Positions 1-64,000 of a stretch of DNA of 64,000 nt are shown in pieces (position 1 is the stretch's first letter; each line of letters begins with the position of its first letter). The translations under genes and the position numbers were made by a program. Source of the DNA: Methylobacter sp. (lineage in GTDB: Bacteria > Pseudomonadota > Gammaproteobacteria > Methylococcales > Methylomonadaceae); contig JAURZV010000031.1 in the NCBI GenBank assembly GCA_030653175.1, forward strand, positions 1 to 64,000. Reading direction: 5' to 3'. A model generated the notes under the pieces. It had not been told where the DNA came from. It saw only the letters and a list, made by a program, of their open reading frames with translations, and made no database searches.

Positions 1-87
1 ATAGGTAGAGTAGAGGACAGGCTCTCGCCTGCCCTCCCTCATCAAACCGTGCATGCGCTATTAACGCACACGGCTTTCCGATGTTCT

Positions 88-1425
88 TCACACCAAGGCA
101 TGCGCTGTTTTCCAGCCAGCCTTTGTCGGAACCTTGTATAGCCCATATTTCGCATAAAGCTGCTGGCTCGGGAAACGACCGAGGCCGATCCCACGATCTT
201 TGACCTTGTGCCGCTTCATCAGGTGCTTTCGCAGACATTCTTCTGCATGCGTCTTCACCTTTTCCAGTACACCATTGGAATTGCGATAGTGAAAGTAGCC
301 TGACCAACCGCGAAGGCTGGCGTTCATACTTCCTACAATATCTTCCAACGGTATCGGCGTACGTTCCCGTGCGGTCAATTGCGTTATACGGTCTTTGATT
401 TTCGCAAGAGATTTCGGTGCTGGGCAGACATGCGGATAACTTTTGCCCGACTTCAATCCCTTGCTCACTCTGATGGCAAAACCCAAGAAATTAAAACTTT
501 CCTGTCTGGCATCAACCATGCGGGTTTTGGTCTCGTTCAACTCAAGATCGAGACGATCCAACACTTGCCGTACCGTGGCCAACGGTGCATCAACTGCACC
601 TGCACACAGCACGACAAAATCATCTGCATAACGGACGATGCGTGCTTTCAGTTTCCAACGTAGGCGATGTTTCTCCCATATCCGGTCAAGTAGATGCAGG
701 TAGCAGTTCGACAGCAACGGCGAAATGACTCCACCTTGCGGTGTGCCTTTGCTGTTTGCTTTGCCGCCGCCCACATTCTTCTTAGTGCCGTCCTTATCCT
801 CTTCGATGACCGGTGCTTTGAGCCATAGCTTGATTACGTGCAATATTGCACCGTCAACAATGCGCTCGGCTACAACGGCCAGCAGTTTGGCGTGAGGGAT
901 GCTGTCGAAGTATTTCGACAGGTCGGCATCAATGACTTGGGTATAGCCTTGATGTAACGCTTCCGCTATTTCATCGACCGCGTCGTGGGCGGATTTCTTT
1001 GGCCTAAATCCATAGGAGTTCGGGCAGAAATCCGCTTCAAATATCGGTTCGATGACGAGCTTTACCGCCATCTGGGCTACCCGGTCGCGGATCGTCGGTA
1101 TTCCGAGCGGACGCAAGCTGCCGTCCGCTTTGGGGATCATGACGCGCCGTACCGGACTTGGGTGATAAGTCTTGCTTTTCAGATCTTGAGCGAGTTCCAA
1201 CAAAAACCTGTCTACCCCAATCTTTTGCTCTATGTCATCGAAGTTCATCCCATCAATTCCGGGGCTTCCTTTGTTGGCACGAACAAGGCGGTAAGCAAAC
1301 ATGAGGATGTCTGCCCGCCACACCTTGTCATATAGCGCATAGAAGCGATAGGCTGATTCTTGCTTGGCCTTGGTATAGAGCTTCCTCTGTAGTGTCCTGA
1401 TTTCATCAGGGGTTGTTAGCAACAT
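88..1425 (-). CDS. ltrA: Group II intron reverse transcriptase/maturase
   Basis: Multifunctional intron-encoded protein that helps the intron RNA fold and splice and copies it into DNA at the target. Reverse transcriptase blocks are clear: GTPQGGVISPLL, the catalytic YADD at about residue 270, and NFLGF, followed by the maturase (X) domain near 'GWSGYFHYRN'. No HNH endonuclease follows, so this is an endonuclease-lacking form that would depend on nicked or single-stranded target DNA. I chose the ATG at 1425 because a GAAGGGG ribosome site precedes it at normal distance; a GTG at 1446 is also open. The reading frame is intact, so the intron may be mobile. Confidence 0.93.
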   Translation of the reverse strand: MLLTTPDEIRTLQRKLYTKAKQESAYRFYALYDKVWRADILMFAYRLVRANKGSPGIDGMNFDDIEQKIGVDRFLLELAQDLKSKTYHPSPVRRVMIPKADGSLRPLGIPTIRDRVAQMAVKLVIEPIFEADFCPNSYGFRPKKSAHDAVDEIAEALHQGYTQVIDADLSKYFDSIPHAKLLAVVAERIVDGAILHVIKLWLKAPVIEEDKDGTKKNVGGGKANSKGTPQGGVISPLLSNCYLHLLDRIWEKHRLRWKLKARIVRYADDFVVLCAGAVDAPLATVRQVLDRLDLELNETKTRMVDARQESFNFLGFAIRVSKGLKSGKSYPHVCPAPKSLAKIKDRITQLTARERTPIPLEDIVGSMNASLRGWSGYFHYRNSNGVLEKVKTHAEECLRKHLMKRHKVKDRGIGLGRFPSQQLYAKYGLYKVPTKAGWKTAHALV

Positions 1426-1446
1426 GGCAATCCCCTTCTCCTTCAC

Positions 1447-1912
1447 TCTTCGGTTACATGAACAAAGCAGGGCCCCTTCCCTCGGTCTGGGTTATGTTGT
1501 CCCTCGACCTCAAACGGTACTATGAACCCCTCCGACTCCCGCTACGGCCTGTTGCGCTTTCGTTTCCTTATACGCAATAGTCGATGGCCTCCCCACCACC
1601 GCACCGGGTCTCCAGCACTGGGCAATAAATCTTCGAAACCATGCCGACCCTGCTACCCCGGAAGTCGATGGATGCCACTTCCGTTATTTCAGCATCCATC
1701 CAACGGCCTTCCCCTTCTGACCACAGGGTCGGCTCCTCCAATTCGTTTACGAGGCTACGTGTAGGTTCACTTGCGTTACGGCCTGCTCTTTTGCTGTTTG
1801 GAAACTCACGACCCCGTGTTACCACGATGCCGCTTCCTCATACTACCAAGGCGTACGGACAATTCCTTGGACGGGACTTTAACCCGCTAGATTTACTGCT
1901 GTTACTGCGAAC
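1447..1912 (-). ncRNA. 5' structured region of the group II intron (domains I-IV)
   Basis: About 465 bases without a credible gene between the maturase start and the RAYT repeat. The segment is GC-rich, lacks codon structure on either strand, and is what domains I-III plus the start of domain IV should occupy. Short open frames here are by-products of the composition. Confidence 0.65.
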
Positions 1913-1930
1913 GGTCAGGTCTTACAACAT
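1913..1930 (+). repeat. Left terminal inverted repeat of the RAYT unit
   Basis: GGTCAGGTCTTACAA here is matched in inverted orientation by TTGCAAGACCTGACC at 2817-2831, with one mismatch. The pair brackets the RAYT pseudogene, as expected for REP/IS200-like units mobilised by this transposase family. The group II intron starts directly outside it. Confidence 0.7.
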
Positions 1931-1934
1931 CACA

Positions 1935-2789
1935 TTAAAGAGGATTTTTTGAGCTATACTCTTTGACTGCACGGCTGACGGTCGTGTAATGAACGCCGAA
2001 TTCATCGGCAATCGCCTTCATTGAGTAATCCCCGCTCAGATAAGCCAACACCATTCCCAAGCGAGAGTTGTTCTCATGTTCCTCCCGGTAGCTGTCCAGC
2101 GACTTAGCGGGCAGTCGTCGCAGCATACGCGGAATCTCATCTAGCGATTGTTCGTGGGAAACTGCGGCATGCACACGCGCAACAAACCTCTCGCTCCCAA
2201 GAAAAACCTGGTTGCGCAGGCCTGCCCATAGACTTGGTAACCCGACCCCGGCGCGCACAAAATCCACATATTTCTCCCGCGCCCTCTCACGTTGCGGATC
2301 GAATTGCCCCAACAGCTAATCCGTCTGCAACCAAACCAGAGTAGGCACCGCACCGATCATGGCAGGGTAACTGCTCCACGGCCAGTCGCCGATCTCATTG
2401 ATCATGCCTGCGCGCAACGGATTGAGCACCACGTACCGCGCCAGCTCCAGCAGATAGCTATCCTTCTCAATCAGAATGGATTTGTATCGCCCATGGAATA
2501 CATGCCCGACCCGCCCGTGAGCTTGGTTGATGGATTGGGTGTAGGAACCACTGAGCTGGCGCATTCCCTGGGCAAGGTTGCCTTCCGGTGTCTCCACCAC
2601 CACATGATAATAATTGGTCATCTGGCAGTATGCATGGCAGCACCAGCTAAAGCGTTCACACACTTGACCAAGCAAAGCCAGCCACGCTTCGCGGTCGGCA
2701 TCGGAAAAATAGATGTCCTCACGCCGATCGCCGTGCGAAGTGACGTGGTACAGCCCACCAGATAGTTCAATACGTAAGGGTCTTGCCAT
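1935..2789 (-). pseudogene. REP-associated tyrosine transposase (RAYT), amber-interrupted
   Basis: Y1_Tnp (IS200-like, HUH) transposase that acts on REP-type palindromes. The N-terminal part (start ATG at 2789, MARPLRIELSGG) carries the RAYT signatures 'YHVTSHGDRRE', 'CHAYCQMTNYYHVVVETP' (the HUH residues appear as YYHVVV) and 'GHVFHGRYKS'. A single in-frame TAG at 2316-2318 interrupts it. The same frame then continues with 'LLGQFDPQRERAREKY' and a C-terminal helix-turn-helix (AIADEFGVHYTTVSRAVK). Family members usually read W-L-L-G-Q-F at this point, so TGG to TAG is the likely lesion. Everything else is intact, which suggests recent inactivation or, less likely, readthrough. Confidence 0.88.
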
Positions 2790-2815
2790 AAAAAACCATA
2801 GTATGCCAATGTAAT

Positions 2816-2833
2816 TTTGCAAGACCTGACCCC
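2816..2833 (-). repeat. Right terminal inverted repeat of the RAYT unit
   Basis: Contains TTGCAAGACCTGACCCC, the inverted partner of the repeat at 1913. It lies about 27 bp upstream of the transposase start and so defines a unit of about 0.92 kb. Confidence 0.7.
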
Positions 2834-3033
2834 GATTTCTTGCGTGCTGACGAAGGGAGCGCATCGTTCTCGATGGATAGGGCTTGATATAGGTGCGCTT
2901 CACTGCGTTCATCACATCTACGAGCTGTTGTGGGGGCGGCTAATCCAAATAGGGGACAGACCATGATTTCATAGATCTTCAAAAAACCGAAAAACCGTGG
3001 CTGTCCCTTATTATTTGCTTATTATTTACAAGA

Positions 3034-4023
3034 TCAGAAGGTCATCTTGCCGTAAACGATGGCGTAAGGTGAGTTGTCTCGCAACTTCTTATACGTCACT
3101 TGCGGGTACCAGGTCCCGGTAGTTGTGGGCAGACTGACTATCAGATCGGCGCGTTGGCCGGGGGAAATGTCCAGGCTGTTCAAAACCTTGGCTGTAGGCA
3201 GCGCCCGACCGTCACGGATATAAAGGGTGAACGGCTTAATGTTGCCCGCACTGTCCTTAATCTGGAAGGTGGAATTGGTCGAATGCATGCCGATCAAACG
3301 GAACGCCACTTTTTTGCTTTTTGCCGCCGCCAGCGTCAATGCCGGTGCGGAAGCGGTCTTGCCTTCCTTGCCGCCTATCAGGAAATACTTCGGGTTGTAA
3401 TCGGCAAATACCGTCGAATCGCCCTTCGCGGTGTGATAGGCGGGATCTACCGTACTGAGCACATAGACTTGCGAATAGTCGTAGGCGGTCGCGGTATTTT
3501 GGTTCAGCCGGTTCAGGAAATTGCCCGTCGCGTCACGTGGCCGCACGATGATTGCGCCGTACATACCCATTTCCAGATGTTTGACGGTATGCACATGACA
3601 ATGGTAGGGATAGCTGCCTTCATGTCCGGCCAACGGTGACCATGTATAGGTGTCGCCGTTGACGGCATTGCCGTTGGTTTCCGGGACGCCGTCTTCCATG
3701 CTTTGCACGTCCGCGCCGTGCAGATGGATCGTATGGCCATTGTAAGGGGCTGTTTCCTGCGGCGTCATCATGTTGATGTTCAGGCCCAAATTCAGCGTGT
3801 CCCCGGCGCCGATTTCCAGGACCGGCCCCGGCACAGTCGCGCTGCCCATGCCGCCACCGCCCATGCCACCGCCGCAATCGCTGTATCCCCAAAAGGTGAC
3901 TGACGCGCCGCTCAAAGTCTTGTTGATCGAGCCGACGCAGTAGGTTTTGTTGATCGTCGCCGCCTGCAAGGATGGCGCACCCAAGCCCAATAAGCTTAAC
4001 AATAAATAAATCGATTTTTTCAT
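3034..4023 (-). CDS. Two-domain multicopper oxidase-like protein (copper ligands in domain 1)
   Basis: Secreted cupredoxin-fold protein; the first ~21 residues (MKKSIYLLLSLLGLG...QAA) form a signal peptide. Domain 1 has multicopper oxidase ligand motifs: HTIHLHG at residues 97-103 and HCHVHTVKHLEMGM at 141-154. The latter resembles the HCH...H....M motif that joins type 1 and type 3 copper sites, but with two extra residues. Domain 2 (about 200-329) lacks the expected HxH pairs ('GMHSTNSTFQI' only). A Gly/Met-rich stretch at about 50-60 could also bind copper. It starts 13 bp after the preceding oxidase-like gene, whose ligands lie in domain 2, so the two may form one enzyme. Substrate unknown. 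Confidence 0.85.
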   Translation of the reverse strand: MKKSIYLLLSLLGLGAPSLQAATINKTYCVGSINKTLSGASVTFWGYSDCGGGMGGGGMGSATVPGPVLEIGAGDTLNLGLNINMMTPQETAPYNGHTIHLHGADVQSMEDGVPETNGNAVNGDTYTWSPLAGHEGSYPYHCHVHTVKHLEMGMYGAIIVRPRDATGNFLNRLNQNTATAYDYSQVYVLSTVDPAYHTAKGDSTVFADYNPKYFLIGGKEGKTASAPALTLAAAKSKKVAFRLIGMHSTNSTFQIKDSAGNIKPFTLYIRDGRALPTAKVLNSLDISPGQRADLIVSLPTTTGTWYPQVTYKKLRDNSPYAIVYGKMTF

Positions 4024-4036
4024 GTTTCTTCTCTAA

Positions 4037-4948
4037 TTAGTGCATCATAATCATTGTCACGCCGCCGTTCAGGTACACGCCGTTCGCGGTTTCGGCCTGA
4101 GCGGTGTGGATATGCATCGGATATTCGCCGGTTTGGTTGATGGTGTACAACACTTCCGCAACGCTCATCGGCGGTACGTTGATGGTGTCCCATTCTTCGA
4201 ACGGTTCGGGTTGGCGTGCACCGTTAATGTTGATTACCTGGAAATGGTTGCCGTGGAAATGCAGCGAATGACTGAATTGCCCCGCGTTGACAATTCGCAC
4301 CAGAGTTACTTCATCCATCATTCCCATGATCATCGTCCCGTGATCCATCATCGCATCAAAACCGCCCAAGCCGTTGAGCATGAAATAGTTCGGTTTGTAC
4401 ACCGCAGTATTGACCGTGCCGCCGGATTCCGCCACATCATTCCAGCGCGGCTTGTCCATGTCGCTGATGACCCAGGTGCGCTCATGCGTGTACGCAGGGC
4501 CGCCTGTCCAAGCGGCATTGCTGTTGTCAGCCGGACGCACGATAACCGTGCCGTGCAAACCCATTTCCCGATTGACGTTGTTGTTCATCGTGTCGCTGTA
4601 AATGTAGCTGCCTGCGGTGGGCGCAGCAAAGGTATAAGTTTTGCTGCCGTTGGACGCTATGGGACTAGTGTCGGCGGTAACGTTATTCACCACGAAATTG
4701 TGCTCGGCGTTACGGTGGTTATACACCGTGACATTGACCGTGTCGCCTTCGTTGACCGTCAAAGTGGGAGCAGGTACTGAGGGCAACCCGGCGCTGTCAC
4801 CGTAACCCCACACGGAGAGGGTTGTTCCGCCGGTGCCGGTTATTGTCAAGTTGCCGTTGTCGATATGTAGAGTGAAATTCCGCACCGCTGCTTCAGCTCC
4901 ATTTTGTGCGATTAGCAGCAGCACATAAAGGCCAAGTTTTTTTAGCAT
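4037..4948 (-). CDS. Two-domain multicopper oxidase-like protein (copper ligands in domain 2)
   Basis: Secreted cupredoxin-repeat protein with a signal peptide at residues 1-20. In domain 1 the usual ligand motifs are degenerate: 'HRNAEHNFVV' and 'YIYSDTMNNNVNREMGLHG', where HCH would be expected. Domain 2 carries HSLHFHGNHF (227-236) and YPMHIHTAQ (277-285), i.e. His-x-His pairs of a type 2/type 3 centre. A Met/His-rich loop (AMMDHGTMIMGMMDE, about 199-213) looks like a copper-recruiting segment. It is the first gene of a two-gene operon; the second oxidase starts 13 bp downstream with the opposite ligand distribution. Likely role: periplasmic copper or metal oxidation. The substrate cannot be read from the sequence. 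Confidence 0.85.
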   Translation of the reverse strand: MLKKLGLYVLLLIAQNGAEAAVRNFTLHIDNGNLTITGTGGTTLSVWGYGDSAGLPSVPAPTLTVNEGDTVNVTVYNHRNAEHNFVVNNVTADTSPIASNGSKTYTFAAPTAGSYIYSDTMNNNVNREMGLHGTVIVRPADNSNAAWTGGPAYTHERTWVISDMDKPRWNDVAESGGTVNTAVYKPNYFMLNGLGGFDAMMDHGTMIMGMMDEVTLVRIVNAGQFSHSLHFHGNHFQVININGARQPEPFEEWDTINVPPMSVAEVLYTINQTGEYPMHIHTAQAETANGVYLNGGVTMIMMH

Positions 4949-4976
4949 TGTTATTATTCCAGTTGATTGTGGTTTA

Positions 4977-5011
4977 GAAAAAAGCCTGCCGCGGGGCGGC
5001 TTGCTTTTTTG
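4977..5011. promoter_or_regulatory. Hairpin upstream of the multicopper oxidase operon
   Basis: AAAAAAGC-CT-GCCGC faces GCGGC-TT-GCTTTTTT with one 2-nt internal loop, giving a stem flanked by an A-run and a T-run. It lies about 30 bp upstream of the first oxidase start. It could be an intrinsic terminator (either direction), an attenuator in the oxidase leader, or a repeat. Confidence 0.5.
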
Positions 5012-5122
5012 TCCCTCAGGGATTTCATGCGCTCATTCCCGTAGCGTTATTTAAGCAAATATCGAGCCAATAACTATAATCAACAAAAACAACTGGATAG
5101 AAGGGAATCCGTTAAACATTTC

Positions 5123-5174
5123 AAAAAAACAGGTCAAATGCCACAGTTGACTGTGGCATTTGACCTGTTTTTTT
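5123..5174. terminator. Perfect 24-bp stem hairpin with A/T tails
   Basis: Positions 5123-5146 are exactly complementary to 5151-5174 around a TTGA loop. The arms start with seven A's and end with T's, so it can act as an intrinsic terminator in both directions. No gene abuts it closely; the oxidase operon starts 175 bp to the left. The complete absence of mismatches suggests a recent repeat insertion or selected function. Confidence 0.6.
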
Positions 5175-5349
5175 CCAATATACTTCAACGGACAGAGGGT
5201 CACAGGATGCGGGGATAATGGTATGGACTCTCCTCTTCCCGGCGGACGTTCAAAAGGAAAGTGCGCTCCACGAAAAGCACGAAAAAAATGGATGGGGGGT
5301 TGGCACAGAAAAGGATGTTATAGGGTCCGAAGTTGGCAAGGCGACAAAG

Positions 5350-5383
5350 CCCCCTCTCCCCTTGGGAGAGGGCTAGGGTGAGG
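5350..5383. repeat. Dispersed repeat of the CCCTCTCCC...GGGAGAGGGCTAGGGTGAGGG type
   Basis: The block has the inverted core CCTCTCCC/GGGAGAGG followed by CTAGGGTGAGGG, a repeat type found scattered in many bacterial genomes. It abuts the start of the GxxExxY pseudogene and may have displaced its native upstream region. Confidence 0.6.
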
Positions 5384-5392
5384 GCATTTCAA

Positions 5393-5895
5393 ATGTCGCT
5401 TTACCAACTTCGGCTACTATATCAGATACAAGGTACTGTGTTTGACGCGTACCGGGAAATGGACTGCGGTTTTCTTGAGGCTGTCTATCAAGACAAGAGT
5501 GCCTGGGAAAGGAGTTATCAGAACGTGGGATTCCCTTTGTCGCGCACCCGGAGCTGAGGCTTTTCTGCAGGGGTGAGACGTTGCGGGGCAAACATATCCC
5601 TGATTTTGTTCGCTATGAATCCATTATCCTAAAAAATCAGTTAACCAAAGTGTTGTGAATTGAAATAGCTGAATTACTGCATTGAGCCATGGTATTGCCA
5701 GCCAAAGTTATTCACCTAAATGGTGCGGACATTGTAGGGGCGACCGGCCGGTCGCCCCTACGGTAGCTCGGGAATATCAAATCCAACTGATTTTTTTAGG
5801 ATTATTGTTGAGCACAAGCTCTTTCTGTCACAACGGGAGCGCATAAGGCGAAGGTACCGAACTACCTGGAAGCAACAGTCGAACGGATTGTACTA
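5393..5895 (+). pseudogene. GxxExxY-family protein, frameshifted and transposon-interrupted
   Basis: The opening frame reads 'YQIQGTVFDAYREMDCGFLEAVYQ', the GxxExxY family signature (PD-(D/E)XK-like fold). A frameshift follows, then 'GIPFVAHPELRL' and 'GKHIPDFVRYESII' in another frame. At that point a 173-bp element with a 5-bp target duplication splits the gene. The family sequence resumes after it as 'IVEHK', then, after another shift, as 'KVPNYLEATVERIVL'. Each conserved block is recognisable, so decay is fairly recent. Confidence 0.75.
5628..5800. mobile_element. 173-bp MITE with terminal inverted repeats and ATTAT target duplication
   Basis: Ends are CCTAAAAAATCAGTT and AACTGATTTTTTTAGG, inverted repeats differing by one A. 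ATTAT at 5623-5627 is repeated at 5801-5805. Removing the element plus one ATTAT rejoins the GxxExxY reading (YESII-VEHK), which proves insertion into that gene. A 28-bp perfect palindrome at 5734-5761 (GTAGGGGCGACCGG plus its complement) lies inside and belongs to a separate repeat family. Confidence 0.8.
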
Positions 5896-5967
5896 TAAAG
5901 CTTTTTCGTGTTTTTCGCGGACAGCGCGAAAAATAAACCCCAAGCATGGAAGAAAAGCTTTTTAAAG

Positions 5968-7218
5968 TCATGATTTGATCTCTATCAAGTGATGACCATG
6001 GTCACTTGAGACCCATGACAGGAATATATTTTTGCCGTTACTGACCAGTTCCGGGTAACCGGATTTAGCGGTGGAGCTAAGGATTTTTTTGTCATTGGAC
6101 CAAGTGACGCCCCGGTCGGAGGATTCTTTAATAACGATGCTGGTTTCGTTACCGTCAAATTCTTTCCAGGCAATAACAACACGATTATTGACGGCTAATA
6201 CATCCGAATGACCGGACAGGCGACTGGTATCGCCCAGCGGCATGGGTTCGGATGTGGTTTTGCCGTAGTCATCGGTGCGCGCATAAAAAATCCCCTGCCG
6301 TTTGTCGCCTAAGGTAAACCAAGTTAGGTGGGATCGGCCTTGGCTATCTATCGATAAAGCCGGGCCGTGTTCAGGACAGGCTTCAATTCCCCAGTCATCG
6401 TTGGTAATACGTTGCGGTTTAGACCATTGTCCGTCTGAGGTCATGTTGATTAAAGCATGATCGCGAACGCCGTTTTGGAAAACCATGCGCACCAGAATCA
6501 CCGGCTTTTCTTCCGGGGAAAAGGTGATTGCGGTGCGGCAACAGGAGCAAACCGCATCGCTGATAAACTGATTGGTAAATTTCGCAGTATTCGGTTGGTC
6601 GGTCACGGTGTAGTAAAGCGACAGGGAACCTGCTGGGGTGTGGCTGTTGTGCTGCTCATGCCGGGTGTCATGCCAGAACATGTAAACTTTATTGTTTTTA
6701 TCGACCAGCATTTGATCCATATAGTGCCTTGCCGTGTCGGCATGGTCGCTGATTAATACCGGTTTGCTGAAGGTCTGGCCGTTATCGTCCGAGTAGCTAA
6801 AGAAAGAAGTCGATTTTTGCTGTTCATCGGCATAATAAAGCACATGAATGCGGCCGGATTTGCCTACGACAATAGCGGGAGGATTTTCAGGCCAGGCGCT
6901 GATTCTTTGGCCGACAGGATTGACCCTGATGGGCTTGCTGTAGGTTTTCCCATTGTCTGTTGATGAGTCGACAAACACAGCATCGTCTGTTGGTATCAGT
7001 CGCCATAAGCGACCATCAGGAGCAAAGGTTACGGAAACCGTCGTGTTTAGAATTTGGTCTGCAAGATTATCCGCTTTTAGACCTTTTATGCCTGTCTGGC
7101 AACCGTTGATAATTAAAAAGCTGATGGCAATAAACAGTAACAGTGAGGGCTTTTTATAGAGTTTGCGCATAGGATTCATGTGTAAGGTGGGCCGAATGTG
7201 TGCGCTAATTTTAGCCAT
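5968..7218 (-). CDS. BNR/Asp-box repeat (sialidase-like) lipoprotein
   Basis: Exported beta-propeller protein. A hydrophobic stretch ending in a lipobox (FLIINGC) predicts a lipid-anchored protein. The body has repeated Asp-box motifs, S-x-D-x-G-x-T-[YFW] ('SSTDNGKTY', 'SYSDDNGQTF', 'SSDRGVTW'), typical of sialidase-fold six-bladed propellers. Unusual features are a CSCCRT motif in mid-protein and 'EACPEHGP', which could bind metal or haem. No sialidase catalytic Arg triad can be assigned, so glycosidase activity is not claimed. The start is uncertain (7218, 7179 or 7170). It lies 142 bp downstream of an outer membrane barrel gene on the same strand, so the two may be co-transcribed. Confidence 0.75.
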   Translation of the reverse strand: MAKISAHIRPTLHMNPMRKLYKKPSLLLFIAISFLIINGCQTGIKGLKADNLADQILNTTVSVTFAPDGRLWRLIPTDDAVFVDSSTDNGKTYSKPIRVNPVGQRISAWPENPPAIVVGKSGRIHVLYYADEQQKSTSFFSYSDDNGQTFSKPVLISDHADTARHYMDQMLVDKNNKVYMFWHDTRHEQHNSHTPAGSLSLYYTVTDQPNTAKFTNQFISDAVCSCCRTAITFSPEEKPVILVRMVFQNGVRDHALINMTSDGQWSKPQRITNDDWGIEACPEHGPALSIDSQGRSHLTWFTLGDKRQGIFYARTDDYGKTTSEPMPLGDTSRLSGHSDVLAVNNRVVIAWKEFDGNETSIVIKESSDRGVTWSNDKKILSSTAKSGYPELVSNGKNIFLSWVSSDHGHHLIEIKS

Positions 7219-7360
7219 GAACGAAGGATGAAAGCTAGAGATTAAAGTTACAACTCCTTTAATCGGTAATTTAATGCAGGGGTGGACTGTGTATTAATTT
7301 CCCCAAGGCATCTTTTAAATGATCAGGATACCTTGGGATGATAGGTCTTGTTTTGGCTTG

Positions 7361-8458
7361 TTAAATCGCCATATTGAATGCGCCCATGATGCGATAATCA
7401 GGGTCGGATTGATTGCCGCGCAAGTCGTGCATTACTGCGTAACCTACAGAGGTGCCGACATTCCAGTTTTGTCCTGAAATAAAACGAATACCCGGTGAAA
7501 TATAGAGGGTGTTTTTGCCCGAGTTGCCGATAGTAATGTTATTGCCACGTTTTTCCTGATCCCGCCATTCGCCATTGGCCTCCAGCACCAGATTCCATGA
7601 GCAAGCTGCACAAGGAGTGAAAGATTTAACAGGCAGGGACGCCGCAAAGTCATAGTTAAAACTATCACCTAGATCAGTATCCTGGCTGCCTTTTGTGACA
7701 AGCGTGTACATGACGCTGCTGTTTAACTGAACAACACCCAGGTCGTAGCCGTAGGCCAGGCCGAACATGCCATCCCATGATCCTGAGCCGGGTTGCAAGT
7801 GGGTTTCCAAACGTTTACTGGTGACATCGGCGGGTAGGGCCAGATCCGCGCCTGTTGTGTGCTTATAGTAGCGTTTATAACCTTCATTGGTTGTTTCACC
7901 TGTCGGCGCTTTCATGCCCAGCAGTAAGGCGGCGCTCTGTTTGCTGTCTTTGAAAAACTGATATTGCCCCCAAAAACTCATATCGCCTATGCCTTCTGAG
8001 CTGCCATGATTAGCGATATTATTAGTGCCGTGATGCTCGCCATCTTCAAAATGACCATCTGAGACTTCCCGGATGCCGTCACGATAAACAAACGGCAGTC
8101 GCAAGCCAACGGTTACATCATCGGTAATCCCGTAAGCAAGACGAAATGAGCCGCCCAGTAAATCATTGACGCTATGTAGATTGGCTTGTCGATCATGATC
8201 AGCCGCACCCTCTTGATAGAGATCGGGATTTGCTGCGCCATCTGCTCTTCTTAAGTCAGACAACTTTTCATCACTATAAGGACGAAGCTGTAAATATTCT
8301 GCGCGGACTCCGGCGGCAATTTTGCCCTTGTTAAGTGTTTGAGCGCTTTCCGTCCAGAATGGCGCCGAAGATTGCAAGCCAAAGCCGCCTGAAAGATGGT
8401 CGGCCATCGCTGCTGAGGGAATGGCGACTAATAATAAGGGTAGAACTTTACGGTGCAT
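7361..8458 (-). CDS. Outer membrane beta-barrel protein (MetA-pathway/transporter-like)
   Basis: 365-residue secreted protein with an 18-20 residue signal peptide (MHRKVLPLLLVAIPSAAMA). The rest alternates polar and hydrophobic residues, with repeated G-x-aromatic strands and a terminal hydrophobic strand (YRIMGAFNMAI), as in outer membrane barrels. It resembles the 'phenol degradation MetA pathway' barrel group ('AYGITDDVTVGLRLPFVYRDG', 'GIGDMSFWGQYQF', 'LLLGMKAPTGETTNEG'). A CAAC motif (SFTPCAACSW) near residue 285 is odd for a barrel and could bind metal or form a disulfide. It precedes the BNR lipoprotein and probably shares its role. Substrate unknown. Confidence 0.75.
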   Translation of the reverse strand: MHRKVLPLLLVAIPSAAMADHLSGGFGLQSSAPFWTESAQTLNKGKIAAGVRAEYLQLRPYSDEKLSDLRRADGAANPDLYQEGAADHDRQANLHSVNDLLGGSFRLAYGITDDVTVGLRLPFVYRDGIREVSDGHFEDGEHHGTNNIANHGSSEGIGDMSFWGQYQFFKDSKQSAALLLGMKAPTGETTNEGYKRYYKHTTGADLALPADVTSKRLETHLQPGSGSWDGMFGLAYGYDLGVVQLNSSVMYTLVTKGSQDTDLGDSFNYDFAASLPVKSFTPCAACSWNLVLEANGEWRDQEKRGNNITIGNSGKNTLYISPGIRFISGQNWNVGTSVGYAVMHDLRGNQSDPDYRIMGAFNMAI

Positions 8459-8904
8459 AAGAGTCTCTATTAAAGGTTGTAAAATTACGTCACATCACAA
8501 GTCATGTGTTTATACATAAATACCGACATTAAATTCAGTTTGTATGATAAATAGTCGAATGGTTGGACCAGCAAGGTAAATAGAAAAGCAGTTATTGTGC
8601 CAGGCATCGCTAATGCCTCGTTAGGCCAGTGAATTCAAGGCTAGCGAAAATATTTCATCAGACTAACTATTTTTTAAAAAATAAAGTGTGTCATATGACC
8701 TATTTTAGTGTGTTAAATAACACAGTTTAATAAGATTTCCGCTTAGACTGGCTAACTTACGCAGACGACCTGCAAGGACAACTCGTAAGGCAGTTCTGTG
8801 AAAGTATTTTATGTAGGTTAGAAATGCCCGATATTCTGCATATTCATCACTAAGCAGACTCAAATGGCGTTATCTATTACGCCTTACTGCGTTGATTGAA
8901 ATAC
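8459..8904. other. Non-coding stretch upstream of the barrel gene
   Basis: About 450 AT-rich bases with no credible gene. The only notable item is a dyad at 8709-8724, TGTGTTA-AA-TAACACA, with perfect 7-bp arms. It could be an operator for an unknown regulator, about 250 bp upstream of the barrel gene. Confidence 0.45.
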
Positions 8905-9401
8905 TCACCAAACCCTATCCACACCGTAACGCAAAAACAACGCTTCATTGCTGAGAAATTTCATATTTTCTACTAAAACCTGACCAATCAACAAACGGTC
9001 GAATGGGTCACGATGTTCAAATGGTAAATTTAACACGGCTAAAACATGGGTGGGCTGTAATCGCTCACCTCCCCCTTTGAAAAAGGGGGATTGAGGGGGA
9101 TTTATCTAAGCAAATCTCCCCTAACCCCTCTTTTTCTAAGAGGGGGACTGAACGTTTACGGCGGGCTTAACAGATAACAGCGAAATACTTTGTTACTCCA
9201 ATGTATCAATCACCTGCTCAAGTAATTGCGACAACTTCAACTTACCAAGGCCTATCTTGATTGCCATTTCCCAAAGACTAACAATGCTCAAATAAATATC
9301 GGCATTATCATCGCTGAATATGTCCTTTACAGTATCAGACAGACGCTCATCATCTTCTAAAAACCAGATCAAAGAATGAGAGTATCCAGTAAATAACGCA
9401 T
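8905..9401 (-). pseudogene. PIN-domain toxin, decayed
   Basis: The ATG overlaps the upstream antitoxin stop (TAATG, 9399-9403) and begins MRYLLDT. A two-base CT duplication then shifts the frame; the family continues as 'HSLIWFLEDDERLSDTV' and 'SIVSLWEMAIKIGLGKLKL', both typical PIN (VapC-like) blocks. A TAA at 9193-9195 comes next, then 'SISLLSVKPA'. A palindromic repeat (about 9063-9150) follows, after which the C-terminus is clean: 'HVLAVLNLPFEHRDPFDRLLI...GVDRVW' up to TGA at 8905. Three independent lesions make the toxin non-functional. Confidence 0.85.
9063..9150. repeat. Palindromic repeat inserted in the PIN toxin gene
   Basis: Blocks CTCCCCCTTTGAAAAAGGGGG, read in two parts, and CCCCTCTTTTTCTAAGAGGGG form hairpins around ATTGAGGGGGATTTATC. 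This resembles a repeat type common in many bacterial genomes. It separates 'SLLSVKPA' from 'QPTHVLAVLNLP' of the toxin. Confidence 0.7.
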
Positions 9402-9610
9402 TACATGTACTCTTTAAAGTCATCCAATGGCGCATCAAAATCATTTGCCATAAAAACTACTAACCCTTTCATACAGCCAATCTGCCGCTTTGATGCTGTT
9501 TTTTTATTGACTCGCAGTTTTGAAATTAACTTCTCCAGCTCTATTAATGACTCTTCCGGCAAACCGTCAATTTGACGAATTAAATTTAACTTATGTTCTG
9601 CAATATTCAT
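9401..9610 (-). CDS. Putative antitoxin (DUF2281-like)
   Basis: 69 residues, mostly helical ('MNIAEHKLNLIRQIDGLPEESLIELEKLISKLR'), ending in an acidic segment ('NDFDAPLDDFKEYM') as in antitoxins that cap PIN toxins. Its stop overlaps the ATG of the decayed PIN toxin, the coupling expected of a TA operon. The antitoxin frame is intact while the toxin is broken, the usual order of decay. Family assignment rests on context and composition. Confidence 0.7.
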   Translation of the reverse strand: MNIAEHKLNLIRQIDGLPEESLIELEKLISKLRVNKKTASKRQIGCMKGLVVFMANDFDAPLDDFKEYM

Positions 9611-9919
9611 CTTAACCTCACTTATCGAAACGCTTCTATCGTTATCGTAGTACCTTTAATAAGCCATCTGGATCAGAAATTTCATCGTTTTTTAGATAAT
9701 GTACTAGACGTAAAACAACGGATATTTCAGGGTGCAATCTTTTACCTGCTTTCTACGGACAATTAAGTTAAGTGGTTTGCGGTGAGTTTGTCAAACCATG
9801 AAAGGCTTGACGACTAGTTCTTCCGACCCCTCTACATGCTCAGGGCGAACGGAACAAGTCTTAACTTAGGCCGTGGCGCGATGAGTGGGAACGAGCTAAA
9901 GCCATAAGTTCTGCTTTAT
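9611..9919. other. Non-coding stretch with a degenerate dispersed repeat
   Basis: No gene seen. Around 9785-9852 'TTTGTCAAACCATGAA' and 'CTCAGGGCGAACGG' resemble a weathered copy of the GTTCGACAGGCTCA...CGAACGG repeat type that is also found inside glnE. Confidence 0.4.
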
Positions 9920-10954
9920 TCACAGCGACAATAAAATTTTCGCCTGCTCGATAATCTCCTGCTCATCAATGTCCTTAATCGAATAATCCTGCTTGTTGAG
10001 TTTATATGGATTGACGATGGATGCGGACTTAACCACTTTGTTGATGTCGGTCTGATAAACCCTGCTGACCGGCGTCGGGCCGAAGATGGTGATTGACGGT
10101 CGGTTTAATCCCCAGGCCATGTGGGTCGGCCCGGTATCGTTGCCGATCAGTAAATCGGCTTTGGCAATCAGCGCTTTCAGGCTGTTCAACTCCAGCTTGG
10201 GCATGACTTTGATCAGCTCGGATTGCGTCGACATCCACTCTGCGGTGGCTTTTTCCTGCTCGTTGCCCCAGATGACCAGACAGTTTTGCTGCAACGCCTC
10301 TGCTATTTTTACAAACTTGGCGGCCGGATAGTTGCGGCTGTCCCAGGTTGAACCGATTACCAGCATGATATTGATCCGGTCTTTTAACAGAAAATCATAA
10401 ATCTGCGGGTCTTCGTTGTTAAAAAACAAAAACGGCTTTTTGTTAAGAATTTGTTCGGTGGTGATACGGATTCCTAAAGGGCTGGACAGTATCAAGGCGT
10501 TTCTGTCGATGGTATTGGCATCGTAAGCGCAGGCCACTTTGACATCATAAAACCACGACGCGGCTTTTTCCCTGATTGAATCGGCATCGAATCCGGCGAT
10601 GCGTTTTCCCCGACTGGCTTGCGGCATACACATCCTCCCTGCCGATACGAGCTTGGCGGTGACCGCCGATTTAATCAGTCCTTGGGCGTCAATAACCAGG
10701 TCATAATTATTTTTTGCATAGCTGCGTATTTTTTTAAGCTGCGCAAAAATTCCGGCCTTGTTGGTTTTTAAGGCTTTCAGGTTAACCGTCAGAATGTTGT
10801 CGATGTCGGGATTGTGTTTTAAGACTTCTGCGAAGCGTTCTTCGACTATCCAATCGATCTGGATTTGGGGGGAATGGGCTTTAATGAATTGAAGGGCGAC
10901 CATCGCATGCACGATGTCTCCCAGGGCCGAGAGTTTTACAATGGCGATTTTCAT
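9920..10954 (-). CDS. waaC: Lipopolysaccharide heptosyltransferase I
   Basis: Transfers the first L-glycero-D-manno-heptose to Kdo in the LPS inner core, at the cytoplasmic face of the inner membrane. GT9-family features: N-terminal 'MKIAIVKLSALGDIVHAM', 'DWIVEERFAEV', and the C-terminal nucleotide-sugar site 'LIGNDTGPTHMAWGLNRPSITIFGPT'. The start is the ATG at 10954; an open extension further upstream is only a translated GTAGGGGCGA repeat. About 13 residues near position 110 (SAGRMCMPQASRG) are foreign to the family and are encoded by a copy of the dispersed palindromic element (10608-10640). Removing them rejoins 'TAKLV' to 'GKRIAGFDADSIREKAASWFYD'. It is paired with waaF, 95 bp upstream. 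Confidence 0.93.
   Translation of the reverse strand: MKIAIVKLSALGDIVHAMVALQFIKAHSPQIQIDWIVEERFAEVLKHNPDIDNILTVNLKALKTNKAGIFAQLKKIRSYAKNNYDLVIDAQGLIKSAVTAKLVSAGRMCMPQASRGKRIAGFDADSIREKAASWFYDVKVACAYDANTIDRNALILSSPLGIRITTEQILNKKPFLFFNNEDPQIYDFLLKDRINIMLVIGSTWDSRNYPAAKFVKIAEALQQNCLVIWGNEQEKATAEWMSTQSELIKVMPKLELNSLKALIAKADLLIGNDTGPTHMAWGLNRPSITIFGPTPVSRVYQTDINKVVKSASIVNPYKLNKQDYSIKDIDEQEIIEQAKILLSL
10608..10640 (-). repeat. In-frame palindromic element, copy in waaC
   Basis: Minus-strand core AGGGAGGATGTGTATGCCGC then AAGCCAGTCGGGG. It matches the copies in batD and the DUF58 gene over GTGTATGCCGCAAGCC. This is the shortest and most eroded copy; the hairpin's 3' arm is lost. Confidence 0.75.
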
Positions 10955-10977
10955 AAAAACATTTTGATTATGGGGTC

Positions 10978-11052
10978 GTAGGGGCGATCCGGCAGGTCGC
11001 CCTGGCAATGTACGGTATTTAGAACAAGGGCGACCTGCCGGATCGCCCCTAC
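10978..11052. repeat. GTAGGGGCGATCCGGCAGGTCGCCC inverted-repeat element
   Basis: Two inverted arms, GTAGGGGCGATCCGGCAGG... and ...CCTGCCGGATCGCCCCTAC, enclose about 25 bp between waaF and waaC. The right arm contributes the TAG stop of waaF (11049-11051). It shares the GTAGGGGC start with the palindromes at 5734 and 26937. Confidence 0.8.
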
Positions 11053-12131
11053 GTGTTAATGAGATCAAGCACCCGATCCGGCGTGATGCCGACCAGGCAA
11101 TGGGTGTGGCCTAGCGGACATTCGCGCTTGAAGCAGGGCGCGCAATCGAGGTTCAACGAGATAACATGGGCCTTGTCGTTCAGCGGCGGCGTAAAGCCCG
11201 GATCCGATGAGCCGTAAATGGCGATGATTTTTTTGTCCAACGCGGCGGCGACATGCATCAGGCCGGAGTCATTGGTCACTACGGTATTGGCCAGCGACAT
11301 TAAATCGACCGCTTCGGCTAATGAGGTTCTGCCGGTAAAATCGGTACAGAAGCCGGAAGCTTCCCTGTTGATTTGTGCTGCATCGGCTTTATCCTTATCG
11401 GAGCCGAACAGCCAGACCTGCCAGCCCTGGTCGATTTTATGCCGGGCGACTTCGGCGTAATACTCGGTCAGCCAGCGCTTTGCGGGGCCGTATTCGGCAC
11501 CTGGGCATAAGGCCAGGATTTTTATCGCCATGGACGGTGTGTATGCCGTAAGGCTGCCGGGAGCAGACTCGGCGATCGACGGCGTCAGCTTGAATTTATC
11601 GATGACAGATTGTTGCCGGTCTTTGCTGATCGTTAGCGCAGGCGTCGGGCATTCCGGCGGCATAGACGCATCAACTGGCAGGCTCAAGGCGACGAAACGC
11701 TGCACGGTCATGGTCAGCAGGTTTTTGTCCAGCTTTCTGGCATCGTTAAGCAATCCCCAGCGGCATTCACCAATGTAACCGGTACGGACGGGAATATTGG
11801 CGAAGAAGGGAGGAATTGCGGATTTCCAGGAATTCGGCAGCAGGATGGCCTGATCATAGCCTTCCGAGCGCAGGCTCAGTCCCAGCTTGATGCGTGCCAT
11901 CAAGCTGAATTGGCCGCGCGGCAGCGGCATGACGATGGCTTTGCTCACTTCGGGCATTCTTTCCAGCAGCGATAATGTCCATGACGGGGCCAGCACATCA
12001 ACTTGGCAATCCGGGTGGGTATTTTTCAGGGCGATAAACAGGCTTTGCGCCATCACCATATCGCCGACCCAGGAGGGGCCGACGACTAGAATCTTGTGAT
12101 ATTTCTTCAAAACCTTACCTGATTTATTCAT
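11049..12131 (-). CDS. waaF: Lipopolysaccharide heptosyltransferase II
   Basis: Adds the second heptose of the LPS inner core. GT9 hallmarks: 'KILVVGPSWVGDMVMAQSLF' at the N-terminus, 'LLPNSWKSA', 'LALCPGAEYGPAKRWLTEYYA', 'VTNDSGLMHVAAALDKKIIAIYGSSDPGFTPP' and the C-terminal 'CAPCFKRECPLGHTHC'. Between 'FKLTPS' and 'IKILALCPGAEYG' lie 17 extra residues (IAESAPGSLTAYTPSMA), encoded by an inverted copy of the in-frame palindromic element (11524-11573). The frame stays open although the element is in the opposite orientation to its other copies. The stop TAG comes from the adjacent GTAGGGGCGA repeat. Confidence 0.94.
   Translation of the reverse strand: MNKSGKVLKKYHKILVVGPSWVGDMVMAQSLFIALKNTHPDCQVDVLAPSWTLSLLERMPEVSKAIVMPLPRGQFSLMARIKLGLSLRSEGYDQAILLPNSWKSAIPPFFANIPVRTGYIGECRWGLLNDARKLDKNLLTMTVQRFVALSLPVDASMPPECPTPALTISKDRQQSVIDKFKLTPSIAESAPGSLTAYTPSMAIKILALCPGAEYGPAKRWLTEYYAEVARHKIDQGWQVWLFGSDKDKADAAQINREASGFCTDFTGRTSLAEAVDLMSLANTVVTNDSGLMHVAAALDKKIIAIYGSSDPGFTPPLNDKAHVISLNLDCAPCFKRECPLGHTHCLVGITPDRVLDLINT
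11524..11573 (+). repeat. In-frame palindromic element, inverted copy in waaF
   Basis: ATCGCCATGGACGGTGTGTA, then TGCCGTAAGGCTGCCGGGAG, then CAGACTCGGCG. It aligns with the batD, DUF58 and glnE copies but is antisense to its host gene. Hairpin arms CTGC/GCAG around CGGGA are kept. Confidence 0.8.
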
Positions 12132-12381
12132 AAGTCAGTAAGGTACGCTACGCTATGCGTACCTTACTGAACTTGGTGCGGTGCTTGGAAAATGGTACGC
12201 GAAGCGTACCCTACATTACTGCTTTTATCTTTGAACGACCAAAGCAAGCTTTGGACTCCAAATATCACATCACGGACATCCGGAGTTCAAAGCTTGCTTT
12301 GAATACGAAGCGACACGAAACTTTATGTTTCTTTCTTCGTGCCCTTCGTGTCTTCGTGGTTAAATTTTTTTCAAAAAAACA
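12132..12381. repeat. Two inverted-repeat families between waaF and ilvE
   Basis: 12137-12215: GTAAGGTACGCTACGC...GCGTACCTTAC with GGTACGCGAAGCGTACC alongside. 12240-12300: CAAAGCAAGCTTTGGACTCCAA faces TTCAAAGCTTGCTTTG; the same family recurs at about 17440 and 31700-31760. 12315-12360 has the CTTCGTGCCCTTCGTGTCTTCGTGG motif. No gene is seen. Confidence 0.7.
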
Positions 12382-13308
12382 TTAAGCAACGTAAGTCAAC
12401 CAGTCGGCATGATCGTCTCTGCGTCCATGCACATAGTCGAAATACAGCGACTGCAATTGCTCGGTGACCGGCCCACGGCTGCCGGAACCGATTTCGCGAT
12501 TATCCAGTTCCCTGATCGGCGTCACTTCGGCCGCAGAACCGGTAAAGAACGCTTCATCGGCAATGTAAATTTCATCGCGGGTAATGCGTTTTTCAATCAC
12601 TTCATAACCCTGCTCTCCGGCAATCGTCATGACCGTATCGCGGGTAATGCCTTCCAATGCCGAGGTGGTTTCAGGCGTGTAAATTTTACCGTTACGCACG
12701 ATAAACAGGTTTTCGGCGCTGCCTTCCGCCGCGAAACCTTCATGATCCAGCATCAACGCTTCATCGTAACCATTAGCGCGCGCTTCTTGTAACGCGAGAA
12801 TGGAATTAATGTAATTGCCGTTGGCTTTGGCTTTGCACATGGTGCTGTTGTGATGGTTGCGGGTATAAGACGACGTGCGGATGCGGATGCCTTGTTCTAT
12901 GCTTTCCGCGCCCAGATACGCGCCCCACGACCATGCGGCAACCATCACATGCACTTTCAGGTTGTCGGCTCTCAAGCCCATGCCTTCAGAGCCTAAAAAA
13001 CACATGCTGCGAATATAGGCGCTGTCCAAATTGTTTTTGGCAACCGCATCGCGCTGAACTTGATTCAGCTCGTCTTTGCCATACGGCATTTTCATATTCA
13101 TGATGTGCGCGGAACGGAACAGGCGATCCGTATGATCCTGCATCTTGAAAATCGCCGTGCCTTTTTCGGCGTGATACGCTCTTATGCCTTCAAACACGCC
13201 CAATCCGTAGTGCAAGGTATGCGTCAGCACATGGACTTTAGCTTCGCGCCACTCAACCCATTGCCCATCCAGCCAAATAACGCCGTCTCTATCGTCCATC
13301 GTCATCAT
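12382..13308 (-). CDS. ilvE: Branched-chain amino acid aminotransferase
   Basis: PLP-dependent class IV aminotransferase catalysing the last step of Val, Leu and Ile synthesis in the cytoplasm. Family features: 'THTLHYGLGVFEGIRAY', 'RLFRSAHIM', the catalytic-lysine region 'CKAKANGNYINSILALQEA', 'GFAAEGSAENLFIVRNGKIYTP', 'ALEGITRDTVMTIA' and 'EAFFTGSAAEVTPI'. Length (308) matches the E. coli protein. The ATG at 13308 is followed by two further in-frame ATGs (13305, 13299), with a GAGAG ribosome site just upstream; the first is kept. The upstream gap holds only a repeat, so its promoter must lie in or near it. Confidence 0.95.
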   Translation of the reverse strand: MMTMDDRDGVIWLDGQWVEWREAKVHVLTHTLHYGLGVFEGIRAYHAEKGTAIFKMQDHTDRLFRSAHIMNMKMPYGKDELNQVQRDAVAKNNLDSAYIRSMCFLGSEGMGLRADNLKVHVMVAAWSWGAYLGAESIEQGIRIRTSSYTRNHHNSTMCKAKANGNYINSILALQEARANGYDEALMLDHEGFAAEGSAENLFIVRNGKIYTPETTSALEGITRDTVMTIAGEQGYEVIEKRITRDEIYIADEAFFTGSAAEVTPIRELDNREIGSGSRGPVTEQLQSLYFDYVHGRRDDHADWLTYVA

Positions 13309-13349
13309 TTACTCTCTCCAATATTAATGTTTATTTGTTACTACTTAGC

Positions 13350-13545
13350 AGTCAAAAACGGAACGCAGATAACGCTGATAATTATGATTTAATAAGATTT
13401 TTCTTGTTTTGAAAAAACTTTGTGTTTAAACCTAGGATTCTTGCAGCTATTAAGAGCAAACTCACTTTCAGCAATTTCTAAATGTTTACAGTTATCCGCG
13501 TTAATCATATTCATCTGCGTTATCTGCGTTCCATTTTATTTAATG
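13350..13545. repeat. Inverted GGAACGCAGATAACGC element
   Basis: AACGGAACGCAGATAACGCTGATAATTATGATT at 13357-13390 (given here as one block, read in pieces) is answered in inverted form at 13490-13540: GTTATCCGCGTTAATCATATT, CATCTGCGTTATCTGCGTTCC. The spacer is AT-rich. It occupies most of the gap between ilvE and glnE. Confidence 0.7.
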
Positions 13546-13575
13546 GTGCTAAGTAATTATGTTTACCACGCGCCA

Positions 13576-16503
13576 CTACTCCATGTAATCATGCCAAATC
13601 TGTTCGACTTGAGCGCTCATTTTAGCGACCTCGGTCTCGGCTATAACAGCCTTGTCCCCTTGTAAAACCTGTTTATGTCCGAAATCCCGATAAGTGCAGT
13701 AAGCGTTTTTAAGTGTTTCCGCATCGGCTTTGGACATAAATCCCTGCTGTTGCAGGCCTTCAAGCAGCCTTACATTATCAGTGTAGGTCGTTAACGCTAC
13801 ATTAAAAGCGGCCTGATCTAAAACGCCAAATTGTACTATAAACTCAATATCAGCAATACCGCCTTTGCTTTGTTTTAGGTCAAACTTGTCTTTATCTTTG
13901 GTAGCCAAGGCCTCGCGCATTTTTTCGCGCATCTCGCGGACTTCTTTTTTTAAGCTTTCAGTATCCCTGGGCAAACTCAAAATCCGGCTGCGTATGGCTT
14001 CGTACTGTACTTTCAACTTCGGATCGCCGGCGATAAACCGGCCCCTGACCAGCGCTTGCAGTTCCCAAGTCCAAGCCTGGTTTTTCAGGTAATCCTCGTA
14101 AGCGTTAATATGACTGACCAGCAGGCCGGAGTCGCCGTTTGGGCGCAATCTCATATCGACTTCGTAGAGTATGCCGGACAACATCTTGGTATCGAGAATA
14201 TGCCGGACTTTCAATCCCAACCGACCGTAAAACTGGGAGCAGGAAATCGGCTTTTCGCCGTTCGTCAGCACATTGCCATCCTGGCAATCATACAAAAACA
14301 CCAGATCCAGGTCGGAACCGTAGCCCAGCTCGATACCGCCCAGTTTGCCGAAACCAATTACTGCAAACCCTATCGTGGCATTATCGGTGTCCGGTGGAAA
14401 ACCATGCTTGTCGGTCAGCATCAACCACGCACGTTCAACAACATGACCGACTATGCTTTCGGCGATATAGGTCAGATAGTCGCTGACCACCATGAGGGGA
14501 ATTACACCCATAATATCGGCGGCTGCCACTCTTAACACATTCAGCTGCTTGAACTGGCGCAACACAACCATCAGCTGTTCAAGATCCTGCACCTCAACTT
14601 GAGCCAGCAAAACCTTAAGTTGTTCGTCAAGGTCGGCTTTTTTGAGCGGCTCGTAAAGGGAGCGGGTATCCAGCAATTCATCGAATAACACCGGATACAG
14701 CGATAAATAATCGCAAATCCACGGACTGGCCGATGACAGCCTGATCAATTGAAGCAAGGCGCCGGGGTTTTCAGACAATAACGATAAATACACATTCCGG
14801 CCCACTACCGCCTCAAACAAACCGAGTATCCGCGTCAAGGTTTCATCGGGATTATCAACCTGCTGCATGGCCTCTATAAGTTGCGGCATTAACCGGTCAA
14901 GCACGCCCGCGCCTTTGGCCGTTAGTCTTTTAACCGCTATGGAATTTTTAAAATCTTTTATCGCGGCAAGCATTGCGGCGGTGTCTTGAATGCCGCACTC
15001 TTTTAAATACCCCATCAACTCCGAGTCATCCGCCACACAAGCCCAAATTTTTCCCGTTCGTGGTGAGCCTGTCGAACCATCCTGTTTTGATAACGAAAAA
15101 ACCTGATCGAAGACTTCGTGTACCTGCGCTCTTATCTTATCCAGATCCTGTTTAAAGCTGGTCCAGTCCGCATAATCCAGCGAATACGCCAATATCCGCT
15201 GCACTGCCGGGGCTGTCGGCAAATCGTGGGTTTGTTGGTCCTGGTATTGCTGGATATGGTTTTCCACCCGGCGCAGAAAGCGGTATGACTGTTTTAATTG
15301 ATCGGCATCTTTTTGCGTCAGCAACTCCCGCTCGCCCAGCAGTTGCAGAACATCCAGAATGGGGCGGGTTTGCAGGGCTTTGTCGTTGCCCCCGCGTATC
15401 AGTTGGAACGCCTGTCCGATAAACTCGATTTCGCGGATGCCGCCCGGCCCGAGCTTGATATTTTCCATGCGGTCTTTGCGCCGCAATTCCTGGGTGATCT
15501 GCGCCTTTAAAGAACGTAATTCCTCAAACGCGCCGTAATCGAGATAACGCCGGTATACAAAAGGCCTGAACATAGCCATCAGTTGTGCGCCGGTTTTAAA
15601 ATCGCCCGCGACCTGACGCACCTTGATCATCGCATAACGCTCCCATTCCCGAGCCTGCGTCTGGTAATAATTTTCCATGCCGTCAAAAGTCATGATGATA
15701 GGCCCGCTGTCGCCATAAGGCCTTAAGCGTATATCGGTGCGAAACACAAAACCGTCTGCGGTGATCTCATCCAGGACTTTTACCAGACTGCGGCACAGCC
15801 TGGTAAAAAATTCGCCATAAGTGGTTTCTTTCCTGTCCGGCAACACGCCGTCTTCTGCGTAAGCAAAAATCAGGTCGATGTCGGAAGAATAATTCAATTC
15901 GTAAGCGCCCAGCTTACCCATGCCCAACACCACGATCTGCTGCGGGCTACCGTCGGATAATAACGGCGTACCGCGTAGCTCACAGGCCTCCTGATAGAGA
16001 AAATCCAGCGCGTATTGAATGCAGGCATCCGCCAGCCACGATAGATTAGTCAATGTTTCCGATAATTCGGCCCATCCGGCCAAATCCCGCCAGGCTATCC
16101 TGACCATTTCCCTGCGCCGGAAATGGCGCAGCTTGGACATTAACCGCGCCTGCTCCCGGCAGGCTTGCGGCACACACACCATCCCTGGCGATAACTCGGC
16201 TTGCGTCTCAATCGGCGTGTGCGCTAATTTTTCGACATAGCTGTTTTCGCTATAAATAGCCGATAAATCGCCGGAATTTACCAGATCAACCAGCAGCCCG
16301 GGCTTGCGCGTGCAACTTTCGGCAACAAATAGACTGGAACACCAGACCTTGACGATAGCCGCGCTAAACTCCGGCGTTTGAGTGATATTGAGCTTAAGCT
16401 CCATAACCCGTTCATCCCATTTTGTCAGCGAATCGATTACCGTTGCTCTTAACTGATCAGGTAGCGCTGCAAATTCGGATTCGATATTTTTAATAAAGGA
16501 CAT
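13576..16503 (-). CDS. glnE: Glutamine synthetase adenylyltransferase / adenylyl-removing enzyme
   Basis: Bifunctional enzyme that adenylylates and deadenylylates glutamine synthetase in response to PII and glutamine. Two nucleotidyltransferase domains are clear: 'GMGKLGAYELNYSSDIDLIFAY' (removase) and 'GFGKLGGIELGYGSDLDLVFLYD' (transferase), each followed by its 'DMRLRPNGDSG' or 'DIRLRPYGDSGP' block. At 975 residues it is somewhat longer than the usual ~945, and two in-frame repeat insertions explain this. One is the palindromic element at 16145-16193 (SPGMVCVPQACREQAR). The other is a GTTCGACAGGCTCACCACGAACGG-type repeat at 15053-15079 (DGSTGSPRTGK). Both lie outside the catalytic blocks, so the enzyme is probably active. 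Confidence 0.95.
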   Translation of the reverse strand: MSFIKNIESEFAALPDQLRATVIDSLTKWDERVMELKLNITQTPEFSAAIVKVWCSSLFVAESCTRKPGLLVDLVNSGDLSAIYSENSYVEKLAHTPIETQAELSPGMVCVPQACREQARLMSKLRHFRRREMVRIAWRDLAGWAELSETLTNLSWLADACIQYALDFLYQEACELRGTPLLSDGSPQQIVVLGMGKLGAYELNYSSDIDLIFAYAEDGVLPDRKETTYGEFFTRLCRSLVKVLDEITADGFVFRTDIRLRPYGDSGPIIMTFDGMENYYQTQAREWERYAMIKVRQVAGDFKTGAQLMAMFRPFVYRRYLDYGAFEELRSLKAQITQELRRKDRMENIKLGPGGIREIEFIGQAFQLIRGGNDKALQTRPILDVLQLLGERELLTQKDADQLKQSYRFLRRVENHIQQYQDQQTHDLPTAPAVQRILAYSLDYADWTSFKQDLDKIRAQVHEVFDQVFSLSKQDGSTGSPRTGKIWACVADDSELMGYLKECGIQDTAAMLAAIKDFKNSIAVKRLTAKGAGVLDRLMPQLIEAMQQVDNPDETLTRILGLFEAVVGRNVYLSLLSENPGALLQLIRLSSASPWICDYLSLYPVLFDELLDTRSLYEPLKKADLDEQLKVLLAQVEVQDLEQLMVVLRQFKQLNVLRVAAADIMGVIPLMVVSDYLTYIAESIVGHVVERAWLMLTDKHGFPPDTDNATIGFAVIGFGKLGGIELGYGSDLDLVFLYDCQDGNVLTNGEKPISCSQFYGRLGLKVRHILDTKMLSGILYEVDMRLRPNGDSGLLVSHINAYEDYLKNQAWTWELQALVRGRFIAGDPKLKVQYEAIRSRILSLPRDTESLKKEVREMREKMREALATKDKDKFDLKQSKGGIADIEFIVQFGVLDQAAFNVALTTYTDNVRLLEGLQQQGFMSKADAETLKNAYCTYRDFGHKQVLQGDKAVIAETEVAKMSAQVEQIWHDYME
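15053..15079 (-). repeat. GTTCGACAGGCTCACCACGAAC repeat inside glnE
   Basis: Minus-strand TGGTTCGACAGGCTCACCAC then GAACGGG, with GTTCG/CGAAC arms. It is read in frame as 'GSTGSPRTG' in the linker between the two catalytic halves of GlnE. This repeat type is widespread as an intergenic element in other bacteria; a coding copy is unusual. Confidence 0.75.
16145..16193 (-). repeat. In-frame palindromic element, copy in glnE
   Basis: Minus-strand ATCGCCAGGGATGGTGTGTG then TGCCGCAAGCCTGCCGGGAG and CAGGCGCG. It is read in a different frame (SPGMVCVPQACREQAR) from the batD/DUF58 copies (RDGVYAAS). Hairpin arms CTGC/GCAG differ from CTGT/ACAG and CAGT/ACTG in other copies but still pair. Confidence 0.82.
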
Positions 16504-16678
16504 GGGTGAAAGTCATGATTGAAAAGCCTCATGATAACGAAAACAGACGCTCAACGAGTAGCGCTATTTGTAAACATCTTGATATGAACGACGAAGATGA
16601 GTAGAACGAGTCTTAATAAAATGATAAAGTTCGATTAACCTTACTATTAAATTCTGAAACTATTTACGATTTAAACTT

Positions 16679-17143
16679 ATGAAAACGCCTACCTTTACAA
16701 AGAATTTCTTTTTTGCCGCCTTGACCGGCATGGTTATCGCACTGGCAGTTACCGGCTGTTCGGATGATGAACAGCAAACCACAGCGGCGAAACCGGCAGC
16801 CGCCAACGTTGTGCATAATCCATTCGATCACTCCCACGATGGCGAAGTAACCGATATACAAAAACACAAGTTTGAGCATGATTTCGCCAGCCAATGCGTA
16901 GACAGGGAATTGAAAAATTCGACCAATAAAGAATTCGATAAAGTGCGCTACGCTACGCCTTGCATGTGCATAGCCAAATTTTTGATGAAGGACTTGACCG
17001 CCGAGGAAGCCGAAAAGTTTATCGGGGAGCATAAAAATGCCCAGTCTTTAGTCATCAAGTATGAAAATGCGGCTTACCATTGCCTGCAACAGAACGCTCA
17101 CCCTAAAGGACCGGATTTTTCCAGAGCACCGCAGGCTAACTGA
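16679..17143 (+). CDS. Small periplasmic lipoprotein, function unknown
   Basis: 154 residues. The N-terminal 27 residues end in a lipobox (AVTGC), so it should be lipid-anchored in the envelope. The mature part starts with a low-complexity linker and a His-containing segment ('FDHSHDGEV'). A compact domain with four Cys (QCVDRE, CMCIAKF, YHCLQQ) and many charged residues follows. The Cys pattern could form two disulfides. I do not recognise the family. The start ATG at 16679 follows an AT-rich promoter-like region. It is transcribed away from glnE and towards the hvf operon terminus. Confidence 0.75.
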   Translation: MKTPTFTKNFFFAALTGMVIALAVTGCSDDEQQTTAAKPAAANVVHNPFDHSHDGEVTDIQKHKFEHDFASQCVDRELKNSTNKEFDKVRYATPCMCIAKFLMKDLTAEEAEKFIGEHKNAQSLVIKYENAAYHCLQQNAHPKGPDFSRAPQAN

Positions 17144-17541
17144 TTGGCTTGAGCCCTGTAGGCCGGAATAAGCTTGTTCGAGCGACAGCGGGAACAGGCG
17201 TTTCCGGCAACACACCACCCGACTGCCCCACACACATCGATTTAAAACATATCACCACGAAGACACGAACGACATGGATGCAGGAGGTAGAGCACCAACA
17301 GTAGGCGCTTTAGGCGACGCAGGAGCAGTTGCCGAGAACACGAAGTTATTACTTTGGCTTTTCTTCGTGAACTTCGTGTCTGCCTGCCCACACCACACAT
17401 TCGTGATGTCTGATTAAAATCGCAAAGCCGACTTTAAACAGACAAAGCGAGCTTTGGACTCCAAAAATCACGCGATGCCTGATTTGCGAAGCAAAGCTGG
17501 CTTTTTCTTCGTGTTCTTCGTGGTGATATGCCTTACCCCAC
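17144..17541. repeat. Repeat-filled intergenic region with a nested insertion
   Basis: 17157-17210 holds a degraded GTAGGCCGGAATAAGC element. From 17255, CACCACGAAGACACGAA is interrupted by ATGGATGCAGGAGGTAGAGC, ACCAACAGTAGGCGC, TTTAGGCGAC and GCAGGAGCAGTTGCCGAG before AACACGAAGTT resumes, so one repeat sits inside another. 17440-17500 has a CAAAGCGAGCTTTGGACTCC element. No gene is seen. Confidence 0.65.
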
Positions 17542-18411
17542 TTACCAACAAGTAATAACCGTCTTTTCAGCCAGTTCTTTTAATATCTGCAAGCCGCCTG
17601 CCATAATCATTTCAGGATTGGGATGCTTCGATTCCTCGGCAACCTGCTTTAGACAATCCTCGGCAATTGCTCCCTGCATTGCTCTCGGCAACCGCTCCCT
17701 GCGTTGCTCTACCTCCTCCATCCTTGGAGTCGTACCTCCTGCATCCATGCAGTCGGCTGTCAGCCCCCCTTCATGCTCCTGAATTATTTGCAGCAATCGG
17801 TAAGTGATCGGGGTGATTTCTATAAAATTAACCTCGTCATCCGGATTGCGATAAACAATCAGGAAGGTGGCTTGTTCCGGCACCGTTTCAGGTAAAAAAG
17901 CAGGCGATATTTTCTGAACGGGATATTGATAGGCTAGCGGCCAGGCTAAAGGCGACAACCGGATGCGCTGGTAAGGCAGGTTATCCGGGCTCTGGTGAGT
18001 TACGGGTACGGTTTCCTTGGCGATGGATAAGGCCATCTCCACCCATTCGTAATGCGCCAGCTCCAGCATAAACGGAAAATCAGCCGAACTGTCCCGCTCG
18101 TTTTGCAGATAATCCAGAAACTCTTCCGGAATTTCCGAAAAATGCGGCGATCGGCTAACATGCTTGGCAAAAAAATCCTGCCCCAGCTCGAACCATTGCC
18201 GGTCATTCAATATTGCCCGCAACACCGGAAAGTTGGCCGACAAAAAGCTGTCGATATTGTTAAAAAACAACTCACGATACATCGCCATGCGCTGCAGCTG
18301 AACATCGGCAGGCGGCAGATTGTTTTCGGGATCCCTGATGTACGCCGCAAACTCAAGCTGTTTGGCTTTAAAGTCGACTGTCATACCGGCCTCATGCAAA
18401 TTGCTGGGCAT
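17542..18411 (-). CDS. hvfC: HvfC/BufC-like RiPP partner protein (DUF2063)
   Basis: Putative partner that presents the precursor to the DUF692 oxidase in bufferin-type RiPP synthesis. The N-terminal DUF2063 domain is clear ('RMAMYRELFFNNIDSFLSANFPVLRAIL', 'FAKHVSRSPHFSEIPEEFLDYLQ', 'FMLELAHYEWVEMALSIA'), and the C-terminal part is winged-helix-like. About 35 residues between 'QEHEGGLTA' and 'EDCLKQVAEESKHPNPEM' are foreign (DCMDAGGTTPRMEEVEQ...). They are encoded by a repeat of the ATGGATGCAGGAGG/GCAGGAGCAGTTGCCGAG family at about 17656-17757, in frame. Its start overlaps the end of hvfB by 20 bp, indicating coupled translation. Confidence 0.88.
   Translation of the reverse strand: MPSNLHEAGMTVDFKAKQLEFAAYIRDPENNLPPADVQLQRMAMYRELFFNNIDSFLSANFPVLRAILNDRQWFELGQDFFAKHVSRSPHFSEIPEEFLDYLQNERDSSADFPFMLELAHYEWVEMALSIAKETVPVTHQSPDNLPYQRIRLSPLAWPLAYQYPVQKISPAFLPETVPEQATFLIVYRNPDDEVNFIEITPITYRLLQIIQEHEGGLTADCMDAGGTTPRMEEVEQRRERLPRAMQGAIAEDCLKQVAEESKHPNPEMIMAGGLQILKELAEKTVITCW
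17656..17757 (-). repeat. ATGCAGGAGG/GTTGCCGAG repeat inside hvfC
   Basis: Two near-identical units, CCTCGGCAATTGCTCCCTGC and TCTCGGCAACCGCTCCCTGC (plus strand), are followed by two small palindromes, TCCATCCTTGGA and CTGCATCCATGCAG. Related blocks lie outside genes at 17274-17335 and 42795-42880. Here the insertion is a multiple of three, so the host frame survives. Confidence 0.7.
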
Positions 18412-19243
18412 GTTGCTTTCCCCACGCGTTTTGTATGGCGCTGATGGTGCTCACTTCCTTGATTAATTCTTCCATGGAAGGGATATTAAAATCCCGTTCC
18501 AACAGCGTCGGAAACACGCCGTAAAGCTCATAGGCTTTGCCCAGCAGTTTCCAGACCGGGTCGATCACGTCAGCGCCGTGGGTATCGACCAGAAAATCTT
18601 CAGCCTCGACATAATGCCCGGCGATATGCGCGTAAGCGATACGTTGCGCGGGCATGGCCTTTAAGAAAGCTTCGGCATCGTAACCGTGGTTAACGCTGTT
18701 CACGTAAATATTATTGATATCGATCAGCACATCGCAGTCGGCTTCTTCGATAACGGCATTGAAAAAATCGATCTCCGCCATTTCCTGGCCGGGGGCGGCG
18801 TAATAGGACACGTTTTCGATGGCTATCTTTTGCTCCAGAATATCCTGAACGCGCCTGATCCGCCCTGCAACATGAGTGACCGCTTCCGAAGTAAACGGAA
18901 TCGGCATCAGGTCGTATAAATGCCCGTCTTTGCTGCAATAACTTAAATGTTCGCTGTAAAATTTGATTTGATGTTCGGCCATGAACTGTTTGACTTCACG
19001 GACAAATTTTTCATCCAGCGGATCGGTGCTGCCTATCGACAACGATAAACCGTGGCAGATAAAATCAAACCGCTCGGTCATCGCGCGAAATTGCTTGCCG
19101 AATTTTCCGCCGATGGTGATCCAGTTTTCCGGCGCGATTTCATAAAAGCCGACATCTTCGGGCGGAGATTCAACAATCTGACTTAAAAAAGACCGCCGCA
19201 GGCCTAAACCGGCACCGTGAACGAGATTTTGGGTTGTGTCCAT
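18392..19243 (-). CDS. hvfB: HvfB/BufB-like multinuclear iron oxidase (DUF692)
   Basis: MNIO-family enzyme with a TIM-barrel fold that oxidatively modifies cysteines of its peptide partner. Likely metal ligands: 'FICHGLSLSIG', 'YSEHLSYC', 'IENVSYYA', 'DINNIYVNSVNHG', 'YAHIAGHY', 'VDTHGADV' and 'LERDFN'. At 283 residues it matches the family. In characterised systems HvfB/BufB proteins act with HvfC/BufC to turn Cys in EGKCG-type motifs into oxazolone/thioamide-type groups that bind copper. The upstream precursor gene has exactly such motifs. That this operon makes a copper-binding RiPP is inference from family and context. Confidence 0.92.
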   Translation of the reverse strand: MDTTQNLVHGAGLGLRRSFLSQIVESPPEDVGFYEIAPENWITIGGKFGKQFRAMTERFDFICHGLSLSIGSTDPLDEKFVREVKQFMAEHQIKFYSEHLSYCSKDGHLYDLMPIPFTSEAVTHVAGRIRRVQDILEQKIAIENVSYYAAPGQEMAEIDFFNAVIEEADCDVLIDINNIYVNSVNHGYDAEAFLKAMPAQRIAYAHIAGHYVEAEDFLVDTHGADVIDPVWKLLGKAYELYGVFPTLLERDFNIPSMEELIKEVSTISAIQNAWGKQHAQQFA

Positions 19244-19277
19244 AAGAACACCTTGCTGTGATTTGATGAGAACGGAA

Positions 19278-19297
19278 GGGCATGATTAATCATGCCC
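19278..19297. terminator. Perfect 20-bp palindrome between precursor and oxidase genes
   Basis: GGGCATGATT is directly followed by its complement AATCATGCCC, in the 75-bp gap between the hvfA-like and hvfB genes. On the minus transcript the folded hairpin lies just after the precursor stop. It could act as a partial terminator or a 3'-end stabiliser giving more precursor than enzyme. Confidence 0.6.
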
Positions 19298-19318
19298 TCT
19301 GTACTAATGCGCTTAGGC

Positions 19319-19717
19319 TTATTTGCCGGTTGCGTCTTTAGGCATAGTGCCGCATGAGCCTTCCTTGCCTTTCATCATCGCGCCGCAGGCCGCTTCCATA
19401 CCGGGTTTCATTTTGCCGTCTTGCATCATGGCGCCGCATTTGCTTTCGCCGCATTTTCCTTCGGTAGCTTTAGCCGCATCAGGTTTTTTGTTGCCTGCAC
19501 ATGCGCCTTCCGCCGCCTTAGGTTTGTCCATGCCGCCCATTGCCGCGCCGCATGCCATTTCAGCCGCTTTATCGGCAGCAGCAACTTGCATGTAACCGGT
19601 CGATAATTCAGTCATACCGAAAGGATTAGCTTCGGCATTAACCGCAGTTGCAGCAAAAGTAGACAAAAAAGCAGCACCCATTGCAGCAGCTAGAGGTGTT
19701 TTATTAATTTTTTTCAT
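19319..19717 (-). CDS. hvfA: HvfA/bufferin-like RiPP precursor, Cys-rich
   Basis: Secreted low-complexity protein: a signal peptide (MKKINKTPLAAAMGAAFLSTFAATAVNA), a short ordered part, then an Ala/Lys/Gly/Met-rich tail with six Cys in G-rich contexts (MACGAA, EGACAG, EGKCGESKCG, AACGAM, GSCGTM). EGKCG is the core motif of HvfA/bufferin precursors modified by DUF692 enzymes. I chose the ATG at 19717: GGAG lies 8 bases upstream and the signal peptide starts there, while an ATG at 19747 adds only an odd extension. It is the first gene of hvfA-hvfB-hvfC. The Met-rich tail fits copper binding. Confidence 0.88.
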   Translation of the reverse strand: MKKINKTPLAAAMGAAFLSTFAATAVNAEANPFGMTELSTGYMQVAAADKAAEMACGAAMGGMDKPKAAEGACAGNKKPDAAKATEGKCGESKCGAMMQDGKMKPGMEAACGAMMKGKEGSCGTMPKDATGK

Positions 19718-19857
19718 GTTGACTCCAGAGTGTTGAGATAAAAACATCGAGCTTCAATCCGTTCCCGGCTGTTAATCCGGGAGATGAATCGGTACGTAAA
19801 ACGCATCGAATGCCGCTTATCATATCAAAATCAACTGAATAAAGAATGAATATCCTT

Positions 19858-20535
19858 CTATTCAATAAAACGTCTGGCTGCCTTTACCGTGTCGTCATCT
19901 TGATGTCCGGTTTTGTGCTCATATTCGCACAAATCTTCAATGACACAACTTTGGCAGCGCGGCTTTCTGGCAATGCAGGTGTAACGACCATGCAAAATCA
20001 GTAAATGATGTGCATCCTTCTTATGTTTTTTAGGTACCCATTTATCCAGTTTGCGCTCCACCTCCAGCACATTTTTACCGGGCGCAATACCGGTACGATT
20101 GGCCACTCTGAAGATATGCGTATCCACCGCAATCGTATGTTGTCCAAAAGCAGTATTAAGTATGACATTGGCGGTTTTTCTGCCGACTCCCGCCAGCGCC
20201 TCCAGCTCTTCCCGCGTTTGGGGCACCTGCCCTGCATGCTTATCAAGCAACTGCCTGCAAAGCGTGATGATATGGGTAGCCTTGCTGTTAAATAGTCCGA
20301 TGGTCTTGATGTACTCTTTCAAGCCAGCCTCGCCCAGCGCCAAAATGTCGCGAGGCGTATTGGCGACGGGAAATAATTTGGCGGTCGCTTTGTTGACGCC
20401 TTTATCGGTCGCCTGCGCGGATAAAACCACCGCAATTAATAATTCAAAAGGGCTGGTGTAGTGCAGTTCCGTGGTCGGTTCAGGTATAGCCGCGGCCAGT
20501 CGGTCAAAAATATCCAGGCGTTTTTTTAGGTTCAT
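19858..20535 (-). CDS. nth: Endonuclease III
   Basis: Base-excision DNA glycosylase/AP lyase for oxidised pyrimidines. 'TSPFELLIAVVLSAQATD', the helix-hairpin-helix 'LEALAGVGRKTANVIL' with the catalytic Lys (GRKTA), and 'VDTHIFRVANR' with the catalytic Asp are all present. The iron-sulfur cluster motif C-x6-C-x2-C-x5-C is 'CIARKPRCQSCVIEDLC'. The start at 20535 (MNLKKRLDIFDRL) gives about 225 residues, close to the family length (about 210); the longer open frame upstream is not family-like. It stands alone between the hvf operon and a repeat-filled gap. Confidence 0.95.
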   Translation of the reverse strand: MNLKKRLDIFDRLAAAIPEPTTELHYTSPFELLIAVVLSAQATDKGVNKATAKLFPVANTPRDILALGEAGLKEYIKTIGLFNSKATHIITLCRQLLDKHAGQVPQTREELEALAGVGRKTANVILNTAFGQHTIAVDTHIFRVANRTGIAPGKNVLEVERKLDKWVPKKHKKDAHHLLILHGRYTCIARKPRCQSCVIEDLCEYEHKTGHQDDDTVKAARRFIE

Positions 20536-20682
20536 GGTGATATTTGGTTTTACTCGATAATGTGCCGCTATTTTCAACATAATCGAAAAATGAAACAAGA
20601 TATGTCTGAACACAAAGAAAATCCTGATTAGCAAGGAACATCGGCCAGCACCGTCATACCTGCATGGATGGCAATATTTAAC

Positions 20683-20935
20683 GTAGGGCGTGCTGCGCGC
20701 GCCAGAAGGGAGTTAACGTAGAGACGCAATATTGCGTCTCTACTCGATTTAATTCCTAGCTGCGAAGAAGGCGCGCGGCACGCTCTACTCGGCTTATTTC
20801 TCGTTCCCACGCGCTGCGTCCTGGAATGCCGCAACCAAAGCCCATATCGCACACCTAATCTTCACGCGGCGCAGCGCGTGGGAACGAGGTAAATCTGTTT
20901 AATCTGTGCTGATCTGTGGCTGAATAGTTACGCCG
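20683..20935. repeat. Stack of four dispersed repeat families
   Basis: GTAGGGCGTGCTGCGCGCG (20683) pairs with GCGCGCGGCACGCTCTAC (ending about 20787). Nested between them is a 26-bp perfect palindrome at 20718-20743 (GTAGAGACGCAAT plus complement). Next comes CTCGTTCCCACGCGCTGCG (20800) facing its inverse (ending 20888), then AATCTGTGCTGATCTGTGGC and TGAATAGTT (20900-20930). The gap between nth and the DUF342 gene contains nothing else. Confidence 0.75.
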
Positions 20936-21111
20936 TTTTTAAACAGCATCAAAAACTTCCACGATGTTCGGCTATTAACCCTATTAATCCCTTTCCATTA
21001 GCTTAAGCTGTTCTAACGTTTTGTTTTTCATAAAACTGTGATCAGCTTGGCATAATTAACTTTAAATCATGCAAAATGTTTTTATATCCGGTAGCGTTAT
21101 AAGTTTTGTCT

Positions 21112-21130
21112 AAGGAGCGAACAGTGATCG
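21112..21130 (+). promoter_or_regulatory. Ribosome binding site fixing a GTG start
   Basis: AAGGAG at 21112-21117 is followed 6 bases later by GTG at 21124. An earlier in-frame TTG at 21106 would overlap the Shine-Dalgarno sequence, so GTG 21124 is the better start. Confidence 0.7.
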
Positions 21131-22755
21131 AAGCGACACATAAAGATGCACTGACATTCAGACTGGACGGGGACAACAAATTACTTGCCGTGTACGAACC
21201 GGGTGGAGATAAGGTTACTCTGGAAGCAGCTGCGATAAGGGAAATGCTGGCTCGGCAGAACCTATCCGACCTGTTTCTGGATGAAAAAGCGCTTTCACGT
21301 TTAATACAGGCGTACAACAACAGCAATGCCGGTTTTATCCTGGAAATCGGTGAGCGCAGGGATGGCGAATTCATCATTAAAGTCTCCGACGATAAGATGA
21401 CCGCTCGACTCACCATGACCCCAGCGTATGGGGGCGCTCCAGTTACTCTTGAACAAATTCGTCAATCCCTGAAAGAAAAAGGCATCGTCAGCGGTCTCAT
21501 CACGATCGCTGAAATCGAAGCCGTCCTGAAAGAAGGTCAAGCCACGGATTACCTCATTGCCCAAGGCACACCGGCCGTGCCGGGCCTTGATACGCAATTC
21601 CATAGCCTGGTACCTGAAATGCAGGAACGACGCCCCCAAATAAATGAACGCGGTATTGCCGATTTTCGTGATCTTGGGAATCTTATTCTGGTAAAACAAG
21701 GCGACCCCCTCATGCGCCGCACTCTCGCAACCGAGGGAAAAAAAGGGAAAAACATCCTTGGACAAATACTCATCCCAAAGCCCAGTCAAAATACGCCTTT
21801 TACCTCGGAGCTAAAAGGCTCCATGTTTGATCCTGATGATAACGATTTGTTACTGTCTGCGATCATCGGCCAGCCGTTGCTGATTCCCAATGGCGTCATG
21901 GTGTCGCCCACTATCACCGTACCGCAGGTGAATATCTCGTCCGGAAACTTAAGCTTCGACGGTACGATTAATATTTTGGGTGATGTTATGGAAGGGATGA
22001 AGGTTTACGCATTAAACGACATATTCGTAGGCGGAACCGTTGAAGCTGCAGAAATGGAAGCCGGCGGAAATATCAGTATCAAAGGCGGCGTGATTGGCAA
22101 CAGTGATTCCAGCGGCGCCTCGACACTATCAATGGGAGGAAAAATTTCTTGTAAAGGTTCGGTTAGTGCCCGTTTTGCCAAATATGTCAGTATTGAAGCC
22201 GGCACCAGCATCGTCATTGAAGAATATTCCATGAATAATCAATTGACTGCGATGAATCAAATTTTAGTTGGAAAGCCCGGCGGAAAAAAGGGACTCATCA
22301 TCGGCGGTAGCGCCCGTGCAATGATGCTAATACAAGCGGTCTCAATTGGCTCTGACGCCGGTATCAAAACCTATATTCAGGCAGGCTTGAATCCGCATAC
22401 TCAAGAGCAACTGAACGGCATTAAGCGTGAAATTGAGGCGAATGAAAAAAATCAGGACGATATAAAAAAGATTATCGCCTTCATTGAAAACAATCCTGAA
22501 AAAGACAAAAACGGACTGTTAGATAAGGCTCGCCGTACCTTGGACAATCTGACGATCGAAATTGCCCGACATCAAGCCGATCAGGAAAACCTTCTCGCTG
22601 AAATGTCTTTCGCCGAATACGCCAAGATTGTTGTGGAACGGACTATCTATAACGGTGTTGAAATCCGAATCGGCGACCAGATATGGAAGGTCCAAGAGGA
22701 ACGCGGTAAAACTGTTTTTCGGCTTATTGATAAAAAAATCAGCGTTGAGAGCTAG
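21124..22755 (+). CDS. FapA/DUF342 domain protein
   Basis: 543-residue cytoplasmic protein of the DUF342 (FapA) group. The central part is a right-handed beta-helix-like series: 'GNLSFDGTINILGDVMEGMKVYALNDIFVGGTVEAAEMEAGGNISIKGGVIG' shows the alternating pattern (split here only for reading). The C-terminus is a coiled-coil stretch ('IKREIEANEKNQDDIKKIIAFIE') and a small beta domain. In Vibrio, FapA helps target FlhF; in other genomes DUF342 proteins occur without flagella. No flagellar gene is nearby, so the role is open. The start is GTG (AAGGAG upstream). Confidence 0.82.
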   Translation: MIEATHKDALTFRLDGDNKLLAVYEPGGDKVTLEAAAIREMLARQNLSDLFLDEKALSRLIQAYNNSNAGFILEIGERRDGEFIIKVSDDKMTARLTMTPAYGGAPVTLEQIRQSLKEKGIVSGLITIAEIEAVLKEGQATDYLIAQGTPAVPGLDTQFHSLVPEMQERRPQINERGIADFRDLGNLILVKQGDPLMRRTLATEGKKGKNILGQILIPKPSQNTPFTSELKGSMFDPDDNDLLLSAIIGQPLLIPNGVMVSPTITVPQVNISSGNLSFDGTINILGDVMEGMKVYALNDIFVGGTVEAAEMEAGGNISIKGGVIGNSDSSGASTLSMGGKISCKGSVSARFAKYVSIEAGTSIVIEEYSMNNQLTAMNQILVGKPGGKKGLIIGGSARAMMLIQAVSIGSDAGIKTYIQAGLNPHTQEQLNGIKREIEANEKNQDDIKKIIAFIENNPEKDKNGLLDKARRTLDNLTIEIARHQADQENLLAEMSFAEYAKIVVERTIYNGVEIRIGDQIWKVQEERGKTVFRLIDKKISVES

Positions 22756-22911
22756 TCCTGCATCAATTTATCCTTCCACGTTAGAATCAAAGAAAACGCC
22801 GCCCACCTCATCCCGTGTTTTACAGCGTTATCCTTTTTTGAACTTAAATTAATCAAAAACACGACATTTAATCCCATCAATAAAATAGTGACAACGTCTT
22901 ATACGCCCTGT

Positions 22912-23202
22912 TTAATTTTTTTCAGCAGCATCCGCCAACAATTTCTTTCTGATTAAAAAAGCCGCACCGATCGCACATAGAGCAGGTATTTGCACAAGCA
23001 AAAAAGTTCCTGTGGGATTTTTAGCAACCATGCCTGATAAAGCGGAAACCACCGTCAGCTTAACCGCCCACCAGGTAATCCAATAACCGATCAATCCTGT
23101 AATAGCCCAATTAACAGGCGACTCTCCCTTTTCCTTTGCGGTCATATAAAACCATACAAGAACCGCAATTGCAGCAAATCTGGCTAAATGCAACATTTTC
23201 AC
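22912..23202 (-). CDS. Small integral membrane protein, unknown
   Basis: 96 residues with three predicted membrane segments ('FAAIAVLVWFYMTA', 'WAITGLIGYWITWWAVKLTVV', 'TFLLVQIPALCAIGAAFLI') and a charged C-terminus. No family is recognised. It lies divergently from the AsmA gene; the 137-bp gap can hold both promoters. Confidence 0.65.
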   Translation of the reverse strand: MKMLHLARFAAIAVLVWFYMTAKEKGESPVNWAITGLIGYWITWWAVKLTVVSALSGMVAKNPTGTFLLVQIPALCAIGAAFLIRKKLLADAAEKN

Positions 23203-23339
23203 ACCTCATTTTTAATTATAATAAACAGACACTGATTTAGACTCTACCCAATTAGCGCTTAACTGGCAACAGCTGTTATAAGTAGATAATCATATTCCAT
23301 AATTGATCGTCATTACATTTTTTACGCAAGGAGAATATT

Positions 23340-25451
23340 GTGGGAAAACCGTTTAAAATCATCTTATCGACAATTGCTGCAATGATTTTGTTGCTGATAG
23401 CCGTCGCCTGCATCCTGCCATTCGTCATCGACCCCAATGACTTTAAGCCCGAAATTGCCGCCGCAGTTAAAGACAAAACCGGCCGGGATCTGGTATTGGA
23501 CGGTGAATTAAAACTCTCGCTGTTCCCCTGGTTCGGTATTTCAACAGAAAAAATTGCACTGAGCAATGCGCCGGGGTTTCAAGACCGTCCCTTTGCAACA
23601 ATTGAAGAAAGCCATGTAAAAGTGCTGTTACTGCCGCTGTTATCAAAAAAAGTGGAAGTCAGCCGCATTGACTTAAAAGGCCTGATTTTAAATCTTGCCA
23701 GGAACAAACAAGGCATCACCAACTGGAGTGATCTAATCGATTCTGACGACACTAAAACCGCAGCACCCGCCGCCGCTGTCGTCGGCAAACAGGATGAACA
23801 ACCCACACCCACCGCAATACCAGTGACTTTTACCATCGGCGGCATTGCTATTGAAAATGCCCGGATTAACTGGGACGACCTGAAAACCGAAAAACACATC
23901 GAAATAAAAGACCTTAACCTGAATACAGATCAATTCGCCTTTGATGAGCCGGTTGGCATCGCTGCTTCCATGACCGCTTTGGATGGCAGATCCAAGTCAA
24001 TCCAGGCCATCAAACTCAACACCGAATTAACCGTTAATGAAAAACTCGATACTTTTGCGCTACGCCATAGCGATCTGCAAGTCACTTCGTCAGGCGAAAA
24101 CGTTCCCGGCAAATCGTTAACAACGGCATTAACCATCGCCGATGTAGCGCTGGATATGAACCAACAAACGGCCAAAATTTACGGGTTGCAGCTCAAATCG
24201 GGCGATGTGACGCTCGCCGCTGCCGAAATGACCGGCACCTCTATTAAGGATAAACCCTCGTTTCAGGGGCTCGTTACCGTTGCACCATTCAGTCCCGCCA
24301 AAGTTATGCAGCAACTGGCGATCGCCTTACCCGCAATGCAGGATGCCAATGCTCTAAGCAAACTATCCGCCAACTTTGACTTGACCGCGACAACCGATTC
24401 GGCTGATCTGCAAAATCTGGGGCTAACGCTGGACGATAGCCAAATTAAAGGCTTCATCAACATTAAAGACTTTGCCCAATCGATTATCAGCTTCAACTTG
24501 GACATTGATGCGCTTGATGTCGATCGTTATTTATCTCCTGCCGATAAATCATCCAAACCCATCGCCAGCCCTGCCGTTTTATTGGCTGCCGGCCTTTCCG
24601 TTTTGCCTGTTGAAACCTTGAGAAAACTCAATGCTGATGGCACAGTGTCGCTGGGCAAACTTAAAGTCAATGATTTGGCAATGCAGGACATCCATATAAA
24701 CTTGAGCAGCAAAAACGGCGTGGTTACCACGCAACAGTCGATCAAGCAATTTTACCAAGGTAGCTATTCCGGCAATCTCAGCATGGATACGCATGGCGAC
24801 AAATCGGCACTGGCTGTAACCGAAAAAATAGATCATGTGCAAATTGAGCCGTTACTGAAAGATTACAAGGGTGAAGCTCGGATGAGCGGCATTGTTGACG
24901 CATCCGCACAGTTGCAAGGACTGGGACACAAAGCAGACGAATTGAAAGCCTCGCTTAACGGTCAGTTAAGTTTCCTGTTCAAAGACGGTGTGATCAAGGG
25001 ATTTAACCTGCAAAAAATCATCGATGAAGGCAAGGCGCTGATTAAAGGTTCCGCTTTGCCCTCGGACAATAAAAATGACCAAACGCTATTTTCAGAAATG
25101 AGCGGCACGGCCACGATCACTAACGGTTTGATTCAAAATAACGACCTTGTCGCCAAGTCATCCAAATTACGTGTCGACGGCAAGGGCAACATAAACCTGA
25201 ATTCTGAAGCGCTGGACTATAAAATCGATGCCAAGCTGCTCGATGCCGAAGGAACGGCCACTGAGCCGGAACAGGTTAAAGGCGCAGTAGCCATTAATAT
25301 TGCGGGGACACTCAGCAAGCCGATTTATACGATAGACATAGAGTCATTATTGACCGATAAGAACAAAGCCAAGGTTGAAAAACTAATCGATAAACTCGAC
25401 AAAAAATTAGGCTCCGGCGTCGGCGATCTGTTAAAAAACTTTTTAAAGTAA
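23340..25451 (+). CDS. asmA: AsmA family protein
   Basis: 703-residue inner-membrane-anchored periplasmic protein. A single N-terminal membrane helix ('IILSTIAAMILLLIAVACILPFVI') is followed by the AsmA N-terminal signature 'DPNDFKPEIAAAVKDKTGRDLVLDGELKLSLFPW' (quoted as read) and a long beta-rich body. The C-terminal AsmA_2 region contains 'LNGQLSFLFKDGVIKGFNLQKII' and 'GKGNINLNSEALDYKIDAKL'. AsmA-like proteins form lipid-conducting bridge folds between inner and outer membrane. The start is GTG at 23340 with AAGGAG 6-7 bases upstream. It lies upstream of mutY as in several gammaproteobacteria. Confidence 0.9.
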   Translation: MGKPFKIILSTIAAMILLLIAVACILPFVIDPNDFKPEIAAAVKDKTGRDLVLDGELKLSLFPWFGISTEKIALSNAPGFQDRPFATIEESHVKVLLLPLLSKKVEVSRIDLKGLILNLARNKQGITNWSDLIDSDDTKTAAPAAAVVGKQDEQPTPTAIPVTFTIGGIAIENARINWDDLKTEKHIEIKDLNLNTDQFAFDEPVGIAASMTALDGRSKSIQAIKLNTELTVNEKLDTFALRHSDLQVTSSGENVPGKSLTTALTIADVALDMNQQTAKIYGLQLKSGDVTLAAAEMTGTSIKDKPSFQGLVTVAPFSPAKVMQQLAIALPAMQDANALSKLSANFDLTATTDSADLQNLGLTLDDSQIKGFINIKDFAQSIISFNLDIDALDVDRYLSPADKSSKPIASPAVLLAAGLSVLPVETLRKLNADGTVSLGKLKVNDLAMQDIHINLSSKNGVVTTQQSIKQFYQGSYSGNLSMDTHGDKSALAVTEKIDHVQIEPLLKDYKGEARMSGIVDASAQLQGLGHKADELKASLNGQLSFLFKDGVIKGFNLQKIIDEGKALIKGSALPSDNKNDQTLFSEMSGTATITNGLIQNNDLVAKSSKLRVDGKGNINLNSEALDYKIDAKLLDAEGTATEPEQVKGAVAINIAGTLSKPIYTIDIESLLTDKNKAKVEKLIDKLDKKLGSGVGDLLKNFLK

Positions 25452-25496
25452 CGGCAACTTAAACCTTACCCTAATATGTATCAATTTAAGACATAT

Positions 25497-25534
25497 CACC
25501 ACGAACGACTGCATCCATGCAGTCGTTCGTGGTG
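25497..25534. repeat. 38-bp palindrome downstream of asmA
   Basis: CACCACGAACGACTGCAT is mirrored as ATGCAGTCGTTCGTGGTG around a CC centre (18-bp arms). It combines the CACCACGAA repeat found elsewhere in the window with the GACTGCAT...ATGCAGTC block present in the hvfC insertion. It may also terminate asmA. Confidence 0.7.
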
Positions 25535-25615
25535 AATTAATCCGCTTACACGAATAGTTGGATATTTTGCTTAAGTTAATACCTATGAATCTACCTAACC
25601 CTATCATCCCTACCA

Positions 25616-26665
25616 ATGAGTCCATCCGCTTTTCAACACAACATCCTCGCCTGGTTCGATCAATACGGTCGTAAAGACCTGCCCTGGCAAAAAGACCTAA
25701 CGCCTTACCGCGTATGGCTTTCCGAAACCATGTTGCAGCAAACCCAGGTCGCTACCGTTATTCCTTATTTCAATACTTTTATTGCAAAATTCCCGGACAT
25801 AGCAAGCTTGGCGAACGCACCTGTTGATGAAGTTCTCCATCTTTGGTCGGGGCTTGGCTACTACGCACGCGCCCGCAACCTGCACAAAACAGCGCAACTT
25901 ATTGCCGAACGGGATCGTTTTCCCGATACGCTGGATGAACTAATTGCATTACCCGGCATAGGCCTGTCAACGGCGGGAGCCATATTGAGCATCGCCTTTA
26001 ATAAAAGTCACCCGATTCTTGACGGCAATGTTAAAAGGGTACTGACCCGGTTTAGAACCGTTTCCGGCTGGCCGGGCAATAGCGCGGTCAACAAAGAACT
26101 GTGGGCAATCAGCACCAAGCTGACCCCCATAGCCCGCGTCGCGGATTACACTCAGGCCATGATGGACTTGGGCGCAACTGTCTGTACCCGCAGCAAGCCT
26201 GCTTGTGCAGCCTGCCCGCTTAATGCCGATTGTTTGGCCAGACTTGCCGGTAATAGTTCGGCATTCCCCACGCCGAAACCTGCCAAGCTCTTGCCGATCA
26301 AGCAACTTACCTTTTTACTGCTGAGCAATGCCGATAACCGGATATTGCTGGAAAAAAGACCTCCAACCGGTATCTGGGGCGGTTTATGGAGTCTGCCGGA
26401 ATTCGACAGCGTTGAGGCGGCACACGACTGGTGCCTGACCAAAAATATTCACATTACCGACCGGCAGACACTGGCAACCCGGCGCCACACCTTTTCCCAT
26501 TATCATTTGGATTACACGCCGCTGCTTGTTCAATCCGATAACCCTATAAATTTTGTGATGGAAGCCAATCAAACTGTCTGGTATAAAGCTGAGCAGGTTA
26601 ATAAGCTTGGCTTAGCCGCACCGATTAAGCTGTTGCTACAACAATCACACACGAGAATAAAATGA
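25616..26665 (+). CDS. mutY: A/G-specific adenine glycosylase
   Basis: Removes adenine mispaired with 8-oxoguanine. Catalytic '[18 protein letters not shown]' (Glu), the helix-hairpin-helix '[20 protein letters not shown]', '[11 protein letters not shown]' with the Asp, and the iron-sulfur motif '[17 protein letters not shown]' are all seen. The C-terminal NUDIX-like recognition domain ('[22 protein letters not shown]') follows. 349 residues, the family length. Its stop overlaps the yggX start (ATGA), a pairing conserved in E. coli. Confidence 0.96.
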
Positions 26666-26934
26666 CTAGACTGGTTAAATGCGTAAAATTGGGAATAGAA
26701 ACCGAAGGCCTGGATGCGCCGCCATTTCCCGGCCCCAAAGGTCAGGAAATATTTGAAAAAGTATCCAAACAAGCCTGGAAGGAATGGTTAGCCAAGCAAA
26801 CCATGCTGATTAATGAGGGAAAATTGGCCAGCTTTGACCCGAAAGCCAGGGCATTTTTAGCCGAAGAAAGAACCAAGTTTCTGTTTGAAGGTAACAACGA
26901 AATGCCGGAAGGCTATGTACCGCCAAAGGACTGA
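26662..26934 (+). CDS. yggX: Fe(2+)-trafficking protein YggX
   Basis: 90-residue cytoplasmic protein linked to iron-sulfur cluster protection and oxidative stress resistance. '[11 protein letters not shown]' with its conserved Cys, '[17 protein letters not shown]', '[18 protein letters not shown]' and 'FLFEGNN' match the family over its full length. It overlaps mutY by 4 bp, so translation is coupled, and it ends just before a repeat shared with the rho 3' end. Confidence 0.96.
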
Positions 26935-26935
26935 T

Positions 26936-27001
26936 GTAGGGGCACCCCTTGTGGGTTGCCCTAGCCTTTAGCCCAATGGGCGGGCACAAGGCCCGCCCCT
27001 A
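26936..27001. repeat. GTAGGGGC...GCCCCTAC inverted repeat at the rho 3' end
   Basis: GTAGGGGCACCCCTTGTGGG and CCCGCCCCTAC frame CTAGCC and an inner GCCCAATGGGCGGGC hairpin. The right arm supplies the rho TAG stop (26999-27001). It separates convergent yggX and rho and could terminate both. Confidence 0.78.
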
Positions 27002-28255
27002 CCGCTTCATTGATTCAAAAAATTCTGCGTTGGTTTTAAAATCTTTAAGCTTACCGATCAAAAATTCTGAAGCTGCGGTTTCATCCATGGGTTGAAGAAT
27101 CTTGCGCAAGATCCAGGTTTTTTGCAAGGTATCGGGATCGACAAGATACTCTTCCCGACGTGTGCCGGAACGGTTGATGTTAATCGCCGGATAAATTCTT
27201 TTCTCGGCAATTTTGCGATCCAGATGCAGCTCCATGTTGCCGGTACCTTTGAATTCCTCATAGATGACTTCGTCCATTCTTGAACCGGTATCAACCAGTG
27301 CGGTGGCTATAATAGTCAAGCTGCCGCCTTCTTCTATATTCCGCGCCGCACCGAAGAACCGTTTCGGTTTTTCCAGTGCATTCGCATCGACACCGCCGGT
27401 TAAGATCTTGCCTGACGAAGGTACGACAGTGTTATAAGCTCTGGCCAGACGGGTAATCGAGTCTAACAAAATGACCACATCGTGTTTATGCTCGACCAAT
27501 CGACGCGCCTTTTCAATCACCATTTCCGCAACCTGTACGTGCCGGGTTGCCGGTTCGTCGAAGGTGCTGGAAATGACTTCGCCGCGTACACAACGCTCCA
27601 TTTCCGTGACTTCTTCGGGACGCTCATCTATCAACAACACAATCAGGTAACACTCGGGATTCTGTTCTGCAATCGCCTGCGCCAGACTTTGCAGGATCAT
27701 GGTTTTACCGGCTTTAGGCGGGGATACGATCAAACCGCGCTGGCCTTTTCCGATAGGGGCTATTAAATCTATCATCCGTCCGGTTAAATCTTCGCTGGTG
27801 CCGTTGCCCTGTTCAAGGACAAATCGTTGTTTAGCGAATAGCGGCGTCAGGTTTGAGAAAGTGATTTTGTTTTTGGTATTTTCAGGGGGTTCAAAATTGA
27901 TCTGGTCAACCTTGAGCATTGCGAAATAACGTTCGTTATCTTTGGGCGGTCTGATCTTTCCGCTAATCGTATCGCCGGTCTTTAAAGAAAATCGCCTGAT
28001 TTGACTGGGTGAAACATAAATATCGTCAGGACCCGCTAAATAGGAACAACCCGGTGTCCGTAAAAAACCAAAACCATCCTGTAAAATTTCCAGAACGCCG
28101 TCGCCTGATATATCGTCGCCAGCCTTTGCCTGTTTTTTCAAGATGGCAAAAATTAAATCCTGCTTTCGAGATCTGGCTACATTTTCAAGCCCGAGGGACT
28201 CGGCGATTTCAATAACTTCACTTATTTGTTTCAGTTTTAACTCAGTTAGATTCAT
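26999..28255 (-). CDS. rho: Transcription termination factor Rho
   Basis: Hexameric RNA helicase that ends transcription. The N-terminal helix bundle ('[19 protein letters not shown]'), cold-shock RNA-binding domain ('[24 protein letters not shown]'), Walker A ('[14 protein letters not shown]'), Walker B ('[18 protein letters not shown]') and Q/R-loop region ('[11 protein letters not shown]', '[14 protein letters not shown]') are all present. 418 residues, full length. The C-terminus ends MKR and the TAG comes from an adjacent GTAGGGGCGG repeat; E. coli Rho ends one residue later (MKRS), so the repeat seems to sit at the very end of the coding sequence. Confidence 0.97.
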
Positions 28256-28390
28256 ATAAAAGATAACTCAAGGAAAAGTACATACGGTGTTAAACCGCAA
28301 CTACTAGGACAGGAATAATTCAGGGGTGTAGTTTATCGGACGATATGATTGGGTGCGCATGATTATCGCACCGCATAAGTGTAACTCAAG

Positions 28391-28441
28391 TACTCAGCCC
28401 CGTCCAACCTTTTGTGACAGGTCTGAGTCGGGGCTGAGCTT
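28391..28441. promoter_or_regulatory. Palindrome in the rho leader / trxA-rho gap
   Basis: CTCAGCCCCG and CGGGGCTGAG are separated by about 30 bases containing TGTGACAGGTCTGAGT. It lies 140 bp upstream of rho and 75 bp past the trxA stop, both on the minus strand. It may terminate trxA or act in a rho leader; E. coli rho is autoregulated by attenuation in its leader. Confidence 0.5.
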
Positions 28442-28515
28442 GATCTAAGTAATTAGGGGCAGTGATTGCTCCAGGCAATCATTCTGCATTCGCTCCATCC
28501 ATGGAGGTCATGAGT

Positions 28516-28842
28516 TTAAATATTGCTATCAAGAAAGGCGGCAAGTTGCGATTTCGACAATGCGCCGACTTTGGTAGCTTCCACTTCGCCATCCTTGAAC
28601 AGCATCAATGTTGGGATGCCGCGTACACCGTAGTGTTGCGGAGTTTCCGGATTTTCGTCGATGTTTAATTTTACAACGGTCAACTTGCCTGCATATTCTT
28701 TGGCAATATCATCCAGAATCGGTGCAATCATTTTGCACGGTCCGCACCATTCAGCCCAATAGTCAACCAGGACGGGACCCGCAGCTTTAATAACAGTTTC
28801 GTTAAACTCACTATCGCTTACATGAAGGACTGAATCGCTCAC
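28516..28842 (-). CDS. trxA: Thioredoxin 1
   Basis: Cytoplasmic disulfide reductase with the active site '[13 protein letters not shown]' and the cis-proline loop '[11 protein letters not shown]'; 108 residues as usual. The start is GTG at 28842 ([13 protein letters not shown]) with GGAGAG upstream, since the longer open frame begins with non-family residues. It lies directly upstream of rho on the same strand, the conserved gammaproteobacterial trxA-rho order, with rhlB divergent. Confidence 0.96.
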
Positions 28843-28940
28843 ACTATCTCTCCAAAAATTTAAAAGCAAAACTATAGGAGGGATGAAGCCGGTAGTCAAT
28901 CAATTTCAGCTGTTTTGATTTTTACGTTATGCTATACCCT

Positions 28941-30236
28941 ATGAACAATACACATTTAACAGAAACTCGCTTCAGCAATCTTGAATTATCTGATTCTATC
29001 TTACGCAGCTTAAATGATGCCGGCTTTAATCACTGCACCCCGATCCAAAGACAAGCTCTACCTTTATCGTTACGGGGCAAGGATATTGCGGGGCAAGCCC
29101 AAACCGGAACCGGCAAGACCGCCGCTTTTTTGCTGGCCACGTTTCAGTATTTGATTAATGATGCCGACGATGACATAGATACAGAAAAACCAGCTCCAAA
29201 AGCCGTTGTCAAAAGCAAGCAAATCAAATATCCCAGAGCCATTATTCTCGCGCCAACCCGCGAGTTAGCCATTCAGATCCACAAGGATGCGTTGCAACTG
29301 GGCAAGCATCTTAATCTTAAATTGGCGCTTATTTACGGCGGCACCGACTACCAAAAACAACTGGACAGCATAAAGTCCAATGTCGATATTATCATCGGCA
29401 CACCCGGTCGCATCATCGACTTTTACCGGCAAAATGCCTTCACCCTGGATAACGTGAAAGTCACAGTGATGGACGAAGCCGACCGCATGTTCGATTTGGG
29501 CTTTATTAAGGACATCCGCTTTTTATTACGGCGCATGCCGCCGCCGGAGCAGCGTCTGAATATGTTGTTCTCGGCAACCTTATCCTACAAAGTGACCGAG
29601 CTGGCTTATGAACACATGAACAACCCGGTTTTGATTCGCATCGAAACCGAAGAAGTCACCTCTAAAGCCATACAGCAAAGCGCATTTTGTCCCTCGAATG
29701 AGCAAAAAATCCCTTTGCTGGTCGGCATATTGAATCAGCATCAGCCGCAACGCAGTATTATTTTTGTTAACACCAAGCGCTGTGCCGAACGACTTGATGA
29801 CACCCTGAACGCCAACGGCTACAAAACGGCCGCACTGAGCGGTGATGTGCCGCAGGACAAACGCCAGCGCCTGCTGGCCGATTTCCAGGAAAACAAAATC
29901 ACCTTATTGATTGCGACCGATGTTGCCGCCAGAGGCCTGCATATTGCCGATGTTTCCCATGTATTTAATTACGATCTGCCGCAGGATGTGGAAGATTACG
30001 TACACAGGATCGGCCGCACGGCGCGCTTTGGCGCCAGCGGTGTCGCGATCAGTTTTATCTGCGAACAATACGCCTATTCAATGCCCGATATCGAAGAGTA
30101 CATTGGACAGAAAATTCAGGTTCTACCCATAACAGCGGATCTTTTGGCCGAAATTGTAAAGCCCGAAAGAAGACCTGAAAAAAGCAAAGCCGAGTATCAG
30201 GGCAAGCGTCCCCATCAACCTAGAAAAATCAATTGA
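28941..30236 (+). CDS. rhlB: ATP-dependent RNA helicase RhlB (DEAD box)
   Basis: RNA helicase, in E. coli part of the degradosome. All DEAD-box motifs are visible: Q motif 'CTPIQRQALP', I 'AQTGTGKTAA', Ia 'PTRELAIQI', II 'DEADRMFDLGF', III 'SATLS', IV 'SIIFVNTKR', V 'ATDVAARGLHI', VI 'HRIGRTARFG'. 'DEADRMFDLGFIKDIRFLLRRMP' is typical of RhlB. The C-terminus is short and basic (RRPEKSKAEYQ...). ATG 28941 (MNNTHLTETRFS) is chosen; 28929 is possible. Its position next to trxA-rho supports the name. Confidence 0.93.
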   Translation: MNNTHLTETRFSNLELSDSILRSLNDAGFNHCTPIQRQALPLSLRGKDIAGQAQTGTGKTAAFLLATFQYLINDADDDIDTEKPAPKAVVKSKQIKYPRAIILAPTRELAIQIHKDALQLGKHLNLKLALIYGGTDYQKQLDSIKSNVDIIIGTPGRIIDFYRQNAFTLDNVKVTVMDEADRMFDLGFIKDIRFLLRRMPPPEQRLNMLFSATLSYKVTELAYEHMNNPVLIRIETEEVTSKAIQQSAFCPSNEQKIPLLVGILNQHQPQRSIIFVNTKRCAERLDDTLNANGYKTAALSGDVPQDKRQRLLADFQENKITLLIATDVAARGLHIADVSHVFNYDLPQDVEDYVHRIGRTARFGASGVAISFICEQYAYSMPDIEEYIGQKIQVLPITADLLAEIVKPERRPEKSKAEYQGKRPHQPRKIN

Positions 30237-30365
30237 TCCACGAAAAACACGAAAGCCAAAAGTAGGCGCCTCTAGGCGACACGAAAAAATAATAGAAAGG
30301 AATTCTGTTGTGGGGTTTTTCGTGCTTTTCGTGTCTTTCGTGGACGATGCTTTTGGTGGATTCAA
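30237..30365. repeat. CCACGAAAAACACGAAA repeat with a nested GTAGGCGCC unit
   Basis: CCACGAAAAACACGAAA (30239) and TTTCGTGCTTTTCGTG...TTTCGTGG (30317-30343) form inverted arms. Between them CCAAAAGTAGGCGCCTCTAG then GCGA interrupts CACGAAA/CACGAAA. The same unit recurs inverted at 47787-47812. Confidence 0.7.
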
Positions 30366-31022
30366 TTAAAGCCCAGCCATCAACTCCCGAAAATCCTCAA
30401 TAGCGGGATAACCGGCTATTTCTTTTTTAGGCAGCAGGGAATCAGGCCTGCTCACCGAAATCAAATGCGCTATACCGAACTGCCTGGCTGAATTAAGCAC
30501 CGCCAGGCTATCATCAATCAGCAGTGTAGTTTGCTTTTCAAACGGCACACGCTGCTGCAACAATCTCCAAAAATCGGCATGCTCTTTGGGAAATCCTAAA
30601 TCATGGGAGCTGATAATGCCGTCGAAAAATTCCTGCAGGCAGGTTTTTTCCATCTTAAGTCCCAGGCTGCCCAGATGCGCATTGGTTACTAAATACACCT
30701 TTTTGGGCGATTGATGCGCTTTTTCCAGAAACTCCGTGACATGCGGCAATACCGCGATTAACCCGGAAATCTCCGCTTTCAATCCGGCAATATCCAGCTC
30801 TAAAACACCACTCCAGTAATCCAGGCAATACCATTCCAGCTTGCCTTCCATGCTTTTAAAGCGCGGCTGCAACTGCAACTTTGCAGCTTCTATCGACAAG
30901 CCCTGTTTTTCGGCAAACTTAAGCGGGACAAACTCCTTCCAGAAATGATTGTCAAAATTCAAATCCAGCAGTGTTCCATCCATATCCAGCAAAACGGTAT
31001 CAATTTTTTTCCAATCAATCAT
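30366..31022 (-). CDS. yrfG: HAD-family GMP/IMP nucleotidase YrfG
   Basis: Haloacid dehalogenase-type phosphatase: motif I 'LLDMDGTLLDLNFDNHFW', motif II 'VYLVTNA', the motif III Lys in 'HDLGFPKEHADFW', motif IV 'LLIDDSLAVL'. 218 residues and 'VPLKFAEKQGLS' fit the YrfG branch, which removes the 5' phosphate of GMP and IMP. It is divergent from nudE, a pairing known from E. coli (nudE-yrfF-yrfG region), which supports the call. Confidence 0.9.
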   Translation of the reverse strand: MIDWKKIDTVLLDMDGTLLDLNFDNHFWKEFVPLKFAEKQGLSIEAAKLQLQPRFKSMEGKLEWYCLDYWSGVLELDIAGLKAEISGLIAVLPHVTEFLEKAHQSPKKVYLVTNAHLGSLGLKMEKTCLQEFFDGIISSHDLGFPKEHADFWRLLQQRVPFEKQTTLLIDDSLAVLNSARQFGIAHLISVSRPDSLLPKKEIAGYPAIEDFRELMAGL

Positions 31023-31066
31023 CAGAGTGCGTTATATTTGCAAAAAATACTTCATAAAATAGCACA

Positions 31067-31615
31067 ATGGCTGAAAAACCAACCATCCGTAACAAAACAA
31101 CTATCGCTACCAGCCGATTATTTCGCATCGAATCGCTGGATATTGAGTTTAGCAATGGCGAACTGCGCAACTACGAACGCCTGGCCCGTAGTAGCTCGGG
31201 CGGCGCCGTACTGATTGTGCCCATGCTGGATGCTGAAACGGTGTTGTTGATCAGGGAATATTCCGCCGGTGTGCATCGCTATGAACTGGGCTTGCCCAAG
31301 GGCAAGACCGACGCCGGTGAGTCCTTCCTGGAGGCGGCAAACCGTGAGCTTAAAGAAGAAGTCGGCTTTGGCGCCAGAAGCCTGCATCATTTAAGCTCTT
31401 TTTCCATCGCACCTTCCTATCTGGAACACATGACCGAAATTGTCATCGCCCAGGATTTGTATGAAGAAAAACTGGAAGGCGATGAACCTGAAGAATTGGA
31501 AGTTATTCCGTGGAAATTAAGCCGTATCAATGAATTATTAGCTACCGGGGAATGTACCGAAGCCCGTTCAATTGCCGCGCTGTTTATGGCGCTGGAATAT
31601 TTTAAGGCTTCGTAG
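31067..31615 (+). CDS. nudE: ADP compounds hydrolase NudE
   Basis: Nudix hydrolase that cleaves ADP-ribose, NADH and Ap3A-type compounds. The Nudix box is intact: 'GKTDAGESFLEAANRELKEEVGFG' (read G-x5-E-x7-REL-x-EE-x-G). The N-terminal 'RLFRIESLDIEFSNGELRNYERLARS' is NudE-like, and 182 residues is the family length. The stop TAG lies inside a GTAGGCCGGAATAAGCCGG repeat, so the last codons abut an insertion. Divergent from yrfG with a 44-bp gap. Confidence 0.93.
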   Translation: MAEKPTIRNKTTIATSRLFRIESLDIEFSNGELRNYERLARSSSGGAVLIVPMLDAETVLLIREYSAGVHRYELGLPKGKTDAGESFLEAANRELKEEVGFGARSLHHLSSFSIAPSYLEHMTEIVIAQDLYEEKLEGDEPEELEVIPWKLSRINELLATGECTEARSIAALFMALEYFKAS

Positions 31616-31764
31616 GCCGGAATAAGCCGGTTCTCGCTGCCGCTCGAACCGGCTTATTCCGGCCTACACCTATTCCGAAACAATGATGTTTTGAAATACA
31701 AAGCAAGCTTTGTACTCCAACAACCACAAAAGCAGGAGTCCAAAGCTTGCTTTGGTCGTTCTAA
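31612..31764. repeat. Two inverted-repeat elements after nudE
   Basis: 31612-31667: GTAGGCCGGAATAAGCCGGT faces ACCGGCTTATTCCGGCCTAC around TCTCGCTGCCGCTCG. 31700-31760: CAAAGCAAGCTTTGTACTCC faces GGAGTCCAAAGCTTGCTTTG. The first provides the nudE stop; the second abuts the batD stop region. Both could end transcription of the convergent genes. Confidence 0.8.
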
Positions 31765-33513
31765 TCACAACCGATAAAGCGGTTCCAATTTATCATCGTC
31801 CGTAACCGCTATTTTTTCTCTGGCTTTATTTTCAACAAACGCCTGGAACAGCTTTTTGCCCTGCCACTGAAGATCCGGCTCCGTTGTCTTGCCATATAAA
31901 ACCTGGTTCAAATGCAGGATTTCATCCCTTAACCTCGCGTCGCTTAGCTCGGCGATAGCGCCCAGGCTCGCCGCATTCGCCGCGCCAGTTCCCGACTGGC
32001 TTGCGGCATACACGCCATCCCTGGTGATATACTTTTGTCGTCCCCATGCCAGCAAGGCATCTTTGGCAGCCACGGCATTATTATCCGCGCAGGCTTTTTT
32101 CAGGCTTTTTACGCTGTCTTCCAAACGGATTTCCTGCTCATTTTTTTCCGCAACCGGTTTTTTAACCGGGCGTTTAATCAGGAAATAGGCCAGTGTCGCC
32201 AACCAACCTGACGCCAAAAATATCGCAACCCATAACCAAGTATTTTGTTGTTGCGGCTGGGTGGTAATCGGCGTGGATTCTTCAGCTTTTTTCGGTTGTT
32301 GCACCGCCGCCGGAGCCACCGGTGTAACAGGAGCTTGTTGGGCTCCCGGCGCCTCAAGCGCCGTGATGGTGGTTTCCGGAATTTTGGCTATTTCCATTTT
32401 TTGGCTTTGGCTGTTAAACCAGGGAATTTCTATCGCCGGTAGTTTATAGAAGCCCGCTTTCGATGGGATTACGGCTATTTTTTCTTCCCTGAAAGCAATC
32501 AAGCCTTCCGGTTTTTTCTGTTCGCGTAATACCGGCTGATCAGGATAGGTTTTCAGCCGGTCATCGATTTTTCCTACATTTAACTCCGGCAACTGGCCGA
32601 CTGTTGTGCCTTTTGCCAGTAGCGTCAAGGTCCTGGTCAACGGTTCGCCGACTTTCATTTGCTGATTATCGCCCGACCATTCTTCTTTTAAAACCAGTTG
32701 TTCCGCTGAAAGCCAGTGCCTACCGGTAAAAGTGGCCGGAGCCGGTTTTACGTCCAGCGTCACCGATTTGGATGAAATCTTTTTGGTTTTGGTCATCTGC
32801 GAATTAAAAAAGCCATTAAAATTCGGACGCGTATTAGCCACCACCTCTGCCGTTAACATCAAGGGTTTGATGGTTAAAGACCCGCTTTTTTGCGGAAAAA
32901 TTGAATACTTCCGCTCAGTAACCAGGTAATTTACCCCGTTGATCTGGGTATTATAATTACTGTCATCACCCAATTTTTCAATCACTGCATCACTCAGTTC
33001 CGGTTCATTCAAGCCGGCCTGAGCGATTTCGACTCTTCTATATAAGCGCACGGTATAGAGAACCTGGGATTGCACATAAGGACTTTGCGGCGCCGCATCA
33101 ACCTCTAAAAACAAATCATCGTCGGTATCGACGGCTTTATTGGCCGTCGCCTGAGTAACCAGAATGTTTGCCGGCTGACTGACATCATCGCCAAACTTCA
33201 CCACAGGGACAATCAGGCTGCCGGGATGTTTGGCCATGACGTTAAGCGTCCACTGTATGGTCTTGCTGGACTGCCCGTTAATCCATGACGAATTGCTGCT
33301 CTGGCTTTGGCCGAGTATTTCGAAATCCTGTTCCAGCGGGCTGAAATCCGGGTCGTTATCCGGTGTGTCGTTGGCGGTAAAAATGATCTGAAAAGATTCA
33401 TCCAGGCTGACCGGATTGCGATCGAACGATACACTGATTTGTGCAGCGAATACATTGCCCGGCACAAAATTCAACAGCAATAACAGAAAAAATAATTTTT
33501 TTATAGTATTCAT
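31765..33513 (-). CDS. batD: BatD family protein
   Basis: Inner-membrane protein of the Bat (aerotolerance) operon with large periplasmic Ig-like domains and a cytoplasmic tail. Signal peptide MNTIKKLFFLLLLLNFVPG (start ATG 33513; an ATG at 33537 is less likely), BatD signature 'ISVSFDRNPVSLDESFQIIFTAN', and a membrane helix 'WLWVAIFLASGWLATLAYFLI'. The C-terminal tail should read 'LLAWGRQKY...SLGAIAELSDARLRDEILHLNQVLYG', but about 20 foreign residues (ITRDGVYAASQSGTGAANAA) interrupt it. They are encoded by the in-frame palindromic element at 31978-32030. It is the last gene of the moxR-bat operon. Confidence 0.9.
   Translation of the reverse strand: MNTIKKLFFLLLLLNFVPGNVFAAQISVSFDRNPVSLDESFQIIFTANDTPDNDPDFSPLEQDFEILGQSQSSNSSWINGQSSKTIQWTLNVMAKHPGSLIVPVVKFGDDVSQPANILVTQATANKAVDTDDDLFLEVDAAPQSPYVQSQVLYTVRLYRRVEIAQAGLNEPELSDAVIEKLGDDSNYNTQINGVNYLVTERKYSIFPQKSGSLTIKPLMLTAEVVANTRPNFNGFFNSQMTKTKKISSKSVTLDVKPAPATFTGRHWLSAEQLVLKEEWSGDNQQMKVGEPLTRTLTLLAKGTTVGQLPELNVGKIDDRLKTYPDQPVLREQKKPEGLIAFREEKIAVIPSKAGFYKLPAIEIPWFNSQSQKMEIAKIPETTITALEAPGAQQAPVTPVAPAAVQQPKKAEESTPITTQPQQQNTWLWVAIFLASGWLATLAYFLIKRPVKKPVAEKNEQEIRLEDSVKSLKKACADNNAVAAKDALLAWGRQKYITRDGVYAASQSGTGAANAASLGAIAELSDARLRDEILHLNQVLYGKTTEPDLQWQGKKLFQAFVENKAREKIAVTDDDKLEPLYRL
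31978..32030 (-). repeat. In-frame palindromic element, copy in batD
   Basis: Minus-strand ATCACCAGGGATGGCGTGTA, TGCCGCAAGCCAGTCGGGAA, CTGGCGCGGC. Arms GCCAGT/ACTGGC pair where the DUF58 copy has GCCTGT/ACAGGC: two compensating changes. Read as ITRDGVYAASQSGTGAA. Confidence 0.85.
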
Positions 33514-33529
33514 AGCTTCATCATTTAGA

Positions 33530-33856
33530 TTAATCAAGATTCCGGACGTCTATAAACGGCCGATAAACACTCAAATCCTGAACCGTGGCGCCCCATTTAG
33601 TCACTAAAGCGGACGCGAACGGCTGCGCTCGCTCCATAGGTCGGTTGTAATGACCAGCCATGCCCCAAGCCGGCATGGCCTGCCTGATTTTATCGCCCTT
33701 TGCATCACGACCTACCCGACTGATAAAACACGGGTGCCGATTAAAAGCCTGAAGCTGCCAGGCCACATTAAAAGGCGCGCCGCTTAATATTTGCTGACCG
33801 CCAGGGAATTGATCGAACAACCCTTCACCGAAAATGGCGATTTGATTATTGGTCAT
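33530..33856 (-). pseudogene. PfkB-family sugar kinase (fructokinase-like), internally deleted
   Basis: Starts like a full PfkB kinase ('IAIFGEGLFDQFPGGQQILSGAPFNVAWQLQAF', 'PCFISRVGRDAKGDKI') and ends like one ('AQPFASALVTKWGATVQDLSVYRPFIDVRNLD'). It has only 108 residues instead of about 300. The middle, with the substrate lid and the catalytic GAGD motif, is missing in frame and replaced by a short odd stretch (MPAWGMAGHYNRPME). No kinase activity is possible. It sits between batBC and batD in the same orientation, so it may serve only as a translational link. Confidence 0.82.
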
Positions 33857-33900
33857 GTTTATTTGTCTTGAGACATATTTATTGACTTAAGTTTTATATT

Positions 33901-33958
33901 GTGGGCGCGAATTTATTCGCGCTTTTTAACCTACCACGCGAATAAATTCGCGCCCACA
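33901..33958. repeat. GTGGGCGCGAATTTATTCGCGC inverted repeat
   Basis: GTGGGCGCGAATTTATTCGCG faces CGCGAATAAATTCGCGCCCAC around CTTTTTAACCTACCA. Family members are also at 36802-36861 and 46331-46356. This one lies in the operon gap between batBC and the kinase remnant. Confidence 0.85.
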
Positions 33959-33968
33959 TGCCGATTAC

Positions 33969-35759
33969 CTACCAACCGCCGGCATCGCCGTTTGCCTGAC
34001 GGCCACGCTGCCCGTATTGATATTTAAATTTACGTTTTAATAAACCAGCCGGATCGTCGGGGATTCTTTTGAGCCATTGTTCGTTGGCTTGCTGTTGTTC
34101 ATCCGACGGCTGTGCGTTGACGGGCGCTTGTTCTTTAGCTTGCTCCCTGGCTTCGTCTTTGCCTTGCTCGGCTTGTTGGGACTTGTCATCTTCCGGCTTT
34201 TTTTCCTCGGCTTTATCTTGCTGCTTGTTTTCTTCCGACTGCTGTTGATCCGATTGTTTCTGCTCAGGTTTTTGTTCGGGTTTTTCTTCAGCTTTTTTTT
34301 GTTCGTCAGATTTTTCCGATTGTTCATCCTCCTTGTTCTTCTGCGAATCGCCTTTGGATTGTTGTTTATCGTCCTTTTTTTGCTGATCCTGCTGTTTTTG
34401 CTTTTCCAGTTCTTTTTCTACGATGTCCTTGTTGTGTATGGCGTCGCTATCGTCAGGATTCATAGCCAGCGCTTTTTCATAGGCTTTGATAGCCTCTTCC
34501 AACTGACCGGCTTTCGCCAGCGCATTGCCCTGATTGTAGGCGCTGCTTTCGGACTTGCTGCTTTTAAGGCTTTCCAGCGCCTTGTCATACTTACCCGACT
34601 TGTAATACGCCGCCGCTTTCCAATCCGGATTTTCAAATTGCTCCGCCGCCTTGGCAAAATCCTGTTTCTTATAAGCCTGTTGCGCCTGTTGGTCTTTGGT
34701 CTGCCATAAATCCTGCCAGCCCAACGCATAACTGTTTTTAGGCAGCGGCAAGATCAGCAGCAAGGCAAAACATAACAGGCCTTTTCTGAACATGAGGGCC
34801 GCTAAAGGTAAAACCAGCAATAACAGCCAGGGACCTTTTTCCGCCCACTGGTCCAATAGCAGGTTATCGTTTTGCTTGCCCTGCTGCTCGACCGATCTAT
34901 CCATATTTGCCAGCACGGTTTGAATGTCTGCATCATTGGCCGTTATGGTTTGATAAACGCCGTTCCCTGTCTGTGCCAGTTTTGCGAGCTCGCTGGAATC
35001 CAGTTTTGGCACCACAATATTGCCTCGCTCATCTTTAAGAAATCCGCCCTCAGGCAGCGCGATCGGTGCGCCGTCATCCGTTCCGACACCCAATATCGAT
35101 AGCTGATACTTATCCAGTGTTTTTACTGCGCCCAAGGTTTTAGCCATATCAACGCCATCGGTGACCAACAATATCCGGCCTTTTTGCAGGCCCGCCTGCT
35201 TGAACAGTTCCACGGCCTTTTCCAGTGCCAACACGGTGTTGCTGCCCTGGCTGGGCATAATGTCGGTGTTCAATGCCGACAGCTGGCTGTCTATGGTCTC
35301 GGTATCGTCGGTCAGCGGCGTTACGGTAAAGGCGTCGCCGGCATAAACCAGCAATGCGGTCTGGCCGTCTTTGCGCTGCTTTAGAATGTCGGCGATTTTG
35401 TAGTGCGCCATAATCAAACGGCTGGGCTTAATATCGGCGGCATCCATCGACCGGGACAAATCCAGCGCAATCACCAGGGCCGAATCATTCCTGAATACCG
35501 GTGAGGGTAACCGTTCCCAGGTTGGTCCGGCCAGCGCGATAATCGCCAGCAGCGCGGCGATGGCTCCGGCCGTTATCGGCCAACGGCTTTGGTTGACCGC
35601 CTTTTCCTGCAACAGATACGGCAATAATGCGGCATCGCATACGGCAGACCAGTTGCCCTGACTTAGCTTGTTTCTTAGCATTAACACCAGTATCGCCAGA
35701 TACGGTATAACAGCCGGCAGCCAGTACGGCCTGATAAAATGGAATTCGGCCAGGTTCAT
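33969..35759 (-). CDS. batB: BatB/BatC fusion: VWA domain plus TPR protein
   Basis: Inner-membrane protein of the Bat operon. It opens with a membrane-anchored BatB part ('YLAILVLMLRNKL', 'ITAGAIAALLAIIALAGPTWERLPSP'), then a von Willebrand A domain with a MIDAS motif (DLSRSMD) and 'LVTDGVDM', a further membrane span ('PWLLLLVLPLAALMF') and TPR repeats ('GNALAKAGQLEEAIKAYEKALAMNPDD'). The long tail (about 440-570) is almost only Gln, Lys, Glu and Asp and should be disordered. BatB and BatC are separate in some genomes and fused in others. It overlaps batA by 4 bp. Confidence 0.92.
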   Translation of the reverse strand: MNLAEFHFIRPYWLPAVIPYLAILVLMLRNKLSQGNWSAVCDAALLPYLLQEKAVNQSRWPITAGAIAALLAIIALAGPTWERLPSPVFRNDSALVIALDLSRSMDAADIKPSRLIMAHYKIADILKQRKDGQTALLVYAGDAFTVTPLTDDTETIDSQLSALNTDIMPSQGSNTVLALEKAVELFKQAGLQKGRILLVTDGVDMAKTLGAVKTLDKYQLSILGVGTDDGAPIALPEGGFLKDERGNIVVPKLDSSELAKLAQTGNGVYQTITANDADIQTVLANMDRSVEQQGKQNDNLLLDQWAEKGPWLLLLVLPLAALMFRKGLLCFALLLILPLPKNSYALGWQDLWQTKDQQAQQAYKKQDFAKAAEQFENPDWKAAAYYKSGKYDKALESLKSSKSESSAYNQGNALAKAGQLEEAIKAYEKALAMNPDDSDAIHNKDIVEKELEKQKQQDQQKKDDKQQSKGDSQKNKEDEQSEKSDEQKKAEEKPEQKPEQKQSDQQQSEENKQQDKAEEKKPEDDKSQQAEQGKDEAREQAKEQAPVNAQPSDEQQQANEQWLKRIPDDPAGLLKRKFKYQYGQRGRQANGDAGGW

Positions 35760-36736
35760 GACAACCTCACTTTGGACAAAGCAATGACTGCAGCCAGAGC
35801 CAATGCCAGCGACAACGGCCAGTAATACAGTTCACTACGGGGCCTGAAATATTGTTTGTCTTTTTCAACCGGTTCCAGCTCATCCAGTCTCATATAGATA
35901 TTATTCAGCTCATCGGTATTTCTGGCCCGATAGTATTGACCGCCGGTACTTTCGGCAATTTTTATCAAGGTTTTTTCATCCAGGTCGCGGGATGGATTGA
36001 TCTTGCGGTTGCCAAAGAAACTGCGCACGATCATTTCATCCGCGCCTATGCCGATCGTGTAAATTTTCAGATGATTGGCTGCGGCCAATTCGGCGGCTTT
36101 TAAGGGTGAAATTTCACCGGCGGTATTCGCGCCGTCAGTCATTAACACCAAAACCCGGCTGTTGGCCTGCTCGCTTTTAAGACGCTTGACCGCCAAGCCT
36201 ATGGCATCGCCTATTGCGGTATTGTCGCCGGCAAGACCGATGACCGCCTCATTCAATAAGGTCATTACCGTTTTTCGGTCGAAGGTTAACGGCGTTTGCA
36301 AATAGGCCTGAGTGCCGAACAGGATCAAACCCACCCTGTCGCCGACACGCCGGTTGATAAAATCGGCCGCAACCATCTTGGCTGCTGTCAGCCTGTCTAC
36401 AGACCGCTTGTTAATCACAAAATCCTGCTCTTCCATACTGCCGGACAAATCCACCGCCAGCATTAAATCCCTGCCGCTGACCGTCTGTTCAACCGGCTCC
36501 CCCAGCCATTGCGGCCGAGTGCAGGCGATGACCAGAAACAGCCAGGCAATCGCCGCCAGCAATAACGGCCATTGTTGGGTTTGGAAGACCGCTCGGGTTT
36601 CAGCATCGGAAAAATCGTCCAAAAACGGGACTTTTAATGCCGCCTGTTCGACGGGCATCTTGGCCGGAACCAGCCAGCGTATTATTAAAGGCAAGGGTAA
36701 CGCGGCCAAGAGCCAAGGCCATTCAAAATGAATCAT
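35756..36736 (-). CDS. batA: BatA, VWA-domain membrane protein
   Basis: 326 residues. N-terminal membrane segments ('WPWLLAALPLPLIIRWLV', 'LLLAAIAWLFLVIACTRPQW') precede a VWA domain with a complete MIDAS (DLSGSM, T in 'QTPLTF', D in 'LMTDGANTAG'). A C-terminal helix 'LYYWPLSLALALAAVIALS' closes it. Bat proteins are thought to form a MoxR-assisted envelope complex. It overlaps batB (4 bp), but a 190-bp repeat-containing gap separates it from the DUF4381 gene upstream. Confidence 0.93.
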   Translation of the reverse strand: MIHFEWPWLLAALPLPLIIRWLVPAKMPVEQAALKVPFLDDFSDAETRAVFQTQQWPLLLAAIAWLFLVIACTRPQWLGEPVEQTVSGRDLMLAVDLSGSMEEQDFVINKRSVDRLTAAKMVAADFINRRVGDRVGLILFGTQAYLQTPLTFDRKTVMTLLNEAVIGLAGDNTAIGDAIGLAVKRLKSEQANSRVLVLMTDGANTAGEISPLKAAELAAANHLKIYTIGIGADEMIVRSFFGNRKINPSRDLDEKTLIKIAESTGGQYYRARNTDELNNIYMRLDELEPVEKDKQYFRPRSELYYWPLSLALALAAVIALSKVRLS

Positions 36737-36766
36737 GATTTTTCTCCACGTAGCGCGTCACTGCTA

Positions 36767-36885
36767 TTAAGTTAAGCCGAAAATAATTATGATTGAATGC
36801 CGTAGGCGCGAATTTATTCGCGCGATAGGAGCTAAAAAAGCGCGAATAAATTCGCGCCCACAATATATAAATCCTTAACTTAATG
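36767..36885. repeat. Long GCGCGAATTTATTCGCGC element inside the bat operon
   Basis: GTTAAGCCGAAAATAATTATGATTGAATGCC leads into GTAGGCGCGAATTTATTCGCGC, then the inverse GCGCGAATAAATTCGCGCCCAC and AATATATAAATCCTTAACTTAA. The same flanks, with few changes, surround the copy at 46298-46365. It splits DUF4381 from batA. Confidence 0.8.
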
Positions 36886-36928
36886 GCAGTGACGCAGCAC
36901 ATGGGAACGAGATAATCTTCCGCGTCAA

Positions 36929-37399
36929 TCATGTTTTTACCTGAGCTTTAAGCCAGTCTTCGCATAGGTCAATTAATTGGGAAATTTCCAGTTCTGTTGG
37001 CGGCGTTTTCCGATAGGGCGCGTCAGCCAGAAGTTGACCGATGCCCTCACTGAACGGCAATCCTTTTACCGAAGTATCGAGAAACTCCAGCCATTGCCGT
37101 CCGGTCAAACCGGCGGACTTAGTCCGGGGCGACACGCTGATGGCTACGCGCCTGATCAGCACCGAAAGGTCGGATAATTTCTGAAGATTGTCCCTCGTTG
37201 CATCCTGTTTGATTTGGGCCAGTATTTTGTTGGCGGTTTTAATCGCAGTCTTGCGGGTCAGTCTTTTATAAAGCCAGACCAGGAAAATGATCAGCAACGG
37301 GATTGATACCGCCAGAATCCACCAGCCGATAGCCGGAGGCCACCAGCCTATGGCTTCGGGTTCGTGAATATCTTTTAAATCAGGGAGAGTTGGATTCAT
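36929..37399 (-). CDS. DUF4381 domain protein (Bat operon)
   Basis: 156 residues with a short N-terminus ('LPDLKDIHEPEAIGWWPPAIGWW'), one membrane helix ('ILAVSIPLLIIFLVWLYKRL') and a cytoplasmic helical domain. The WWPPAxGWW motif is a DUF4381 hallmark. The family is almost always coded between the DUF58 protein and BatA. The start codon follows the DUF58 stop directly, so the two are coupled. Confidence 0.9.
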   Translation of the reverse strand: MNPTLPDLKDIHEPEAIGWWPPAIGWWILAVSIPLLIIFLVWLYKRLTRKTAIKTANKILAQIKQDATRDNLQKLSDLSVLIRRVAISVSPRTKSAGLTGRQWLEFLDTSVKGLPFSEGIGQLLADAPYRKTPPTELEISQLIDLCEDWLKAQVKT

Positions 37400-38395
37400 T
37401 TATCTTAAACGTTGTATCGGATCGTCTGTGGTGCTGCATTGAATAAACGTCAGGCCCATTTTTTTGGCTATCTGCTCCAGCTGATGCAGTCGCCGGGTGA
37501 AGTGTTGTTGATATTTTAATAGCCGCTGCCGGTCACCGGTATCGATAACCACATCCCGTTTATCGTCGGTCGCCGCGCCTGTTCCCGACAGGCTTGCGGC
37601 ATACACACCATCCCTGGCGATAAAACGATAACGGCCTTTTTCCGGCAAATGGCGTTCCAGCGGATCATACACAAAAATCAACACCACCTCGCAATGTCGC
37701 GACAGCTTTGCCAGATACGATTCAACCTGATCATTAATGCCGCGAAAATCGCTGATAATGTAAACCAGACTGCCGGGGCGGGCATGGTGCATCAGCCTCG
37801 CCAACACATGTTCCAGCGTAATTGTGGGGGCGACTTTAGTCGCCGACTCGCTCACCGGGCGACTAAAGTCGCTCCCACAAACAATAGCATTTAAAAACCG
37901 CAGTACGGCATGTTTGCCGTTTTGCGGTTTCAATTCACGGCACACACTATCTGTAAATATCTGCCCGCCAATCCTGTCGCCATGATGTTGGGCCGCCCAC
38001 GCCAGCAATCCGGCAAGTTTGGCGGCGAGTGCCGATTTAAAAACACCCCTCGTAGCAAAATGCATGGCAGGGCGGTTATCCACAGAAATAAACACAGGTC
38101 TTTCACGTTCCTCGCGAAACACTTTGGTATGAGTTTCGCCGGTACGCGCCGTAACCCGCCAATCAATACTGCGTATGTCATCGCCCGGTTGATAACCTCT
38201 GGCTTCTTCAAACTCCATGCCGCGGCCTTTAAATCGCGACACATAACCGCCGCTTTGTCCGGAACGTATGGCTGAATGTTTCAGGTTTAACCCGGCGGCC
38301 GGTCTTGCCAAATCGACCAGGGTCTTTAATGACACTGAAATCAATTCGCCGGCTGAGACCTTGGTCGGGTCGGCTTGTTTAGCAAAAAACATCAA
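37400..38395 (-). CDS. DUF58 domain protein (Bat operon)
   Basis: Cytoplasmic VWA-like partner of MoxR. The signature 'RGMEFEEARGYQPGDDIRSIDWRVTARTG' and 'HTKVFREERERPVFISVDNR' are typical. Two foreign stretches interrupt it, both in frame. One is 'VCGSDFSRPVSESATKVAPTI', encoded by an inverted-repeat element at 37823-37879. The other is 'IARDGVYAASLSGTGAAT', encoded by the palindromic element at 37571-37622, between 'GRYRF' and 'DDKRDVVIDTGDRQRLL'. The ORF stays open for 331 residues despite both. It overlaps moxR by 4 bp. Confidence 0.93.
   Translation of the reverse strand: MMFFAKQADPTKVSAGELISVSLKTLVDLARPAAGLNLKHSAIRSGQSGGYVSRFKGRGMEFEEARGYQPGDDIRSIDWRVTARTGETHTKVFREERERPVFISVDNRPAMHFATRGVFKSALAAKLAGLLAWAAQHHGDRIGGQIFTDSVCRELKPQNGKHAVLRFLNAIVCGSDFSRPVSESATKVAPTITLEHVLARLMHHARPGSLVYIISDFRGINDQVESYLAKLSRHCEVVLIFVYDPLERHLPEKGRYRFIARDGVYAASLSGTGAATDDKRDVVIDTGDRQRLLKYQQHFTRRLHQLEQIAKKMGLTFIQCSTTDDPIQRLR
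37571..37622 (-). repeat. In-frame palindromic element, copy in the DUF58 gene
   Basis: Minus-strand ATCGCCAGGGATGGTGTGTA, TGCCGCAAGCCTGTCGGGAA, CAGGCGCGGC: the best-preserved copy. Hairpin GCCTGT-CGGGA-ACAGGC. Read as IARDGVYAASLSGTGAA. Confidence 0.85.
37823..37879. repeat. TGTGGGAGCGACTTTAGTCGC inverted repeat inside the DUF58 gene
   Basis: TGTGGGGGCGACTTTAGTCGCC faces GGGCGACTAAAGTCGCTCCCACA around GACTCGCTCACC. This type of repeat is usually intergenic; here it is translated within the DUF58 protein. Confidence 0.82.
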
Positions 38396-39420
38396 GGTAC
38401 AGCAACTCTGGCAATAAGTTCTTTAATAAAATGATCGGTAGTGATGCCTTCCGCCTCGGCTTCGTAAGACAATATCAAGCGATGCCGCAACACGTCAAAA
38501 GCCATATCCTGAATATCTTCCGGGCTGACAAAATCGCGTTGCGCCAGCCAGGCTTTAGCTCTGGAGCAGCGATCCAGCGCTATGCTGGCTCTGGGACTTG
38601 CGCCGTATTGCAGCCAGGCTGCCAGATCCTGCCCATAAGCCGCAGGATTACGGGTCGCCAGAACAATTTGCAGCAAATAGTTCTCAAGACTTTCCGCCAT
38701 GTGCAAATCCAGCACTTCATTGCGCGCGGCAAACAAGGTCTTTTGCTCAATCGGCTCGTACTGCTCACCCTTTTTTACCGAACCGGAACGCGCTTCCGTT
38801 CTGGCCAAATGCAGAATACTTTTTTCATGTTCCGCTTTCGGATAATCGATTTTTACATGCAGTAAAAAACGATCCAGCTGCGCTTCCGGTAACGGATAAG
38901 TGCCTTCCTGTTCGATAGGGTTTTGCGTTGCCATGACCATGAATAATTGCGGCAACGGATAGGTCGCCTGACCTACGGTTATTTGCCGCTCGGCCATCGC
39001 TTCCAGTAACGCCGCCTGGACTTTCGCCGGTGACCGGTTGATTTCATCTGCCAGGATCAGGTTATGAAACAACGGCCCTTTCTGGAATTCGAACGTACCT
39101 TGCTGGGGACGATAAATTTCAGTGCCGGTCAAATCGGCGGGCAATAAATCGGGGGTGAACTGTACCCGATGAAAATCACCTTGTATGCCTTTGCTCAGCA
39201 CGTTGATCGCTCTGGTCTTGGCAAGACCCGGAGCGCCTTCAACCAGAATATGACCGTCAGCCAACAGACCTATCAGCATCCGTTCAACCAGCACATCCTG
39301 TCCGATAATCTCCTGATTGATATAGTTTTTCAACCGCATTAATGCCGGTTGAGCGGTGGTTTTATTGCCGTTTTTTTCTAACATAGTTGTTCTGACATGA
39401 TGGTGTTTAGTTTTAAACAC
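38392..39420 (-). CDS. moxR: MoxR-family AAA+ ATPase
   Basis: Chaperone-like ATPase that works with VWA proteins of the Bat complex. Walker A 'LVEGAPGLAKTRAINVL', Walker B 'LILADEINRSPAKVQAALLEAM', sensor 1 'MVMATQNPIEQEGTYPLPEAQLDRFLLHV' (read in sequence) and the C-terminal lid 'YGASPRASIALDRCSRAKAWL' are standard. The start may be 39420 or the ATG at 39384 (MLEKNGNK); the first 12 residues are not family-like. It heads the minus-strand operon moxR-DUF58-DUF4381-batA-batBC-batD. Confidence 0.92.
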   Translation of the reverse strand: MFKTKHHHVRTTMLEKNGNKTTAQPALMRLKNYINQEIIGQDVLVERMLIGLLADGHILVEGAPGLAKTRAINVLSKGIQGDFHRVQFTPDLLPADLTGTEIYRPQQGTFEFQKGPLFHNLILADEINRSPAKVQAALLEAMAERQITVGQATYPLPQLFMVMATQNPIEQEGTYPLPEAQLDRFLLHVKIDYPKAEHEKSILHLARTEARSGSVKKGEQYEPIEQKTLFAARNEVLDLHMAESLENYLLQIVLATRNPAAYGQDLAAWLQYGASPRASIALDRCSRAKAWLAQRDFVSPEDIQDMAFDVLRHRLILSYEAEAEGITTDHFIKELIARVAVP

Positions 39421-39850
39421 GGTACGAAAGCCTCACACATTAAGCATCAGGCAGGTTTTTTATTTAACAAATGTATTGTCTGCAAATCATCTTTTCAACG
39501 AAAGGTTGCCTATTTTATACAGTTATGGCTCAAGGCAACATAGAGTAAAGCTGTTAAATAATTCTGAATAAACTGTGGATGAAGATGTGGATAACGTTGA
39601 GGCTATAGTTATCCACATCCCGTACACAAGATCCGGATAATCTTAACTGCATTTTACCATGTTATTCAAGTATCTGATTCTATATATAAAAAAACACTTA
39701 TCAACAAGTTTACGCTTAGCTAATAGTAATAATAGGTTTTTAATATTTCTAATTTATTACTATTATGCAGAACAAAAAATCTGCTCGATAGCTCTAATCA
39801 CCTATACTCTCTAACTGTTGATGTTTACGATAAAGCAACCGAGGAAAAAA
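39421..39850. promoter_or_regulatory. AT-rich intergenic region with DnaA-box-like sites
   Basis: Two perfect boxes face each other: TGTGGATAA at 39586-39594 and TTATCCACA at 39609-39617. One-mismatch sites are TGTGGATGA (39574-39582) and TTATCAACA (39698-39706). A very AT-rich stretch follows (39655-39790). It separates divergent moxR and the DUF4124 gene and must hold their promoters. DnaA-controlled promoter, DnaA-titrating site or replication origin are all possible. Confidence 0.45.
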
Positions 39851-40423
39851 ATGAGAATTACACTGCTTATTTTAGGAAGCCTTTTTTCCACCTGTACTTT
39901 TGCAGGCATTTACAAATGCACGGACATTAACGGCAAGACGGATTACCAATCAAAGCCTTGTGACTTGGGACATAAGACTGTGCAAATTAATGTTAAATCA
40001 GGCAGCTCTACCGAATTGAACCAGGAAAAACAAAAACAGGATTTAGCAAAAAAGGAACAGGATGAAAATCTTGAGAAAGAGCAGATACTGAAAAAGCAGG
40101 CGCAGTTAAAACAAGATGCAATGAGTGAAAGCGCAAAAAATCAGTTCCTTATTAAAAATAATCCAGAGAAGTTTTCAGCATTTTCTATCCCGCCTTATGT
40201 TCTCGATCAATTACCGGACTTGGTCAAAGATTACCAAACCAGACTTCCCGATATTGAACGTTTAAGAAGACAAGCCGCAGAAAAAGCATTGGCTTCAGGA
40301 CTATGTACGCGTGTTGAGGCATCGGAATTACACGGTAAAAGCACCAAGAAAGCATTGGTCTTTTCAGTCAGTTGCAGCAGCGGAAAAAGTTTCTATTTTA
40401 CCGAGCAGGAACTAGCCAAGTAA
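39851..40423 (+). CDS. DUF4124 domain-containing secreted protein
   Basis: 190-residue exported protein: signal peptide 'MRITLLILGSLFSTCTFA', then the DUF4124 motif 'GIYKCTDINGKTDYQSKPCDLG' (two Cys, beta-hairpin). A long Lys/Gln/Glu coiled-coil region follows, and a C-terminal part with a Cys pair (GLCTRVE, VSCSSG). The ATG at 39851 with GAGGA upstream is chosen over one at 39818. Function unknown; DUF4124 proteins are common envelope proteins in beta- and gammaproteobacteria. Confidence 0.85.
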   Translation: MRITLLILGSLFSTCTFAGIYKCTDINGKTDYQSKPCDLGHKTVQINVKSGSSTELNQEKQKQDLAKKEQDENLEKEQILKKQAQLKQDAMSESAKNQFLIKNNPEKFSAFSIPPYVLDQLPDLVKDYQTRLPDIERLRRQAAEKALASGLCTRVEASELHGKSTKKALVFSVSCSSGKSFYFTEQELAK

Positions 40424-40454
40424 TTCAGCAAGCTCATCACAGGTAATTGCCTAA

Positions 40455-41288
40455 ATGAATTCATCAAAAACCATATTAATCACGGGTTGTTCTACCGGCA
40501 TTGGCTACACCACAGCTGTTGAATTAAAAAAACGCGGGCATAACGTTATTGCTACGGCAAGAAAACAGGACGATGTGTTCCGGTTGCAACAGGAAGGTTT
40601 TACCGCAATCCAACTGGATTTAGCCGACAGCAACAACATTCAACAAGCGGTCGATTCGGCAGTTAAACTAACCGACGGAAAAATCGATGCGCTGTTTAAC
40701 AATGGCGCTTTCGGTCAACCGGGTGCTGTTGAGGATTTATCCCGCGATGTACTCAGGTTTCAGTTTGAAACCAATCTGTTCGGCACTCATGAACTGACCA
40801 ACCTGATCATACCCTTGATGCGCAAACAGGGGCATGGCCGGATTATCTATAACAGTTCAATATTGGGACTTGTCGCCATGACTTATCGGGGGGCTTATAA
40901 TGCCAGCAAGTTCGCGCTGGAAGGTTTGGCCGATACCTTACGCCTTGAGCTTCATGGCACTAATATTCATATTTCGTTGATTGAACCCGGGCCGATCCTA
41001 AGCAACTTTAGAAAAAACGCTTTTGCCCTGTACAAGAAAAATATAGACCCGGCTCACAGCTACCACAAAGAAACCTATAAAGTCATGGAAGCGCGCTTGC
41101 AAAAAGAAGGCGCGGTAGCTCCGTTTACTCTCTCTGCTGAAGCCGTTACCGAAAAAGTTATTCACGCGCTGGAAGCCAGGCAACCTAAAATGCGTTATTA
41201 CGTTACTTTTCCGACCTATCTGTTTGCCTTTCTTAAACGCATTCTGCCCATGTCCTGGTTCGACGCTTTGCTCAGAAAGGTTCAATAA
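40455..41288 (+). CDS. Short-chain dehydrogenase/reductase
   Basis: NAD(P)-binding classical SDR of 277 residues. The cofactor loop 'ILITGCSTGIGYTTAVELKKRGH', 'LFNNGAFG' (a NNAG variant), catalytic Ser in 'IIYNSSILGL' and 'YRGAYNASKFALEGLADTLRLEL' with Tyr and Lys are all present. The extra C-terminal region 'YYVTFPTYLFAFLKRILPMSWFDALL' is seen in YbbO/DltE-like SDRs that act on hydrophobic substrates. Substrate unknown. Its stop overlaps the next start (TAATG). Confidence 0.92.
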   Translation: MNSSKTILITGCSTGIGYTTAVELKKRGHNVIATARKQDDVFRLQQEGFTAIQLDLADSNNIQQAVDSAVKLTDGKIDALFNNGAFGQPGAVEDLSRDVLRFQFETNLFGTHELTNLIIPLMRKQGHGRIIYNSSILGLVAMTYRGAYNASKFALEGLADTLRLELHGTNIHISLIEPGPILSNFRKNAFALYKKNIDPAHSYHKETYKVMEARLQKEGAVAPFTLSAEAVTEKVIHALEARQPKMRYYVTFPTYLFAFLKRILPMSWFDALLRKVQ

Positions 41289-41479
41289 TGCATGATCTTG
41301 ATGAAATCATTATCGTTTGCCCTTATTGCGGCGAATCCCTGGATGTCTTAGTCGACACACATTCCGGACCGCAGCAATATTACGAGGACTGTTCGGTTTG
41401 CTGTTCACCGATTTTATTTATTGTGTCCGAAGATTACGCCGGGGAAATGGTTCTTGATGTCAAAAGAGATGATGAATAA
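41288..41479 (+). CDS. CPXCG motif-containing cysteine-rich protein
   Basis: 63 residues with two Cys pairs, 'VCPYCGESLDVLVD' and 'EDCSVCCSPILF', giving a zinc-ribbon-like fold. The CPxCG family is defined by these pairs and is found across gammaproteobacteria without a known role. The start ATG shares bases with the SDR stop, so the two are translationally coupled. Confidence 0.92.
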   Translation: MHDLDEIIIVCPYCGESLDVLVDTHSGPQQYYEDCSVCCSPILFIVSEDYAGEMVLDVKRDDE

Positions 41480-41705
41480 TTCCGCATCCGTTAAATTTTG
41501 CTCCCATCCGAGTGACAACTCAAGACTTGATAACCTTTGATTTAAAAGGGTTTTTGCTGTTTTAAAAAAGGGTGATTAATTTTTTCTGTGCTAGAATGCC
41601 TTGCGGTATTAGCCATTCATTATGTTGGATTTTTGCTTTTTTGCATAAACTCTCATTTTAATGGTTATGCTGAACTAAAAAATATCAACAACATAGGTTT
41701 AATCA

Positions 41706-42101
41706 ATGAAAGTATTCAAAAAAATCGTAATTTCTCTTGTTATGGCAATGTCTATGACTGCAATTTCATCTTCTGCTTTTGCTGCTGAATCAAAAGATTT
41801 GAATGCTGTAGTTAGAGTAGCTGCTGAAGGTACGATTGCTAAAATTGAAGAAGCAATTAGCTTAGTAGAAAAAGGTGGCGATACAGCTGCTGCTGTAGCA
41901 GCCATTAATGAAGCACGCCAGTTACAAAAAGAGTTTCGTTATGAGCTGACTGAACGTACTCGTCAAAAAGCAAATGAAAAATTAAGAGTCGCCCGCGAAG
42001 CTCTTGAAAGCGGTGACACTAAAGCAGCAGAAGAAACATTAAAAGCTAGTTTAGCTCAATTTAAAGAAATGAAAGTGACTTACGACGCAGCACATAAGTA
42101 A
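41706..42101 (+). CDS. Small secreted helical protein A
   Basis: 131 residues: signal peptide 'MKVFKKIVISLVMAMSMTAISSSAFA', then an all-helical, Ala/Glu/Lys-rich mature domain with a repeat-like pattern ('AISLVEKGGDTAAAVAAINEARQL' and 'AREALESGDTKAAEETLKASL'). No Cys or His cluster. It resembles small periplasmic helical proteins related to SmbP in layout, without the His repeats. A paralogue lies 220 bp downstream. Its own terminator follows, so it is probably a single-gene, well-expressed unit. Function unknown. Confidence 0.85.
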   Translation: MKVFKKIVISLVMAMSMTAISSSAFAAESKDLNAVVRVAAEGTIAKIEEAISLVEKGGDTAAAVAAINEARQLQKEFRYELTERTRQKANEKLRVAREALESGDTKAAEETLKASLAQFKEMKVTYDAAHK

Positions 42102-42114
42102 AAAGCTGTTAAGT

Positions 42115-42157
42115 CAGATTCAATTATGTTATTAACGTGATTGAATCTGATTTTTTA
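42115..42157 (+). terminator. Rho-independent terminator
   Basis: TCAGATTCAAT pairs with ATTGAATCTGA around TATGTTATTAACGTG, followed by TTTTTTA. It lies 14 bp after the first secreted paralogue. Confidence 0.85.
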
Positions 42158-42322
42158 TTCAAAAATAAACCTCGCTAAAAATCATTCTTTTCGCTCTTCC
42201 GCAGATGGTTGAAAAACCTCAAAATGTGTTAAAATAATTATTGGTATATGGCTATTATCATAATTAATAGTTACACGGCCAATTTAATTAAAAATTAACA
42301 ACAACTTGAGGACGAGTGCAAT

Positions 42323-42709
42323 ATGAAAATCTTAAAAAAAATCTTACTATCTTTATTAATTGCAGCTTCTATGGGTGCTGTTTCAACTTCAGTCTTGGCT
42401 GAAACTGATAAAGGTAGAGTTACATATGCTCCTGCTGATGCAATTGATATAACAATTACTAAAATCAAATTAGCGCTTGACGCTGTGACTAGCGGTACAG
42501 AAGGGGAAAAAGTTTCTGCACTTATCAAAGATGCATTGGATTCAACCAAAGAAATCAATGCTAATGATAAAGTTGATATGGCGCGCTCAAGAGCTAATAA
42601 CGTACTGAAAGCAGCCAAAATACATGCTAAAGAATCAGCTTTGCAAGAAGCCGAACAAGAATTAAGAGATGCAATCAAAATGTTTGAAGCTTTGAAAAGC
42701 TTAATCTAA
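42323..42709 (+). CDS. Small secreted helical protein B (paralogue of A)
   Basis: 128 residues. Signal peptide 'MKILKKILLSLLIAASMGAVSTSVLA' is very close to that of protein A, and the mature part is again helical and Ala/Lys/Glu-rich ('ITKIKLALDAVTSGTEGEKVSALIKDALD', 'AKIHAKESALQEAEQELRDAIKMFEAL'). A GAGGACGAG ribosome site precedes the ATG. The two proteins share layout and end pattern but are strongly diverged, suggesting an old tandem duplication. Function unknown. Confidence 0.83.
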   Translation: MKILKKILLSLLIAASMGAVSTSVLAETDKGRVTYAPADAIDITITKIKLALDAVTSGTEGEKVSALIKDALDSTKEINANDKVDMARSRANNVLKAAKIHAKESALQEAEQELRDAIKMFEALKSLI

Positions 42710-42717
42710 TATTGATT

Positions 42718-42758
42718 TAACCCTATCAAGATACCATCCTGTTTCCTGATAGGGTTTT
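42718..42758 (+). terminator. Rho-independent terminator
   Basis: AACCCTATCA pairs with TGATAGGGTT around AGATACCATCCTGTTTCC, followed by TTAA. It directly follows the second secreted paralogue; the T-run is weak. Confidence 0.75.
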
Positions 42759-42784
42759 AACTGCTTACGAATCAATTTTTGGTT

Positions 42785-42885
42785 TGCTTGGCACACCCTC
42801 GCCACTCCTGCATTGCTCTCTATCTTCTGTGTCGTTAAGCGCCTACTTCTGGTGCCCTACCTCCTACCTCTTTTTCTAAAAACCC
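42785..42885. repeat. Dispersed repeat related to the hvfC insertion
   Basis: Read on the minus strand: GAGGTAGGAGGTAGGGCACC, AGAAGTAGGCGCTTAACGAC, then GCAATGCAGGAGTGGCGAG. Blocks and order match the element at 17274-17335 (GGAGGTAGAGCACC, AGTAGGCGC, GCAGGAG). No gene is present. Confidence 0.65.
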
Positions 42886-42982
42886 GGTTGCAGTTGTATC
42901 GTTATACCCGGATTCAAAAAGCTTGATCTTTTCGATTTACAACTCCATTAATCAAAGGTCATTGTTATGACTTATACCGCTA

Positions 42983-43285
42983 TTAGATCTGACTGTTAAA
43001 ACGGTATTGCTCCGATGCCAACAGAAAAGCGGTCATCCCCTTGTCGGTATTAAGAATATGATTGATTAGCCAGCTGTTGAGAAAGGAAAGCAAATCTTCA
43101 CGCGAAATCAGAATTCCAGTTTTAATATCATTGCGTACGGCGACCACCTTGGCTGAGAAACTGCGGTGCTGTCGGATGTGAGCGTCAGCATCCTCAATGT
43201 AGTCGTATTTCTGCATCAAGCCCTCTTCTGTTTCAAAGTGGTACAGTGCGTAGCTGAGCAAATCACGGGTAATTTCTTCCAGGAA
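42983..43285 (-). pseudogene. Detached C-terminal half of the hemerythrin domain
   Basis: In another frame, directly after the truncated signalling gene, the sequence reads 'KFLEEITRDLLSYALYHFETEEGLMQKYDY' and 'DAHIRQHRSFSAKVV', the H-F-x-x-E-E and H-x-x-x-H ligands of bacteriohemerythrin. About 20-25 residues between 'DEQH' and 'FLEEITRD' are missing, so an out-of-frame deletion removed them and split the domain. Without the first helix ligands in frame, no di-iron site can form. Confidence 0.8.
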
Positions 43286-46010
43286 TTTGGTGTTGCTCGT
43301 CGATTTTACCAATTCCGGTGATAAGCTTGTCATTCCATACGATAAGATCGTAATCGGCCAGCAATTGAGCTTTGTCGGCATCGGCCTCAACGTCCATACC
43401 GGCCTGATGATGCTCGCACAGATGCGCGCTAATCTGATGGATATTTTGATGCACGGCGCCAAGTGCATCAAACTCGCTTACATCGCGAAAATGACTGGCG
43501 CCTTCGTCAGAATACCACTGGCCAAAACAACATTGCCGGTGATCCAGCAACGATTCCGGAGTCGTGTGGTCACATGGGTCATCAAGATTATCGATAACCC
43601 GGTTAGTCCAGCTGCGGTGATTGGCTTCCGTCAGCAGCAACTCGAAATAATCCCGCGAAGTTAAATAGGAGACGGGTAAACCCCACAGCGGATCCGGCGT
43701 AAACGCTGCCAGCCATGTGCGCATTCGTTTCGCCGGCATCGGCTTGGCGAATCCGGAACCCTGCATAACAGAGCATCCCAGTTCCATTAGCATTAATATC
43801 TGATCGACATACTCCACACCTTTAGCAATCACTTGAAGCCGGGAGGATGCGGCCAAACCGACCACGCCCTCAACAATTGCCATATCTTCCGGATTTGTCA
43901 GTATGTCGGAAACAAAGCTTAAGTCAATTTTCAAGGCATCGACGGCAAGATGATTCAAGCGTACCATCGATTGTACCAGCGATAAAAACCCGGTGCCAAA
44001 GTCATCCAGCGTAACGCGGACACCCATAGCACGGCATTTGCGAATGGCATCCCGCCCGGCAATCATATCCTTTAATGCGGCCGTTTCAATAATTTCTATT
44101 TCCAATCGCTGAATGATTTCAGAGTCACATCCGGCAAGCAATTCTTGCAGACGTTGTAAAAATTCCTGATTGTGCAATTGGCGGGCGGAGATATTGACGC
44201 TGATATGAAGGTTAAATCCTGCATCACGCCATTCATTCAGTTGCAGCAAGGCTCTTTGTATTGTCCATTCGCCCAAGGCGATAATCAGGTCATCGTGTTC
44301 GATCACGGGGATGAATTCGGACGGCGCTAATATACCAAGAACAGGATGATTCCAGTATACCGATGCCTCGGCGCCCACTACCTTGCCCAAGCGACAATCA
44401 ACTTTGGGTTGATAATAAAGTTCGAACTGCCCTTTAACCAATGCTTCGTCAATTTTCTTGAGAAAGTCCTGAGTAGTTTGATTACGCATTTTGTGTACGG
44501 AGTTAAACAGTTTGTAGCCATTTTTGCCGGTTTGTTTGACCTCATACATGACCTGATCGGCATGGCGTAACAGTAAATCGGGGGCGCTACTGTCTTCGGG
44601 AAACAGGGTGACGCCGATGCTGGCTGAAATATGCGCAACCTGTCCGAAGATTTGGTACGGAGCCGCTATGGAGGCGACGATGCGTGCCAGCGTCTGTTCG
44701 CATTCACTGACTGTTGTGAAGCCGCCGAGGAGCAGAGCAAACTCATCACCACCGAAGCGGGCGGCGGTGTCTTCCTGACGTATGCATTCTTTTAAACGCT
44801 GAGCCACATCGCATAGCAATTGGTCGCCTGATGCATGACCTAGCGTATCGTTAACTTGCTTGAAGCCATCCAGATCAAGCATACAGACAGCGGCAATTTC
44901 CTGGTTACGACGACAGTGAGCCAAAGTTTGGTGCATGCGGTCAGCCAATAAAACTCGATTGGGTAATTGGGTAAGCGAATCGTAGAAAGCCAGATTATTG
45001 ATTTTTTCTTCTATAACCTTACGCTCGGTAATATCGGTATAGGTAGCAACATAATTGATAACCTCGCCGTCATTGTTTTTCACTGCCGTGATAGTGACAA
45101 ATGTAGGAAGCACCTCAGCATTTTTGAGTTGATTCCAGATTTCGCCCTGCCATGTACCTGTATGAGTAATGCTGTCCCACATCGCGGCATAAAATTTCTG
45201 ATCATGCCGACCGGATTTTAATATATTCATCCTCCGATTAAGCAACTCCTCGCTTGAATAACCGGTGAGCTTTATAAAAGCTTGGTTGACTTTGATAATG
45301 ATCTTGTTGATGTCGGTAATGACCATGCCTTCCTGGGACTCGAAAGCGGTGGCGGCGATCTGAAGCTCGGTTTCCACCTGTTTGCGCTCGGTGATGTCGG
45401 TGATAAAGCCGTGCCAGAGTGTTGAGCCGTCAGCCAGTCGTTGCGGTAGCGCATTACCGAGTAACCAGCGTTCCGGCTCCCCGTCGAACTTCAACCGATA
45501 TTCCTGAATCCAAGGCGTTAAGTCTTGTGCCGAGGTTTGAATTGAGGCCCGATGATTCTCTAAATCATCGGGATGTACAACAGTTAATACATAGGATGCA
45601 TCTTCACGAACATTCTCCGGGCTAATTCGATAAATCTTAAGCAGGCCTTCATTGGCGTAAGGTACACAACAACTGCCGTCGGGGCGCAGTTGAAATTGAA
45701 AAACAATTCCAGGCGCTTGGCTGGCGATTTTTTGGAGTCTATCCAGAGCTTCTTGCCGCGTTGTTTCCGCTTGTTTCTGCTTAATTAATTGAGTCTTAAG
45801 CGGGCGAAATACCAGAAAATAGATAGCGGGAAAGATCAAAGTCAAGAGCAACGCTGCATCAAGCAGCGCTGTGTGCCAATGCGAAAGCGGCGGCAATATG
45901 TCGATAAACAACATGACCAGTGTCTCGCCGACAAAAATGGAACCGATCAATGCCAAGAGCAGATGCTTGACTGACTGAGAATCTTTAATTGAAATCACGC
46001 CAATTCCCAC
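43263..46010 (-). CDS. Membrane PAS-PAS-GGDEF-EAL-CZB signalling protein, truncated by frameshift
   Basis: Cyclic-di-GMP signalling protein. Order: two membrane helices (LLLALIGSIFVGETLVMLFI, LLDAALLLTLIFPAIYFLVF); a PAS domain; a second PAS ('AATAFESQEGMVITDIN...'); GGDEF with an intact 'RFGGDEFALLL'; EAL with 'GAEASVYWNHP', 'NISARQL', 'LDDFGTGFLSL' but 'VIAKGVE' where catalytic Glu (AEGVE) is expected. A zinc-binding CZB-like segment follows (H-R-Q-C-C-F-G-Q-W-Y), then the start of a hemerythrin ('VWNDKLITGIGKIDEQH'). The frame is lost at about 43285 and ends IPGRNYP. Cyclase activity is likely; phosphodiesterase activity is doubtful. Confidence 0.88.
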   Translation of the reverse strand: MGIGVISIKDSQSVKHLLLALIGSIFVGETLVMLFIDILPPLSHWHTALLDAALLLTLIFPAIYFLVFRPLKTQLIKQKQAETTRQEALDRLQKIASQAPGIVFQFQLRPDGSCCVPYANEGLLKIYRISPENVREDASYVLTVVHPDDLENHRASIQTSAQDLTPWIQEYRLKFDGEPERWLLGNALPQRLADGSTLWHGFITDITERKQVETELQIAATAFESQEGMVITDINKIIIKVNQAFIKLTGYSSEELLNRRMNILKSGRHDQKFYAAMWDSITHTGTWQGEIWNQLKNAEVLPTFVTITAVKNNDGEVINYVATYTDITERKVIEEKINNLAFYDSLTQLPNRVLLADRMHQTLAHCRRNQEIAAVCMLDLDGFKQVNDTLGHASGDQLLCDVAQRLKECIRQEDTAARFGGDEFALLLGGFTTVSECEQTLARIVASIAAPYQIFGQVAHISASIGVTLFPEDSSAPDLLLRHADQVMYEVKQTGKNGYKLFNSVHKMRNQTTQDFLKKIDEALVKGQFELYYQPKVDCRLGKVVGAEASVYWNHPVLGILAPSEFIPVIEHDDLIIALGEWTIQRALLQLNEWRDAGFNLHISVNISARQLHNQEFLQRLQELLAGCDSEIIQRLEIEIIETAALKDMIAGRDAIRKCRAMGVRVTLDDFGTGFLSLVQSMVRLNHLAVDALKIDLSFVSDILTNPEDMAIVEGVVGLAASSRLQVIAKGVEYVDQILMLMELGCSVMQGSGFAKPMPAKRMRTWLAAFTPDPLWGLPVSYLTSRDYFELLLTEANHRSWTNRVIDNLDDPCDHTTPESLLDHRQCCFGQWYSDEGASHFRDVSEFDALGAVHQNIHQISAHLCEHHQAGMDVEADADKAQLLADYDLIVWNDKLITGIGKIDEQHQIPGRNYP

Positions 46011-46190
46011 TCATCAAGGGCGAATTTTTTTGGAGTGGAAACCCGCTCATTACTTCCTTCCTTCAGGCAGTCAATTGTGTGTAATTATTTACTGACACCA
46101 TAGCAGCATAACAATAACCTTGCAATTTGTCTAACGGCGTTTATCTTTGCCGGTTTAAAGTATTTCCTGTCTTTTTTATTGTCGTTATAT

Positions 46191-46475
46191 TAAGTAATAG
46201 GTAACCGAGGTTATAAAGATTCATTTGCTCTTTTCAATCAAACTCTCTTCGAGAGGAAAGAAGGCCGGAATGTTGTTTAATCAGCTTGGTTACCTATAAG
46301 TTAAGCCGAAAATAGTTACGGTTGAATGTCGTGGGCGCGAATTTATTCGCGCCCACAATATATACATAACCGGGGTTATAAAGATTCATTTGCTCTTTTC
46401 AATCAAATTCTCTTCGAGAGGAAAGAGGGCCGGAATGTTGTTTAATTAGCTTGGTTACCCATATTGTCGTTATAT
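46191..46475. mobile_element. Composite element: two 93-bp direct repeats around a REP
   Basis: 46202-46294 and 46367-46459 are near-identical (TAACCGAGG... to ...CTTGGTTACC), each with GGTAACC/GGTTACC ends. Between them lies the GTTAAGCCG...GTGGGCGCGAATTTATTCGCGCCCAC element. The whole is flanked by ATTGTCGTTATAT at 46178-46190 and 46463-46475, a likely 13-bp target duplication or older repeat. This fills the gap upstream of the signalling gene; no gene is seen. Confidence 0.75.
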
Positions 46476-46509
46476 AGATACCTCTGCTTAAAGATGGAAA
46501 GGTTATAGG

Positions 46510-47547
46510 TCACGCAGCAGGTAAGAATCTTTCACTCAGCACCTGTTTATTCGGCACACCTTTCGCTCGCGCGACCGCTTCGGCAGCATCGATCAAAGCC
46601 GGCGGCCCGCACAGGTAGATGTCGGGCAACACAGCCGCATCCGCCAGATCTTGAGCCAGGGCATCCACCGGCGTACCGCAAAAGCCCTGCCACAGATCAT
46701 CAGGTTTCCATACGCAAAAAATCACCTGAAGCTGCGGCAGTTCCGCTTGCAACGCTTTCAATTCGGTCTGGCAAAACAATTCTTCGGGCCGGTTTGCGCC
46801 GAAATAGAGCCGCGCCGGATGCGGTTCCTGAAACTCGGCCATACGTCTTAACATGGACATCATGGGCGCCAGACCGGTGCCGCCGGCCACAAACCAGCGC
46901 GGTCTCAGGCCGCTTTCATACAAGCCGAACGCGCCTTTTGGCCCATGAACAATCAACGTTTGTCCGACAGCAGCCTGTTCCCGTAACCAGGTGGAAAAAA
47001 GTCCGCCGGGTTGCAGACGGATCAAAAATTCCAGCCGACCTTCCCAGTTGCTTATATTGGCGAGTGAATAGGCGCGCTTGATGTCTTGTCCGGGCACTTC
47101 CAGTTCCATAAATTGTCCGGGCTCAAATTCGGCCACGCTGCCGCTGTCTTCATCCGGCGCCAGGCGCAGTTCCAAACGCAGGGTATTTTCGCCCACGGAA
47201 TCGATGGCGGTAATTTCGGCGTTTCTGACCTTGATTTCGCCTATCAGGATACGGTCATGATCAAAGGGCAGGTCAATACGCAAATCGCTTTGAGGAAAGG
47301 TGCAACAAAGCAGGGTGCCGCCCTTTGCTTCATCGTCTGCGGGCAGCGCGGCGGGGTTGTGTTTGCCCAGGATAAAGTCGCCGTGGGTGACATCGGCATA
47401 ACAAGTGCCGCAATTACCCTGTCCGCATTGGGCGGGCAATACGATATGCGCATTGGCGGCCGCTTCCAGCAGATTTTGGTCTGCGGCGCATTCGAAACGG
47501 AGCTGTTCCCCGTCGCGGGTGGTGAGTTCAATGGCGTGAGTGTTCAT
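46510..47547 (-). CDS. 2Fe-2S/FAD/NAD(P) oxidoreductase, MmoC-like (probable Hcp reductase)
   Basis: Electron-transfer flavoprotein of 345 residues. An N-terminal plant-type ferredoxin domain (C-G-Q-G-N-C-G-T-C near residue 41 and LLCC near 80) precedes an FAD domain with 'RAYSLAN' and an NAD(P) domain with 'VAGGTGLAPMMSMLRRMAEF' and 'IYLCGPPALIDA'. The order matches methane/phenol monooxygenase reductases (MmoC), not E. coli Hcr, where the ferredoxin is C-terminal. No monooxygenase is nearby; hcp is directly upstream on the same strand (346-bp gap), so it most likely feeds electrons to Hcp. Confidence 0.88.
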   Translation of the reverse strand: MNTHAIELTTRDGEQLRFECAADQNLLEAAANAHIVLPAQCGQGNCGTCYADVTHGDFILGKHNPAALPADDEAKGGTLLCCTFPQSDLRIDLPFDHDRILIGEIKVRNAEITAIDSVGENTLRLELRLAPDEDSGSVAEFEPGQFMELEVPGQDIKRAYSLANISNWEGRLEFLIRLQPGGLFSTWLREQAAVGQTLIVHGPKGAFGLYESGLRPRWFVAGGTGLAPMMSMLRRMAEFQEPHPARLYFGANRPEELFCQTELKALQAELPQLQVIFCVWKPDDLWQGFCGTPVDALAQDLADAAVLPDIYLCGPPALIDAAEAVARAKGVPNKQVLSERFLPAA

Positions 47548-47569
47548 GTTTTAGTTGGACTCCAAAGTA

Positions 47570-47835
47570 ACTATTCAGCCACAGATTGCCGCAGATACAC
47601 ACTGATAAACTGAAATATAAAGAACTTATCCATTTTATTTTCAAGATCATAAGCCGGACGGGGCATGTTGCCCCGTCCGAAACTTTTGCGTTGGTTAAAT
47701 GCAGTCACTTTACTTAGGCATCTCATAAACATTAGGAGCGGGGTTGCAAACCCCGCTCCGCTTGATTTAAATCCGTTCAATCTGTGTCGCCTAGAGGCGC
47801 CTACTTTTGGTGATCTGTGGCCGAATAGTTCTACT
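47570..47835. repeat. Nested repeats between hcp and the reductase
   Basis: CGGACGGGGCAtgTTGCCCCGTCCG (47654-47679) and GGAGCGGGGTTgcaAACCCCGCTCC (47732-47757) are hairpins. AATCTGTG...TGATCTGTGGCCGAATAG (47779-47830) is split by TCGCCTAGAGGCGCCTAC and TTTTGG. The unsplit form occurs at 20900. The hairpins may lower reductase expression relative to hcp. Confidence 0.72.
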
Positions 47836-47893
47836 CTAAAAAATGCTGTGCCGGAAAGGCTTATACATTTCCGGCAACGAGGGAAGGATAGAA

Positions 47894-49561
47894 TTAAGCG
47901 GCTTTGCGCGTCAGCGATGCTTCGATGTCGGCCTGCGCGTTGGTAATCGGCAACAGCCCGAACTTATCCACCAGCACCTGTACCAAATTAGGGGTCAGGA
48001 AAGCAGGCAGAGTGGGGCCAAGACGAATATTGCGGATACCCAGCGCCAGCAAAGTCAGCAGCACGGCGGCGGCTTTTTGCTCAAACCATGACACGACCAG
48101 GGACAAGGGCAGTTCGTTCACGCCGCATTCAAAAGCGCCGGCCAGCGCGGTGGCAATTTTGATCGCTGAATAACTGTCGTTACACTGGCCTAAATCCAGC
48201 AGCCGCGGAATGCCGCCGATTTCGCCGAAATCATGTTGGTTAAATCGGTATTTGGCGCAGCCCAAGGTCATTACCACAGTGTCCTGCGGGGCTTGTTCGG
48301 CGAAGTCAGTGTAGTAATTGCGACCGGATGCAGCGCCGTCACAGCCGCCTACCAGGAAGAAGTGACGAATTGCGCCGGACTTGACCGCGTCGATCACTTT
48401 GTCGGCCACGCCTAATACTGCATCGCGACCGAAACCGACGGTGATGGTTTTTTCGCTGACGTCATCTTTAAAACCGGGCAATGCCTGAGCGGCCTGGATC
48501 AACGGTGCAAAATTCTTGTCGCTGATATGGCGTACACCGGGCCAGCCTACCGGGCCTGCGGTAAAAATGCGCTGACGGTATTGGGCTTGCGGCTCGATGA
48601 TGCAGTTGGACGTCATCAAAATGCTGCCCGGAAACTCGGCAAACTCTTTTTGTTGATCCTGCCATGCGCCGCCGTAATTGCCGACCAGATGCGGATAAGC
48701 CTTGAGCTTCGGGTAAGCATGGGCGGGCAGCATTTCGCCGTGAGTGTAAATGTTGACGCCTGTGTCTTTAGTTTGCTCCAGCAAAGCGGCCAAATCGCCC
48801 AGATCGTGACCGGACACCAGAATGGCTTTGCCTTTGATCGGCGTGATGCGCACTTGAGTCGGCTGTTGTGCGCCAAACGTGCCGGTGTTGGCCTCGTCCA
48901 ATAACGCCATCACCTCAAGGTTTAAAGTACCCAACGCCATAGACTGATTCAGCAACGCTTCGGCATCGGTGGGATCATTGCTTAGAAAATCCAGCGCATC
49001 TTCGATTCCGGCATAAACAGTATCGCTTTCCCTACCCAACACATAGGCATGGTGAGCATAGGCGCAAACTCCCTTAAGACCGTAAAGCACCAATGAACGC
49101 AGGCCGATAATGTCCGCGCCGACTTGGTCGAGTCCGGCATTGATGCCCACATCGGCAGCCTGTTTGAGCATTCCGTCCATGTCGGCAGCAGGCTGCCAGG
49201 CAGCAGGACCGGTGAGTTCTTCCGGCGTTTTGCCTGATGCAAGCGCCGCCGTGATGTAGTTCGCCTTGACTTGATCCCGTACCTGGGCGGCTTCCTGTAT
49301 CAGGGTAACGAAGCGGGTGGCGTTGAAGTTCACATTGGTCAAGGTGGTGAACATTGCGTACAGCATGAACTCGCCGGCTGCATTATCCGGGGCATTCAGG
49401 GCGCGGGCGCGTTTAGCGTATTGGGCAATGCCCTTGACGCCGTGAATCAGCAAATCCTGCAAATCGGAAGTCGTGGCGTCTTTGCCGCACATGCCTTTGG
49501 CAGTAGAGCAACCGCTTTCGGCATTGGAGCGGTCGGTTTGTTCGCATTGGTAACAAAACAT
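47894..49561 (-). CDS. hcp: Hydroxylamine reductase / hybrid cluster protein
   Basis: Hybrid-cluster enzyme that reduces NO (and hydroxylamine) and counters nitrosative stress. The N-terminal cluster motif is C-x2-C-x11-C-x6-C (MFCYQCEQT...[12 protein letters not shown]). Hybrid cluster ligands appear in '[14 protein letters not shown]', '[14 protein letters not shown]', 'SNCIIEPQ' (Cys), 'GGCDGA', 'LGCAKYRF' and '[16 protein letters not shown]'. The start at 49561 (MFCYQCEQ) has GAGGAGAG upstream; the longer frame is not family-like. 555 residues. Divergent norR and a sigma-54-type promoter fit NO induction. Confidence 0.96.
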
Positions 49562-49624
49562 CAGGTACTCTCCTCGAGATTGAATAGCATTGAAGGTCGG
49601 ACACATTAAATCCTGAAAACAGCC

Positions 49625-49729
49625 TGTAGGATGGGTAGAGCACCGCGACCCGTTAGAGCACGAAGTGAAACCCATCGCACCGGTGATTGATCATGATGGG
49701 TTTCGGCTATTGCCTTTACCGATCCTACG
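49625..49729. repeat. GTAGGATGGGT...GATCCTAC inverted element in the hcp leader
   Basis: TGTAGGATGGGTAGAGC starts and CCGATCCTACGA ends a block with inner GAAACCCATC and GATGGGTTTC. It lies between the sigma-54-type promoter and hcp, so it would be transcribed as about half of the hcp 5' leader. Confidence 0.75.
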
Positions 49730-49769
49730 AACTGTTTTTTCAGGTAATTGGAGTTTTCCAATATGATAA

Positions 49770-49787
49770 AAGCATTTACCATGCCAA
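49770..49787 (-). promoter_or_regulatory. Sigma-54 (-24/-12) promoter for hcp
   Basis: Minus-strand TTGGCATGGTAAATGCTT has GG and GC separated by exactly 10 bases, as required for RpoN promoters (TGGCAC-N5-TTGC). Transcription would start near 49759, about 200 nt before the hcp ATG. Confidence 0.75.
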
Positions 49788-49825
49788 GCAAAAAACCTTA
49801 TGTTTTCAGGCGTTGCCAAAGTATC

Positions 49826-49868
49826 GTTGTATAATTAACATCAGCTTTAAGTTGTTTAATTAACATCA
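49826..49868. promoter_or_regulatory. Two NorR-type enhancer sites
   Basis: GTTGTATAATTAACATCA (49826-49843) and GTTGTTTAATTAACATCA (49851-49868) are direct repeats 25 bp apart. Each contains GT-N7-AC, the core reported for NorR sites. They lie about 40-85 bp upstream of the hcp -24 element and directly before norR, suiting both activation of hcp and control of norR. Confidence 0.7.
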
Positions 49869-49879
49869 ACGTTATCACT

Positions 49880-51421
49880 ATGACGACAAACCTGTTTTTT
49901 ACCTCGTTAATTTCGATTGTTGCCGACCTATCCACCAACATGTCGGCAGAACAACGCTACCAGCGTTTGTTGGAGCATTTGTGCCGGATTTTTCCTTGCG
50001 ATGCGTCCGCGTTGCTCAAGTTTGAAAACCATTGCCTGATACCGCTGGCAGTTAACGGCTTATCGGAAGATACCTTGGGACGGCGTTTTGTCGTCAGTGA
50101 ACATCCGCGTCTGGCGCAGATTTTAGCCTCCGATCAATCGGTACGCTTTGCCGCCGATTCCGACCTGCCCGATCCGTATGATGGACTCATTGAAACAGAT
50201 AACGATCAGCTGCTGGTGCATGATTGCATGGGGGTTACGCTGTTTATCGATGGGGAACCCTGGGGTGTTTTAACGCTGGACGCGCTGACCCCGGGGATTT
50301 TTGACAATATCGATCCGCTGCAACTCAACACCTTTATCAGCCTGACTGCCGCCACGGTTAAGGCGGCGGGACTGATTGCCTCTTTGGAGCAAAGGGTACG
50401 TTATGCGACCCAGACCTTATTCAAGGAAAATACCGGCCACGACATGATCGGCGACAGCGAATGTATGCGGAAATTGCGTAATGAAATTTCTATCGTCGCC
50501 TCGTCGGAACTGGCGGTTTTAATTTTGGGCGAAACGGGAGTAGGCAAAGAACTGGTTGCCCTGCGCATTCATCTGGAATCGACTCGCGCCGATCAAGTCA
50601 TGGTCTACGTCAATTGCGCGGCATTGCCTGAGAATATTGCCGAGAGCGAATTATTCGGCCATATTAAAGGTGCGTTTTCCGGCGCCATCAGCGACCGGAC
50701 CGGCAAGTTTGAGCTGGCTGACGGCGGCACAATCTTTCTGGATGAAATCGGCGAGCTGCCGCTTTCCATACAGGCCAAATTATTGCGGACCTTGCAAAAT
50801 GGCGAGATACAACGCGTCGGCAGCGATAAACAGATCAAAGTGAATGTGCGGGTCATTGCCGCAACCAACCGCAATCTGCAACAAGAAGTTGCGGCGGGCC
50901 TGTTTCGCCCGGATCTTTACCATCGTCTGGCCGTTTATCCGATGCACGTTCCGGCATTGCGTGAACGGGGAAAAGACGTTCTATTGCTGGCAGGCGCTTT
51001 TTTGGAAAAAAACCAGCAGCGTTTGGGCGTTAAAAAACTGCGTCTGGATCAGGATGCCAGGAAAGCCTTATTGGATTACCACTGGCCGGGCAACATCCGT
51101 GAACTGGAGCATTTACTCAGTCGGGCGGCGCTAAAATCGGCGACCCCGGAAAATCGCCAGGCGGATTTTATAACCATATCCCTGGCCTATTTGGATATAG
51201 TGCCGGAGCCGTTGAATGGTCCACATGTCGACGCCGTACCGGATTCATCGACAGCACCATCCGCACCCATAGACTTTAAAAACGCAGTTGACGAGTTTCA
51301 GCGCCAACTCATCCAGCAACAGCTTGCAGCGCAACAGGGCAATATGGCTGCGACGGCGCGAGTGCTGGGACTGGATCGGGGTAATTTTCATCGTTTGCTG
51401 AAACGACTGGCGGTTAAATAA
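49880..51421 (+). CDS. norR: NO-responsive sigma-54 activator NorR
   Basis: 513-residue enhancer-binding protein. An N-terminal GAF domain, which in NorR binds NO at a mononuclear iron ('SALLKFENHCLIPLAVNGLSEDTLG', 'LVHDCMGVTLFIDGEPWGVLTLDAL'), is followed by the AAA+ domain: Walker A 'ILGETGVGKELVA', 'ESELFGHIKGAFSGA', Walker B 'GGTIFLDEIGELPL', and 'RVIAATNRNLQQEV'. A Fis-type helix-turn-helix closes it ('MAATARVLGLDRGNFHRLLKRL'). The sigma-54 contact loop reads GAFSGA instead of GAFTGA. Divergent from hcp with NorR-like sites in between. Confidence 0.92.
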   Translation: MTTNLFFTSLISIVADLSTNMSAEQRYQRLLEHLCRIFPCDASALLKFENHCLIPLAVNGLSEDTLGRRFVVSEHPRLAQILASDQSVRFAADSDLPDPYDGLIETDNDQLLVHDCMGVTLFIDGEPWGVLTLDALTPGIFDNIDPLQLNTFISLTAATVKAAGLIASLEQRVRYATQTLFKENTGHDMIGDSECMRKLRNEISIVASSELAVLILGETGVGKELVALRIHLESTRADQVMVYVNCAALPENIAESELFGHIKGAFSGAISDRTGKFELADGGTIFLDEIGELPLSIQAKLLRTLQNGEIQRVGSDKQIKVNVRVIAATNRNLQQEVAAGLFRPDLYHRLAVYPMHVPALRERGKDVLLLAGAFLEKNQQRLGVKKLRLDQDARKALLDYHWPGNIRELEHLLSRAALKSATPENRQADFITISLAYLDIVPEPLNGPHVDAVPDSSTAPSAPIDFKNAVDEFQRQLIQQQLAAQQGNMAATARVLGLDRGNFHRLLKRLAVK

Positions 51422-51587
51422 ATAATGATTATTCCGCCAACAAACCACGCAAATTGTTCATAGCTGTAGCCGCAATCTGTCCTTGCAGATTGATATTATC
51501 GATAATCTCCAACACGGTTCGGAGGTACTGTGAATACTCTAAAACAACAGAGATACTGATGCTTATTTTCCAATTAGAATGCAGAAT

Positions 51588-52088
51588 TCAAGCCTGTTTT
51601 ATTCCTCCAGGAGCTTGCAGATAAGTGTCTATTCCATGTGCCTTAAGTCCCCATGCCAAAAGACATTCAATTGTATGATTACCACGATTCATTCGTTCAA
51701 AAATAATTTCAAACAATCTTCTAAAAAAAAGATACCCTTGAGTTGGATGGTCATTCAGATAGATATTAAGCTTCTCTCCATCTATTTCCAGCAAACTGCC
51801 ATCGGTAATAGCTATAACGGAAGCAGTTCGGGCGCGTAATTCATAAAGGCAAGTCTCGCCAAAAACTTCACCTTGCCCCAAGTCATTAATTCCTGGCTGC
51901 ACTCTTCGACGCTCTTCCAATTCAACCTGAACTGAAACCCGTAACTTTCCTTCTTCAATAAAGTACAAACATTTACCCAATTCACCTTCTTTAACGATAG
52001 TTTCATTAGCCTGAAAATGGCGACGTATCCAGGCAACTCCTTCCGTAAACGTTGGATCATCAACTATATTTTTAATTGATTCTTTCAA
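51588..52088 (-). CDS. Cyclic nucleotide-binding domain protein
   Basis: 166 residues with one cNMP-binding (Crp-like) jelly-roll: 'ANETIVKEGELGKCLYFIEEGKLRVSV', 'LGQGEVFGETCLYELRARTASVIAITDGSLLEID' (phosphate cassette-like FGE...RARTASV). No DNA-binding helix-turn-helix follows, only a short helical tail. It is therefore likely a stand-alone sensor or subunit, not a regulator of the Crp/Fnr class. It would border mnmE if the island at 52.3-62.6 kb were removed. Confidence 0.85.
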   Translation of the reverse strand: MKESIKNIVDDPTFTEGVAWIRRHFQANETIVKEGELGKCLYFIEEGKLRVSVQVELEERRRVQPGINDLGQGEVFGETCLYELRARTASVIAITDGSLLEIDGEKLNIYLNDHPTQGYLFFRRLFEIIFERMNRGNHTIECLLAWGLKAHGIDTYLQAPGGIKQA

Positions 52089-52311
52089 AACCTTATATCC
52101 CTGATTGCGAACTAACAGTCTTTATAGCATGGCATGAATTTCAGAACAAGTTACATGTATTATGTTGAATATATGGATGTAATTAAATTCAATCGTCAAT
52201 CCGGTACAAGTATTTGGCGATTTCAATATAGCTACGTGAGTCAAATATCACGGCAACATTCTGGAAATTGCAGCCCCCTATAGATTTAAGTGGGCTTGGG
52301 TTTGTTATTTA

Positions 52312-52336
52312 TCCAATCACTTTCCAATACATAAAG
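52312..52336. other. attL-like site
   Basis: TCCAATCACTTTCCAATACATAAAG (read in two parts) contains the 12-bp core shared with the mnmE end. It marks the outer island boundary next to the cNMP-binding gene. Confidence 0.65.
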
Positions 52337-52369
52337 TAACGTAGCCTTTTAATACAGTAACTTAATATG

Positions 52370-52395
52370 CTTGAGGGGTAATATAGGGGTAAAAA
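52370..52395 (+). repeat. Inner direct repeat, left end
   Basis: CTTGAGGGGTAATATAGGGG then TAAAAA; 23 of 26 bases match 62477-62502. Likely an integrase arm-type site. Confidence 0.65.
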
Positions 52396-52456
52396 GTGAA
52401 AAATTATTCAATTTTTTGAAATGGAAGCTTGAAATAATCCCCATCCGGTCATTGGC

Positions 52457-52756
52457 TTAAATAGGCTCAACATGGAGCTTAACCCCAAGCGCCTTGCAGA
52501 CTTTAGAAATGGTATCAAAGCGTGGGTGTGCGTTGGGTCGAAGTGCTTTATAAAGTGCTTCGCGTGTAAGTCCTGCTGATTTAGCAATGTCTGACATGCC
52601 CCGCGCTCTGGCAATATCGCCCAGTGCCGCTGCCAATAACGCCGAATCGCCATCATCCATAATAGCCGTTAAGTACTCTGCTATTGCTGTTTCGCTGTCC
52701 AGATAGTGTGAAGCGTCAAACTCAGGCAGGCTTGAGATTTTAATTTTATCGGTCAC
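52457..52756 (-). CDS. Addiction module antidote protein (HTH)
   Basis: 99-residue antitoxin with a helix-turn-helix: 'GMSDIAKSAGLTREALYKALRPNAHPRFDTISKVCKALGVKL' (read along the chain) is the typical antidote pattern. The N-terminal 'FDASHYLDSETAIAEYLTAIMDDGD' is also a family mark. It follows the toxin gene with a 3-bp gap, the toxin-first order of HigBA-like modules. It should bind the operon promoter and stabilise the island. Confidence 0.92.
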   Translation of the reverse strand: MTDKIKISSLPEFDASHYLDSETAIAEYLTAIMDDGDSALLAAALGDIARARGMSDIAKSAGLTREALYKALRPNAHPRFDTISKVCKALGVKLHVEPI

Positions 52757-52759
52757 GGT

Positions 52760-53056
52760 TTAATCCTCCAAAGAATCGGCCAACTGTTTGGCTTCGGCAA
52801 TATCTGCGGCCTGGGTGGACTTATCGCCGCCGCCCAACATGATAATTATTACATCGCCTCTCTGGACATAATACATACGCCAACCAGGGCCAAAGTGTTC
52901 ACGCATTTCAACTATGCCATTACCTACAGGCTTAATGTCGCCCAAGTTGCCAAGTTGGGCTTTTCTCAGTCGAGCCACCAACCGGCGCTTGGTCATGCCA
53001 TCGCGTAGACCGGAAAGCCAAGCATCGAACTTGGGTAAGGTGCGTATTGTAATCAT
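52760..53056 (-). CDS. RelE/ParE-family toxin (HigB-like)
   Basis: 98 residues: 'TIRTLPKFDAWLSGLRDGMTKRRLVARLRKAQLGNLGD' and 'VEMREHFGPGWRMYYVQRGDVIIIMLGGGDKSTQAADI' (read along the chain) match the 'addiction module killer' branch of RelE/ParE toxins. Basic residues (R..RLVARLRK, R in GWRMYY) are in the places used for mRNA or target binding. It is first in the operon with its antidote directly downstream. Confidence 0.93.
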   Translation of the reverse strand: MITIRTLPKFDAWLSGLRDGMTKRRLVARLRKAQLGNLGDIKPVGNGIVEMREHFGPGWRMYYVQRGDVIIIMLGGGDKSTQAADIAEAKQLADSLED

Positions 53057-53162
53057 GGTTTAATTGTATTCGTTCGATTACATGCGGTCAATAAGGTTCA
53101 AACAGTAAACACAAGTATCACTCATTAAACGCAAAGCTCCGACTTTTTAAGTGTAAGCAAAG

Positions 53163-53282
53163 TATACATTATTTTACACCACGCACCTTGCTAGCAAACC
53201 CGCATTCTACCGTGTAAATAAAAGTTGATTTGATATTTATTTTACATATATTAAGCTTACTCTAAGATATTATTTTACACAT
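53163..53282. promoter_or_regulatory. Repeated TTATTTTACA sites upstream of the resolvase
   Basis: TTATTTTACA occurs at about 53170, 53242 and 53271, the last just before the resolvase ribosome site, in an AT-rich segment with no gene. Spacing and place suit resolvase binding (res subsites) or autoregulation. Confidence 0.5.
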
Positions 53283-53296
53283 TAGAGGGCGCAATC

Positions 53297-53854
53297 ATGA
53301 AAGGTCAGAACATTGGATACATCCGGGTAAGCTCAACATCGCAAAACACAGAACGCCAATTGGTGGACGTGCAACTAGATCGAGTCTTTACCGACAAAGC
53401 CAGCGGAAAGGATGTCAACAGGCCAGAACTTTCGAACTGCGTGGAGCACTTAAGAGAAGACGACGTTTTGCACGTCCATTCTATCGACCGGCTAGCCAGG
53501 AATCTGAAAGACCTGCAAACCATCATCGAAACATTAACCCATAAAGGCGTAACGGTTAAGTTCTACAAAGAACACCTGACCTTTGAAGCCGCCAACACCT
53601 CACCCATGCAAACGCTAATGCTGCAAATGTTGGGAGCGTTCGCCGAATTCGAGCGCACCTTGATTAGGGAAAGACAACGAGAAGGTATTGAAGCAGCCAA
53701 AGCCAGCGGTAAGAAACTAGGCGCACCGGCCAAGCTGACAGCGGAACAAGCCACCGAAATCAAAGCCAAAATTGAACAAGGCGACGATAAAAGCAAGGTG
53801 GCTAAAGAGTACGGCATCAGTAGGCCAACGCTTTATAAGCTGTTGGTGGCCTAA
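53297..53854 (+). CDS. Serine recombinase (resolvase/invertase family)
   Basis: 185 residues. Catalytic serine in 'IGYIRVSSTSQNTERQL', 'VHSIDRLARNLKDLQ' with the conserved Arg pair, 'MLQMLGAFAEFERTLIRERQREGIEAAK', and a C-terminal helix-turn-helix 'SKVAKEYGISRPTLYKLLVA'. This is the small Tn3-resolvase/Hin type. In an integrative element it may resolve dimers or invert a segment; no transposase accompanies it. AGAGGG lies upstream of the ATG. Confidence 0.94.
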   Translation: MKGQNIGYIRVSSTSQNTERQLVDVQLDRVFTDKASGKDVNRPELSNCVEHLREDDVLHVHSIDRLARNLKDLQTIIETLTHKGVTVKFYKEHLTFEAANTSPMQTLMLQMLGAFAEFERTLIRERQREGIEAAKASGKKLGAPAKLTAEQATEIKAKIEQGDDKSKVAKEYGISRPTLYKLLVA

Positions 53855-53954
53855 ATACCACTATAAACAACCCAATGCAAAAAGCCGGTATTATCCGGCT
53901 TTGGTGGCGGTACCGTGCATAAAGAACCGGCATGGTTCGCCGGTTCTCGTTTGG

Positions 53955-54287
53955 TTATGCTGGGTTATTATCGGTCTTTGTCCGTTCAGCCTTGCGTTTT
54001 CCGGCTAAATATTCCGCTTCCTGACCGATGCTAACCATAGCCGATATGGTTTCAGCTTGATGAGACAGTCCCCATAAAATTGAAGCTACTGTTTCGTTGC
54101 CCGGTAAGCTCGATTTATCCGAGTTGGCAAAAAACAATGCTAAAGCTTCAAGGGTTTTGGCTAAGTTACCCGCTTCAAGTTCGGCACAAGCTGATAGGTT
54201 ATCAAGCCATTCCAGCTTGTCATCAGATAGCGTGGCTTGGGAGTGGTCAAAAAGTTCACGTAGCACATTGGCGGCGTTGCAAATCAT
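53955..54287 (-). CDS. Island protein of unknown function (MICNAANVL...)
   Basis: 110 residues from ATG 54287. All-helical ('NAANVLRELFDHSQATLSDDKLEWLDNLSACAELEAGNLAKTLEALALFFA', read along the chain), acidic in the middle, with a basic Lys/Arg end (AGKRKAERTK). Start and upstream stop overlap (ATGA), so it is coupled to the gene at 54703-54284. Similar pairs of small helical genes with 'ETISAMVSIGQEAEYLAG' occur in proteobacterial islands; function not known. Confidence 0.7.
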   Translation of the reverse strand: MICNAANVLRELFDHSQATLSDDKLEWLDNLSACAELEAGNLAKTLEALALFFANSDKSSLPGNETVASILWGLSHQAETISAMVSIGQEAEYLAGKRKAERTKTDNNPA

Positions 54288-54703
54288 GATTGCACCTCCC
54301 TGGTCAGGTGCAACGTGCGCGTAATCTCTTGGCTTTCTCGATTTAGCTTGGTCGCCAGCTCGCCCATTCCCGCTATTAGCCAAGCGAGGTTATTAATATG
54401 CCTATTGCCAACCTCCCGATCTGTGTAGGCCAATACCATACCCAGGGAGGTGATAGTATCAGTTATATCATTAGCGACTTCACCGGCTTTTGCTGATAAC
54501 GATTCCAGGCCTTCAGCGTCGGTTGGGTACCTGTACCAAGTATTCCCGTCATCATGCTTGAGGGTCTTTGTCGATGCAAAAGCACCGATCATAAACAAAT
54601 CGCTAAAGACGGTATGCCCCGAATTAAAGGAGATTTTGCCGTCTTCAGCACAGGTGAATTTTATAGTACGGTCGTTTTCGGTTGGTTCAGTGGTTGTGTT
54701 CAT
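54284..54703 (-). CDS. Island protein of unknown function (MNTTTEPTEN...)
   Basis: 139 residues. Acidic N-terminus, then a mixed region ('KISFNSGHTVFSDLFMIGAFAS') and a helical C-terminal half ('ITSLGMVLAYTDREVGNRHINNLAWLIAGMGELATKLNRESQEI'). No recognised motif. The stop overlaps the start of the next small gene. Position between the resolvase and the non-coding block suggests an accessory or regulatory role; this is inference. Confidence 0.65.
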   Translation of the reverse strand: MNTTTEPTENDRTIKFTCAEDGKISFNSGHTVFSDLFMIGAFASTKTLKHDDGNTWYRYPTDAEGLESLSAKAGEVANDITDTITSLGMVLAYTDREVGNRHINNLAWLIAGMGELATKLNRESQEITRTLHLTREVQS

Positions 54704-56036
54704 AGCATTATCTCGATTATTGTTTTTATAACCGGCACTATGATTCTAAGCTGGTGCCGGACTGAACAGGTTGGCCTACCGGCTTAACGAAACCGGCCAG
54801 TCTTGCGACTGCCTGCCCAGCCCGACATAAAGACGCGCTGAACTGCACACAAAAAAATACCGCATGACGCGGCTATGTGCCGTTAAATTCCGAGAGGCCA
54901 ATCCCAGGCCGCCAATGTGGGCGACAGGAAAAGCTTAAATCCAATAATAACGCAGGTCAACAGTTTAATGATTTGCGCTTGTTGTTTAGTCTGTGTTCGA
55001 CAGCTCACCCAATACCTGTAAGCTTACTTACTCTCTCCCCCTGCCCCCATTCAATACGCCATAGAGTGGCGGGCAAGTATCCAGGGTCTGTGCTACGCAC
55101 GTCTGAAGATAAGCACTCAGCCAAGCCGCCTGTGTTCGTCTGAAGGCGGGTATCTGGTCAAGCTGCTGTCGATCTGTGACGGTTCGTCCGAAGGTGAGCA
55201 ATAAACATTAGCAATATATCTCCTCCCCCATGCCCCAGACAAACACGCCATAAGGTAGCGGGCAAGTGTTGACCCTGTAAGCATACAGCCGGTGCAGTCT
55301 GTGCCTTCTCTTCTCGTTGGGCTTTCTCTATTCAAAATAGAGCATATAAAAATGTTGCCCTGACGTTGGTCTAGGTATGGGCAAGGCCTAGAGATTTGAC
55401 CGCCCCCGGCCTCCTATGGCTTCGCTGGGGGTTCTGGTGGCTTGTTGCACCGCTAACGCGGCCAGGAGGGTGTACCGTTCTGCCTGCTGCCTGATGATGA
55501 CTTCATCGTCCCCGGCACACGATCAATTTAACCTTGATTCCGGTTATTGCTGGTTGCTCATTTATTGCCGCAAATAAAAACATATACCCCCCCTATGTCT
55601 GGAAAACGTGGGGAATGTGGGAAGATAGGTCTTTAGCCCACATGGGGCGTGGCTTTCAGGCTCCCCACGACCTCCCAAAGCGCGGGGATTATTCCCACAA
55701 ACACCCCTCAATATCCCCACAAAATGGCCTTTTTCGGTTTTTTTCGATCAATCGCAGGCTGCTTTTCGCTTGGTCTGGTGCTCTACGGCTCCCCATATTT
55801 GCGGGGAATGTCCCCACGAAAAACATCCATGCGGGGAGCTTGAAAGCCATGCTATATAAGGCTTATAGCTATATCTCCCCTCATTCCCCACAAAAAAATA
55901 TACATACCACCTATATATTATTTCAACCAGACCGACCACCAAAACCACGAGGCGGGCAACAAACGGCCATCACTACCTTGGTGGCGTGTCTATTTGGGGC
56001 GCGGGGACAATAACCTTAAGGCTGAAATTCCAGCCA
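54704..56036. other. Non-coding block with repeated short motifs
   Basis: No credible gene in 1.3 kb. Two diverged copies of CTC-CCCCC...CGCCATA..GT.GCGGGCAAGT lie 190 bp apart (about 55030-55080 and 55221-55270). From 55600 to 55900 TCCCCAC/GTGGGGA-type motifs recur about ten times on both strands (e.g. ACGTGGGGAATGTGGG, TATCCCCACA, ATGTCCCCACG, CATTCCCCACA). Beside a helicase-primase module such iterated sites suggest a replication or control region. Gene-like open frames here show no family features. Confidence 0.5.
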
Positions 56037-56475
56037 GGTTAAAGTTCAGCCTGAATTATGCGGATTCCGCCGCCGTGATGGCGGTAAAGAATCTCGCTTC
56101 CATATTGTCCGGTGGCAGGCGCTGTGTTGGATCAGGTTAAAGTTATGACCAGCTTGGGCGGATTCCGCCGCCGTGATGGAGGCAAAGAATCTCGCCTCCA
56201 TATTGTCCGGTGGCAGGCGCTGTGTTGGATCAGGTTAAAGTTATGACCAGCTTGGGCGGATTCCGCCGCCGTGATGGAGGCAAAGAATCTCACCTCCATA
56301 TTGTCCGGTGGCAGGCGCTGTGTTGGATTGGAATAAAGTTCAGCCTGAATTATGCGGATTCCGCCGCTGTGTTGGCGGTAAAGAAATTCAACGCCATATT
56401 GTCCGGTGGCAGGCGCTGTGTTGGTTCAGGTGAAAGTTAGGCCAGAATCATGCGATTTTCGCCGCAGTGTTGAAT
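56037..56475. repeat. 98-bp tandem array, four full copies plus a partial
   Basis: Unit starts fall at 56037, 56135, 56233, 56331 and 56429: an exact 98-bp period. Each unit has a dyad GCGGA-t-TCCGC, a hairpin (ATGGAGGC...GCCTCCAT in unit 2; TGGCG...CGCCA in unit 4) and the constant block ATATTGTCCGGTGGCAGGCG. The array ends within about 10 bp of the DUF927 helicase stop. Confidence 0.92.
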
Positions 56476-56483
56476 TCAAAAAA

Positions 56484-58466
56484 TCACCCTGACTCGATCA
56501 AATCAGCTGACAAGACCATGACGCGCTTATTTTGTCCGGCCACTATCCTTTTTACAGCTAGGCGCGGCCTGTTGCGCTCTTTATCCGGCTCGGTCTTCAC
56601 TATCAAACCCTTCTCGTACATCCGCCGCCAAAGGCTTGATGCACTTATCAAGAACGAATCACCCTGACTACGGGCGAATTGCTGAACGATCTTAAAGGCA
56701 GTGTCCTGCTGTAGCCAGACCTCGGCGGATGTGGTGCCGCTGGCATCGCAAAACCAGCCCATACAATCGCCCATAGGGCTGTAGTCTTTATTCCCTGCCA
56801 GATTAACCGCCCCTGCATCACGCCACCCCCAAGAAAACGGCCTTGAAGGTGGCGGCCCTTGATTCAGTCGGCAAGCTATATGGGCAGTCCCTGAGCTTAA
56901 CGCGGCGCGTAATAGCTGAAGGAAGCGCTCGGTTTCGTCTTGGTCGGTCTGATAAGCGCCTTGTTCGCTGAATGCCTGCCGTAACTCGGTTTCAATAGTC
57001 GATAACAGTAGGTTGCTTTGTTCGCTAGTCATCATGCCGGAATCTTCCAAGAATTCTAGGAAGGTTTCAGCACCTGCGGCCAAGTTGGCATAAATCTCTG
57101 GCGCTCTGGGGTGCGAGGATGCGAGGCCATCACGCAGGGCCGCATTGCGGAAGGTCTCAACGTTTTTAGGGAAGTCCTTTTTTATCTGGTCAAGGCGCGG
57201 CGCTAACCATTGCAGGTAAACCGACATTAACCCGGCTAGGCTTCCAGCCTGTGCGGCTTGCTGTAGTCGGGTTAATACGCTGTTATCAACATCTGCCCTG
57301 GTCAATTCCAGAATCAACAGACGACCAAGCAAGGATTGCCCGCGCGGTAAGTCCTCCGCCGTTACTAACATCAGTGACCGGTTATAAGGTGCGGACTTGG
57401 CTTGCATGGTGGAGTCACGCCTACCACGTCCGGCTTGGTTGCCGGTGTTCCTTATCAGACGTTCGGCCATCGCGTGTAATTTGGCGGCCTCGGTTTGGCT
57501 TACGCTCGGCTTGAAGTCATCCATTACGAATATTGCATCCTTGGCTTGATGACTCTTAGCCTCGGCATCGTTGACGGAATCAGACCAGTTGCCCGGAAAG
57601 CTGCGCGCGGTGAAGTTGCCGTAAAAGGCCAAGGCAATAGCGGCAATGGCGCTTTTTTTCGATCCGGTTAAGCCGTGCATCCAGATTGCAAAATCCGTGG
57701 GGTGGCATTCTCCCAACGGCGAACGGGCTACCGCTGCCAATAACGCCACGCCAATATGAGGCTTAGCCGGGCAAACATCCAGCAACGCCAGGGTATCAGC
57801 TACAGCTATTTTCAATTGTTCGCCGGTCAGTGGCGTGGGTAGTTGGTAGCGGCTCATGTGACCAGCGCCTAAATCAACCTCAACGCCATCAACTAAACCA
57901 CTGCCTGTAATCGCACCCGATCCGGTCAAATAGTGCCAGGTGTCGCCTATCTTTCTCCAGCCGGTAAATTTAAAGACGGTACGGCGCGGAATGTCACCGT
58001 CCAGCTGTGAAAACAAATGAATGGCGGCGCGTAAGTTGTCTTTTTTGGCCGCCCCTGGGTAGATAAAGGGCAGTGTTCCCCAATGCTCATTAGCCCAGCT
58101 GCCCTGCGAAGAATAGAAGCTCTTGGCCGGAACGTCGACCAAGGGCAATAGTCCACCATTAGCCTTGCGCCCTTCAACGCGCAAAAAGGTTGAATCGGTC
58201 AAACCATCCTCTTGAGTGACTTCTTCTTTAATTGAGCAGGTAAAATCACAAAGGGGGAACTCAACAACGGTATCTTCATCTTGCCCACGAACTGATTTGG
58301 TTTGGTAAAAAGCACCGTTTTTAATGAGATAAATTCCGAAGTTCTTGGTTTTACTGGAGCCATTGCCACCACTGCCCCCGTTGTTTTTATTGGGTATTAT
58401 TTTTCGTGGCGGCTTCTTAGCCGTTTCCACCAATTCCAAAACGGGGCGCTCATCTTTCTTCGTCAT
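56484..58466 (-). CDS. DUF927 family helicase-like ATPase
   Basis: 660-residue replication-type ATPase of mobile elements. The DUF927 core includes 'KNFGIYLIKNGAFYQTKSV', 'FKFTGWRKIGDTWHYLTGSGAI' and an ATPase segment with a P-loop 'WMHGLTGSKKSAIAAIALAFYG' and Walker B 'AIFVMDDFKPSV', then 'RLIRNTGNQAGRGRRDSTM' and 'LLVTAEDLPRGQSLLGRLLILEL'. A C-terminal winged-helix-like tail (SLWRRMYEKGLIVKTEPDKERNRPRL) closes it. It overlaps the primase gene by 17 bp and was probably made from one transcript with it. Expected role: unwinding at the element's origin. Confidence 0.88.
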   Translation of the reverse strand: MTKKDERPVLELVETAKKPPRKIIPNKNNGGSGGNGSSKTKNFGIYLIKNGAFYQTKSVRGQDEDTVVEFPLCDFTCSIKEEVTQEDGLTDSTFLRVEGRKANGGLLPLVDVPAKSFYSSQGSWANEHWGTLPFIYPGAAKKDNLRAAIHLFSQLDGDIPRRTVFKFTGWRKIGDTWHYLTGSGAITGSGLVDGVEVDLGAGHMSRYQLPTPLTGEQLKIAVADTLALLDVCPAKPHIGVALLAAVARSPLGECHPTDFAIWMHGLTGSKKSAIAAIALAFYGNFTARSFPGNWSDSVNDAEAKSHQAKDAIFVMDDFKPSVSQTEAAKLHAMAERLIRNTGNQAGRGRRDSTMQAKSAPYNRSLMLVTAEDLPRGQSLLGRLLILELTRADVDNSVLTRLQQAAQAGSLAGLMSVYLQWLAPRLDQIKKDFPKNVETFRNAALRDGLASSHPRAPEIYANLAAGAETFLEFLEDSGMMTSEQSNLLLSTIETELRQAFSEQGAYQTDQDETERFLQLLRAALSSGTAHIACRLNQGPPPSRPFSWGWRDAGAVNLAGNKDYSPMGDCMGWFCDASGTTSAEVWLQQDTAFKIVQQFARSQGDSFLISASSLWRRMYEKGLIVKTEPDKERNRPRLAVKRIVAGQNKRVMVLSADLIESG

Positions 58467-59397
58467 GATTCAACCCCTTTAAATAAATAGCATAATCGTT
58501 AAAATCGCCATGAATCGGCGGCACTGTGACGCTACCACCTACGGCTTGCGCCGCTTCGGTGGCTTTGGTCAGGCCGGGATTGCCGGGCGTTTGAATGTCA
58601 TTATCTGCACAGAATATAGTCTCAGCATCAGGCAGTTTTTCCCGGACGATGCCCCCGACCGCCATTAGGTTATTGGCCGTAAACGCAATATAAACGCGGT
58701 AGCCGCTTTCTTCGTGGAGTGTTGCGGCGGTAGCAAAGCCCTCTGCTATCAATACCTTTTCAGTTTTAGCCCCGATCCAGCCAAAAAGCCCGGCAATACC
58801 TGCACCTGGGAGAAAGTCTTTGTCCCTGGACAGCTCCGAGTGAGTCTCTTTAAATATCGCCTGTAAACTGCGCAAGGAGCCAGCGGAATCGAACATAGGC
58901 GCCAGCAAAACATCATCAATGATTAGTTTGTGAAATTTGCCTTGATCATCTTGAATACTTCGCTCCCAATGGCCTATCCGTAAACCGTGCGGCTTAATCT
59001 GCTTACGCACTAAGTACGGATGATCTGGCGGCGCTGGTTTGGCTGCCTGCCAGATTGCCTGCGCTTTACCTGCGGCCTTGTCTTGTTTGCGCTGCTGTTC
59101 GGCTTGACGTTGCTGCTGTTCGCGTTGAATGCGTTCGCGCTCAGCTTGCGGTAGTGGTTCGCCCGATCCGCCGCGACTGTCATTAACAAAAAAGCTCTCC
59201 CTCTGGCCGCTCTTGTGGTTCCAGACAATGCCGCCCTGACTATCTTGAAAAATCTTAATTCGGGCATCGTTTTTGCCTTTATGGTCATCGGCCAAATCGG
59301 CTACATGAAACAAACCATCAGCCTCAACATTTTTAAAAATAACGCCAATGGCTTCGCAGGCAGTACGGCAAGCATCTTCAATACTTTGCTGGCTCAT
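58450..59397 (-). CDS. TOPRIM-domain primase-like protein
   Basis: 315 residues. The N-terminal part resembles zinc-less primase/helicase leaders ('FHVADLADDHKGKNDARIKIFQDSQGGIVWNHKSGQ'), then a Gln/Arg-rich coiled region. Next comes 'DHPYLVRKQIKPHGLRIG' and a TOPRIM domain: 'KVLIAEGFATAATLHEESGY' (Glu) and 'ETIFCADNDIQTPGNPGLTKATEAA' (DxD). This is the type coded with DUF927 helicases in P4-like and integrative elements. It overlaps both neighbours (4 bp with the upstream gene), so the module is one operon. Confidence 0.88.
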   Translation of the reverse strand: MSQQSIEDACRTACEAIGVIFKNVEADGLFHVADLADDHKGKNDARIKIFQDSQGGIVWNHKSGQRESFFVNDSRGGSGEPLPQAERERIQREQQQRQAEQQRKQDKAAGKAQAIWQAAKPAPPDHPYLVRKQIKPHGLRIGHWERSIQDDQGKFHKLIIDDVLLAPMFDSAGSLRSLQAIFKETHSELSRDKDFLPGAGIAGLFGWIGAKTEKVLIAEGFATAATLHEESGYRVYIAFTANNLMAVGGIVREKLPDAETIFCADNDIQTPGNPGLTKATEAAQAVGGSVTVPPIHGDFNDYAIYLKGLNHDEER

Positions 59398-59951
59398 CTC
59401 TCACCGCCCGGCTTGTCAACACCATCAAACAAACCTATAACGTTGTTATGGTGTAAATCTTGCTCGTCACTCAAAAAATCATCAACAGTTACGAGCTCTT
59501 CAGGCGGCGCAACAGACAACTGGAAGGCCTTGATTGTTAGCTCTATTTGTTCAATTAGCTGATATAAAAACGACTTTCTATCATATTTGAATTTTTCAGA
59601 TAGGATACCGGCCAGCGTGTTGCTAGCATTTTCAATTTGAAGCGTTAACCCGTTAAATAACTTAAGCCGATCATCACAATCATCCGGTATTTTGATTCTT
59701 AGACCTTGATCAAAAATGTGAGTCAGTACCTTTACATTAAGCTCTGGATAATCTTCTGATAAAGCAACAGCTTCTATCTGTTCAAGTGTTAATTCAATTT
59801 TTTCAAACTGAAGGTGTGCAACCGGTAAAAGACTTTCGTCGTATCTTTTGGAAATAACGCCTGCCACCATATCTTCAAGCGTGGCGAATTGGAGCCATAA
59901 TTCATCAAATAATTGATTCAGTAAGGCTTGGTGAGCTGGTGAACCGATCAT
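59394..59951 (-). CDS. Island protein of unknown function (helical)
   Basis: 185 residues, mostly helical with long Leu/Glu patterns ('LLNQLFDELWLQFATLEDMVAGVISKRYD', 'FQLSVAPPEELVTVDDFLSDEQDLHH'). No motif recognised. It overlaps the primase by 4 bp and the helix-turn-helix gene by 1 bp, so it is the second gene of the replication operon and may be a loader or regulator; this is inference from position. Confidence 0.7.
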   Translation of the reverse strand: MIGSPAHQALLNQLFDELWLQFATLEDMVAGVISKRYDESLLPVAHLQFEKIELTLEQIEAVALSEDYPELNVKVLTHIFDQGLRIKIPDDCDDRLKLFNGLTLQIENASNTLAGILSEKFKYDRKSFLYQLIEQIELTIKAFQLSVAPPEELVTVDDFLSDEQDLHHNNVIGLFDGVDKPGGER

Positions 59952-60247
59952 TACACACCCGCCTTAACAACATGGTTTGCAGCTTCGGTATCAATTTCGG
60001 TGGTGGTCTTAACGCGGTTCTGTCTTAACCATTCGTCAAGCTCGGAACGGTCAAAATAAATCATCTTGCCGCGTGGTTTGAAGTGGGGGATTTGTTGCGT
60101 GGAAGTGAGTTTGTACAGATATGAGACGCTTAAGCCTGCGTAAATAGCCGCCTCATCTATGCTTAAGGTTTGTTTATTGGTTAATACTGCGTTGGTCAGA
60201 ATGTCTATTTTCGCGTTGACATCGGCCAGGGTGATAATGCTTGTCAT
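59951..60247 (-). CDS. Helix-turn-helix (excisionase/AlpA-like) protein
   Basis: 98 residues. 'LSIDEAAIYAGLSVSYLYKLTSTQQIPHFKPRGKMIYFDRSELDEWLRQNR' is the winged helix-turn-helix of MerR/Xis-like 'helix_turn_helix_17' proteins that act as excisionases or operon activators in integrative elements. It is the first gene of the HTH-unknown-primase-helicase operon, so it likely controls that operon, excision, or both. Confidence 0.9.
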   Translation of the reverse strand: MTSIITLADVNAKIDILTNAVLTNKQTLSIDEAAIYAGLSVSYLYKLTSTQQIPHFKPRGKMIYFDRSELDEWLRQNRVKTTTEIDTEAANHVVKAGV

Positions 60248-60301
60248 TGGTTGGCTCCTTTTGCTTTTTGTTTAGGAGCCGTTATTATTTAACACAATTT
60301 T

Positions 60302-60323
60302 TTCGGGTTAGGCCTAACCCGAA
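60302..60323. promoter_or_regulatory. 22-bp perfect palindrome between HTH gene and unknown gene
   Basis: TTCGGGTTAGG followed directly by CCTAACCCGAA. It covers the stop region of the gene at 60314-61195 and lies 55 bp upstream of the helix-turn-helix gene. No T-run follows on the transcribed strand, so an operator is more likely than a terminator. Confidence 0.6.
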
Positions 60324-61195
60324 TTTAATTTATCCCTTTTAATAAATTCTTTTTGCCATCCTGGCCATAGGCCTTTTACTTGTTCAAAGCTTTTTGGCCT
60401 TCCTCCTGAAATGCCCTCAGATGCACAAGCAGACCTTATGGTTTGTTTGTTTGATTTGTTGGTCTCAAGGAGGAATGCATAGGTATCAATTCTTTCAATT
60501 CCAAATGATAGGGATGGTGGACGAGGAATATCAAGTGTAACTTCACTCTGATTTTTTTCTAATATTGCAACTGCCTTATTCCAAAACTGTTGCGCTGTGA
60601 TTTTCTTTAACAGTTGGGCTGGGGTTTGATTTGTTCTAATTTTTTGCCATACACAATAGGCAAACACCTTAAAACCAATATCTTCGTCTTTTTCCGATCC
60701 AGTCAATTGAGGCTCAACAAGGAATGAAAGTGCACGTAAGTTAAGCGCTATTTTTTTTAAAGCGTTTTGGTTAATTTGATCTGGATAATGGGAGAAAGTA
60801 ACAATGTCTTCAAGGAAGTCGAAAAGAAATACAGCCTTACAGCTCAAACACTCTTCACGTACAAATTCTTTAGCATTTGAAAAATCTAAGGGTGTTATCA
60901 ACTGCCCTATAAAAAGTCCAATAAGTTTGTGCTCTTTGCCCAGTTTCATAAGCTGATACCTTAACATTGCTTCAATTCTTAACAAGGGGCTGCAAGCTAC
61001 CAAGTCAAAAGTATCAGCCTCGGCATTAGCGTATCCTTTTGTTATTCTTGTGTTTGCAACAACGCCAATTTCATCTAAAGCGTTCAGGATTCCAGACAAC
61101 GTGTATTCGTCGAATATTTGAGGCTTATAATAGTTTTTATCAAGTGTAATCCCTCTAATAACTATTTTTTCGTCAGACTGTTTAGCCTTGAACAT
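60314..61195 (-). CDS. Island protein of unknown function (293 aa)
   Basis: AT-richer than its neighbours. Soluble, helical protein ('YTLSGILNALDEIGVVANTRITKGYAN', 'LLRIEAMLRYQLMKLGKEHKLIGLFIG'), with a Cys pair in 'EECLSCKAVFLFDFLED' and a C-terminal segment 'TNKSNKQTIRSACASEGISGGRPKSFEQVKGLWPGW' (read along the chain) that looks like a small DNA-binding tail with a helix-turn-helix-like GRP segment. I do not recognise the family. It lies between integrase and excisionase-like gene, where regulators or directionality factors are often found. Confidence 0.65.
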   Translation of the reverse strand: MFKAKQSDEKIVIRGITLDKNYYKPQIFDEYTLSGILNALDEIGVVANTRITKGYANAEADTFDLVACSPLLRIEAMLRYQLMKLGKEHKLIGLFIGQLITPLDFSNAKEFVREECLSCKAVFLFDFLEDIVTFSHYPDQINQNALKKIALNLRALSFLVEPQLTGSEKDEDIGFKVFAYCVWQKIRTNQTPAQLLKKITAQQFWNKAVAILEKNQSEVTLDIPRPPSLSFGIERIDTYAFLLETNKSNKQTIRSACASEGISGGRPKSFEQVKGLWPGWQKEFIKRDKLNSG

Positions 61196-61235
61196 TAATT
61201 AACACTCCTTCAAGTGTTACCCTTCAAAGATAAGA

Positions 61236-61292
61236 AACCACGCCAGCCGGTTGAAGGTATCCGGTTTTTGCCCGCTAAAGCTAGGCGTGGTT
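61236..61292. terminator. Hairpin downstream of the integrase
   Basis: AACCACGCC pairs with GGCGTGGTT across 39 bases, about 20 bp past the integrase stop. A shorter inverted repeat AACACT...AGTGTT is at 61201-61218. It probably ends the integrase transcript, though the T-run is weak. Confidence 0.5.
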
Positions 61293-61312
61293 AAACTGGG
61301 TTATCTCGCTAA

Positions 61313-62449
61313 CTATAAGCCTATGTTCGGGATTTTATGCATAGCGTCTTTTCTAACGCTGTCGATGATGTCGGCGTAAACTTGGGTTGTTTTTACTTCA
61401 GTATGGCCCATCAATCTTGACACTGTGTAAATATCAACGCCATTACTTAATAAGCTGACTGCAAAGGTATGTCGGCCAGCATGGAAGGTTACGTGCTTGG
61501 TGATCCCCGCCGCCATAGTCCAGCGTAATAGTTCAGTGTTCATATAAGCGGAATATTTTAAAGATTGAAAAACTCGCCCCTGGTTGGCTACCTCGCTCAT
61601 CAGTTGGTAAGCCTGCGGGGTAATATCCAGATATTGCAGGTTGCCGGTTTTCTTTTGGTTAAAGGTGATCCGATAAACGCCATCGAATTGACTTACCTCA
61701 GACCAATCCAGCTTGTTAATGTCGCTCCAACGCAATCCGGTAAGGCAGGAAAATAGAAAAGCTTGTTTGAGTACATCATACCGGCAATCTGTTTTAACCA
61801 AGGCTCGGACTTCTTCAATCGTCAGATACACCCGTTCCGTTAATTCGGCCTTGATCCCCTTGACCTGTTTCAATGGGTTTTTGTTGATAATGCCTTTGGC
61901 GTATGCGTCATTTATTACGGCCCTGACTTTATTGAAATAGGATGATGCTGTGCCTTTGCTGATAAGGTTGCCGCTTTTTGTTTTGGCCTGGGTGTCGAGA
62001 TAACGCTTTACCCCTTCCAACCATTCCGGGGTTATCTGCTCAAATGTCAGGTTTTCGTCGGGATGGTGTCGCTTAAGCATGATAAGGCAACCTTGCCAGA
62101 CACTGTAATTGCTGCTGCTTTCATTGGTTTTCTTGGTCTCCATGATCTGGACGAAGAAATTGTAAAAGTTGGCGTTGATCTTGGTTGCATCGGTAAACCC
62201 ATGTTGGCCGGTGGCGGCCTCGGTTAGTCGCTTTGCTTTGATCGACTCAACTAATTGCAAGGTTTCTTTATTGTGTTGCTTTTCGGCTTTGGTTTTAGGG
62301 TTGGTGTAAAGGTATTGGTCCAGCTGTTCTAATTTGCGGTTATGTTTGGTCTTCCCTTCTGCATCAGTAAGGCTCCCATACCAATACACAAGGCGAATAC
62401 TTTGTTTATCACCCTCTTTATTGACTCGTTTCTCAATTCTTATCTTCAT
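61313..62449 (-). CDS. int: Tyrosine integrase (Bacteroidetes-type)
   Basis: 378-residue site-specific recombinase. An N-terminal arm-binding domain, then a SAM-like core-binding domain ('LTFEQITPEWLEGVKRYLDTQAK', 'SSYFNKVRAVINDAYAKGIINKNPL'), then the catalytic domain with Arg in 'FSCLTGLRWSDINKLDW', His-x-x-Arg in 'HVTFHAGRHTFAVSLL', His in 'VSRLMGHTEVKTTQVYADI' and the Tyr nucleophile in VYAD. 'FLFSCLTGLRWSDI' and 'KTTQVYA' are typical of the Bacteroidetes branch of integrases, unusual in this chromosome. It lies 160 bp from the mnmE stop and reads away from it. Confidence 0.95.
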   Translation of the reverse strand: MKIRIEKRVNKEGDKQSIRLVYWYGSLTDAEGKTKHNRKLEQLDQYLYTNPKTKAEKQHNKETLQLVESIKAKRLTEAATGQHGFTDATKINANFYNFFVQIMETKKTNESSSNYSVWQGCLIMLKRHHPDENLTFEQITPEWLEGVKRYLDTQAKTKSGNLISKGTASSYFNKVRAVINDAYAKGIINKNPLKQVKGIKAELTERVYLTIEEVRALVKTDCRYDVLKQAFLFSCLTGLRWSDINKLDWSEVSQFDGVYRITFNQKKTGNLQYLDITPQAYQLMSEVANQGRVFQSLKYSAYMNTELLRWTMAAGITKHVTFHAGRHTFAVSLLSNGVDIYTVSRLMGHTEVKTTQVYADIIDSVRKDAMHKIPNIGL

Positions 62450-62476
62450 ATTTACACCTTTTTACACCTCTAAAAG

Positions 62477-62502
62477 CTTAAGGTGTAATATAGGGGTAAG
62501 AA
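62477..62502 (+). repeat. Inner direct repeat, right end
   Basis: CTTAAGGTGTAATATAGGGG then TAAGAA; partner of 52370-52395 in the same orientation, about 110 bp inside the mnmE att core. Confidence 0.65.
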
Positions 62503-62604
62503 AAGGCAAAGTAAAGGAAGAAATAAGAAAACAAAAAAGGGCGTGTATCGCTACATACCCTTATTTTATTGATTTTGTTTGGATGTTGTTTTCGGTTGTT
62601 TTAC

Positions 62605-62630
62605 CGCTTTACTTTCCAATACAAAAACTG
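62605..62630. other. attR-like site at the mnmE 3' end
   Basis: ACTTTCCAATAC at 62611-62622 lies in the last codons of mnmE (C-I-G-K-stop). It equals the core at 52319-52330. The mnmE/trmE 3' end is a known integration hotspot. Confidence 0.7.
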
Positions 62631-63955
62631 GAAAATATTTTCCCCAGCAAATCATCCGAGGTGAATTTTCCGGTAATTTCCGCAAGGCTCATTTGCGCCT
62701 GTCTTAAGTCTTCGGCGACCAGTTCCCCGGCTTGGCTGCCTCTTAATTGATCTAAGGCGCTTTCAACAAATTCATGACCTTTGTTTAAGGCTTCTATGTG
62801 TCGTCTTCGGGCGATGAAAACATTGTCGGTAGCCTCGTTAAAACCGACGCTCTGTTTGAGGTGTTGTTTTAACAGTTCCATGCCGTTGCCGGTTTTAATG
62901 GACAGGTAGATTTGGGTGCCGAATTCGGTTTGTTTGATTTCCGGCTCTAGTCCCAACAGGTCTATTTTGTTGTAGATTCGGGTAATGCTGCCGCCGGACG
63001 GCAGGGTTTTTAACAGCGACTCTGTTTCCGGCTCCCTTGCATCGATCAGCAATAAGATTTTATCGGCGTTTTTAATTTCTTCGTGAGCCCTGCGGATGCC
63101 TTCTTGCTCTATCGCATTGTCGCTTTCGCGCAGGCCTGCGGTGTCGATGATATGCAGGGGCATGCCGTCCAGCTGGATGCGCTCTTTTAAGACGTCGCGC
63201 GTGGTTCCGGCTATGTCGGTGACTATCGCGGCTTCGTGTCCGGCCAGTGCATTGAGCAGGCTGGATTTTCCGGCGTTGGGTTTGCCTGCCAATACGACCG
63301 TCATTCCATCGCGCAGCAGGCGGCCCTGTTGCGCCGTTTGCTGGATTTGTTCAATGCGGTGCAGTATGTTGACGATTCGGTTTTCGACCACGCCGTCGGT
63401 CAGAAAATCAATTTCTTCATCGACAAAATCGATTGCCGCTTCGACGTAAGTTCTGAGTTCGGTCAGTTCTTCGACCAGTTCATTGACCTGTACTGAAAAA
63501 ACACCCTGCATCGATTTTTGCGCCGACCGGACCGATTGTTCTGTGCTGCTTTCAATCAAGTCGGCGACGGCTTCAGCCTGGGCTAAATCAAGTTTGTCAT
63601 TAAGAAATGCGCGTTCGGTAAATTCACCGGGATTGGCTAACCGGGCGCCCAGCGATAAAACCCGTCGCAACAGCATGTCCAGTACGACCGAGCCGCCGTG
63701 ACCTTGAAGTTCGAGTATGTCTTCGCCGGTGTATGAGGCCGGAGCAGGGAAATAGAGGCTGATGCCGGAATCGATGACCGAGCCGTCGTCATCGGTAAAA
63801 GATGAATACCGGGCCAGTCGGGGAGTTAATATTTTATTGATCAGGTGTTTGGCGATTTCGGGAACTAAAGCTCCCGAAATGCGAATGATGCCGACACCGC
63901 CATTTCCCGGCGGTGTCGCAATGGCTGCAATGGTATCTAGGTTTTCAATATCCAC
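62609..63955 (-). CDS. mnmE: tRNA modification GTPase MnmE
   Basis: Works with MnmG to put the cmnm5 group on U34 of several tRNAs. N-terminal formyl-THF-binding domain ('IAAIATPPGNGGVGIIRISG', 'SYTGEDILELQGHGG'), helical domain, and an inserted G domain with G1 'GKPNAGKSSLLNAL', G2/K-loop 'DIAGTTRDVLKE', G3 'DTAGLRESDN', G4 'NKIDLL'. The C-terminal catalytic 'FCIGK' is intact. 448 residues. The mobile island lies directly beyond its stop but leaves the coding end complete, as att cores in this gene usually do. Confidence 0.97.
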   Translation of the reverse strand: MDIENLDTIAAIATPPGNGGVGIIRISGALVPEIAKHLINKILTPRLARYSSFTDDDGSVIDSGISLYFPAPASYTGEDILELQGHGGSVVLDMLLRRVLSLGARLANPGEFTERAFLNDKLDLAQAEAVADLIESSTEQSVRSAQKSMQGVFSVQVNELVEELTELRTYVEAAIDFVDEEIDFLTDGVVENRIVNILHRIEQIQQTAQQGRLLRDGMTVVLAGKPNAGKSSLLNALAGHEAAIVTDIAGTTRDVLKERIQLDGMPLHIIDTAGLRESDNAIEQEGIRRAHEEIKNADKILLLIDAREPETESLLKTLPSGGSITRIYNKIDLLGLEPEIKQTEFGTQIYLSIKTGNGMELLKQHLKQSVGFNEATDNVFIARRRHIEALNKGHEFVESALDQLRGSQAGELVAEDLRQAQMSLAEITGKFTSDDLLGKIFSSFCIGK

Positions 63956-64000
63956 TTTAGCCTAAATTATGCAGTTTTAGCTATCTGCCTGGTGATATAC

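Follow-up and report, generated by a model that had tools for sequence, protein, structure and literature searches.

A 98-bp tandem repeat array between the replicative helicase gene and the likely origin of a P4/PICI-like element in Methylobacter sp.

What is a strictly periodic array with hairpin-like arms doing directly beside a replicative helicase gene: does it serve as the origin, as a partition or incompatibility site, as a series of small structured RNAs, or does it reflect something else altogether? The locus lies on a contig of Methylobacter sp., of which the first 64,000 nucleotides, hereafter called the window, were analysed. An earlier note on this DNA had described four full units and a partial one in strict 98-bp register, and Tandem Repeats Finder indeed reports a period of 98 with 4.4 copies and 85% matches at 56035-56469, the units being arranged as follows:

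56035..56132, repeat unit 1, mixed: columns 13-25, 48 and 51 are unit-4-like, the remainder mostly unit-2-like
56133..56230, repeat unit 2, type B
56231..56328, repeat unit 3, type B, 97/98 identical to unit 2
56329..56426, repeat unit 4, type A, 75/98 identical to unit 2
56427..56483, degenerate partial unit 5, abutting the stop codon of the helicase gene (56484-56486)

Among themselves, units 1-4 are identical at 75-97 of 98 positions, and unit 5 matches the other units at about half (44-50 of 98). As the assembly is split into 109 contigs, the exact number of near-identical copies may be inaccurate. Self-identity of the array is 0.88 at a lag of 98 and 0.50 at lags of both 49 and 147, compared to 0.23-0.36 at the other lags examined, and the 98-bp unit therefore looks like an old dimer, making the array a dimeric higher-order repeat. 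Between the two halves of unit 4, the alignment GCTGTGTTGG..GGT-AAAG scores 26, which one of 2000 mononucleotide shuffles also reaches; the halves of units 1-3 reach lower scores of 16-19, the shuffle control applying to unit 4 only. Variation within the unit is unevenly distributed: columns 66-96 form a run of 31 columns that are invariant in units 1-4, with 24 other columns varying, and random placement of the variable columns gives such a run with a P of 0.0008 (20000 placements). This constant block could be due to selection or to gene conversion, either of which gives the same pattern. The perfect 11-bp dyad GCGGATTCCGC and the block TTGTCCGGTGGCAGGCG, both previously described as constant, are indeed invariant across units 1-4, but in unit 5 the dyad is altered to GCGATTTTCGC and the block is missing.

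The array sits in a P4/PICI-like integrative element of about 10.3 kb, inserted at a gene which, by its protein sequence, we take to be mnmE-like. The element is bounded by att-like repeats that are 10292 bp apart. On the minus strand, the order is integrase, int-alpA RNA, a 293-aa protein, an AlpA/excisionase-like protein, a 185-aa protein, Toprim primase, helicase, the array, the origin block, C4 RNA and two small proteins, beyond which lie a serine resolvase on the plus strand and a RelE/ParE-type toxin-antitoxin pair (52457-53056). The features of the element are:

52319..52331, att-like repeat ACTTTCCAATACA (repeat family D11), far end of the element
54750..54832, minus strand, C4 antisense RNA (RF01695)
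55608..55891, minus strand, predicted replication origin: two facing half-sites, GTGGGGA-like iterons, spacing close to P4 ori1
55973..56006, minus strand, box CCCCGCGCCCCA..CGCCA..AGGTAG, between the array and the origin block
56484..58466, minus strand, replicative helicase (DUF927/Cch-like)
58450..59397, minus strand, Toprim primase
59951..60247, minus strand, AlpA/excisionase-like HTH protein
61221..61291, minus strand, int-alpA RNA (RF02996)
61313..62449, minus strand, tyrosine integrase
62611..62623, att-like repeat, integrase end, at the 3' end of the mnmE-like gene

C4 RNA is linked to P4; among related stretches it is common to 18 of the 25 scanned (6/8, 5/9 and 7/8), and of five other loci scanned it is also present in L006 and L007. 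Searches of nine element proteins against Pfam and PHROGs recovered none of the psu, sid, delta and epsilon families. Neither ParA/ParM nor ParB/ParR was recognised among the element proteins scanned, which argues against the partition site that had been proposed for the array. Elsewhere in the window, a 102-bp direct repeat (93% identical) occurs at 46197-46298 and 46362-46463, its starts 165 bp apart and with a 17-nt inverted repeat between the two copies, and the left end carries minus-strand group II intron matches (RF00029, RF02005) at 5-78 and 1646-1880.

That the array lies beside a helicase gene, as the earlier note had it, is correct, and the gene encodes the replicative helicase of a mobile element, with a likely origin adjoining as well. 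The implied assignment to DUF927 holds in part. The helicase itself gives no direct match to DUF927 (maximum E 10), but three of 33 aligned related proteins do (best E 5.6e-6), and its AlphaFold2 model (mean pLDDT 87, pTM 0.75) best matches the SCCmec Cch helicase (E 3e-14), followed by NrS-1 (E 3e-5) and the SaPI5 primase-helicase (E 7e-4). Related helicases occur in 32 of 201 family genomes at E<=1e-20, own genome included, and in two class genomes other than the own. For comparison, 37 related stretches were fetched, several partial or weaker matches being left out, which together with the window gives 38 loci. The own genome also holds a second helicase, about 40% identical, with C4 and int-alpA RNAs nearby (G000:C34:30100-31929, L076).

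Past the helicase stop codon, a 6-base word recurs on both strands in many of the 38 loci, the rest showing no such block by this method; this word is TGGGGA in most, and TGGGGG, TGAGGG, TTGGGA, TGGGGC or TTGGAC in others. The block was placed in 20 loci, 19 of which have their word at seven or more sites, and the window by a template scan; two pairs among the 20, L058/L059 and L048/L049, come from the same genome. Three more loci (L067, L068 and L071) reach seven sites with other words, and were excluded as they barely pass or equal background. Scores in L046, L047 and L050 are below that of the best background window (4.9 versus 6.9, 3.5 versus 4.6 and 12.0 versus 12.6, respectively) and L051 barely passes background, and these four were kept because their word is common to them and the window. 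For half-site spacing, 20 loci were chosen and read with one exact word each, anchored on two plus-strand sites 8-10 bp apart. The left anchor is present in 17 of these loci, the exceptions being L046, L053 and the window, where the letters of the sites vary, and in 12 of the 20 a minus site follows at 52-55 after the anchor. In L050 the half-site runs 0+,9+,53-,74+,83-,95+, and P4 ori1, on the opposite strand, 0+,10+,53-,75+,86+,96+, such that four of the five sites after the first agree in strand and to within one base, a number reached by 14 of 200000 random layouts.

With the L050 half-site as a template, the whole 64-kb window was scanned on both strands, with up to one mismatch tolerated at each site and a slack of one base. 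The two best places are 55890 on the minus strand (score 4.8) and 55609 on the plus strand (3.8), the next best place scoring 2.2 and the array 0.6. In block 55608-55891 of the window, the left half contains all six template sites and the right half five of the six. The region of about 55476-56010, which holds the block, is moreover 86% identical to L006 over 537 columns. Judging from this layout and conservation, block 55608-55891 is the likely origin, and presumably it is these inverted iterons that the helicase binds. A PICI origin, as characterised in PMC6092414, lies directly 3' of rep and comprises two iteron sets flanking an AT-rich region; having two iteron sets 3' of the helicase gene, the block in the window fits that description in these features.

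Several observations were made alongside. Origin-like blocks with differing iteron words are seen in the window (55608-55891) and in L048, L050, L056, L063, L066 and L080, and the right half-site of L063, 0+,9+,53-,70-,83+, is within one base of a P4 crr repeat (0+,9+,52-,70-,84+). A box of the form CCCCGC.CCCC..ACGCCATAAGGTAG flanks the origin block of the window on both sides and in opposite orientations, at 55973-56006 and, by eye, at about 55033-55075 and 55224-55275. Two patterns of this box find at least one copy in 15 of the 38 loci, and in the window the first copy only; hairpins predicted to be terminator-like are at 55966-55985 and 55246-55260.

The array itself, by its letters, does not look like the origin, although an iteron-type origin had been among the suggestions made for it. 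GTGGGGA within one mismatch is found 0 times in the array (1.5 in shuffles) compared to 12 times in 55608-55891, and TGGGGA within one mismatch twice (4.9 in shuffles) compared to 14 times. On its iteron content, on a template score far below that of the block, and with the conserved block next door, the array was rejected as the iteron origin. The array is furthermore absent past the helicase gene in L006 and L046, the helicases of which are 89-90% identical to that of the window, and the remaining related loci yield nothing convincing.

What, then, do relatives carry in the same spacer? In Methylobacter tundripaludum SV96 (L006), the box and the origin block follow directly past the helicase stop codon, without an array, and in L046, which also lacks the array, the box is found 20 bases past the stop. 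In the window, the origin block begins about 150 bp from the array. The gap from stop codon to block exceeds 400 bp in four of the 20 loci, namely the window, L050, L051 and L065. Just past the helicase stop, the latter three have ORFs (91 aa in L050, 190 aa in L051, and 86 and 91 aa in L065), which suggests that this spot accepts inserts, the insert in the window being the repeat. Other elements have tandem arrays unrelated to ours at 0.8-2.7 kb beyond the helicase, with units of 40 bp in L050 and L065, 47 bp in L053/L054 and 39 bp in L067, from which it appears that arrays come and go here; the 40-bp units of L050 and L065 are alike. Over 35 loci, tandem arrays make up 5.0% of the non-ORF bases within 2.7 kb past the helicase and 0.9% elsewhere, but with four loci, window included, against three, this enrichment is not convincing.

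Relatives of the unit were sought at several levels. Across the genomes of the family (201), the genus (23) and the class (369), the own genome among them, only the window's own locus gives a convincing match, with the best two or three candidates per genome considered in family and class. Blastn gave no match outside the own genome in the genus; at the same two or three candidates per genome, it returned besides the window one 32-bp match in the family (L037, E about 9e-4), at a site with no tandem array, and one 31-bp match in the class (L088, E about 9e-4). With a covariance model of the unit, no match in 39 related loci, a few of which overlap, falls below E 0.51; in the 201 family genomes, at the best 20 candidates per genome, it matched three other genomes at E 0.002-0.05. 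None of these three sites has a tandem array, and as L083 and L084, the two that were compared, are unlike, we judged the matches to be due to chance. As scoring was confined to the best two or three (blastn) or 20 (covariance model) candidates per genome, weak relatives may have escaped these searches. As far as these searches reach, no homologous arrays were found near related modules, the lack of which the earlier note had named, together with a lack of RNA or replication activity, as evidence against its own proposals. Within the own genome there is no convincing second copy of the unit, other matches having an E of 0.05 or worse, and a dispersed repeat family was rejected on these grounds. 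Plasmids yielded one 39-base match at E 0.4, the phage collection and E. coli no match to the unit, and viral contigs neither a match to two exact unit patterns nor a relative of the helicase. In the open-licence literature searched on P4 crr/ori1, int-alpA, P4-like satellites, phage satellites in Methylobacter and C4 RNA, we recognised no paper describing the array.

On the helicase-sense strand, ATG-initiated ORFs of 55 and 51 aa span the units. That small peptides of such kind would occur near C4-type prophage regions was not borne out in the protein-family, genome, phage, plasmid and viral-contig searches: the two ORFs have no family in Pfam, NCBIfam or PHROGs and no relative in the viral contigs, and they match phages and plasmids only weakly, with a best E of 0.1 and 0.4, respectively. 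Matches at E 5e-4 to 0.009 per genome were obtained in 10 of 369 class genomes other than the own and in one of 201 family genomes, a slight excess over the approximately four expected in 369 at E 0.01. A hidden small protein was nonetheless rejected and the matches judged chance, as the class and family alignments are not consistent among themselves and in several cases run through stop codons. For the family match (L107), the score of a 29-column DNA alignment is equalled by two of 300 shuffles, and there is no comparable tandem array.

The hairpins had been put forward as compensatory, with both arms changing together between copies. The arms are present as quoted, ATGGAGGC/GCCTCCAT in unit 2 and TGGCG/CGCCA in unit 4, and relative to unit 2, two pairs in unit 4 are indeed swapped for other standard pairs (A-T to C-G and C-G to T-A). 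Two further pairs in unit 4 are broken, however, as is one in unit 3, and in unit 1 the left arm has unit-4-like letters and the right arm mostly those of unit 2, resulting in one mismatch and two wobbles; the joint change is thus limited to two pairs. Over 13 pairs (arms and dyad) in the five units, none of five pairing measures stands out, with 114-190 of 500 shuffles equalling the observed values (127 for cells paired, 114 for pairs changed on both sides and 189 for the covariation score). Hence compensatory covariation does not rise above shuffles, in a test that with five copies has low power. When three bases per arm are substituted at random, 14.8% of trials retain as many pairs as are seen in unit 4. 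With the hairpin partner shifted, pairing drops to 37-66%, as against 84% in register; this indicates that hairpins exist in most copies, and not that they are selected. In RNA folding of rotated units 1-4 on both strands, z ranges from -0.46 to -2.86, with unit 4 within its shuffles; for DNA folding, z is +0.27 and -0.90 for unit 4, and -2.36 and -1.52 for unit 2.

How do these results bear on what the array might do? In an accessory cis-acting DNA site like P4 crr, the 98-bp unit or its 49-bp half would bind an element protein and thereby tune replication or incompatibility. P4 crr consists of a pair of 120-bp direct repeats that immediately follow the helicase-primase gene, at the same place and of similar length; the constant 31-bp block and the dyad look like sites, the origin block is close by, and the P4 iteron core GGTGAAC is found in the array three times with one mismatch, although never exactly (a raw count). 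The repeats of P4 crr, however, share type 1 iterons with P4 ori1, and since the array is not enriched in the iterons of the origin block, we did not file it as crr; nor do relatives with the same kind of origin have such an array. A crr-like role is therefore possible, but doubtful. The array might also be a newly evolved second cis control site at the crr place, where a protein other than the helicase would read a 49-bp binding unit that replaces the helicase's iterons, for copy number, incompatibility or timing at the origin; we consider this unlikely. If instead the array acts as RNA, either as a series of structured RNAs or as a structured 3' UTR of the helicase mRNA, it would be in keeping with the folding of units 2 and 3, which on either strand surpasses that of most shuffles (z -1.46 to -2.86), and with the C4 and int-alpA RNAs, which show that such elements use small RNAs. 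Terminator-like sites in 54.6-56.7 kb also number 7 compared to 2.2 in shuffles, one of which is inside the array on the plus strand (56404-56418). The best unit-element duplex, at -77.5 versus -76.9 for the best of six shuffled units, is marginal, and nothing is drawn from it because the control used fewer queries and still contained the array. That unit 4 folds no better than its shuffles, that covariation is not above shuffles, that Rfam gives no match inside the array even at E<=10, that related loci hold no homologues of the unit, and that the array has no promoter-like site and no terminator-like site on the helicase strand, makes an RNA function quite unlikely.

Titration of a host or helper-phage regulator by the repeated dyad, the array being a decoy or operator, would make use of the perfect 11-bp dyad in units 1-4. 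We know of no regulator for this dyad, and a search with the whole unit gave no convincing second copy in the genome, no match in the phage collection and, for two exact patterns, none in viral contigs, which renders this reading improbable. Hardly credible is a type III toxin-antitoxin RNA, the repeats of which precede a toxin gene. The repeat is tandem and partly structured, but no toxin-like gene is next to it: the plus strand leads into helicase antisense, the minus strand into the origin block, where minus-strand ORFs of at least 80 aa are lacking as far as 54703, and the recognised toxin-antitoxin pair of the element is of the protein type.

The reading that we favour, with about an even chance of being right, is that the array is not the origin but a young, lineage-specific, non-coding minisatellite, amplified in the spacer between helicase and origin. 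The two-level repeats, the array-less closest relative, the lack of unit relatives and the ORFs in the same gap elsewhere all argue for it, as do covariation that does not exceed shuffles and the absence of a folding signal in the diverged unit 4. Counted against it are the constant 31-column block, which could mean selection, and the position beside the origin together with the dyad, which would suit a binding site. The weakly founded enrichment of arrays past the helicase and the chance of missed weak relatives count on the same side. As a minisatellite, the array may have started from a sequence of about 49 bp that was inserted or arose between the helicase stop codon and the origin. This sequence would then have doubled, its halves diverging, after which replication slippage or unequal exchange could have multiplied the 98-bp dimer to 4.4 copies. 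Partial conversion between copies would account for units 2 and 3 being nearly identical and unit 1 being mixed. In this reading the array would probably be dispensable to the element.

That the iteron word varies between elements, while its spacing nearly matches that of P4 ori1, hints at a possible series of initiator-origin specificities. If the block is the binding site of the helicase, this would be a natural series for reading origin recognition by a DUF927-type initiator. Recognising that the array is without these iterons keeps the wrong minimal replicon from being drawn.

Like known minisatellites and higher-order repeats, the array combines diverged halves of about 49 bp with a 98-bp dimer that is more homogeneous; neighbouring copies can be nearly identical, one copy is mixed, and the copy at the edge is degenerate. 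Unlike them, it is placed in the spacer between a replicative helicase and a likely origin. With P4 crr (X51522, 4291-4590) it shares long direct repeats directly downstream of a replicative helicase gene, those of P4 being two 120-bp repeats between the helicase-primase gene and attP. In contrast, each crr repeat has five ori1-type iterons and the two are 60 bp apart, whereas the units in the window are not enriched in origin iterons and form four head-to-tail copies. The resemblance to P4 is closer for the origin block, of which the left half, with up to one mismatch per site, reads 0+,9+,53-,74+,83-,95+, compared to 0+,10+,53-,75+,86+,96+ for P4 ori1. Differences are that one of the six sites in the window block is on the other strand, and that the window and its relatives have two facing half-sites with the words TGGGGA, TGGGGG, TGAGGG, TTGGGA and TGGGGC, compared to TGTTCACC in P4. 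Being 3' of the rep gene, the block also resembles PICI origins (PMC6092414).

At the level of the whole element, PMC8628076 and PMC10803314 list int, an AlpA-like HTH gene and a primase gene for PICMIs, all three of which the window element has, and int, AlpA and a replication protein for P4. The definition of P4-like satellites in PMC8628076 comprises psu, delta, sid, epsilon and alpha besides int and alpA; the integrase and the AlpA-like HTH protein are present, and none of the former five was recognised among the nine element proteins. The presence of both C4 and int-alpA RNAs is a further likeness to P4-like satellites. What sets the window element apart from these satellites and from PICMIs is its split Toprim primase, its DUF927-type helicase, its attachment site at an mnmE-like gene, its resolvase and its toxin-antitoxin pair.
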